Position numbers and translations under genes: made by a program. DNA of 39,075 nucleotides, from assembly GCA_904392525.1 (NCBI GenBank), contig CAJFMW010000010.1:1-39075 (forward strand), written 5' to 3'. The DNA comes from an uncultured Eisenbergiella sp. GTDB lineage: Bacteria > Bacillota > Clostridia > Lachnospirales > Lachnospiraceae. Below the pieces are notes generated by a model. The model saw only the letters and a program-made list of their open reading frames with translations. It was not told the origin of the DNA and ran no database searches. Position 1 is the first letter of the stretch; the number at the start of each line of letters is the position of its first letter. Of this stretch, positions 1 through 39,075 are shown piece after piece.

Positions 1-96
1 AAAGTGACTCTCAAAGAGATCCACTGGCTGTGCGATGGATTATCCCTGAACCCCAGCGGCGCTTTTGAAGAACGCCACCCAAAGATCGTAGTCTGA
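1..96 (+). CDS. C-terminal fragment of an unidentified protein (ends ...EIHWLCDGLSLNPSGAFEERHPKIVV*)
   Basis: Frame 1 is open from the window edge to TGA at 94-96; a terminator-like hairpin follows at 182-200. Confidence 0.4.
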   Translation, partial: KVTLKEIHWLCDGLSLNPSGAFEERHPKIVV

Positions 97-181
97 TCCC
101 GATTCCTGTCAATTCGCAAAAAGGTAACCTATTTGGCGCTTACATTGCTACAGCAAACTTAAAAAGTAAGAGATAAACCTT

Positions 182-200
182 CCCCTGGCGATGCCGGGGG
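182..200 (+). terminator. Rho-independent terminator-like hairpin
   Basis: ccccTGGCgatGCCGgggg followed by atttcttatttt. Confidence 0.5.
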
Positions 201-411
201 ATTTCTTATTTTGTCAAGGTACGGGTGATTACCTACTTACGATCTGCTTATGCTCTGGATCTGCTTCCATGGCAAATCGGTATCTTGCCTGGACCGCTTC
301 AACCTTGGGGTTTCGGAAGGACTATTGATGAGGCATTGATATAACTGGAAGACTAGATTTCTCAAGCAAATATCATAATTTCAGGCCAGCAGATTCACTG
401 CTGGCCTGATA

Positions 412-723
412 CTATTCAACAGAGATTATATTTTCAAGTTTTTTCAGTTTCTTTTTCAGGCAGCCTAAATACAGGAATAAACCACTTAAGCACACGATGA
501 TAATGGCCAAAGGAAGTAACAGGTGAAAAATCCAGAAGATGGCCTGAATTTCATATTCCCCCAAATGGAAAATATCTTGCACGAAACGGAAGACGGAAAA
601 ACCGGTGAATGCACCGATAAATGTACCCGCAAAGACTAAGATTGATTGATACATACCCTGTAGATTCCGCTTTTCAATCCTTGCCCGTATTATTTCTAAT
701 TTCATATCTTTTGAACTTTCCAT
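412..723 (-). CDS. Small hypothetical membrane protein (103 aa, two hydrophobic segments)
   Basis: ORF with AAGGAG ribosome-binding site just upstream of ATG on the minus strand; two predicted TM stretches. Confidence 0.6.
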   Translation of the reverse strand: MESSKDMKLEIIRARIEKRNLQGMYQSILVFAGTFIGAFTGFSVFRFVQDIFHLGEYEIQAIFWIFHLLLPLAIIIVCLSGLFLYLGCLKKKLKKLENIISVE

Positions 724-916
724 GATATCTCCTTGTGCATATGGCAGAAAAATACCCTATCGGAATATCTGTGGGGTTGTTGTTGGTCTTGTTTCATTGA
801 AGGATTCTGTCAATATTTTAAGGCAAAATAAAGACCTTTTCAAGCTCTACCTAATTTCTCAATTCATGAAAGTGGTTCCCCTCTCAAATTCGGGGAAAGT
901 TTTGAACGGGAAAATT

Positions 917-1186
917 TCAGGAGATCTGAATTACTTCCACCATAGCAGCTCTGGGCGCATAGAAGGTTTCAATATCCAGATTAGCCCCGCTCATGACCTT
1001 TACCAGAACGCGGGGAATGTTGGAACAATTTTGAAACTTGATATGGCTTCTTAATGTGCCGGAGGGAAGATATTTTTCCGCATTTTCTCCGGGAGGGATA
1101 AAGGCAATGACGATACCTTTCTTTTGCTTGTAATAACCGCCGGATTGTGATTCCCATTGAATAGGAGTCCCAGGTTGAATTTCCAT
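917..1186 (-). CDS. Hypothetical protein (89 aa)
   Basis: Intact ORF with plausible start (agaggcaaaaATG); no recognised domain. Confidence 0.5.
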   Translation of the reverse strand: MEIQPGTPIQWESQSGGYYKQKKGIVIAFIPPGENAEKYLPSGTLRSHIKFQNCSNIPRVLVKVMSGANLDIETFYAPRAAMVEVIQIS

Positions 1187-1812
1187 TTTTGCCTCTTTTC
1201 TTATATTTATAAATTTGAAATCCTTACGATTAACGTCAGTATACCATAAATGAATGATCCTGAGAAGTAATCATGTGATTATTAAGACGTTTCTGTAATT
1301 TTTACAGAAAATCCCGTATTTTTTACAGTTGATATTATATTGGACATTTCTTTGCCTGATCTGGAAATGTGCGATCACATATTTCACGTATCGATATTTG
1401 ATTCACTTATGAGTCCGGTACACCGTCGCATACAACGTTCTAAAAAATCAGGAGCGGATCCTCCGCTGCTTGCAGCCGGATAGTTCATTTTTATAAATCG
1501 GCTTCCCATACCATGAGTCAGTGTGCTCTGAGTTTCGAGATGAAAAATCGCTGCTGTTTCCCCATATTGTAGAAGAACTTATGACAACATTTTTGTAGAT
1601 TTTCGGTAACCTCTATGACCGTTAGGAGAATAATAAATATATGGACAAATTTATAAATAATTTTTAGAACAACCGTTATCATCTTTACATCTGCTATAGA
1701 GGCGATGATTTGAGGTTTTGAAACATTTGAAGAAATATCCTTTTGAGGATTGACATAGCAGCTTCAAATCAGCCTGCAGCAGTTTTGCGCTGTGTGAAAG
1801 TGGGTGAAACGG

Positions 1813-2328
1813 ATGATTACAATACAGATCCCGTCTTGTGATTCCTTAAGCCAGTCCTATTATGATGATGTGGTAAATGCAATTCCGTTGGACAAGCTTC
1901 GATGTTGCTGCGGACAGTCCGGCTGTCTGATCCGGCACGCTTATTATACCAGAAAGATCAAGATGAAGTCGCGTGTGATCCGGTTCCGTATTCTTCGGCT
2001 GATCTGCAAAGCCTGCGGGCGGACCCACGCTATTCTTCTTTCTGAAATGGTTCCCTATTCGCAGATTCCATTTCAGGATCAAAAAGACCTGATTGCGGCT
2101 TCAGAAACACACACATCTTATGCTGATATTCTACAGCGAAATCTATGTATTGATGAAAATAATGCAGCCTATGTAATCCGATCGTTTCGGATGCACTGGA
2201 AAACGCGGCTGTTACGCGCCGGAATCCCCTTGGGTGATCATCTGATTTCATTCTGCTTTTTCCTCTTTTCCCGTCAGTTTATGCAAATCAAGGATGTTCC
2301 CAATCAACTTATTCGCATACCCACATAA
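1813..2328 (+). CDS. DUF6431-like zinc-binding protein, often mobile-element associated
   Basis: CCCGQSGCLIRHAYYTRK...LICKACGRTHAILLSEMVPYSQIP zinc-ribbon pattern and ending FSRQFMQIKDVPNQLIRIPT; family from memory. Confidence 0.6.
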   Translation: MITIQIPSCDSLSQSYYDDVVNAIPLDKLRCCCGQSGCLIRHAYYTRKIKMKSRVIRFRILRLICKACGRTHAILLSEMVPYSQIPFQDQKDLIAASETHTSYADILQRNLCIDENNAAYVIRSFRMHWKTRLLRAGIPLGDHLISFCFFLFSRQFMQIKDVPNQLIRIPT

Positions 2329-2689
2329 CCTTACAGGCGGTTGGCCTTTGCATCGCCTATAATCCTGATCAGAAGGTTTTCATATACTGTTTTCTCCTTC
2401 CGGTTTCTGTTCTCGGATCGTTCCAGATTCGATGGATCAGGAAGGGGGGAAAGCCATCTGCCAGTTTTTGGGGATGAAAAGTACGCGTGTAAGCCTTTGG
2501 GGAAGATGAAAGGAAACGTACATTTTCACAGAAGCGTATCCCGATTTCTCTTTTGCTGATTCTGAAGGTGGTTAAAACCGGAATTCGGAGATGGGATGAG
2601 TGAAAGGAAAAATTTCACAAGGGGAGTCTGCCCTTTTGTAAAACGCCCGGCGGCGGTACATACCGAAACAGGAAAGGGGGAAGAGGATT

Positions 2690-2818
2690 ATGATACTTCT
2701 GATAGCGGGAATCATCGCCGCCATCCTTCTGGCCGCCGGGCTGGTTCTGCTTTTTGCCGGGATTGGATTATATAAGATCCGTTTATTCCAGGTGAACGCA
2801 GAACAGAACTCCGGCTGA
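2690..2818 (+). CDS. Small single-TM protein (42 aa), absent from the supplied ORF track
   Basis: GGGGGAAGAGGATT-ATG; MILLIAGIIAAILLAAGLVLLFAGIGLYKIRLFQVNAEQNSG*, one strong hydrophobic helix. Confidence 0.45.
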   Translation: MILLIAGIIAAILLAAGLVLLFAGIGLYKIRLFQVNAEQNSG

Positions 2819-2990
2819 CCGGAAAAGTAAGAGAACATTGCGGGAAAACGGCTGCCGGTAAGGCAGCCAGTCCCGCTGTGCAGGGGTAGCTCTTCCCCCC
2901 TTCTTTCATTTGGGTATGGGATATTCCTTCCCCTTCGTGCACCGCCTTCCTTTGCGGGAGTCAGGTTTACGGCACAAAGGAGGAATATCA

Positions 2991-3464
2991 ATGGAAAAGA
3001 GAGGAAAACCCCCGTATTTTGAAAAAATGTATCCGGAAGCGAGCAGGGAGGTCATCGCCTGCTTAAAGAAGAGCCAGCGGAAAATGCAGCATATGGAGTA
3101 TGACATAAAGGTTCCGAGAACCTATGTGAGCAGACGGACTGGAAAGACGGTCACGCTTCCTCCGCTGGAAGTATCCATGGAATTTTATCTGGATGCTGGT
3201 TTCGATTTCCCGGATGAAAGGGTAGATATTGAAAATGACTTTATCAATAAAAGCGTACGTAAAAGCTTATATGAAGCGCTGGATCGTTTATCGGGAGAGG
3301 ATCTGTATCTGATTGTGCAGCTGTTTTTCAAGGGAAGAAGCGAACAGGCTTTGGCAAAGGAACTGCACGTGTATCAGAATGCGGTTCACAAGCGGAAAAA
3401 GCGGATTTTGCGGGATTTGAAAAAAGCGCTGAATGGAGAGGTGGTTAAAACGAAAAATGGCTGA
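2991..3464 (+). CDS. Sigma-70 region-4-like / HTH protein
   Basis: AGGAGG ribosome-binding site before ATG at 2991; C-terminal HTH (LYLIVQLFFKGRSEQALAKELHVYQNAVHKRKKRILRDLKKAL) typical of sigma region 4. Confidence 0.65.
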   Translation: MEKRGKPPYFEKMYPEASREVIACLKKSQRKMQHMEYDIKVPRTYVSRRTGKTVTLPPLEVSMEFYLDAGFDFPDERVDIENDFINKSVRKSLYEALDRLSGEDLYLIVQLFFKGRSEQALAKELHVYQNAVHKRKKRILRDLKKALNGEVVKTKNG

Positions 3465-3499
3465 TGTTATTTATAGGAGGGTATATCTATCCTTCCGAC

Positions 3500-3892
3500 T
3501 GAACCTTATAACTGCATACCCAGCGATTACAATACGTTAGCTGTATGAAGCGAGCGACGGGAGAGGATACGCGATGACTGCCTGCAGGAAAATGTGAAAA
3601 ATAAGACATCCAGGGTGAGAGCGGAAATATCCATTTTCAGAATCCTTTGTGGCAGAAGGATACCGCGATGACCCATGCAGCCTATCATGATACTTCCGCA
3701 TAGTCACAGACATCGCAATGAGTGCGGCGGCCAGAGATCCTGGCCGGGGTAAGACCCATGACGGATTGCCGAATCCGGTTGTAACCGACTGCCAGCTTCG
3801 GGGAGGAGTGCCGAACAGAAGCAATACGAAAAAACAAAAGGCTATTTTCATAAAATATTGGGCGGCAGTCTTTATGGCTGCCGCTGTTTTAA
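3500..3892 (+). ncRNA. Candidate structured non-coding RNA or long leader upstream of mazF
   Basis: No convincing CDS; hairpins such as CATA-CC-CAGC...GCTG-TATG (3514-3547), GGCCAG/CTGGCC (~3729-3745), CGGATT-GCCG-AATCCG (3762-3777); terminator-like stem 3862-3884. Confidence 0.35.
3862..3890 (+). terminator. Terminator-like hairpin between candidate ncRNA and mazF
   Basis: GCGGCAG-9 nt-CTGCCGC followed by TGTTTT. Confidence 0.45.
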
Positions 3893-3905
3893 GAGGGGTT
3901 GACCT

Positions 3906-4313
3906 ATGAGGTACAGAAGAGAAATACAGCGGGGAGATATTTATTATGCCAGTTTAAATCCGGTGATCGGAAGCGAGCAGGGAGGAATCCGGCCTGTTCT
4001 GATCATTCAGAATGATGTGGGAAACCGCCACAGCCCGGCGACCATTGTGGCTGCCATTACGGCGAAAATGAGAAAGCATCCTCTGCCTACTCATGTGTAT
4101 CTTCCGAAAGGAACGAGCGGCCTGAAACGAAATTCGACCATTTTGTTGGAACAGATCCGCACCATTGATCAGATCAGGCTGAAGGACTACATAGGCTATG
4201 CGGATGAGCAGGTCATGGAGCAGGTAGATAGTGCATTGGCAATCAGTCTTCAAAATGTCGGCTCAGGTAACTGCCAGCAGGACATGGACAGGAGGAATTG
4301 TCTTTGTTTATGA
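3906..4313 (+). CDS. Type II toxin-antitoxin MazF/PemK family toxin
   Basis: MazF hallmarks: QRGDIYYASLNPVIGSEQGGIRPVLIIQND...KGTSGLKRNSTILLEQIRTIDQIRL. Confidence 0.9.
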   Translation: MRYRREIQRGDIYYASLNPVIGSEQGGIRPVLIIQNDVGNRHSPATIVAAITAKMRKHPLPTHVYLPKGTSGLKRNSTILLEQIRTIDQIRLKDYIGYADEQVMEQVDSALAISLQNVGSGNCQQDMDRRNCLCL

Positions 4314-4500
4314 GAGCTTTGTGAAAGCGATACTTTCCATATGTGCTTGCACTTTTCAAAAAGTGTGAGTTTACGCGAAATACCCGATGCTTGTTTTAAA
4401 AATTCTGTCTATTTTAGAAAATAGCAGAAATATCGTGGAAATGTGGAAAACCATGTTGATTTGTGGAAAAATTCAGTAAAAAGGGAAAGGGAGATGAAAT

Positions 4501-5619
4501 ATGAACCCGTATATGGTAAGCCGACAGAAAAAGGCCTCCCTTTTATTTTTTCAGATCCTTTACCGGGCCGATCAGTCGGTTGTAGTGTTGCCTACCAAAT
4601 ATCTGGCCTATAAAACCCGCGCCAATGCATCGCCCAATACGGTGAAAGAGATTGCATTTTCCCTCTGCTATTATTTAAACTACCTGGAATCCACAGATAT
4701 GAATGTGGGACAGGTCTTTGAACTGAAATTTGATGAACAGCACAGGCATTTCACTGATTTTTTGCGATGGCTGAAGCTGGGCTGCCATCTGGATAAGAGA
4801 AGAAAGAAGACGCCGAATAATGGGACATGCAATGCCTACCTGCAGGATGTGTTCGGCTGGTATCAATTTTTGGAAACGGAAGAAGAACAGTTTCAGGATT
4901 TGAAAGTGTTATCCAGCCATGTGGTATCCTTCGTCAATCCTGCCGGAATCCGGTTCCACCTGACCAAAAAGACATTTCGCGGCTACCTCCCGGAAGAGAT
5001 TCATAAAGGGAAAAGAATTGAAGAGGATAACATTCTCATCCTGCTGGAACATTGTACCAATCTGAGGGACCAGCTTTTGATTCTGCTTTTGGCGGAAACC
5101 GGCTTCCGGATTGGAGAAATGCTGGGTGTTTACTATACAAAAGACATCAACTATCAAAAACACAGTGTCCGGGTAAGCTTCCGGGAAGGAAATGAAAATG
5201 ATGCCCGTGCCAAAAATGCGGAGTACCGGGAAGCGGTCATCAGCCCGGAAACCTTCCGGATTCTGATGCTCTATTTGTCCGAGAACCGGGAACTGCTCAA
5301 AAAAACAGAGCATCTTTTTATTAATCTGTCCGGCCCGAATGCCGGAAAACCCTTAAATGCGAACGCTGTATATGCCATGATGGGCAGGCTGGAGACGAAA
5401 ACAAAAATCAAAGTGACTCCGCACATGCTCCGCCACTATTATGCAAAACAGAGGCGCGACAGTGGATGGGATATCTTTTTACTCTCCCAGGCCCTCGGGC
5501 ATCGGCATGTGGATACCACCAGACAGTATCTGGATGAGGAAACAGATAAGCTGGCAAAGACGGCGGAACAGTATTTCGATCAATACGGCAGTCTTCTCAT
5601 GGCGGATAAGCTTTTATAG
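4501..5619 (+). CDS. Tyrosine recombinase/integrase 1 (372 aa, TnpA-like)
   Basis: Catalytic motifs AETGFRIGEML, HMLRHYYAK, LGHRHVDTTRQYL. Confidence 0.92.
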   Translation: MNPYMVSRQKKASLLFFQILYRADQSVVVLPTKYLAYKTRANASPNTVKEIAFSLCYYLNYLESTDMNVGQVFELKFDEQHRHFTDFLRWLKLGCHLDKRRKKTPNNGTCNAYLQDVFGWYQFLETEEEQFQDLKVLSSHVVSFVNPAGIRFHLTKKTFRGYLPEEIHKGKRIEEDNILILLEHCTNLRDQLLILLLAETGFRIGEMLGVYYTKDINYQKHSVRVSFREGNENDARAKNAEYREAVISPETFRILMLYLSENRELLKKTEHLFINLSGPNAGKPLNANAVYAMMGRLETKTKIKVTPHMLRHYYAKQRRDSGWDIFLLSQALGHRHVDTTRQYLDEETDKLAKTAEQYFDQYGSLLMADKLL

Positions 5620-5644
5620 GCAGAAAAAGAAAGAAGGGGAATGG

Positions 5645-7603
5645 ATGGCGCAGAGGATTCTGGCACCCGCGGCAGAACGGCTGCGGGAGGATATGGCGGC
5701 CTGCCCTTACCTTTCGCAGAAAGCGGCTGATATGGTGGAGGATTTCCTTCGAAGAAAAGGAATCCGCTCGTTATCAGAGGTGACATTGGATGAAGAAATC
5801 GCCTATTTTCGATTCGCCAGTTTTCATCCGTTTTTATCCCCCAGGCAGCAGCGCTATTATGGCGGGGCGCTGGAGGCATACATGTTGTGGTATTTACGGC
5901 CGGGCTATGCTGAACTGGAACAGGAGATGCAGGAGTACGGCAGGCTTTCCAGGCCTGCTTTTAACAAGATTTATCAGTTTCTGATGATAAGCGGGATTCA
6001 CCGGCTGGATGAAATAGATTATGCTGTCCGCATGTCCTACGAGAGATATCTTTCCGAGTGCAGAATCCGCAAGGTGGGGGAGCATATAAAGATGCTTGAC
6101 TGGTTAAAGCTGGAAGCCATCAGAAAACACGAACATCCGATCAGGAAGGAACGGCTGGTATTGAAAGAGCAGCCCCTTTTTCTTTTATATCATCCGGATT
6201 ACCAGACGGCAATGCGCTTTTATTTTATACAGGACAAACAGGATCTGGTATTTGATTTTTCTTTTTCTGCCTCTTTGACTTTAAAGAAACAGATTTTTTC
6301 CATGCTGGAGGCTTCTCTGGAACTGGATATGAGCAATAAAGCGTACCGGGAGCAGTACCTGGTGCCGTTGAAAATGCTGTATCTGTACTGCGTGAAGGAA
6401 CAGGTCAGGGATATCGAACAGATGGAGCTTTTCCAGGCGGAAGGCTTCCGACGGTATCTGGAAGAAAATGCGGGCGGCAAAGCCGACAGCTATTCGCAGA
6501 TCCTGGGGAGGATGCGGAAATTCCTGTTTTTAAACCCGGCAAAAACCAACTGGAACGCCAATGTGTGGTATCTGGACCGGTTCCGCCTGAAGGGGGATCG
6601 GATGAATCCGGCAAGGAAGGTGGGAAGCTTTCATTTCTATTTGATTCAGGATCCGGAAAACCGGAAGCTGTTCCAGTTGTATATGAAATACTGCATCGGA
6701 ATCAGCAGCCGGTCCATGAACCGGATCCGGGCCGAATACTATAACATATATTTGTTTCTGCAGTATTGTGACGGGAAAGGGATCAAAGCAGCCCGCCTCT
6801 CCCCCCAGGAATTTGAACAGTATATGACTGCCGAGCAGGACAGACCTGTTCTGGCCGCCACCTATAACCAGCGGCTGGAGGATATCAATCATTTTTACCT
6901 TTACCTGCTCTCAAGGGGATATATCAGTAAGGTGCCTTTTATGACAGGCCTGTATCTGAAGAAGGCCATCCCAGTTCACCACGACCGATCCGTTCCGCCC
7001 GAAGTGCAGGGAGAGATCCTGGCCCACTTAAAAGATTTCCCGGAGGAACTGCGGCTGATGTATCTGCATTTGTGGTGTGCCGGGCTGCGGGTGAATGAGG
7101 TCTGCTGCCTGACCGGGGATGCTTATTCCTTTCGGTACGGGGTGGCGTGGCTTCAGGTCTATCAATATAAAATGAAACGGGAAAAAGTCATTCCCATACC
7201 GGAAACTCTCTACCGGCTGATGCAGGATTACATCCGCAAAAACCATCGTCTCCCCCGCGAATATGTATTCCAGGGGAAGGACGGGCAGGCCTATCCGGCG
7301 GGTACCTTCTGCATTCAGATGAAAAAGATTTGCCAGGAATATGGCATCCGCTGCGGGGACTATATTTTCCGGTCGCATGATTACCGGCATTCCGTGGCTA
7401 CCAGACTGTACGATGAGGGAGCTTCCCTGCAGGCGGTGCGGGATTTTTTAGGGCACTTGGAGGAAGATATGACCAAACAGTATCTGGATTATATTCCCCA
7501 GAAAATCAATGCGGCAAACGAAAGATATTTTGAAACGAACAGTCTGGCAGACAAACTGCAGAAGCGGAAAGAGGAAATGGAATGGAAAACCGTATCTATG
7601 TAA
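5645..7603 (+). CDS. Tyrosine recombinase/integrase 2 (~652 aa, TnpB-like)
   Basis: Motifs WCAGLRVNEVCCL, HDYRHSVATRLY, LGHLEEDMTKQYLDY; in-frame ATG at 5645 chosen over the longer ORF start at 5441, which overlaps recombinase 1. Confidence 0.9.
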   Translation: MAQRILAPAAERLREDMAACPYLSQKAADMVEDFLRRKGIRSLSEVTLDEEIAYFRFASFHPFLSPRQQRYYGGALEAYMLWYLRPGYAELEQEMQEYGRLSRPAFNKIYQFLMISGIHRLDEIDYAVRMSYERYLSECRIRKVGEHIKMLDWLKLEAIRKHEHPIRKERLVLKEQPLFLLYHPDYQTAMRFYFIQDKQDLVFDFSFSASLTLKKQIFSMLEASLELDMSNKAYREQYLVPLKMLYLYCVKEQVRDIEQMELFQAEGFRRYLEENAGGKADSYSQILGRMRKFLFLNPAKTNWNANVWYLDRFRLKGDRMNPARKVGSFHFYLIQDPENRKLFQLYMKYCIGISSRSMNRIRAEYYNIYLFLQYCDGKGIKAARLSPQEFEQYMTAEQDRPVLAATYNQRLEDINHFYLYLLSRGYISKVPFMTGLYLKKAIPVHHDRSVPPEVQGEILAHLKDFPEELRLMYLHLWCAGLRVNEVCCLTGDAYSFRYGVAWLQVYQYKMKREKVIPIPETLYRLMQDYIRKNHRLPREYVFQGKDGQAYPAGTFCIQMKKICQEYGIRCGDYIFRSHDYRHSVATRLYDEGASLQAVRDFLGHLEEDMTKQYLDYIPQKINAANERYFETNSLADKLQKRKEEMEWKTVSM

Positions 7604-9069
7604 GGGACTTGGACTGCTACCGGCTGGCCTCCGAAGAGGAACGATCCGGCAGGCTGGTGAGCCCTGACCGGTTTTTTGACCTGTCCCGGCTGCCAACCGA
7701 AGGGCTGCAGGATGAGTTTGGCGAATACCTGTGGAACAGGGGAAGGACGCTGTCCTTAAAAAGCATCCGTGCGGAGTTCTGGCCTTATCATGTGATCTGC
7801 CGTTTCCTCAGTGACCGTTATAACACGATGGAGAGCCTGCAGGAAGAGACGCCGGATGTGCTGGTGCATTCCCTGAAGGCCTGGATGATGAAAAACGGAT
7901 ATTCCCTCACCCAGACCCGGCGGCGTACCGAGTATGCCAAAACAGTGGTGCGGGATTCGGACATCATTCTTTTTTTGAAACGCGTGATTTCCTATTTTTG
8001 CGCGCCGGAAGAAAAGCAGGAGATGGAGAAAGACATCTGGAACCTGGACCGGATCGGGTTCCCGGTACGGAATAATCCGGTTCATCCGGTGTTTTCTGTG
8101 AATTTTACACGGATTCCCCAGAAGGGAATCCGGGAAGAAGTAAAGAGAGCATGCGCGGTAACTCTCCGTTATCTGGCTGCCGCTTCTGTGGCGGCGCAGA
8201 TCCATGCGGTGGACCGGTTGGCCGGGTTTTTGAAAACAGAATATCCCCATTTGCAGTCCCTGACGGAACTGGACCGGGAGATGCTGGAAGAATATCTGAT
8301 TGAGATCAATACCAGGGTGGAGGGGAAAAAATCCTTCCACAGCGAGCTACACCATGTGAAGAGCCTGCTGGATATGATCGGGAAGATCTATGAAAAGCCC
8401 GGCCTTTGCCGGATTTTTGTGGCGGGTGATATTCCACCTGCGGCTGCGTCGGAAAGAAAACCTTATTCAGACGGGGAACTCAGACGGCTGAATGAAGCCA
8501 TTATAGAAATGGATGAACAGTTTGCCCGCGCTGTCGTTCTGCATCAGATTCTGGGAAACCGGATCTCGGAAACGCTGACCTTAAAAAAGGACTGCCTGGT
8601 GCAGAGGGGCGCACATGCTATGGTGCGTGTGTTTCTGATCAAAACACAGAAAACCTGCGAAAAGCCTGTGACGAAAGAGGCAGTCCAGCTGATCCGGAAA
8701 TCCATTGCCTATACACAGGAAAAGTATGGGGATCGGGAATATATCTTTGTGGATGATAAAAATCCGGATCGTCCTCTGTCTTATGAAGCCGTACAGTATC
8801 GGATTATGGCCATGATCCGGGAAAAGGATCTTCGGGACGATCATGGCGAGCTATTTGGCGTGGGAACCCATCGGTTTCGGAACACTTTAGGACAGAGGCT
8901 GACACAGATGCATGTGGATGACATAACCATAGGGAAAATTTTGGGCCACAGCGGCACCAGATCCGTACAGTTCTACCGCCAATTTGGGAATCAGGCAATG
9001 GCAGAGGAAACCAAAGCGGCAAGAGCGTCCATGGATGAGGTGCTGGCCCAGCTGATACAGGGGTGGTGA
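7582..9069 (+). CDS. Tyrosine recombinase/integrase 3 (495 aa)
   Basis: Motifs HQILGNRISETLTL, GTHRFRNTLGQRL, ILGHSGTRSVQFYRQF; 22-bp overlap with upstream gene. Confidence 0.9.
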   Translation: MENRIYVRDLDCYRLASEEERSGRLVSPDRFFDLSRLPTEGLQDEFGEYLWNRGRTLSLKSIRAEFWPYHVICRFLSDRYNTMESLQEETPDVLVHSLKAWMMKNGYSLTQTRRRTEYAKTVVRDSDIILFLKRVISYFCAPEEKQEMEKDIWNLDRIGFPVRNNPVHPVFSVNFTRIPQKGIREEVKRACAVTLRYLAAASVAAQIHAVDRLAGFLKTEYPHLQSLTELDREMLEEYLIEINTRVEGKKSFHSELHHVKSLLDMIGKIYEKPGLCRIFVAGDIPPAAASERKPYSDGELRRLNEAIIEMDEQFARAVVLHQILGNRISETLTLKKDCLVQRGAHAMVRVFLIKTQKTCEKPVTKEAVQLIRKSIAYTQEKYGDREYIFVDDKNPDRPLSYEAVQYRIMAMIREKDLRDDHGELFGVGTHRFRNTLGQRLTQMHVDDITIGKILGHSGTRSVQFYRQFGNQAMAEETKAARASMDEVLAQLIQGW

Positions 9070-9524
9070 AGTTGAAAGCAGAAAAGATGGTACAGCTAAA
9101 CCGGGCTGCCAGCAGGGAAAAGGTAAGCAGGGCTCTTCGGGAAATCGACAGAATGCTGGAGGATGAGGAACTGGTAACGATTGCGGACCTGGTGGAACGG
9201 ACCGGACTTTCCAGAGCCTTTTTTTATAATAATAAGAAAGTGAATCAGGCGGTAGAACGGGCCAGGGATCTGCAGCAGGGCAGAAAGTTTGTAAAACCAC
9301 AGCAGGTGATTCTCGATCAGGCAATGGAACAGCAGATCCTGATGCTGAAAAAACATTTGGGGGATTTGCAGGAAGAAAACGCCGGTCTTATGAAAGAACT
9401 GGAGGAGCTCAGAGAGGAAAATATGGACTTGCAGATGGAGATTGACAGCTTGCGGGTGGAAAACGAAAGCCTGAAGGAAGATTCCTGGCAGAGGGAGATG
9501 CTGAGGATGTCACATAACCCTTAA
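9063..9524 (+). CDS. DUF6262 / Tn554 TnpC-like HTH coiled-coil accessory protein
   Basis: IADLVERTGLSRAFFYNNKKV HTH followed by long coiled coil; overlaps recombinase 3 by 7 bp. Confidence 0.75.
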   Translation: MVKLKAEKMVQLNRAASREKVSRALREIDRMLEDEELVTIADLVERTGLSRAFFYNNKKVNQAVERARDLQQGRKFVKPQQVILDQAMEQQILMLKKHLGDLQEENAGLMKELEELREENMDLQMEIDSLRVENESLKEDSWQREMLRMSHNP

Positions 9525-9805
9525 AGATGCAGGAAGTAAATCGTATGATATATTGAAACTATTTATACTATTGGTTATACTGTAGATAACGGTAAAGATC
9601 ATGCTTATTTTGAACCTGTAGTACGTTAATTAAAGCAGAGAGAGCAGTGTAAAAAGCTGGGTCTTGTAACTATAAAAGCTTGTAAATATGTGATATACAC
9701 TTTATAAAGACAGCTATGATTGAAAAGGCAAAGTAATTGGGGCATGGTGCGGTTTTGTTTCTGGGACAACCCGAGTATTACCCGTAGTTTGGATTCGAGG
9801 AAGCA

Positions 9806-9991
9806 GTGAAATTTGGGATAAGTGATTGCGATGGCAATAACTATTCTGCATTTATGGCTATGGAGCTGGTGCCGGGATATTTGAGTAGCGCATATGGAGG
9901 GCGATTTTTTGAGTCAGATATATATGATGACAATTTGAACCGGGAACAGGTGAAAGAATTCGACAAGCAATTTAAGGATTTAGCTTTTTAA
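9806..9991 (+). CDS. Short hypothetical ORF (61 aa), possibly a degraded gene remnant
   Basis: ORF only; no clear ribosome-binding site or recognised domain; flanked by gene-poor DNA. Confidence 0.25.
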   Translation: MKFGISDCDGNNYSAFMAMELVPGYLSSAYGGRFFESDIYDDNLNREQVKEFDKQFKDLAF

Positions 9992-10016
9992 TCAAATACA
10001 GAGGAAGAGATTGGAC

Positions 10017-10919
10017 ATGAAATGTATTATATGTAAAGAAGAAAAAGGAGAATCTAAAGAACATATTATTCCGGAAGCATTAGGGAATAAAACATTAGTT
10101 ACCAAGAGAGTTTGTAAAGAATGTAATAATAAACTCGGCTCTAATGTTGATGATTGCTTAGTCAACAATTTTTATACAAAAATCGTTAGAATAAACTTCA
10201 ATTTGACAGGGAAAAATGGGAAACTACCTCGATTATTTAATGGGACTGAAGTTGATGGAAATACAAACTCGAAATTCAGTCTAAAAAACGATATTCCGAA
10301 ACTTTTACCTGCTGTAAATAAAGAGGAAGATGGAAATATAAGAGTCACGGCATCTAATTTGGAAGAGGCAATGGATTGCCTAAAGAAATATTTGTGGAGG
10401 AATGGATTTGGAGAGTCCCAAATAGAAAGAATTTGTGAAAGTGCTCAAATTGTTGAAAGGAAATTGGAGCCCCCAATATTTAGAGCTAAAAAGACAGAAT
10501 ATAATAAATTGAAGTTAGCGGCAATAAAAATAGCTTATGAATATGCATTTCACATTCTGGGAGAAAAGTATTTGGATGATGAAATAGCCATACTTTTTTC
10601 AAATGAGCTTTTCAAAGCAACAAAAGAGAAAAAAGGGGAAGTTGTTCCATCTGATGAGTTGATGAAATTTGTTACCTTTCCGAATGAGGTAGACAGGAAG
10701 AGATTTGAAGGGATACGTAATTCATTAAGTTTCAAACCAATGGGTATTCTTAACATAATAAACTTATGGTGTGATGGTAATATTATATATTGCGATTTAA
10801 ATTTATGTAGGACAGATATTTGTTCATTTGTTGTAAAAGTGTCTGAAAATGCGAATTCTTATTCTAAAAAATTGCCGGTTACATTGATATCGGAGGATGG
10901 TGAGACTTATAGTTGGTAA
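10017..10919 (+). CDS. HNH endonuclease-like protein (HNH_5-like, 300 aa)
   Basis: CIICKEEKGESKEHIIPEALGNKTLVTKRVCKECNNKLGSNVDDCL: CxxC...EHIIPxxLG...CxxCNxxxG; ATG at 10017 preceded by GAGGAAGAG. Confidence 0.8.
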   Translation: MKCIICKEEKGESKEHIIPEALGNKTLVTKRVCKECNNKLGSNVDDCLVNNFYTKIVRINFNLTGKNGKLPRLFNGTEVDGNTNSKFSLKNDIPKLLPAVNKEEDGNIRVTASNLEEAMDCLKKYLWRNGFGESQIERICESAQIVERKLEPPIFRAKKTEYNKLKLAAIKIAYEYAFHILGEKYLDDEIAILFSNELFKATKEKKGEVVPSDELMKFVTFPNEVDRKRFEGIRNSLSFKPMGILNIINLWCDGNIIYCDLNLCRTDICSFVVKVSENANSYSKKLPVTLISEDGETYSW

Positions 10920-11542
10920 TAGGAATAGGTTGTAGAGAAAATATTTGCGTGAAATAGTTAGAATATTTGTTTATAGGCTGTTATTGAATTATTCATAATG
11001 GCCTTTTCTTAATTGTAGCTTAGGGATTGAAGTAAAAATATTTATACCGATTTTACCGAAAAAATAAAAAAGTATACATGTACGACATAAAACTACTCGT
11101 ATAGGAAAATGAAACAGGAAATATCTTCAGAAAAAAATGGTGAAGAGAAAGGAAAAGGAAGCCAGAGAACTGTACCAGTGAACAATCACGAAGGGCTCAT
11201 AGGATCTCAGTGAATCTATTAACTGACGTTTATAGACGGTAAGGATATAGGAAATTAAGGCGTTTAGCAAATAGTGCTGTACCAGAAAGCGAGCCGGGGA
11301 TTGATGGAAACGTTGGAGAGATATACGAATGGACCGGTCAATCAAATAAAAGTAGAAGAGGTGATAAAATGTTAAGCATATTGAATATGGCAAAAAGCGA
11401 AAAGATTACCGAAAAAAAGTAAAGACGACGGATATCAAAAATAAATAGGAAAATAGACTTGCCATTACTTTCTTAATTATAGTATTGGACGACAGATTAT
11501 GATAAAATATATTCAATACAGCTCGTTCGATAGGAGAAGGTT

Positions 11543-12811
11543 ATGGCATTAATAAATAGATCAATAGTGGAAAATATTGAAGCTAAATATATTGAAACAT
11601 ATCTTATGCAAAAAGGATTTAAGAAAGGCGACGAAGAAGAAGGAATATCAGTAGTAGATTGGGTGAATAATCTTCTTGATGAAAATAAAATTGATATAGA
11701 TGAATTTGAAAGATTTTTGTTTCATGAGTTATTCTTAGGGAAACGGAAATTAATTCGAGTATACCAACTGGGTAATACAAAAAAGATCAAATTCCCAGAA
11801 GATTGGATTGACATACTGGTAGAGAAGTATGGAGTTGCTTCTCTAGATTTTAGCGCTATTTTAAGTACATTTGTTAATTCTAAAAATAGAATAAAAATAG
11901 CCGGAATTCGTTCGGAAGAAAATGAGAAAGGGGAGTTGACAAGATTACGAATTTTATTTGTAATCTTGATAGAAGTGTATGAAGGGGGAACGTATAGGGA
12001 TTCATATGCATATATACCTGTTGACATCGATTTTATCAAAAGAATCATGCTCATAAAGGTGTGGAATAGATACGGTATACCAGATGAAAATCAACGGCCA
12101 GAAGCCTTGCTTGATCATATAAAAAGTATAATGGCATTACTATTTCATGTTTCAACGAGACGTTATATGATGAAGCATAAAAAAGTGCTCTATAATATGA
12201 GCAAGGGAATGGTTGATGAAGTTTATAATAAAATACCTGCATTTAGTCAGATATCTATTTTGGAAAGCCTTATTAGTGATTTTGAACAAGAGATTTTGTC
12301 GAGATTGCCTATAGTAAATACGGATATTGATGAAAATGGGAAGAAAGTAATTCCAAAGGGAGTGATGGAATTTTCGGATGAAATTAGAAAGGCTTTGGAA
12401 CGATTAGCTATAAGTGACTATTTTTATAATAGAAGTTATGACGAAATCTGGAATATGGGAGTGGATGCAGTTATAGCTAGAATTAAGTTTAATGATAATG
12501 AAAATGTTCTTACATCGTTGAGTGGTGAAGAAAGCGAAAAGCCCATTTTTTGCACTAAGACCTTTATGTACCTAAAAAAGTCTATGGAGGATTCAAAGCT
12601 GGTTGAAAGATTATGGGTTGCCAAAAAAAGAAATAGGGGTACGTTAAATATTAGATATGATGCTACAGATGAAGAATATCTTGAAATAATGATTAGATCA
12701 ATAATAAGATACACAGAGGAAGATTTGGAAGCGGCATTGGAGATATATAAAAACTATGAATCAAGATCTACTAAAACGATTACAAAAAACGATAAAAGAA
12801 ATGTCAGTTAA
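11543..12811 (+). CDS. Uncharacterised protein (422 aa), first gene of an overlapping pair with a TIR-like effector
   Basis: Long ORF with GGAGAAGGTT-ATG start; ends overlapping the next gene; no family recognised. Confidence 0.8.
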   Translation: MALINRSIVENIEAKYIETYLMQKGFKKGDEEEGISVVDWVNNLLDENKIDIDEFERFLFHELFLGKRKLIRVYQLGNTKKIKFPEDWIDILVEKYGVASLDFSAILSTFVNSKNRIKIAGIRSEENEKGELTRLRILFVILIEVYEGGTYRDSYAYIPVDIDFIKRIMLIKVWNRYGIPDENQRPEALLDHIKSIMALLFHVSTRRYMMKHKKVLYNMSKGMVDEVYNKIPAFSQISILESLISDFEQEILSRLPIVNTDIDENGKKVIPKGVMEFSDEIRKALERLAISDYFYNRSYDEIWNMGVDAVIARIKFNDNENVLTSLSGEESEKPIFCTKTFMYLKKSMEDSKLVERLWVAKKRNRGTLNIRYDATDEEYLEIMIRSIIRYTEEDLEAALEIYKNYESRSTKTITKNDKRNVS

Positions 12812-13619
12812 TAGTTTGAATAGCGTTTATCCAGAGCAATTATTAGAATGGTTAAATACGCCACAGATGGAATTAAAACAGTTTATTGATGATTTATATT
12901 GCGAAAGATTGATTACATATAAATATAAATTTACGTGTAGATGTGGACAGCATTGTACTGCTTACTTACGCAAATTACAAAGGGAACCATATATCTGTAA
13001 GGATTGTGATTCGGTTTATGACATTGAGAAAATAAAGAAAATTGGAACATTAGTATATGAACTTGACAAGAAGGATATTTTGGAATTTAATGAAGAAAAT
13101 GTTGATTTTGAAAATGAATCATTAAAATTTGCCAGAATTGTTTGTTTGGATACGCAACATCAAAAGGAAAGGGAGTTGAAAAAACAAATGGAAATTTTCT
13201 TAGGTAGTTCATCAGAGGCAATAGCAGATATGGAAGATATTGGATATAAATTAGAGCAGTTAGGAAATAGGGTATTATTATGGAATTCTGCTGGAGAAAA
13301 TATTTTTCCTCCTAATGAAAATACAATAGATAGTTTACTTGCAATTACTAAACGAGTACAGGCTGCAGTTTTTATCTTTAATGCAGATGACGTGGTATGG
13401 CACCATAATTCTTTAAAAGAAAGCAAGAGCGTTAGAGATAATGTTCTATTTGAATATGGTCTTTTCTGTGGAGCATTAGGAAAATCACGAGTTTGTTTTG
13501 TTTGTAAGAATAATCCATCTCTTGCATCTGATTTATCTGGAATTACATATATAGATGGTAATAGCGGTGCTCTTACCGTAAAACGTAAGTTGCAAGATTG
13601 GATAAATGCAATGCAGTAA
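12756..13619 (+). CDS. N-terminal wHTH/zinc-ribbon plus C-terminal TIR-like (CAP12/Pycsar-effector-type) nucleotide-binding domain
   Basis: FTCRCGQHCTAYLRKLQREPYICKDCDSVYD zinc ribbon; MEIFLGSSSEAIADMEDIGYKLEQLGNRVLLWNSAGENIFPPNENTIDSLLAITKRVQAAVFIFNADDVVW...SVRDNVLFEYGLFCGALGKSRVCFV matches the predicted TIR-like family (PF10137 type). Confidence 0.82.
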   Translation: MNQDLLKRLQKTIKEMSVNSLNSVYPEQLLEWLNTPQMELKQFIDDLYCERLITYKYKFTCRCGQHCTAYLRKLQREPYICKDCDSVYDIEKIKKIGTLVYELDKKDILEFNEENVDFENESLKFARIVCLDTQHQKERELKKQMEIFLGSSSEAIADMEDIGYKLEQLGNRVLLWNSAGENIFPPNENTIDSLLAITKRVQAAVFIFNADDVVWHHNSLKESKSVRDNVLFEYGLFCGALGKSRVCFVCKNNPSLASDLSGITYIDGNSGALTVKRKLQDWINAMQ

Positions 13620-13634
13620 ATATTGGGGTAAGAA

Positions 13635-13684
13635 AAAAAGACCAACTATGTTTGGGCAAATGCAAAAACATAGTTGGTCTTTTT
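13635..13684 (+). terminator. Rho-independent terminator after the TIR gene
   Basis: Perfect 19-bp inverted repeat AAAAAGACCAACTATGTTT (13635-13653) / AAACATAGTTGGTCTTTTT (13666-13684). Confidence 0.92.
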
Positions 13685-13914
13685 ACGTCCCATAATAAGC
13701 CCTCCTGTTATTCTAAGCAAGAAAACATTTTTTATAAGTATAGCCTTCCGTACTAAAATAAAAAAATTAAATTGAAAAGCTACAAATAATAAGGTATAGG
13801 AGATTCTAAAAATGGTCGTGAATAGTAGTAGCTATACCAAGAATAGGATATACATTGTATTTTGAGTAAAATATAGGATTTTACAAGAAAAAATATTAAG
13901 CAGTAAATATTTTT

Positions 13915-14013
13915 CTGGTGCTGATCGGCCTGGTCATTATCTTCAAGAGCCAGCTCACCGATCTGGTTGAGAGCATTTTTACCAAAATCACCAAGCAGGC
14001 CGGAACCATCTGA
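13915..14013 (+). pseudogene. C-terminal remnant of a Flp-type (type IVb) pilin, truncated by the mobile element
   Basis: LVLIGLVIIFKSQLTDLVESIFTKITKQAGTI* in frame to TGA at 14011-14013, with a stop just upstream (13897-13899) and no start codon. Confidence 0.7.
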
Positions 14014-14032
14014 GAGAAAGGAGGGGACGAAC

Positions 14033-15472
14033 GTGAAATGCGGCTATATTACGGTTTACCTGTCGCTGGTGACGGGAGTTCTGCTGTCGCTGATCCTGAC
14101 GGTGGTTGAGGGCGTTCGGCTCCACACCATGCGCGCACAGACAGAATGTGTGATGGATATGGCGATGGACTCCGCACTGGCGGAATATCATAGAGAGATG
14201 CTGTCCCAATATGATCTGTTTTTTGTCGATATTTCATATGGAAGTTCGTCCCCCACCTTTGCCAATGTAGAAGAGCATATCAGAGGCTATATGAATATGA
14301 ATTTTCAGCCCTTTGAAGTGTTTGATATTCCGGTGGGAAAGGATCTGACGGCCCTGAACGCAAATGGAGTGGAGCTTTTACAGGCTGCGGTTGCTTCAGA
14401 CGACGGAGGTGCGGTACTGAAACGACAGGCGGTGGATTATATCAAAAACCGGTGGGGCTTAAGCTATCTGAATCAGGCTGCAGTAAATGCCGAGGTGCTG
14501 GAACGCAGGGGGTATCTGGACAGCGATGTGGAGCAGCGCAGAACGGAAACGGAGCGTCAGGTAAAGGAAAGGATCCTGCAGAAGCAGCAGGAGGAAGACG
14601 AGGACTGGGAAGGACGTAACGTGGAACTGCCTTCGGATGTGGTGAATCAGGCGAGAGGAGAGGGAATTCTCGGGCTTGCGTCCAGCCGTCCGGGAGAACT
14701 GTCCAGAACTTCGATCCCCGTGCAGACGCTTCTGTCACACCGGAGCAGTCTGATTCAGGGAACCGGCCTACCGGAAGAAAAAACGAAGCCTTCCGGTATA
14801 TCGGGAAACTGCCTGTTTCTGAAGTATGTCATGGAAAAATGCGGCTTCTACGGAGAAGAAAAGGAGCATGCTGCCTTCTCCTATCAGGTGGAATACATTC
14901 TGGAGGGGGATGGAAATGATCTGAACAATCTGCGGGCCGTGGCAAATAAAATTCTTCTCGTCAGGGAGGCGGCCAATGCGGCATATCTGTTCAGCGACAG
15001 CGCCAGGCGGGAACAGGCGAGAGGAACGGCGCTTCTGATCAGCTCCGTTCTGGGCCTTCCTGAACTGACTGAGCCTGTCACCGCCCTGATCCTGTTTGCA
15101 TGGGCCTATGCGGAAAGTGTACGGGACCTCCGCATTCTGTTCGATGGAGAAAAGGTTCCTTTGGTAAAAACAGCCGAAAGCTGGAATACGCCGTACAGTC
15201 AGCTTCTTACCTTCCGCGGCCATCTGTCGGAATATACGAAGGGGCAGAGCGGTATGAGCTATCAGGATTATCTGGGAGCATTCCTGTATCTGCAGCAGGA
15301 GGAAACGACATTGAAACGGCTGATGGATGTGATGGAGGCTGATATCCGTATGACACCGGGAAATGAAAATTTCCGGATGGACGGCTGTGTGGACGCGATA
15401 ACGGCACAGGCCGCAGTGGAAAGCGGCTATGGCCGCAGCTTCCAGATTACCCGGACCTATCAGTATGAATAG
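14033..15472 (+). CDS. DUF5702-like protein of a Tad/Flp-like pilus locus
   Basis: GTG start after GAAAGGAGGGG; MKCGYITVYLSLVTGVLLSLILTVVEGVRLHTMRAQTECVMDMAMDSALAEYHREMLSQYDLFFVD is typical of this family. Confidence 0.75.
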   Translation: MKCGYITVYLSLVTGVLLSLILTVVEGVRLHTMRAQTECVMDMAMDSALAEYHREMLSQYDLFFVDISYGSSSPTFANVEEHIRGYMNMNFQPFEVFDIPVGKDLTALNANGVELLQAAVASDDGGAVLKRQAVDYIKNRWGLSYLNQAAVNAEVLERRGYLDSDVEQRRTETERQVKERILQKQQEEDEDWEGRNVELPSDVVNQARGEGILGLASSRPGELSRTSIPVQTLLSHRSSLIQGTGLPEEKTKPSGISGNCLFLKYVMEKCGFYGEEKEHAAFSYQVEYILEGDGNDLNNLRAVANKILLVREAANAAYLFSDSARREQARGTALLISSVLGLPELTEPVTALILFAWAYAESVRDLRILFDGEKVPLVKTAESWNTPYSQLLTFRGHLSEYTKGQSGMSYQDYLGAFLYLQQEETTLKRLMDVMEADIRMTPGNENFRMDGCVDAITAQAAVESGYGRSFQITRTYQYE

Positions 15473-15572
15473 CAGGGCAGGCGGCAGCCTGGCAGATGAA
15501 TGATAAAAGAAAACGGGACGCCCGCCGGAATGAAGAAAAACGGTGGAGAAGATGGAAAGGAAGTGAACCGGG

Positions 15573-16418
15573 ATGCCCTCTTTGCGGTCAAAGAACATAT
15601 GTCATTATCGCAACTGTAAACCATATATTATCAAAAACGCCATGAATTTCCGAACGCTTATTTCACACATCAAACAAACGGATCGTAAGTTCTTTTATGC
15701 TTTCCCAAAGCATGCTCCCCAGAAGCAGACGGTAAAGAGGGTGTCCCGGTTCGCTTCCGGCAGAAGCGGAGCCCAAAACGGGGCTGAGGCTTCCATGACC
15801 GTGGAAGCCTCGCTGGCAGTACCCCTGTTTCTGTTTTTTATGGTCAACGTTCTGTCCATGGTTCTGTTTTTCCATACGTTTCTTTCCAACCTGGAGCGGC
15901 TTCATCAACAGGGAAGGCAGCTTTCCATGCTGGCTTATATGGCAGGAGACAGCGGGCTGATTCAGGATGATCTGGTACAGCTTGTGCATCCGGAAAGAAT
16001 CAGCCCGGTGGTTCCAATTATCGGCTATCCGGGAGCGATGGTCGTAAGCTGCTGCTATATGCGGGCGTGGACGGGCTATGATGTGGAGCACAGGGCAGAG
16101 GGAGAAGAGGGGGAGGAAACCTATGTCTATATTACGGACAGAGGGAGCGCCTATCACATGGCAAGAAACTGTACACACCTGACCCTGTCCATCACGCTTG
16201 TGGGAAAAGAGGAGCTGACAGCCCTGCGGAACGCATCCGGAGGAAGATACAGTCCCTGTGAAAAGTGCGGTGGGGACGGCAGCGGGATTGTGTATATCAC
16301 GAACGAAGGAGACCGGTATCACAATACCATAGAATGCAGCGGACTGAAGCGTTCAGTGCGTTGCATACCGCTTTCTGAAGCCGGAGGAAGATCGCCCTGC
16401 AGTCGTTGCTGTGCATGA
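15573..16418 (+). CDS. TadE-like pseudopilin with two C-terminal Cys-rich (Ada-Zn-binding-like) repeats
   Basis: EASMTVEASLAVPLFLFFMVNVLSMVLFF is a TadE-like prepilin segment; two YIT..G..YH...C..L...C..C units follow. Confidence 0.7.
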   Translation: MPSLRSKNICHYRNCKPYIIKNAMNFRTLISHIKQTDRKFFYAFPKHAPQKQTVKRVSRFASGRSGAQNGAEASMTVEASLAVPLFLFFMVNVLSMVLFFHTFLSNLERLHQQGRQLSMLAYMAGDSGLIQDDLVQLVHPERISPVVPIIGYPGAMVVSCCYMRAWTGYDVEHRAEGEEGEETYVYITDRGSAYHMARNCTHLTLSITLVGKEELTALRNASGGRYSPCEKCGGDGSGIVYITNEGDRYHNTIECSGLKRSVRCIPLSEAGGRSPCSRCCA

Positions 16419-16452
16419 AGTATGCCGATTCAAATGAAGGGAGAACTGAAAA

Positions 16453-16908
16453 ATGGCGGAACATATCATACTGTGCGGATATCTTGGAATCTGTTCCTGC
16501 TATGACTGCAGGTATAGGCGTATTCCGTTATGGCTTTTGAGACTGGGAATTGGAATGGGATTCCTGTATGCGGCGGTGATGCTGCTTACCGGACGGATTG
16601 TCTGGCAGATGGCGCTTGCTGGGGCGGCTCCCGGAACAGTGATGCTGCTCTATAGCCGTCTGTCACAGGAAAAGCTGGGATGGGCCGATGGCCTGATGGT
16701 GCTTGTGGCCGGTCTTGTGCAGCAGTGGGAAAGATGTACGGCAGAGGTGCTTGCGGCCTGCTTCTTTACCTTCCTTGCGGCGCTGCTTCTGCTTCTTTCG
16801 GGGAAGGGAAGCAAAAGCACGAAGATCCCTTTTGCACCGTTTTTTCTCGCCGCTGTGCTGATTTTGGGGATGATGGATATGGTACTTGGGAACGGAGGGA
16901 AGCTATGA
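16453..16908 (+). CDS. A24-family prepilin peptidase (TadV/CpaA-like)
   Basis: Polytopic; YDCRYRRIP and LGWADGL aspartate motifs; sits in Tad-like cluster. Confidence 0.75.
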   Translation: MAEHIILCGYLGICSCYDCRYRRIPLWLLRLGIGMGFLYAAVMLLTGRIVWQMALAGAAPGTVMLLYSRLSQEKLGWADGLMVLVAGLVQQWERCTAEVLAACFFTFLAALLLLLSGKGSKSTKIPFAPFFLAAVLILGMMDMVLGNGGKL

Positions 16909-17384
16909 AAAAACGGTCAGGCAGAAAAATGTCGGAAGAAACCTGCAGCCGCCTTAACGCCTATATGACGCTGGAGGCCTGCTTTATCATGCCGATTGCG
17001 GTAATTTTAACGGCATTTCTGCTTATTTTATCCCTTTATCTGTATACGGTCTGCTTTTTGAATCAGGCGGCTTATATCGCCGCCTTCCGCGCGAGTCTGA
17101 CGGAAGGGGCAGGATATGTCAGAGAGGAAAAGGCAGGGGAGGAGCTGGAAAAACTGCTTTTGGAAGCGCTGATCAGTCTGCCGGAAACACAGAGGGAGAT
17201 TACAGCGTCCTCCTCCGGCGTGACGGTGGTGCTGACTGCCCAGTGGACACTGCCGGGGCTTTCCATTCTTCCGGCGGATGTGGGAACGCTGCAGATTAAG
17301 GCTGAGAAGGAGGCTCTCGTCAGAGATGCTCCCGCATTTATCCGGGGCATGAGGAAGCTTTCCGGAATCACAGACAGCGGCTGA
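16905..17384 (+). CDS. TadE-like pseudopilin
   Basis: LNAYMTLEACFIMPIAVILTAFLLILSLYLYTVCFLNQAAY prepilin-like N-terminus; ATG overlaps upstream stop. Confidence 0.65.
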   Translation: MKKRSGRKMSEETCSRLNAYMTLEACFIMPIAVILTAFLLILSLYLYTVCFLNQAAYIAAFRASLTEGAGYVREEKAGEELEKLLLEALISLPETQREITASSSGVTVVLTAQWTLPGLSILPADVGTLQIKAEKEALVRDAPAFIRGMRKLSGITDSG

Positions 17385-17406
17385 AGACCGCAGAAAGGAA
17401 GAGAAC

Positions 17407-18855
17407 ATGAGGAAACCTTTGTACAAACGGGAGCTGAGTCACAGCTACCTGGTCATGGAAGATATTCCGGAGGAGCTTTCAGGTCATTATCAGTACCGGA
17501 TGATTCTGAGAAACCGGATTCCGGGATTGCTGGCGAGCAGCGAAAGGTATATGGAGGGAAGAGCCTGCCTGTATTATGATATCAGTTCCAGACAGTCTCT
17601 GGAGCAGATGTATCTGTCTGCAAAGATCGGTATGAAGGAGATCAGGGGAATCATTGATAATCTGGCTCAGGTCCTGGATTCCATGGCGGAATATCTTCTG
17701 GAGGAGCGCTTTCTGATTCTGGAGCCGGAATATATCTATATGGATCTGGAGACGGAGCAGCTTTTCTTTCTGTACTATCCTTTTCGGGAGGAGGGGATGG
17801 AAACGCGCTACCTGCCGCTGGCAGAGTTTTTTCTGGAGCATGTGGATCACAGGGAGGAAAAGGCGGTGAGCGCCGCCTATCAGTTCTATAAAATGTCCAA
17901 GGCGGAAAGCTTTATGGTGGGAAGCTTTCGAACCCTTCTTGAGAAGGGAATGCAGGAGGAGCGGGATGCTGTTTCTGCAGGTGAGTGGAAGGCAGAATAT
18001 TCCCGGGAGGGATATCAAAGAGCGGAGCCTTCGGAAATGAAATATGGCCATGAGGGTATGCGGGCGGTGGAAAGAAAGGCGGCTGTCTGCTTCTATGAGG
18101 AGGAAGGGCCCTATGAGTACAGGGATATAGAGGGGGAAGAGAGCTTTGAAGAAGAGGGAAGTAAGGGAGAACTGGAAGATCTGAAACAAAAGCGGAAGGC
18201 CCTGGAACTACAGAGAAAGGGAGTGCGGAAAGCGGTGGGACTTCTCGCGGCTTCAGCGCTCATCTTTCTCCTGCTCTGCGCTGCAATCTGGTATCTGAGG
18301 CCGGAAGGCGGAGAAAGAATTGCAATGTTCGGACTTCTGGCAGCGGACGGCCTGTTTCTTCTGGTATGCCTGTGGAAGACGACTGCAAAAGCGCCTGACG
18401 AAGAGGAAGTGGAGGAGTCAGAGGAAGAGGAAATAACTGAGAGCAGCGCATCATTCTGGGAGGAATATATCCGCCCGGAGCACGAGGAGCTGGAAGGACC
18501 GACGGTATACCTGAGCCGGAGCGGCATGCCGGGGAACGGTTCGGGATTCAGAAGGCCCAGGCTGACCGGAATGTGGGAAGGGACGGATGGAGGAACGCCT
18601 GAGTATTCTCTGGAAAGGCTGCCCGTTCTTGTGGGGAAGTTAAAGAGCAGGGCGCAGATTCTGCTGTCGGATGCGTCGGTGAGCCGGATTCATGCCAGAT
18701 TTGTGGAACAGGAGGGAAAAACCGCCCTGATTGATCTGAATTCCACGAACGGGACCTTTATCAACGGCGTGCGGCTGGAGCAGGAAGAGGTGGCAGTGCT
18801 GGAAGACGGGGATGAGCTCCGCTTTGGGAATGTGCGGATGAAATATGAGGAATAA
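17407..18855 (+). CDS. DUF6382-like plus C-terminal FHA domain protein
   Basis: FHA motif LLSDASVSRIHARFVEQEGKTALIDLNSTNGTFINGVRL. Confidence 0.85.
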   Translation: MRKPLYKRELSHSYLVMEDIPEELSGHYQYRMILRNRIPGLLASSERYMEGRACLYYDISSRQSLEQMYLSAKIGMKEIRGIIDNLAQVLDSMAEYLLEERFLILEPEYIYMDLETEQLFFLYYPFREEGMETRYLPLAEFFLEHVDHREEKAVSAAYQFYKMSKAESFMVGSFRTLLEKGMQEERDAVSAGEWKAEYSREGYQRAEPSEMKYGHEGMRAVERKAAVCFYEEEGPYEYRDIEGEESFEEEGSKGELEDLKQKRKALELQRKGVRKAVGLLAASALIFLLLCAAIWYLRPEGGERIAMFGLLAADGLFLLVCLWKTTAKAPDEEEVEESEEEEITESSASFWEEYIRPEHEELEGPTVYLSRSGMPGNGSGFRRPRLTGMWEGTDGGTPEYSLERLPVLVGKLKSRAQILLSDASVSRIHARFVEQEGKTALIDLNSTNGTFINGVRLEQEEVAVLEDGDELRFGNVRMKYEE

Positions 18856-18965
18856 AGGAGAAAAGGCGAAAAATAAGGAAGGGTATGCGGAATTGACAAG
18901 AAAGAAGGGAAGTGATAACCTTTAAATAATTGAGGGGAGAATCACCAAAACAGGACGGGGGATAT

Positions 18966-19598
18966 ATGCGGATACAGCAGTCTGGTTGGGAAATGAAGCG
19001 GGAACTGGAGAGGATACCCTGGTGCAGTGCGATTCTGACGGCAGTGAATGTCATTGTATTTCTGGCCTGTCAGTTTTATGGAAATGTTTTATATGCGGAA
19101 GGGTCTTTCAGCATTCTGTATCTGATCCGGAATGGAGAGTATTATCGGCTTGTAACGGCGATGTTTCTGCATGCGGATATCAGCCATCTGGCAAATAATA
19201 TGATCCTGCTGTATTTCGGCGGGGAGATCGTGGAGAAAACAATTGGAAAGGTACGCTATCTGATTCTTTTCTTCCTTTCCGGCATATGCGGAAATCTCCT
19301 TTCTGCTGTATATGAGCTTTCCACAGGAAGCTTCTACGAATCCATCGGGGCGAGCGGCGCTGTTTTTGGCCTGACAGGCGGACTGCTTTATCTGGTGATT
19401 GCGAGAAAGGGAAGAGCGGCCAGCATCTCGGTGCAGCGGATGACTCTGATGATTCTTCTTTCTCTGTATTCAGGCTTTCAGAGTGTGAGGGTGAATAATG
19501 CGGCGCATCTCGGAGGACTGCTGAGCGGTTTTCTCGCAGCCTTTCTCCTGTGCCATGTGGGAAGACTTCCCGGTGAGAGGGCCCGGCGCATGGAGTGA
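18966..19598 (+). CDS. Rhomboid family intramembrane serine protease
   Basis: FLHADISHLANNMILLYFGG, ESIGASGAVFGLTGGL (GASG serine), NAAHLGGLLSGF. Confidence 0.9.
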   Translation: MRIQQSGWEMKRELERIPWCSAILTAVNVIVFLACQFYGNVLYAEGSFSILYLIRNGEYYRLVTAMFLHADISHLANNMILLYFGGEIVEKTIGKVRYLILFFLSGICGNLLSAVYELSTGSFYESIGASGAVFGLTGGLLYLVIARKGRAASISVQRMTLMILLSLYSGFQSVRVNNAAHLGGLLSGFLAAFLLCHVGRLPGERARRME

Positions 19599-19670
19599 GC
19601 GGGACCTGATTCCCGCTGCTGGCAGCGGGCGACTGTCATTGCCGTTTGGGCGGCAGAAAGAGAGGTAAAC

Positions 19671-20081
19671 GTGAGAGGCGAAGGATGTATTTTCTGTAAA
19701 ATAGCGAACGGAGAGATTCCGTCCAATACCCTGTACGAGGATGAGGGATACCGGGTGATTCTGGATCTCGGTCCGGCCACAAAGGGACATGCGCTGATCC
19801 TGCCGAAGGAGCATTATGCGAATCTGTATGAGCTGCCGGATGAGAACTGCGCAGAGGTGCTGAAGCTCGCGAAGAAAATGGCGGTGCGCATGAAGGAAAA
19901 GCTGGGATGTACCGGAATGAATCTGGTGCAGAATAACGGAGAGTCTGCGGGGCAGACCGTACATCATTTCCATATGCATCTGATTCCGCGTTATGACGAT
20001 GGAAGCAGAATCGTGTCATGGACGCCCGGAGAGCCTTCCGCGGAAGAGCTGGCCCGGATCAGGGATACGATCTGCGGATAA
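19671..20081 (+). CDS. HIT family protein (histidine triad hydrolase)
   Basis: CIFCKIANGEIPSNTLYED...GQTVHHFHMHLIPR; GTG start. Confidence 0.92.
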   Translation: MRGEGCIFCKIANGEIPSNTLYEDEGYRVILDLGPATKGHALILPKEHYANLYELPDENCAEVLKLAKKMAVRMKEKLGCTGMNLVQNNGESAGQTVHHFHMHLIPRYDDGSRIVSWTPGEPSAEELARIRDTICG

Positions 20082-20119
20082 AATCTTAGCGGTCAGGAAC
20101 GGTTGACTACCGATGTGCC

Positions 20120-20255
20120 GTATAAAAAAGTGTGCGCCTTGGCGCACACTCGCGCCGAGCGCGATTGCCGTTAGGCAATAATTTCCCTTCGCGCGAGTGC
20201 GCATCAACGTCTTTTTTTATACGATAGGAAATGAAATTTCCTATCGTATAAAAAA
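20120..20255. terminator. Structured convergent-gene terminator region
   Basis: 20-bp inverted repeat 20213-20232/20236-20255 with flanking T and A tracts; additional hairpins 20130-20149 and 20164-20179. Confidence 0.8.
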
Positions 20256-20273
20256 TACCGCTTCAGGTAAGGC

Positions 20274-21347
20274 TTACGCCTTTCCTGAAGCGATTTCGTC
20301 AAGCAGTCCCGCGATGGTCTTTGCAGCGTTCATCTGCTGACTGGAATTCATGGCCTGGATGAAGCTCTGCCTGTTGAAGTAGAGCTCCTGAACCTTTTCT
20401 ACCAGAAGCGTGGGACTCAGATAATCCTCATCTATGACCATGCTGAAGCCCTGCGACTCAAAGGAGCGTGCGTTCAGGATCTGGTCTCCCCGGCTTCCTG
20501 CGGAAAGGGGAATCAGCAGATTAGGCTTCTTCAGGGCCAGAAGCTCGCAGATGGCATTGGCGCCCGCACGGGAAACCACAACATCAGCCATGGCAAACAC
20601 ATCCTTCAGCTCGGCCTTCAGATATTCAAACTGGACGTAGCCGGGCGTATTCAGAAGAAGATTATCCATCTTATCGTTTCCGCACAGATGTACAACCTGA
20701 AAATCCTTAAGGAGCTCCGGAAGAGCTTCTCTGACCGTCTGGTTGATGGAAGAAGCGCCCAGAGAACCTCCGATCACCATCAGAACCGGTTTGTTTGCGG
20801 TGAAACGGCAGAGGGAGAGTCCGGCTGTTTTGCTTCCCTTCAGAAGCTCTTCGCGGATGGGAGAGCCGGTCAGCACCGCTTTGTCAGCGGGAAGCCCCTG
20901 CATGGTTTCCGGGAAATTGCAGCAGACCTTTTTCGCGACGGGAATACAGAGCTTATTCGCAAGTCCCGGCGTCATATCGGATTCATGAATGACACAGGGA
21001 ATCTTGAGAGAAGCCGCCGCGCGGACGACAGGAACCGCAACGAAGCCTCCCTTGGAAAATACCACGTCGGGGCGGATTTCCTTCAGGATACGCCTGGACT
21101 GTGTATAGCCCTTCAATACCCGAAAGGGATCCGTAAAATTCTTCAGATCAAAATAGCGGCGGAATTTTCCCGTCGAAATCCCGTAATAGGGGATTTCATA
21201 GTCTCCGATCAGCTTCTTTTCCATTCCCTCATAGGAACCGATATAGGAAATCTCATAGCCGAGCTGCCGAAGCGACGGCAGAAGGGCAATGTTTGGCGTT
21301 ATATGTCCGGCGGTTCCGCCGCCGGTAAGAACGATTCTTTTTGACAT
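20274..21347 (-). CDS. murG: UDP-N-acetylglucosamine--N-acetylmuramyl-(pentapeptide) pyrophosphoryl-undecaprenol N-acetylglucosamine transferase
   Basis: MSKRIVLTGGGTAGHITPNIALLPSLRQLGYEISYIGS...VVSRAGANAICELLALKKPNLLIPL. Confidence 0.93.
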   Translation of the reverse strand: MSKRIVLTGGGTAGHITPNIALLPSLRQLGYEISYIGSYEGMEKKLIGDYEIPYYGISTGKFRRYFDLKNFTDPFRVLKGYTQSRRILKEIRPDVVFSKGGFVAVPVVRAAASLKIPCVIHESDMTPGLANKLCIPVAKKVCCNFPETMQGLPADKAVLTGSPIREELLKGSKTAGLSLCRFTANKPVLMVIGGSLGASSINQTVREALPELLKDFQVVHLCGNDKMDNLLLNTPGYVQFEYLKAELKDVFAMADVVVSRAGANAICELLALKKPNLLIPLSAGSRGDQILNARSFESQGFSMVIDEDYLSPTLLVEKVQELYFNRQSFIQAMNSSQQMNAAKTIAGLLDEIASGKA

Positions 21348-21375
21348 GAATACTTTCCCCCGGACTGTTTTGTTA

Positions 21376-21627
21376 TTATGCCTGGCCCTGAGCGAGCAGG
21401 GATTCAAGGGCGGTGGCAAGCTGATCCGGGCAGGATGTGGGCTTGAAGCCGCACCGGATGCCCTTCAGGCGGGAAATGGCGTCCTCCGCCTTCATCCCTT
21501 CTACCAGTCTGGAAATGCCCTGCAGATTGCCGTTGCAGCCGCCGGTGAAGGATACCGACTTAATGATGTCTCCGTCCATTTCGATATCAATGTAGCTGGA
21601 ACAGGTGCCTTTTGTCTTATATTTCAT
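21376..21627 (-). CDS. TSCPD domain-containing protein (TIGR03905-like)
   Basis: MKYKTKGTCSSYIDIEMDGDIIKSVSFTGGCNGNLQGISRLVEG...GIRCGFKPTSCPDQLATAL; GGAGG upstream. Confidence 0.9.
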   Translation of the reverse strand: MKYKTKGTCSSYIDIEMDGDIIKSVSFTGGCNGNLQGISRLVEGMKAEDAISRLKGIRCGFKPTSCPDQLATALESLLAQGQA

Positions 21628-21969
21628 TGTGAATGCCTCCAATCCGTTTGTATCCGATCTCCCCGGCCGATTTTAAAAGGCGGCCATAAGAGAATCGACC
21701 ATACGCATTATATCAAATATCGCCTTATGTTGCCAGCCTTTTCACAGGAAATGGAGATTTATGAGCCTTTCCGGAAAAATGAAGCGAAATTTTACGGCCG
21801 GATTCCGGCCCGGCGGTATTGTGAGAGCGGCGGACGGCCTCTATAATACAGGTACAGCGGATGAAAATCCGGCTGAATCAGAAGCTGTCCGGCATGCCCA
21901 AGAGGCTTCCTGCTCAGTCCGGCTGTCCGGAGACAGCAGAATGCAGGCCGCTTCGGAACGGAGGAGAAT

Positions 21970-22710
21970 ATGGCATCATTTCTGGAAAATAAAGAATTTA
22001 TGGTTATGACCATTATACTGCTGTTACTGAGCATTTTATGCAGGTTTATCACAGGAATTTTTTTGAATTCACTGATTCGGGAGGCGGAAAACATGTCGAC
22101 CACGCAGAACCGTCTGCTGAAGCAGTGCAAGGTAAAGTTCAGAAACTGTTATAAACTTAACGATGGAGTGCCAAATATTTCAGTGTTTGTGGACAAGTTT
22201 ATGGGGAAGATTCAGATCGGAAGAATTTCCGTGGACGGACTGTCCCATCTGTCCGGCCAGCTGATGCTGCTCGCGGTTCTGTCTGCGGGCCTGGGAGCCT
22301 GCGGGGCAATCATAGACGGAAAGACGGTGGGGGAAATCCTTCCCTTTTATCTGCTGAGTTTTTTGGGGCTGTATCTGTATTTCAGCGTTTCCGGTCTTGT
22401 GGATCTGGAAGGGAAAAAGGAGCTTCTGAAGGTAAGCCTGACGGATTTCCTGGAAAATCATATGGCGCCCCGGCTGGCCATTCTGGAAGAAGCAGAGATG
22501 GGGCTTCAGGAGGAGAAGAAAAAATCTGCAGATTCGGAAGCCGTGGCGGCTTTTGCTTTCGCGAAGGAACCGGAAACGGGGGAGGATGAGGGAACGGTGC
22601 AGACTGTGGCAAACGGGAAGAGTGCGGCCCAAAAGCGCATGGAGGAGCAGGTTTTTTCCAAGACACAGGAGAAGGAGCTGGAGGAGCTGCTTAAGGAATT
22701 TTTTGCATAA
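21970..22710 (+). CDS. Hypothetical membrane protein (MotA/TolQ-like topology not established)
   Basis: Intact ORF with GGAGG ribosome-binding site, several TM segments, acidic C-terminus. Confidence 0.7.
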   Translation: MASFLENKEFMVMTIILLLLSILCRFITGIFLNSLIREAENMSTTQNRLLKQCKVKFRNCYKLNDGVPNISVFVDKFMGKIQIGRISVDGLSHLSGQLMLLAVLSAGLGACGAIIDGKTVGEILPFYLLSFLGLYLYFSVSGLVDLEGKKELLKVSLTDFLENHMAPRLAILEEAEMGLQEEKKKSADSEAVAAFAFAKEPETGEDEGTVQTVANGKSAAQKRMEEQVFSKTQEKELEELLKEFFA

Positions 22711-22768
22711 AATCTTGAAAAGGTTGTACATCTTTGCTACACTAAGAACGGATTTACAGAGATTTGTT

Positions 22769-22877
22769 TGCCGCAAATGCGGCAGAACAGGAGGCTGGCA
22801 CGAACGTTGTTCGTGCCAAAGAATGCCTCCGGCACTCTTTTATGATTTTATGCCGCCTGTGGCGGCAGAACAGGAGG
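22769..22877 (+). promoter_or_regulatory. Structured pgi leader with duplicated hairpin plus SD-like segment
   Basis: GGCAGAACAGGAGG at 22781-22794 and 22864-22877, each preceded by a GCCGC..GCGGC stem; GGCACGAAC-GTT-GTTCGTGCC hairpin at 22797-22817. Confidence 0.6.
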
Positions 22878-22884
22878 AAAACAA

Positions 22885-24231
22885 ATGAGCAAGGTGACTT
22901 TTGACTATTCGAAGGCGACATCCTTTATCGGTGCGCACGAAGTAGATTTTATGAAAAAAACGGTTTGCGACGCCAGAGACGTTCTGGTTTCCAAAACGGG
23001 AGCGGGAAACGATTTCCTCGGCTGGATCGATCTGCCCGTGGATTATGATAAAGAAGAGTTTGCCAGAATCAAGAAAGCGGCGGCCAAGATCCAGAGCGAT
23101 TCCGACGTACTGCTGGTAATCGGTATCGGAGGTTCCTACCTGGGAGCGAGAGCGGCGATTGAATTTTTAAGACACAGCTTCTATAACAGTGTGAGCAAGG
23201 AGATCAGAAAGACTCCGGAAATCTATTTTGTTGGAAATTCCATCAGCTCCACCTATATTAAGCATCTGATTGATGTGATCGGAGACAGGGATTTCTCCAT
23301 CAACATGATCTCCAAGTCAGGAACCACCACGGAGCCTGCGATCGCATTCCGTGTGTTCAAGGAGATGATGGAGAAGAAGTACGGCAAGGAAGAGGCTGCG
23401 AAGAGAATCTATGCGACCACGGACCGCGCGAAGGGATCCCTGAAGGGACTCGCAACGGAAGAGGGCTATGAGAGCTTTGTGGTGCCGGACGATGTGGGAG
23501 GACGTTTCTCCGTGCTGACGGCTGTAGGCCTGCTTCCCATTGCGGTGAGCGGCGCGGACATTGATAAGCTGATGGAAGGCGCGGCAGAAGGACGCAGACT
23601 GGCTCTGGAGACGGAATATGAGAAGAACGATGCGCTTCTGTATGCAGCCATCCGCAACATCCTGTTAAGAAAAGGAAAATCCGTGGAGATTCTGGCCAAC
23701 TATGAGCCCAGCGTGCATTATGTTTCCGAATGGTGGAAGCAGCTGTACGGAGAGAGCGAAGGCAAGGACCAGAAGGGAATTTTCCCGGCGAGTGTTGACC
23801 TTACCACGGATCTTCACTCCATGGGTCAGTTCATCCAGGACGGCGCGCGCATTATGTTCGAAACGGTGATCAACATCGAGAAGTCCAGAGAGGAGATCAT
23901 CATTAATGAGGAGCCTGTGGATCTTGACGGACTGAACTATCTGGCCGGAAAGAGCGTGGACTTCGTAAACAAGAGCGCCATGAACGGAACGATCCTTGCG
24001 CATACGGACGGACAGGTTCCCAACCTGATGGTGAATGTGCCTGAGGTGAATGAATACTATCTTGGTGAGCTCTTCTATTTCTTCGAGTTCGCCTGCGGTG
24101 TGAGCGGATATCTGCTCGGCGTGAATCCGTTCAATCAGCCCGGCGTGGAAAGCTACAAGAAGAACATGTTCGCTCTTCTTGGCAAGCCCGGCTATGAAGC
24201 GCAGAGAGAGGAGCTTCTGAAGAGGCTGTAA
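22885..24231 (+). CDS. pgi: Glucose-6-phosphate isomerase
   Basis: [56 protein letters not shown]. Confidence 0.96.
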
Positions 24232-24407
24232 TCCACTGCGGCTGCTGCGGCACTTTGGTGCTTTTGGCAGGATAAATGCAGAATAACGTTCTGAAAGCGG
24301 ATGCCCCGGGCGGCCGGTTCCATGATTGCATGGGCGGCTGGCCGGGGTATTTTTACGAAAAGGCAGAAAGATATGGCGTATACGGATTGATGGAGGAGGG
24401 AGAGAAA

Positions 24408-24779
24408 ATGCTGGACTGTATTGTTGTTGGAATCGGCGGATTTGCCGGATCTGTCTGTAGGTATCTGATCGGACTGATCCCGGTCACCGGAAAAAGCGGG
24501 TTTCCGGTAAAAACATTTCTGATTAATATCATCGGTTCGTTTCTCATTGGGCTGATAGCGGCGGCAGCCGCAAAGAACGGTTCGTTAAATCCCAGGATCA
24601 TTTTGTTTTTAAAGGTTGGCATCTGTGGAGGATTTACTACGTTTTCTTCCTTTGCGCTGGAGACGGGGGATCTGGTGAAGAATGGGAATGTGGGAATCGC
24701 GGTTCTCTATGCAGTGCTCAGTATGGTGCTGGGAGTGGCGGCGGTATTTGGCGGAGAAGCGGTTGCCGGCGGCATGTGA
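24408..24779 (+). CDS. crcB: Fluoride channel CrcB/FluC
   Basis: VVGIGGFAGSVCRYLIG...TFLINIIGSFLIGL...GICGGFTTFSSFALE. Confidence 0.93.
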   Translation: MLDCIVVGIGGFAGSVCRYLIGLIPVTGKSGFPVKTFLINIIGSFLIGLIAAAAAKNGSLNPRIILFLKVGICGGFTTFSSFALETGDLVKNGNVGIAVLYAVLSMVLGVAAVFGGEAVAGGM

Positions 24780-24938
24780 ATGCAGGACTAAATCCGACAA
24801 TCGTGTTAGTTTACCCGAGTTTTGAACTGGATTCTGTGGATGCGTATGGATATAATAGAGTTATCAAAAAGCGGAAAAGCATAGCGCGCCCGCCTGCGGC
24901 GGCATGAACCGACAGCTTATACAAAAGGGAGGTACATC

Positions 24939-27341
24939 ATGGACAAAATTTATCGGCTTCCGGCAAGGCCGGAAGCAAAGGAAGCGAACGTGGTAAAGGG
25001 GGATAAATACCGGATCACGGTATTGACGGAGGGGCTTCTGCGCCTGGAGTACAGCGAAGACGGCGTCTTTGAGGACCGGGCTACGCAGACGGTGCTGAAC
25101 CGGGATTTTGAGGAAACCGCGTTTGAGGTCAAGGAGACGGAAGAGGAGCTGATTATTGTTACAAAACGGCTTCGTCTCACCTATAACAGAAAAGCCTTCA
25201 ACCCGAGAGGACTCATGATTCAGGTATACGGGATCGGCGGAGGCTCGACCTGGCATTACGGGGACGAGCTGCACGACCTGCGCGGCACGGCGAGGACACT
25301 GGATACCATCGACGGAGCCTGTGAGCTGGGACACGGCCTGGTTTCCAGACAGGGCTTTTCCGTGCTGGATGATTCCGGATCTCTGACGCTGAATGAGGAC
25401 GGCTGGGTGGAGCCGAGGAAAAAGGGAGTTCAGGATCTTTATTTCTGGGGATATGGGGCGGATTTTTATGGCTGCCTGAAGGATTTTTACTATCTGTGCG
25501 GAAAGACGCCCATGCTTCCCCGGTTTGCTCTGGGCAACTGGTGGAGCCGCTATTATGAATATACCGAGGAAAGCTATCTGGAACTGATGCGGCGGTTCGA
25601 CGAGGAAGGGATTGCCTTTACCGTAGCAGTGGTGGACATGGACTGGCATCTGGTTCATATCGATCCCAAATATGGAACGGGCTGGACGGGATATACCTGG
25701 AATCCGGACTTTTTCCCGGACCCGAAGCGGTTTATGGACAGCCTGCATGAACGCGGAATGAAAATCACGCTGAACGTGCATCCGGCGGATGGGGTACGTG
25801 CTCATGAAGAAATGTATGAAGCCATGGCAAAGGAGCTGGGGAAGGATATTTCCAAAGAAGAGCCGGTTTCCTTTGAGATCACCAATCCGGCGTTTCTTTC
25901 CGCCTATTTCAAGTATGCCCATCATCCCAATGAGGAAAAGGGTGTGGATTTCTGGTGGATTGACTGGCAGCAGGGGGGAATCACGAAGCTGGAAGGTCTG
26001 GATCCGCTGTGGATGCTGAATCATTTTCATTTTCTGGATAATGGCAGAGACGGAAAACGTCCCATGACCTTTTCCCGGTATGCGGGGCCAGGATCTCACC
26101 GCTATCCGGTGGGATTTTCAGGAGATACGGTGATCACCTGGGAATCTCTGCAGTTCCAGCCCTATTTTACCAGTACGGCTTCCAACATCGGTTATGGCTG
26201 GTGGAGTCATGATATCGGCGGTCATATGAACGGCTACAAGGATGATGAGCTGGAGGGAAGATGGTATCAGCTCGGCGTGTTCTCTCCGATCAACCGTCTG
26301 CACAGCACGAAAAATGAGTTTAACGGCAAGGAGCCCTGGCGCTTTAAGGCGGAGGTGCGCGCTGCGATGGATGACTTCCTGCGCCTGCGCCATAAAATGG
26401 TGCCCTATCTGTACACGATGAATCACAGGGCATATGCGGAGGATATTCCGCTGGTACTGCCCATGTATTATGATTATCCGCTGGAGGAGGCGGCCTACCA
26501 TGTACCAAACGAATACTGCTTCGGTTCTGAACTGATTGTCATGCCGGTGACTTCACCCCGCATCAGGGGGCTGAACCGGGCGAAGGAGACCGTATGGCTT
26601 CCGGAAGGGCTTTACATGGATTTCTTTGACGGAACCATCTACGAGGGCGGCCGTGTTCTGGATATGTATCGCGGCATTGAGGCCATTCCCGTGCTGGCGA
26701 AGGCAGGGGCGGTCGTACCCATGCAGGAGGAAACGGACGCGGTGAGCGTCTGCGGCAATCCGGACCGGCTGGTTCTGAAAATGTTCGCAGGAGCGGACGG
26801 ACGTTTCGTTCTGTATGAAGACGACAACGTTTCCTGTGATTATGAAGAGGGAATCTGTGTGGAGACCGGACTGGAACTGGTATGGAACGGGGAACAGAAA
26901 ATCCTGATCCATCCGGCGCAGGGAAGAAACGGCGCAGTGGTAAAGGAATTGATTCCGGAGGAACGATCGTATAGAATAGAGTTGTATGGCTGCACGGACG
27001 CTCCCGTTATCTGTATGGAAAACGGAAAAGCCCTTGCCGTGACACAGTCGTATGATACACAGAAGCATTGCCTGATCATAGAGCTTCCCGCGACGGATGT
27101 GGAGACGTTAAAAACCGTGACCTTTGGCGCGCCGCTTTCCCTTGCGCAGAATGACGCGGCGGGAGCAATATCCCGTTTCCTGAATCAGGCAGAGATGGAA
27201 TTTGATAAAAAATCAGCGATTGACACCCTTGTGCGCAGCGGGAAAAATCCCCTGGTCGTAATCAGCCAGCTTCAGACGATGGGACTGGATGAGGATCTGG
27301 TGAAATGTATCAGCGAGCTTCTGACGGCGCAGCCGGGTTGA
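24939..27341 (+). CDS. Glycoside hydrolase family 31 (alpha-glucosidase-like)
   Basis: GNWWSRYYEYTEESY, VVDMDWHLV, KITLNVHPADG, FWWIDWQQGG, WWSHDIGGH, SPINRLHS. Confidence 0.92.
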   Translation: MDKIYRLPARPEAKEANVVKGDKYRITVLTEGLLRLEYSEDGVFEDRATQTVLNRDFEETAFEVKETEEELIIVTKRLRLTYNRKAFNPRGLMIQVYGIGGGSTWHYGDELHDLRGTARTLDTIDGACELGHGLVSRQGFSVLDDSGSLTLNEDGWVEPRKKGVQDLYFWGYGADFYGCLKDFYYLCGKTPMLPRFALGNWWSRYYEYTEESYLELMRRFDEEGIAFTVAVVDMDWHLVHIDPKYGTGWTGYTWNPDFFPDPKRFMDSLHERGMKITLNVHPADGVRAHEEMYEAMAKELGKDISKEEPVSFEITNPAFLSAYFKYAHHPNEEKGVDFWWIDWQQGGITKLEGLDPLWMLNHFHFLDNGRDGKRPMTFSRYAGPGSHRYPVGFSGDTVITWESLQFQPYFTSTASNIGYGWWSHDIGGHMNGYKDDELEGRWYQLGVFSPINRLHSTKNEFNGKEPWRFKAEVRAAMDDFLRLRHKMVPYLYTMNHRAYAEDIPLVLPMYYDYPLEEAAYHVPNEYCFGSELIVMPVTSPRIRGLNRAKETVWLPEGLYMDFFDGTIYEGGRVLDMYRGIEAIPVLAKAGAVVPMQEETDAVSVCGNPDRLVLKMFAGADGRFVLYEDDNVSCDYEEGICVETGLELVWNGEQKILIHPAQGRNGAVVKELIPEERSYRIELYGCTDAPVICMENGKALAVTQSYDTQKHCLIIELPATDVETLKTVTFGAPLSLAQNDAAGAISRFLNQAEMEFDKKSAIDTLVRSGKNPLVVISQLQTMGLDEDLVKCISELLTAQPG

Positions 27342-27416
27342 CCGGCAGCAGAAGCCTGAGCAGTTTGGAATCGGCAAAGCCTGCAACAGGTGTCAGTACG
27401 CGGAATGGAGACAGAA

Positions 27417-28373
27417 ATGAAAATTGTGGTACTGGACAGAAGCAGCGTTGGAGAAGACGTATCCGTGGCCCCTTTCGAAAAGTACGGAGAAGTGGTTCTG
27501 TATTCGAATACTGTGGCGGCGGAGGCAGCGGAGCGAGTGAAGGACGCGGATATCATCGTGGTGAATAAGACGCCCATGAACGAAACTACCTTAAGCGGCG
27601 CTTCCCGCGTCAGGCTGATCTGTGAATTCGCGACGGGCTTTGACAATATTGACCTGGATTACTGCCGCAGCCGGGGAATCACCGTGGTGAACGTGAGGAA
27701 TTATTCCACGGCGGTGGTGGCGCAGCATACCTTCGCCATGGCGCTCTATCTTCTGGAAAAGCTGCGTTATTATGACGATTACGTGAAAAACGGCGTGTAT
27801 GCCTCTCAGTCCAGTTTTTCCCATTTCGGCATGACCTTTGGAGAACTGGAAGGAAAGACCTGGGGCATTGTGGGCATGGGAAATATTGGACGAAAGGTGG
27901 CCTCCATCGCGCAGGCTTTTGGCTGCCGGGTAATTTTCTATTCCGCATCGGGTAAAAGTACCTGCACGGATTATGAGCAGGTGGATTTTGATACGCTGCT
28001 GGCCCAGTCTGATGTGCTTTCCCTGCACTGTCCGCTGAGCGACCGGACGAGAGGACTGATCGATCTGGCGGCCATGAAGAAAATGAAGCCTTCCGCAGTG
28101 CTGATCAATGTGGCAAGAGGACCTGTGGTGAAGGAAGCCGATTTGTGCACGGCGCTGAAGGAGAACCTGATTGCGGCAGCCGGGCTGGATGTGCTGGAGA
28201 AGGAGCCTATGGTTCCGGACAGTCCGCTTCTGGAGTTTCAGGACAGCAGCAGGCTTCTGATCACACCGCATATGGCCTGGGCCAGTCTGGAAGCCAGAAC
28301 CAGAGTGGTGACGGAAACCTGTAGGAATATCGAAAGCTTTCTGGCCGGCGAGCCGCGGAATGTGGTGAGCTGA
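27417..28373 (+). CDS. D-isomer-specific 2-hydroxyacid dehydrogenase
   Basis: WGIVGMGNIGRKVASIAQAFGCRVIFYS; LINVARGPVVKEADL; TPHMAWAS. Confidence 0.92.
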   Translation: MKIVVLDRSSVGEDVSVAPFEKYGEVVLYSNTVAAEAAERVKDADIIVVNKTPMNETTLSGASRVRLICEFATGFDNIDLDYCRSRGITVVNVRNYSTAVVAQHTFAMALYLLEKLRYYDDYVKNGVYASQSSFSHFGMTFGELEGKTWGIVGMGNIGRKVASIAQAFGCRVIFYSASGKSTCTDYEQVDFDTLLAQSDVLSLHCPLSDRTRGLIDLAAMKKMKPSAVLINVARGPVVKEADLCTALKENLIAAAGLDVLEKEPMVPDSPLLEFQDSSRLLITPHMAWASLEARTRVVTETCRNIESFLAGEPRNVVS

Positions 28374-28442
28374 AGACGCAAGATGGAAAAAGACAATTTT
28401 TGAAGAAGAGGGACACCGCAGCCGCGGCGTCCCCTTTTATCT

Positions 28443-29495
28443 CTATTCCTTTTTCCTCTGCCGCCTTTCCTTCATCCGTTTTCGTGCCCGCATGGAGTGT
28501 TCATGCAGATATGCATTTCTGTCCTCAATATATCGGGCTTCCCGCTTCAGCTTCAGATAGCTTTTGAGGCGTTCCTCTGAAAGCTCCCCTCTCGCAACGG
28601 CAGCCCGCACTGCGCAGCCGGGCTCGCTTTCATGGCCGCAGTCACGGAAACGGCAGTAGGGGAAATAGCGTTCCACATCTTCAAATGCCGTATGCAGTCC
28701 CTCCGCAGAATCCCACATGCCGAGCTGTCTCATGCCGGGCGTATCGATGATCATGGCGCCTGGAAACAGGCTTTTTTCGGAAAGAAGGATCAGCTGACGG
28801 TGGGTGGTGGTATGGCGGCCTCTGGAATCGTCTTCACGGATTTCTCCAGTGGACATGAGAGATTCTCCGGCGAGGGCGTTGACCAGGGTGGATTTCCCTA
28901 CGCCGGAAGACCCCAGGAAAACCGTGGTTTTTCCGGGCTGCAGGTATGGCGACAGCGCATCAAGTCCCCAGCCGGTTCCGGCGCTGATGGGAATGACGGG
29001 GACGCCGGGGGCGGCGGCCTCGGTCCGTGCGGTCATCTCCGCAGGACTGTCTGTCAGGTCGGCCTTGGTGAGGAGGACGACAGGCGATGCGCCCGTTTCC
29101 CAGGCCTGGGTCAGATAGCGCTCCAGCCGACGCGGATTCAGGTCGTGGTTCAGGGACTGCAGAATAAAAACATAGTCAAAATTTGCTGCGGCTGCCTGTC
29201 CGGCATGGCCTGCTGATGACGGATCCAGCCGGGTAAAAACGCTTTTTCTTGGAAGCGTTTTCAGAATCAGACTGTCGCCGTGCTCCTGCAGGTTCAGAAG
29301 AACAAAGTCTCCGACGGTTGGACAGCTGTTTTCACCGGAGTAGTAAGCGCCTGCCTTCAGACGCGCGTAGCCGCTGCCGGATTCGCAGATAAATTCATAT
29401 CTGTCTCTGTAAACGGCGGTAATTCTCGCCGCATCCTTCATATCGTATCCCGCGGGCAGCCAGGCGGGATCGAAGCCATAATCGGTAATATGCAT
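28443..29495 (-). CDS. rsgA: Ribosome small subunit-dependent GTPase A
   Basis: Circularly permuted GTPase: LLTKADL, GSSGVGKSTLVNALAG, RGRHTTTHRQL, DTPGMRQLGMWD, C-terminal Cys/His zinc site. Confidence 0.94.
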   Translation of the reverse strand: MHITDYGFDPAWLPAGYDMKDAARITAVYRDRYEFICESGSGYARLKAGAYYSGENSCPTVGDFVLLNLQEHGDSLILKTLPRKSVFTRLDPSSAGHAGQAAAANFDYVFILQSLNHDLNPRRLERYLTQAWETGASPVVLLTKADLTDSPAEMTARTEAAAPGVPVIPISAGTGWGLDALSPYLQPGKTTVFLGSSGVGKSTLVNALAGESLMSTGEIREDDSRGRHTTTHRQLILLSEKSLFPGAMIIDTPGMRQLGMWDSAEGLHTAFEDVERYFPYCRFRDCGHESEPGCAVRAAVARGELSEERLKSYLKLKREARYIEDRNAYLHEHSMRARKRMKERRQRKKE

Positions 29496-29849
29496 AATTT
29501 TTTCTCTTTCTGCCGCTGAGAACGGCACTGTGGAGGTCGGGACGCAGACGCGTACCCGTCCGGGGTTCTGGTAAGAAATTCCTTGCAATTTTCGTAAAAA
29601 AAATTCATGGCTTTGTCGTCAGAAAAAGCTTTCCTGACCTTGCTGGTAGGGCATACACAGTCGAAAAGATTCCTCATAGTAACCATCTCCTTTCAGCAGA
29701 ACGCAAAAATCCCGCAGAATCCAATTGCCTTTTTCTTCCCGCGGGATTATCATGATCCTGCGGACAGCTTTTGCGGAAAACGACAGGGCGGGAACAGTGT
29801 CGGCGTTTTCGGCGGGAAAAGGAGAGAAAGGACAGGAAGAAGAAAAGCA

Positions 29850-31484
29850 ATGAGAGCGCATTATGAGACGATGATCCGGGACAATGACCGGAAGGTGAAG
29901 AAGGCCCTGCGCATCCAGAACCGGGATGATAAGAGCGCATTCTGCGGGGGCTTCCCGGACGAGGACGGGCTGTATCATGCCAGATACGCGCTGTATCTGT
30001 TGAAGAACATGACGGCGGCGTACTGCAATGAACAGAGCGTTTATTTTAAGAATGAAGGAGTGGCGGAGAGGGTCCTTTCCGGACTTTCCTTCGTGGAAAG
30101 GAACCAGCATGAGGACGGGCTTTTTGACCTGATTAAGTGCAATTTTCATTCCGCGCCGGACACGGGCTTTAATCTGAAGGAGCTGCTTCCCTGCCTGTAT
30201 TATCTGCGGGACAGGGAGCGGGATGCTTATGAGGAGCAGATCTACCATAGAATGTACGCCATAGCCGGACACGCGGCGGACGGGCTTCTGTGCGGCGGCT
30301 TCCATACGCCCAACCATCGCTGGGTGATCGCCTCCAGCCTTATGGTGAGCGCGGATTTCTTTGGAAAGGACGAATACGCGAAAGGAGCGGAAGGTTATCT
30401 GGCGGAGGGCATCGACTGCAACGAAGACGGAGAATACGCGGAGCGGTCGGCGGCGATCTACAACTGCGTCAACAACAACGCCATGATCGACCTGGGAATC
30501 TGTACCGGGAAGGAAGAATATTTTGACCATGCGGTGCGGAACCTGCGCATGATGCTCACCTACATGGAGCCGGACGGGACGGTGTTCACGGCCAATTCCA
30601 CCAGACAGGACAACGGAAAGCGTTCCTACCCGTCAGGGTATTACTGGCCCTATCTGTACCTTGGCAGGAGGAGGGAGATTCCGGAATTCGTGGCGTTCGC
30701 AAACCGGATTTATGAACTGACGCAGGAAAATCATCTGGAAGCGCCGGACTGCCTGATGGAATACATGACTCATCCGGATCTGATCGATTATGAGAGCGGC
30801 GCGGGATATGAGCCGGAGGACTTCCGGAAGCTGTACCGGGAATCGGGGATTGTCCGGGCCCGGAAGGGAAATTTCACTTATACGCTGATGAAGGGGAAGA
30901 GCAATTTCCTGTATTTCAGCAATCCGTCCATCGACGTGGCGCTGAAAATCGGCGGCTGCATCTGCGAGCATCGCGCCTTCCAGGCGGAGGAGCTTAAGGA
31001 GACGGAGGATGGCTTCCGGCTTTCGCAGGTGATGCACGGCTGGTATTATCTGCCTTTTCAGGAGCCGCAGGGAACCAGCGACTGGTGGAAGATGGATCAC
31101 ACGAAGCGGGAAAAGAAGCTGGGGCCGGATCTTTCCATCGAGGTGGAGGTACATGAGGAAACGGATGGCGTCCGTGTGGATTTTCACCTGCACGGGGTGG
31201 AGGGAGCACCCTTCCGGATCGAGGCAGCCGTGCTTGGCGCCGATCATGCGGAAGGGGAGCATTTCTGCATGCAGAAGCTGAAGGGCGGTCAGATTCTGGC
31301 AAAGGACGGCATGATCCGCTTCACCAACCGGGAGGACTGCCTGGAGATCGGGCCGGGCTTTGGAACCCATTCCTATCTGGCCGGGATGTTCGGAAGCGAG
31401 GGAGTCGATCCCAACTGCTTCACCCTGTACTTTACGGACTACACGGAGTTTGACCGGAGCATTTTTATCCGGAATGTGGAGTAG
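29850..31484 (+). CDS. Uncharacterised (alpha/alpha)-toroid-like, putative polysaccharide-active protein (544 aa)
   Basis: Long ORF; NHRWVIASSLM and NCVNNNAMIDLG segments resemble heparinase/PL-like toroid proteins; family tentative. Confidence 0.6.
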   Translation: MRAHYETMIRDNDRKVKKALRIQNRDDKSAFCGGFPDEDGLYHARYALYLLKNMTAAYCNEQSVYFKNEGVAERVLSGLSFVERNQHEDGLFDLIKCNFHSAPDTGFNLKELLPCLYYLRDRERDAYEEQIYHRMYAIAGHAADGLLCGGFHTPNHRWVIASSLMVSADFFGKDEYAKGAEGYLAEGIDCNEDGEYAERSAAIYNCVNNNAMIDLGICTGKEEYFDHAVRNLRMMLTYMEPDGTVFTANSTRQDNGKRSYPSGYYWPYLYLGRRREIPEFVAFANRIYELTQENHLEAPDCLMEYMTHPDLIDYESGAGYEPEDFRKLYRESGIVRARKGNFTYTLMKGKSNFLYFSNPSIDVALKIGGCICEHRAFQAEELKETEDGFRLSQVMHGWYYLPFQEPQGTSDWWKMDHTKREKKLGPDLSIEVEVHEETDGVRVDFHLHGVEGAPFRIEAAVLGADHAEGEHFCMQKLKGGQILAKDGMIRFTNREDCLEIGPGFGTHSYLAGMFGSEGVDPNCFTLYFTDYTEFDRSIFIRNVE

Positions 31485-31489
31485 AGAAT

Positions 31490-32483
31490 ATGAAAAAAAT
31501 TTTTTTAAGTCCCGGCGGCCTGGAGGTTTCCGTTCTGGCGCTGGGGACGGCACAGTACGGAACGGGAATATCTGAAGAGGAGGCGTTCCGGCAGATGGAC
31601 CTGTATACGGAACGGGGCGGGAATTTCCTGGATACGGCTCTGGTCTATGGGGACTGGGGATGTGCGGAGAGGGGCTGCAGCGAGCGGGTGATCGGCCGCT
31701 GGCTGTCTTCCCGGAAAAAGAGCTCTCAGGTCGTTATCTCCACAAAAGGCTGTCATCCGCCGCTTGAGGATATGTCGGAAAGCAGGGTGAATGCGGACGC
31801 TGTTCGAAAGGATGTGCGGCTCAGCCTGAAAAATCTGGGCTGTGACCGCATCGATCTGTATTTTCTGCACAGGGATGATCCGAAGCGGCCCGTAGGGGAG
31901 ATTCTGGAGGCTCTGGAGGAAGAGGTGAGCCGTGGGAATATCCGTTATTACGGCTGTTCCAACTGGAGCCTTTCCCGTGTGAAGGAGGCGGCGGACTATG
32001 CGGCCGCGCACGGTCTGCAGGAATTTTCCTACAATCAGATCATGTTCACGCTGGCAGAGGTGGATGAGAGGGTTCCGGGAGAGACGCAGATGCTGGTGCT
32101 GGACCGGGAATATTATCAGTATCATAAGGAAACGCAGCTCGGCCTGATGTCTTTTAAGTGCCAGGCGGGCGGATATTTTACCAAAAAAGGCGTCGGGGCG
32201 TCCGGTTTCAAAAAATCAGGAACGGATGTATCCGGAAAAAAGAAATGAAAAGCTCCTGCGGAAGCTGATGCAGTATCAGGAGGAAGGCTGCCGTATCAAT
32301 GACTTCGTTCTGCAGTATGTGACCCACGCGGAATTTCCCGCCGTTGCCATCGGCGGCTTCCGGACGGAGGAACAGCTTCTGGAGGGGCTGGACGGCGTGG
32401 AGAGCAGACTCCCGGAGGAGGCTCTGCGGGAGCTGGCGGAGCTGAAAGAGAAGCAGCGGGTTTCGCAGGAAGCTGCGACCTGA
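31490..32483 (+). pseudogene. Aldo/keto reductase disrupted by a frameshift
   Basis: Frame 31490-32248 covers the AKR barrel (FLDTALVYGDWG, VVISTKGCHP, GCDRIDLYFLHRDDP, YYGCSNWS); continuation (MYPEKRNEKLLRKL...FPAVAIGGFRTEEQLLEGLDGVESRL) lies in a different frame up to 32483. Confidence 0.8.
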
Positions 32484-32495
32484 CAGCCTCCGGGA

Positions 32496-32525
32496 GCGTC
32501 TCCGCGACACCGTTTCCGGAGACGC
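32496..32525. terminator. Strong hairpin between aldo/keto reductase and convergent PfkB kinase gene
   Basis: GCGTCTCCG (32496-32504) / CGGAGACGC (32517-32525); no clear T tract. Confidence 0.35.
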
Positions 32526-32578
32526 CCGCGAGACGCTTCAGAAGCCGGCCCCCGGAAGCTGTCATTAAGAGGCCGATC

Positions 32579-33556
32579 TCAGGAAGGCCGGCCCGCGGAG
32601 GAAAGAAACCGCTCCACCTCGTCCGCCTCCGGCATGACCCTCAGCGCGCCTTTCCGGGTGGTGATGATGGAAGCCGCCGCGTTGGCGAAGGTGAGCATTT
32701 CAGTAAGCCTTTCCTCATTCAGACCGTTCAGGCCGTATTTCAGAACAAAGTGCAGGCAGCAGCCGCCGAAGGTGTCCCCTGCGCCCGTAGTTTCAATGGT
32801 CCCCTTCTGCAGGAAGGGGGCTTTTTCTACGCGCAGATCCTTATAATAGGCCCGGCTTCCGTCCCGTCCCATGGAAAGCAGGATCAGCGGGATATCATAT
32901 TCCTTCCGGAGCCTTTCGATTCCCTGATCAAAATCCTCTTCTCCGGTAAACCACTGGATTTCATTATCGGAAATCTTCAGCACGTCACACTGAGAAAAGC
33001 CCCAGGCGGCCTGTTCCTTCGCTTCGTCCAGAGACTTCCACAGCGGGGGGCGCAGATTGGGATCGAAGGAAATGAGCGCTCCGCTCTCTTTCGCCAGACG
33101 GACGGCCTTCTTCGTGGCCTTCCGCACGCCCTCATGGGTCATGGAAAGAGTGCCGAAGTGAAAAAGACGGGAGCTTCGGATCAGTCCGCCGTCCACCTCA
33201 TCCGCGGTCAGCAGCATGTCCGCGCCGGGATTGCGGTAGAAGGAAAAATCCCGGTCCCCGTCCGGAAGGGTCTGAACGAAGGCCAGAGTGGTCCTTGCGT
33301 CCGCGTCCACGATCAGGCCGGCGGTATCGATACCCGCCTCCTCCAGAACGGCTTTCAGCTTCAGGCCGAAGATGTCCCTTCCTACCTTGCCGGTGAAGGC
33401 CGTGGGATGCCCCAGTTTATTGAGCATGGCCAGCACGTTGCAGGGCGCGCCGCCGGGATTGGCCTCAAACAGAGTGTTTCCCTGCGCGCTTTTTCCGTTA
33501 TCCGTAAAATCGATCAGCAGCTCTCCCAGAGCCGTCACGTCATATTTTTTGTCCAT
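32579..33556 (-). CDS. PfkB-family carbohydrate kinase, probable fructokinase
   Basis: VTALGELLIDFTDNG, NPGGAPCNVLAMLNKLG, GAGDTFGGCCLHF. Confidence 0.92.
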   Translation of the reverse strand: MDKKYDVTALGELLIDFTDNGKSAQGNTLFEANPGGAPCNVLAMLNKLGHPTAFTGKVGRDIFGLKLKAVLEEAGIDTAGLIVDADARTTLAFVQTLPDGDRDFSFYRNPGADMLLTADEVDGGLIRSSRLFHFGTLSMTHEGVRKATKKAVRLAKESGALISFDPNLRPPLWKSLDEAKEQAAWGFSQCDVLKISDNEIQWFTGEEDFDQGIERLRKEYDIPLILLSMGRDGSRAYYKDLRVEKAPFLQKGTIETTGAGDTFGGCCLHFVLKYGLNGLNEERLTEMLTFANAAASIITTRKGALRVMPEADEVERFLSSAGRPS

Positions 33557-33559
33557 TTT

Positions 33560-34576
33560 CTATTTCTCCTGTTCTTTTTTCGTGGTTCCCCCATATTCAT
33601 ACCGGACGGGCAGCAGAGTCAGGCTGGGAACGTCCGCCCGGTCTTCGGCCAGGACCAGCTCCACGCATTTGGCGGCAAGCTGGCGGACGGGCTGGCAGAT
33701 GGAAGAGACGAAGAGAGATTCGTTTTCTCCGCCGAATCTGCGGATGCCGTCGAAGCCGATGATCTGCACATCCTCCGGCACCCGGTAGCCCTCTTCGCGC
33801 AGCAGGTTCAGGAACATGTAGCCGTGATAATCCGTATGGGCGAAGACGCCGTCAAAGGTCAGGCTGCCGTCCGGCCGCTCATGCTCCTGAAGAAACTTCC
33901 GAATCATGGACAGAGCCTCCGGGCTGTCCACCTCGTCCAGAAAGTCAGGCTCCAGGCCGTATTTTCTGCAGGCATGCAGATAGCCGTCCCGGCGCTTGTC
34001 CGATTCGCCGGGGAATATGGAATGGAAGCGGATGTAGACGGGATGCCGGCAGCCAAACTCCAGGAGCTTTTCGACGGCAAGGCAGCCGCCGGAAAAGTTG
34101 TCGGAGGCGACCCGCGGGATCACATGGTTGTCAAAGAAACGGTCAAAGACGACGATGGGAAGGTCGTCCGCGATATGGCTTCCGATATCGGAGTAGGTCA
34201 GCGCGATGATGCCGTCCACCTTGTTCTGCGTGGCCATGGTCAGATAAGAGACTTCCTTGTCCGGATCGCCGTCCGCGCAGCACAGGAGCGTTTTATATCC
34301 TTTTTCATAAAGCGCGGCTTCCACATAATCCGTGAAGGCGGCAAAAAAGGGGTTGATGGTATTGGGAATGATCAGGGCGATCAGGTGGCTTTTCTGGATT
34401 TTCAGGCCGCGGGCATAGGTATTCACTTCATAGTTAAGCTTCCGGATGGCGTCCTCCACCTTCTGACGGTAGGGTTCTCTGACATTGCGGCCGTTAATGA
34501 CCTTGGAAACCGTACCGACGGCAACGCCGGCCTCTCTGGCCACATCCTTGATGGTTGGAGCATTCTTTTTTGTCAT
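33560..34576 (-). CDS. LacI family transcriptional regulator
   Basis: PTIKDVAREAGVAVGTVSKVINGRNVREPYRQKVEDAIRKLNY HTH; LacI effector-binding domain. Confidence 0.94.
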   Translation of the reverse strand: MTKKNAPTIKDVAREAGVAVGTVSKVINGRNVREPYRQKVEDAIRKLNYEVNTYARGLKIQKSHLIALIIPNTINPFFAAFTDYVEAALYEKGYKTLLCCADGDPDKEVSYLTMATQNKVDGIIALTYSDIGSHIADDLPIVVFDRFFDNHVIPRVASDNFSGGCLAVEKLLEFGCRHPVYIRFHSIFPGESDKRRDGYLHACRKYGLEPDFLDEVDSPEALSMIRKFLQEHERPDGSLTFDGVFAHTDYHGYMFLNLLREEGYRVPEDVQIIGFDGIRRFGGENESLFVSSICQPVRQLAAKCVELVLAEDRADVPSLTLLPVRYEYGGTTKKEQEK

Positions 34577-34580
34577 GTCA

Positions 34581-34700
34581 ATCTCCGTTCCGGAGCGTAG
34601 CGACGGGGCGAATGCCTGAAAGCAATTTGCGACGCTCCGGCACAAACTGCAGCAAAGCTTCGCTTTGCTGAAGAACAATAAGCCGCCGGGCTTATTGTTC
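34581..34700 (-). repeat. Structured leader element upstream of the LacI gene
   Basis: Stems CCGGAGCGT/ACGCTCCGG (34590-34598/34632-34640) and GAACAATAAGCC/GGCTTATTGTTC (34673-34684/34689-34700), plus CAGCAAAG/CTTTGCTG. Confidence 0.6.
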
Positions 34701-34956
34701 ATACTGTGGCCTGCCCTTTTTTTCCGGTCTGTCTGATTTTACAGTAAGAAGAAACGGATTCTCTTCCTGTTTCCGGAAGACTGTCCGTTTTCTGCATCCG
34801 TTCATGAACGGAAAAATATCGTTCACGTAGATTTCACTTTCATTATAATTCATAACGTGAAACGTTGCAATTAAATATTTCATACAATTTGCATAAGCTG
34901 AAATTGTCGATAATTCACAAAATACGATTTTTGCGGGAAAAATACAGCAAAAATGC

Positions 34957-34985
34957 TTGACATGATAGAGGCATAGAATTATGAT
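34957..34985 (+). promoter_or_regulatory. Sigma-A-type promoter of the ABC transporter operon
   Basis: TTGACA (34957-34962), 17-bp spacer, TATGAT (34980-34985). Confidence 0.75.
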
Positions 34986-34997
34986 GATGACACAAAA

Positions 34998-35014
34998 ACG
35001 TGAAACGTTACACG
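34998..35014 (+). promoter_or_regulatory. LacI-family operator-like site downstream of the promoter
   Basis: ACGTGAAACGTTACACG near-palindrome about 12 bp downstream of the -10; related sites at 34855-34870 and 37117-37133. Confidence 0.65.
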
Positions 35015-35070
35015 ACGCGTGCAGGAAAACGACAGGAACAGGAAAACAGAGAATCAAGGAGGAAAGGGAA

Positions 35071-36009
35071 ATGAGAAGTTTTACAAAAAGCGGTACGACG
35101 GCTGTAAAACGGACCGCCCGGGAAAAATGGAGGTATGTGATAAAAAACTGGCAGCTATACGTGGTGTTTCTGCTGCCGGGGCTGCTTCTTACCATTATTT
35201 TCAAGTATCTGCCGATGGGCGGCGTGCTGATCGCGTTTGAGGATTACAACGTGATCAAGGGAGTGTTTGGAAGCCCCTGGGTGGGGCTGGAGTATTTCCG
35301 GCGGTTTCTTTCCTCACCGGATTTCATGAGTTATCTGCTGAATACACTGAAGCTGAGTATCTACGGACTGCTCTGGGGCTTTCCGGTACCGATTCTTCTG
35401 GCGCTCCTTCTGAACCAGATCCGAAGGACCGGCATCCGGAAAAAGATTCAGCTTCTGATCTACGCGCCGAATTTTATCTCGGTTATCGTGCTCTGCGGTA
35501 TGGTCCGCATGTTCCTTTCCCCGGTGGGGCCGCTGAATTCCCTGCTCGGAATCAGCACCAACTGGATGACGATGCCGGAGGCGTTTCGGACCATCTACAT
35601 TGCCAGCGGGATCTGGCAGACGGCGGGCTGGTCCTCCATCATGTATACGGCGGCTCTGGCGAACGCCAGCAAGGATCTGGAGGAAGCTGCGATTGTGGAC
35701 GGCGCGAACATCCTGCAGCAGATCTGGTATGTGCAGCTTCCCGCCATTAAGAACATCATCGTGATCCAGTTCATCCTGCAGGCCGGGAACATCATGAGCA
35801 TCGGCTTTGAAAAGGCGTACGCGCTGCAGACGGACATGAACCTGCCCGCCTCCGAGATTTTGTCTACCTATGTTTACAAGATCGGCCTTTTGAACGGCGA
35901 TTATGGCTATTCCACAGCGGTGGGCCTGTTTAACTCGGTCATCAACGTCATCCTTCTGATCCTGGTCAATCAGGTTGTGAAGAAGCTGAATGACGGGGAA
36001 GGGCTGTAA
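35071..36009 (+). CDS. Carbohydrate ABC transporter permease (LplB-like)
   Basis: Polytopic; EEAAIVDGANILQQIWYVQLPAIKN binding-protein-dependent permease motif; GGAGGAAAGGGAA ribosome-binding site. Confidence 0.92.
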   Translation: MRSFTKSGTTAVKRTAREKWRYVIKNWQLYVVFLLPGLLLTIIFKYLPMGGVLIAFEDYNVIKGVFGSPWVGLEYFRRFLSSPDFMSYLLNTLKLSIYGLLWGFPVPILLALLLNQIRRTGIRKKIQLLIYAPNFISVIVLCGMVRMFLSPVGPLNSLLGISTNWMTMPEAFRTIYIASGIWQTAGWSSIMYTAALANASKDLEEAAIVDGANILQQIWYVQLPAIKNIIVIQFILQAGNIMSIGFEKAYALQTDMNLPASEILSTYVYKIGLLNGDYGYSTAVGLFNSVINVILLILVNQVVKKLNDGEGL

Positions 36010-36033
36010 GAGGAGCGGGGAGTTGGGATTTGC

Positions 36034-36159
36034 GCCGAAGCGTCGCAAATCCTGGGGATACAAAATCCATGATGGGATTTGTATTCCCGCACGGACGCCG
36101 GACGGAAGGTCCGGCGCGCAAACCTCAGCGCAGTAAAACTGCATTTTACGACGCTTCGG
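36034..36159 (+). repeat. Structured intergenic element between the two permease genes
   Basis: Perfect 11-bp outer stem CCGAAGCGTCG (36035-36045)/CGACGCTTCGG (36149-36159) with several internal hairpins. Confidence 0.65.
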
Positions 36160-36172
36160 AATGGAGGAAATC

Positions 36173-37069
36173 ATGGAATCGAGAAGAAAAATGAAGCTCG
36201 GCGTATCCGACCGGATCATTCTGACCGTGGGATATGCGCTGCTGGGGCTGTTTGTATTGATCATTCTGGTGCCGTTGGTTTATGTGGTGATGGCTTCCTT
36301 TATGGATCCCAACGTGCTGAACAATCAGGGACTGAGCTTTCGCATGAAGGACTGGACGCTGGACGCGTACCGGAGAGTGCTGGAAAATGAAATGATCTGG
36401 CGGGGATTTGCCAACTCTCTGTTTTATTCGGCGGCTTTTACGGCGATTTCCGTATTCGTCACCCTGCTTGCGGCCTATCCCATGTCCAAAAAGGAATTTG
36501 TGGGAAGACAGTTCTTTAACGCGATCTTTATCATCACCATGTTTTTCGGAGGCGGACTGATCCCCACCTTCATCCTGATCAACAACCTGCGCATGGTGAA
36601 CACCATATGGGCCGTTCTGATCCCGGGCGCGTTCAACGTCTGGAACATGATCCTGGCCAGAACCTATTATCAGTCCATCCCGAAGGATCTCCGGGAGGCT
36701 TCCGCTCTGGACGGAGCGAGCGAGATCCAGCATTTTTTCAGGATCATGATGCCGGTGTGCACGCCGATCATCGCGGTGCTGGCGCTCTGGTCCTTCGTGG
36801 GCATGTGGAACAGCTACTTTGACGCCATGATCTATTTAAACGACGCGAATCTGCAGCCCCTGCAGCTGGTACTCCGTTCCATCCTGGTGCAGAACACGCC
36901 GCAGCCGGGGATGATCGCGGATATCCAGAGCACGGCGGAAATGTCGAAGGTGGCGGAGCTTCTGAAATACGCGACCATCGTGGTATCCAGCCTGCCGCTT
37001 CTGATCATGTATCCGTTCTTCCAGAAATATTTTGACAACGGGATCATGGTCGGTTCCATAAAGGGATGA
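36173..37069 (+). CDS. Carbohydrate ABC transporter permease
   Basis: LREASALDGASEIQHFFRIMMPVCTPIIAVLALW permease motif; GGAGGAAATC-ATG start. Confidence 0.92.
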   Translation: MESRRKMKLGVSDRIILTVGYALLGLFVLIILVPLVYVVMASFMDPNVLNNQGLSFRMKDWTLDAYRRVLENEMIWRGFANSLFYSAAFTAISVFVTLLAAYPMSKKEFVGRQFFNAIFIITMFFGGGLIPTFILINNLRMVNTIWAVLIPGAFNVWNMILARTYYQSIPKDLREASALDGASEIQHFFRIMMPVCTPIIAVLALWSFVGMWNSYFDAMIYLNDANLQPLQLVLRSILVQNTPQPGMIADIQSTAEMSKVAELLKYATIVVSSLPLLIMYPFFQKYFDNGIMVGSIKG

Positions 37070-37147
37070 GAACAGGCGGCAGATGAAACGGCGAACCTGA
37101 GGACGCATTTTCATCTGCGTGAAACGTTTCGGGCAAGGAGGTAAATT

Positions 37148-38821
37148 ATGAAAAGAAAAGGAGTACGTCTGACGGCACTGGCACTTTCAGCGGTCTGCCT
37201 GCTTTCCCTTGCGGGATGCGGGAGAGAGGACACGATGAGAGCGGATATCGATCCCGATACGCCGGTCGAGGAAGTGGCGTTTCCCCTGGCGGAAACGAGG
37301 GAGCTTTCCTTTATCACCAGCGCTCCGGCAACGACGACGCAGGAGCCGAACGAAAAGCTGATCTTCCAGCGGCTGGAGCAGCAGACCAACGTACATATCG
37401 ACTGGACCTGCTTCGTGGACGATCAGTTCGCGGACAAGAAAAATCTGGCGCTCGCTCAGTTCGGGAATCTTCCCGACGGGCTGTTCACGGCGGGCATGAG
37501 CGATTATGACCTTCTGCGTTACGCGAAGCAGGGGATCATCATCCCGCTGGAAAACCTGATCGACAAATACATGCCGAACCTGCAGGCGGTTTTTGAAAAG
37601 TATCCGGAATACCGCACAATGTGTACGGCCCCGGACGGCCATATCTACTCCTTCCCCTGGATCGAGCAGCTGGGCGAGGGAAAGGAAGCGATCCAGGCCA
37701 TCGGAGACATTCCCTATATCAATAAAAAGTGGCTGGATTTTCTGGGGCTTGAAGTGCCGGAAACGGTGGATGAGCTGGAGCAGGTGCTGATCGCCTTCCG
37801 GGACAATGCGGACCGGATTCAGCAGGAATTTCAGATTGAGGGAAGCATCATCCCCATGTCCTTCATCATCAACAACGGGGATCAGGACCCGGCCTTCCTC
37901 ATCAACGGCTTTGGAGAGGGCTACGGCGATACGCCGGATCACTTCGCCGTGACGGATGATGGAGAGGTGATCTATACGGCGGTGCAGGAGGGCTATAAGG
38001 AAGGAATCCAGTGGCTTCACAGCCTGGTGGAGCAGGATCTGGTGGACCCGGAGGCATTTACCCAGGAATGGTCCACTTATGTGGCAAAGGGAAAGAATCA
38101 CAGATACGGGCTCTGCTTTACCTGGGATATCGCGAATATCGACAATTATGACGACTACGTGATGCTGCCCGCCCTGGCCGGGCCGGACGGTCTGGTGAAT
38201 ATCACGAGGCAGAACAACAGCGAAACCAGCGGCTTTGACAGAGGACGCTGCGTGCTGACCACGAGCTGCCGGGATACGGCGCTGGCGGCCGCCTGGATCG
38301 ATCAGATGTACGCCCCGCTTCAGTCCGTTCAGAACAACTGGGGAACCTACGGGGAAGAGGGCGAGCCGAATATCTTTGAAATGAGCACCAACGAAGAAGG
38401 CGGCCCCATGCTGAAGCATCTGAGCCTTGGAGATGCGTCTCCCGTGGAGGTGCGCCAGGCCCAGTCCGTGAACGGCCCGCTGGCTGTGCTGAACGATTAC
38501 TACGGCGTGTATGTCACCCAGCCCGACGACGCGAAATGGCGTCTGGACAACATGCATGAGACCTATCTGGACGACATGCACAGCAAATATGTCTATCCCA
38601 ACGTATTCATGAGCATTGACGATACCAATCTGGTGTCCCAGTACGATACGGATATCAAGAAATACGCGGATCAGAAGAAGGCGGACTGGATCCTGAACGG
38701 CGGCATTGAAGAGGAATGGGACGAATACCTGCAGAAGATGGAGGAGTACGGCCTTTCCGATTATCTGGCCATCAAGCAGAAGTATTTTGACCAGTATCAG
38801 GAATCCCTGAACGCGGAATAA
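37148..38821 (+). CDS. Extracellular solute-binding lipoprotein of carbohydrate ABC transporter
   Basis: Lipoprotein signal LALSAVCLLSLAGCGRED; type-1 SBP-like sequence; gene order. Confidence 0.9.
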   Translation: MKRKGVRLTALALSAVCLLSLAGCGREDTMRADIDPDTPVEEVAFPLAETRELSFITSAPATTTQEPNEKLIFQRLEQQTNVHIDWTCFVDDQFADKKNLALAQFGNLPDGLFTAGMSDYDLLRYAKQGIIIPLENLIDKYMPNLQAVFEKYPEYRTMCTAPDGHIYSFPWIEQLGEGKEAIQAIGDIPYINKKWLDFLGLEVPETVDELEQVLIAFRDNADRIQQEFQIEGSIIPMSFIINNGDQDPAFLINGFGEGYGDTPDHFAVTDDGEVIYTAVQEGYKEGIQWLHSLVEQDLVDPEAFTQEWSTYVAKGKNHRYGLCFTWDIANIDNYDDYVMLPALAGPDGLVNITRQNNSETSGFDRGRCVLTTSCRDTALAAAWIDQMYAPLQSVQNNWGTYGEEGEPNIFEMSTNEEGGPMLKHLSLGDASPVEVRQAQSVNGPLAVLNDYYGVYVTQPDDAKWRLDNMHETYLDDMHSKYVYPNVFMSIDDTNLVSQYDTDIKKYADQKKADWILNGGIEEEWDEYLQKMEEYGLSDYLAIKQKYFDQYQESLNAE

Positions 38822-38910
38822 AGAAATCACACAGACAGGGGCTTACGGGCTTTCCGGAAAACGCGGCCGCGGCTTTCCGGAAAGCGGTGAACCCCGGAAT
38901 GGAGAGAGGA

Positions 38911-39075
38911 ATGAGCAGTGAAAAGCTGAACAAAGCGAGAGTATATGAACAAAAAGGAGCGCTGAAGGTTCCGGAAGAACAGCGCCCTGCCTTTCACCTG
39001 TCCGTGCCGACAGGCTGGATGAACGACCCGAACGGATTCTCTTTTTACCGGGGAGACTGCCATCTTTTCTATCAG
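38911..39075 (+). CDS. Glycoside hydrolase family 32 (sucrose-6-phosphate hydrolase / fructanase), 5' end only
   Basis: FHLSVPTGWMNDPNGFSFYRGDCHLFYQ: GH32 WMNDPNG nucleophile motif; truncated by window end. Confidence 0.92.
   Translation, partial: MSSEKLNKARVYEQKGALKVPEEQRPAFHLSVPTGWMNDPNGFSFYRGDCHLFYQ

Follow-up and report, generated by a model that had tools for sequence, protein, structure and literature searches.

Two overlapping genes in a 39,075-nucleotide contig of an uncultured Eisenbergiella sp. (the whole stretch analysed, hereafter the window) probably form a translationally coupled, RexAB-like abortive-infection module, in which a DNA sensor with an RdgC-type fold would free a nucleotide-depleting effector via an adaptor; we put the probability of this reading at about 60%. 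The pair is conserved and overlapping, combines a fixed adaptor with an exchanged effector, is under purifying selection, lies in mobile or defence-rich surroundings and begins with a protein of RdgC-like predicted fold, and we infer that it serves in phage defence. The features concerned, all on the + strand, are as follows.

4501 to 9524, +: three tyrosine recombinases (372, 720 and 495 aa; PF00589 three times) and a DUF6262 protein (PF19776), in a Tn554-like layout
11543 to 12811, +: gene 1, a 422-aa sensor candidate with a predicted RdgC/RexA-like fold, from its 13-member family
12732 to 12758, +: a motif resembling a ribosome-binding site (GGAG) within gene 1, before the ATG at 12756, read from the sequence
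12756 to 13619, +: gene 2, a 287-aa adaptor-TIR protein, from its overlap with gene 1 and PF10137
12756 to 13130, +: adaptor region of gene 2, a helical, possibly winged-helix segment and a zinc ribbon, from the adaptor alignment
13194 to 13556, +: TIR domain of gene 2, residues 147-267, Cap12/PycTIR type (PF10137 CAP12-PCTIR_TIR, E 7.9e-28)
13452 to 13454, +: codon of the predicted catalytic Glu233 in RDNVLFEYGLF, from alignment to Cap12
13635 to 13685, +: intrinsic terminator 3' of the pair, a stem and then a U-run, from folding

A sequence-only reading of this DNA had proposed two open reading frames overlapping by 56 nt, followed by a strong terminator and carried as AT-rich cargo, and all of this was borne out. 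Both frames are present at 11543-12811 and 12756-13619 with the 56-nt overlap, and translation of gene 2 may thus be coupled to that of gene 1, judging from the sequence. That reading had also allowed a start at the ATG at 12801, with an overlap of 11 bp; the one at 12756 is more likely, since the N-terminus read from there, MNQDLLKRL, aligns with MKQELLKKL and MKQNLIKKI of the homologues, and a start at 12801 would delete this conserved part. The 63-nt stretch 3' of the pair is the one that folded as a strong terminator (hairpin 13635-13685, -29.2 kcal/mol, z -8.0); this hairpin escaped a consensus terminator scan, probably owing to an interruption in its loop. The GC content of the pair is 31-32%, compared with about 47-53% in the transposase/recombinase genes and flanks. 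Where measurable, dN/dS was 0.12-0.25 for both genes, indicating purifying selection, with the sensor gene at 0.12 against its homologue in G183, the closest relative.

The pair is cargo of a Tn554-like element. Using Pfam we established the gene order in the window as three tyrosine recombinases, DUF6262, HNH_5 and then the pair, with DUF5702 downstream, and we likewise saw no cyclase, STING, SAVED or Argonaute gene among the neighbours, as had been claimed. In G183 (Lachnospiraceae, locus L013) the pair lies directly behind another Tn554-like recombinase set, without an HNH_5 gene in between. Between the two elements, identity is 41-49% for the transposition proteins and 63-64% for the proteins of the pair. 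Nucleotide homology between them (70%) is limited to 11498-13612, which is almost exactly both genes, so these two move together as a unit.

Several further observations concern these surroundings. The HNH_5 endonuclease gene (10011-10919, 32% GC, TTG start) between the recombinase set and the pair is probably further cargo, and the roughly 600 bp of AT-rich DNA 5' of the pair (10920-11540) lack a plausible gene and may contain relics of an earlier insertion. An apparent C-terminal end of a Flp-pilin-like gene (13919-14014) occurs just before DUF5702 (13967-15472), which suggests that the right end of the element falls within a Tad pilus locus. The pair of G619 (L063) likewise adjoins tadA/B/C-like genes; a shared insertion site was rejected, the sole significant junction similarity being the TIR gene itself. 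Elsewhere in the window an Rfam pemK RNA (3684-3761; RF02913, 51.5 bits) is found directly 5' of a 135-aa ORF (3906-4313) that reads as a PemK/MazF-like toxin, and in G183 a 201-aa nucleoside-phosphorylase-like ORF (L013:969-1574; PF01048 only at E 0.05) is convergent with the pair.

We sought relatives of the sensor with a protein search of 299 family genomes and a profile search of 392 order genomes. Eight further genomes (about 1-2%) carry a real homologue; another two relatives came from genome contigs, one from a viral contig and one from a Priestia flexa plasmid, giving 12 relatives at 64% to about 18% identity, from Lachnospiraceae, other families of the order, the plasmid and the viral contig. 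The scan of genome contigs returned no relatives with a single-sequence query and five with an alignment query. The class-level genome sample yielded no homologue beyond the window's own, and no new relatives emerged when viral sequences were scanned with the sensors of Priestia and of the PNP type or with the TIR protein of the window. Weak matches in G024, G133 and G153 (L006, L007, L030) were judged to be noise by the family HMM. Profiles of the sensor subgroups align to one another over nearly their full length (hhalign 97-99.9%), except for the Priestia/G363 and PNP-type groups, which score 4.7% directly and are joined via other groups. Shared motifs are YIPVDIDF (about residues 157-164) and IKFND...PIFCTKTFM (about residues 314-342).

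The case that homologues of the two genes rarely co-occur, raised with the original proposal, does not apply, as an adaptor gene follows the sensor at 13 of 13 loci (the window and 12 relatives), always overlapping it, by 32-86 nt. The CxCxxxC...CxxC zinc ribbon claimed for gene 2 is real, except that C67, the third Cys of CxCxxxC, is not conserved in the family; C61, C63, C81 and C84 are the only invariant residues across the 13 adaptor regions. The segment called wHTH-like had no Pfam match and may form an HTH-like N-terminus. Searching 295 order genomes with the adaptor only gave matches at E<1e-30 in five genomes, all sensor-bearing, with the next-best match at 6e-8. Most matches at E 1e-8 to 1e-3 were set aside as generic zinc ribbons, because they cover little beyond the ribbon.

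The effector end of gene 2 proved to be a TIR domain of the CAP12/Pycsar-effector type, as proposed, scoring 97.3 bits for PF10137 against a gathering cut-off of 24.7. PADLOC matched it to TIR effectors and PycTIR, and among PDB sequences it matched Cap12 (9lmq, E 1.2e-17; 7un8, 7.4e-11) and PycTIR (8jsj, 7.5e-6). Its motif RDNVLFEYGLF lines up with the Cap12 sequence RDNVVFEFGLF, and the Glu233 of this motif would be the catalytic residue. A PF10137 TIR C-terminus is present in the window, G183, G264, G619 and a Dorea MAG (the last two placed in this group from alignment), and both G446 and the viral contig have divergent PF10137 "FIVHGHD" forms. In other relatives the effector domain is swapped on the constant sensor and adaptor, for a TIR_2/ThsB-like domain in G176 and IMSAGC_005 (PADLOC ThsB, E 1e-55 and 6e-53) and for PNP_UDP_1 in G415 and G355 (E 1e-11 and 3e-12), which probably cleaves ATP or nucleosides. 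In G363 and Priestia the adaptor has no fused effector and is followed by a separate, overlapping third gene. These third genes (Priestia L032:9776-10348 and L067:11058-11612) encode proteins of 184-190 aa with hydrophobic N-terminal segments and no family match, and by eye they are apparently membrane proteins. Such exchange between loci is expected of a sensor/effector conflict system. As an observation on the domain itself, PF10137/PDC-S35 TIRs at L100-L108 sit on many N-termini (AlbA_2-like, response-regulator-like and others), reflecting wide TIR shuffling, and a sensor gene is lacking at eight other PDC-S35 loci, where a related TIR is joined to different N-termini. With the adaptor constant, the C-terminus varied and PDC-S35 TIRs sensor-less elsewhere, sensor and adaptor therefore make up the fixed pair and the effector the variable part.

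A possible HTH-like N-terminus and a zinc ribbon in gene 2, with recombinase genes alongside, could also describe a regulatory pair, in which a zinc-ribbon DNA-binding protein with a nucleotide-sensing TIR-like domain controls the mobile element. We give this hardly any credence, as the C-terminus is exchanged for unrelated enzymes, the TIR retains its predicted catalytic Glu and the pair also occurs outside Tn554-like elements. Copies of the pair adjoin type I restriction-modification genes (G264), a type III restriction endonuclease fragment (IMSAGC_005), NERD-UvrD and type IV restriction endonuclease-like genes (viral contig L024), a PDC-S05 gene (Dorea MAG) or a restriction endonuclease-like gene (G355). 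Surroundings of this kind are consistent with defence, in a small sample without a background rate. They also bear on an addiction module akin to toxin-antitoxin pairs, where gene 1 would restrain a toxic TIR or PNP protein and so stabilise a transposon, prophage or plasmid with no anti-phage role. An overlapping two-gene layout, nucleotide-depleting C-termini and carriage on Tn554-like elements, a plasmid and a viral contig would all suit such a module; however, several copies adjoin restriction systems, the effector is the second gene and is large and multi-domain, the sensor exceeds the size of a typical antitoxin, and immune modules typically exchange their effectors while the sensor stays the same. 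We regard an addiction module as unlikely and favour the abortive-infection reading.

The sensor had been described as an unrecognised partner. This stands in that searches of Pfam, PADLOC, NCBIfam and PHROGs place the 422-aa protein in no named system and, like a search of PDB sequences, give it no match of substance, a match to Phage_connect_1 having been rejected (E 5e-4, under the gathering cut-off, 58 residues, absent or weaker in relatives); it no longer holds for the predicted fold, which resembles RdgC. The AlphaFold2 model (pLDDT 82, pTM 0.81) had E. coli RdgC as its best Foldseek match in the PDB (2owl, E 2.2e-4, probability 1.00), followed by CENP-N, of the related IML3/CHL4 fold, and in the viral structure library BFVD the top match was named "recombination-associated protein", the RdgC name (E 6e-5). 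A second model, of the 24% identical sensor from viral contig L024 (pLDDT 78), placed RdgC first and second in the PDB (2owl 2.8e-4, 2owy 3.1e-4; probability 1.00), although the two models are not fully independent because they were built from the same twelve sequences. CorA matches were dismissed as helix-bundle noise (weaker E, probability up to 0.57, TM about 0.13), and RexA was absent among the 50 PDB matches listed. RexA, RdgC, IML3 and CHL4 have been grouped in one DNA-binding fold in the 2024 RexA structure paper (PMC11077077), and an RdgC-like predicted fold, as in RexA, would bring the pair near abortive infection of the RexAB type.

The same module might instead have a sensor that binds no DNA, with a spurious or merely architectural match to RdgC and a phage protein or something else as the cue. 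TM-scores of both models to RdgC are low (0.30-0.43) and the Foldseek E-values modest (2-3e-4), although low TM-scores could be expected if domains are shifted relative to each other. There is also no sequence-level link: the sensor profile was not significant against 33 RdgC sequences (hhalign probability 0.6%), showed no homology to RexA (0.0) and had no RdgC family match in Pfam. The failure against RdgC says little, because RexA and RdgC, which crystallography has shown to share a fold, fail the same hhalign test. Furthermore, DNA binding by RexA does not parallel its exclusion of phages (PMC11077077). Against this, RdgC was the top match of both models and of both structure libraries, with CENP-N of the related fold also matched, and the mostly acidic pI of the sensor family is no argument against DNA binding because RdgC, itself acidic (pI 5.3), binds DNA. 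On balance a sensor that ignores DNA seems somewhat unlikely, and we retain an RdgC-fold DNA sensor as the preferred reading.

RexA is the sensor of the RexAB abortive-infection system of phage lambda. We compared the pair with this system and with the RexAB-type systems of the Pseudomonas putida P1 prophage, Sbash and CarolAnn. Like these two-gene prophage or mobile immune modules, the candidate module has a separate effector protein, its sensor may have an RdgC-type fold as RexA does, and two relatives only, Priestia and G363, share the apparent membrane effector. Unlike RexA (279 aa), the sensor here is about 420 aa and has no sequence similarity to it; in the window a zinc-ribbon adaptor carries a soluble TIR as effector, whereas RexB is a membrane channel, and the effectors of the present family are interchangeable. 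RdgC itself, the best structural match in both libraries, has no effector partner, is about 120 aa shorter and lacks significant profile similarity.

Cap12 (the CBASS TIR-STING) and PycTIR (Pycsar) share the PF10137 TIR and the RDNVxFExGLF motif, but the window pair has no STING, cyclic-nucleotide-binding domain or cyclase gene. No CD-NTase is adjacent, the neighbours being recombinases, HNH and DUF5702; gene 2 scores 71.8 bits against a cut-off of 450 for the NCBIfam Cap12 equivalog NF050172, its TIR being C-terminal and without STING; and there is no adjacent PycC cyclase, with only the TIR part matching PycTIR. The partner showed no ThsA-type SIR2/SLOG domain in PADLOC or Pfam, and no short Argonaute match by Pfam, PADLOC or fold. 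By sequence, the pair is not a member of RexAB, CBASS, Pycsar, Thoeris or SPARTA. The PADLOC candidate PDC-S35 matches the TIR part of gene 2 (E 6e-17) over residues 191-271 only, and its match extends along most of two divergent relatives, L024 and L026; however, it is listed as a single gene, and most such proteins have other N-termini and no sensor, which rules it out as an account of the whole pair. The PNP part of the G415/G355 effector resembles Detocs/PNP effectors (PADLOC PDC-M60C, E 8e-60), but is carried on the zinc-ribbon adaptor behind an RdgC-like sensor and not by the gene set that makes up Detocs. Among open-licence papers on RdgC/RexA with TIR, PDC-S35 and RdgC-like or RexA-like abortive infection, we found no description of the pair.

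In RexAB-type systems, RexA-like DNA-binding sensors trigger a membrane effector (PMC12894663). By analogy, the gene 1 protein would dimerise around or along DNA and respond to a state of the DNA brought about by phage, for instance ends or intermediates of replication or recombination. The helical and zinc-ribbon adaptor of gene 2 would dock on the sensor and keep the C-terminal TIR inactive; once triggered, TIR domains would assemble and cleave NAD+, halting the infected cell. The earlier model of a sensor with an NAD+-depleting TIR is plausible. Effectors of the relatives would act differently, the PNP by depleting ATP or nucleosides and the membrane protein on membrane potential. A TIR could alternatively make a nucleotide signal for another protein, without NAD+ depletion, as in a Thoeris-like split. 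TIR domains are able to make signals and two relatives have ThsB-like TIRs, yet no ThsA-like receiver lies beside any copy examined and the PNP and membrane variants do not suit one signalling scheme, making this very unlikely beside direct depletion by the effector.

The pair may thus resemble RexAB in how it works, with effectors known from other systems, and there is a real chance that it forms a class of its own. That this would be a modular immunity class, with an RdgC-fold DNA-clamping sensor, a constant zinc-ribbon adaptor and interchangeable effectors (Cap12-type TIR, ThsB-like TIR, PNP and membrane protein), is a tentative proposal with not quite even odds. If true, RexAB, long seen largely as a phage lambda system, would be one version of a wider modular scheme that joins a DNA-binding sensor of RdgC/RexA fold to killing domains of very different kinds, and a recombination/centromere DNA-binding fold would be linked to NAD+/ATP-depleting immunity. 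What RexA-type sensors detect would then be testable by a soluble read-out, NAD+ loss, as against membrane leakage. A constant sensor and adaptor with a variable effector would likewise provide a rule for predicting function, covering family-less proteins of gut Firmicutes.
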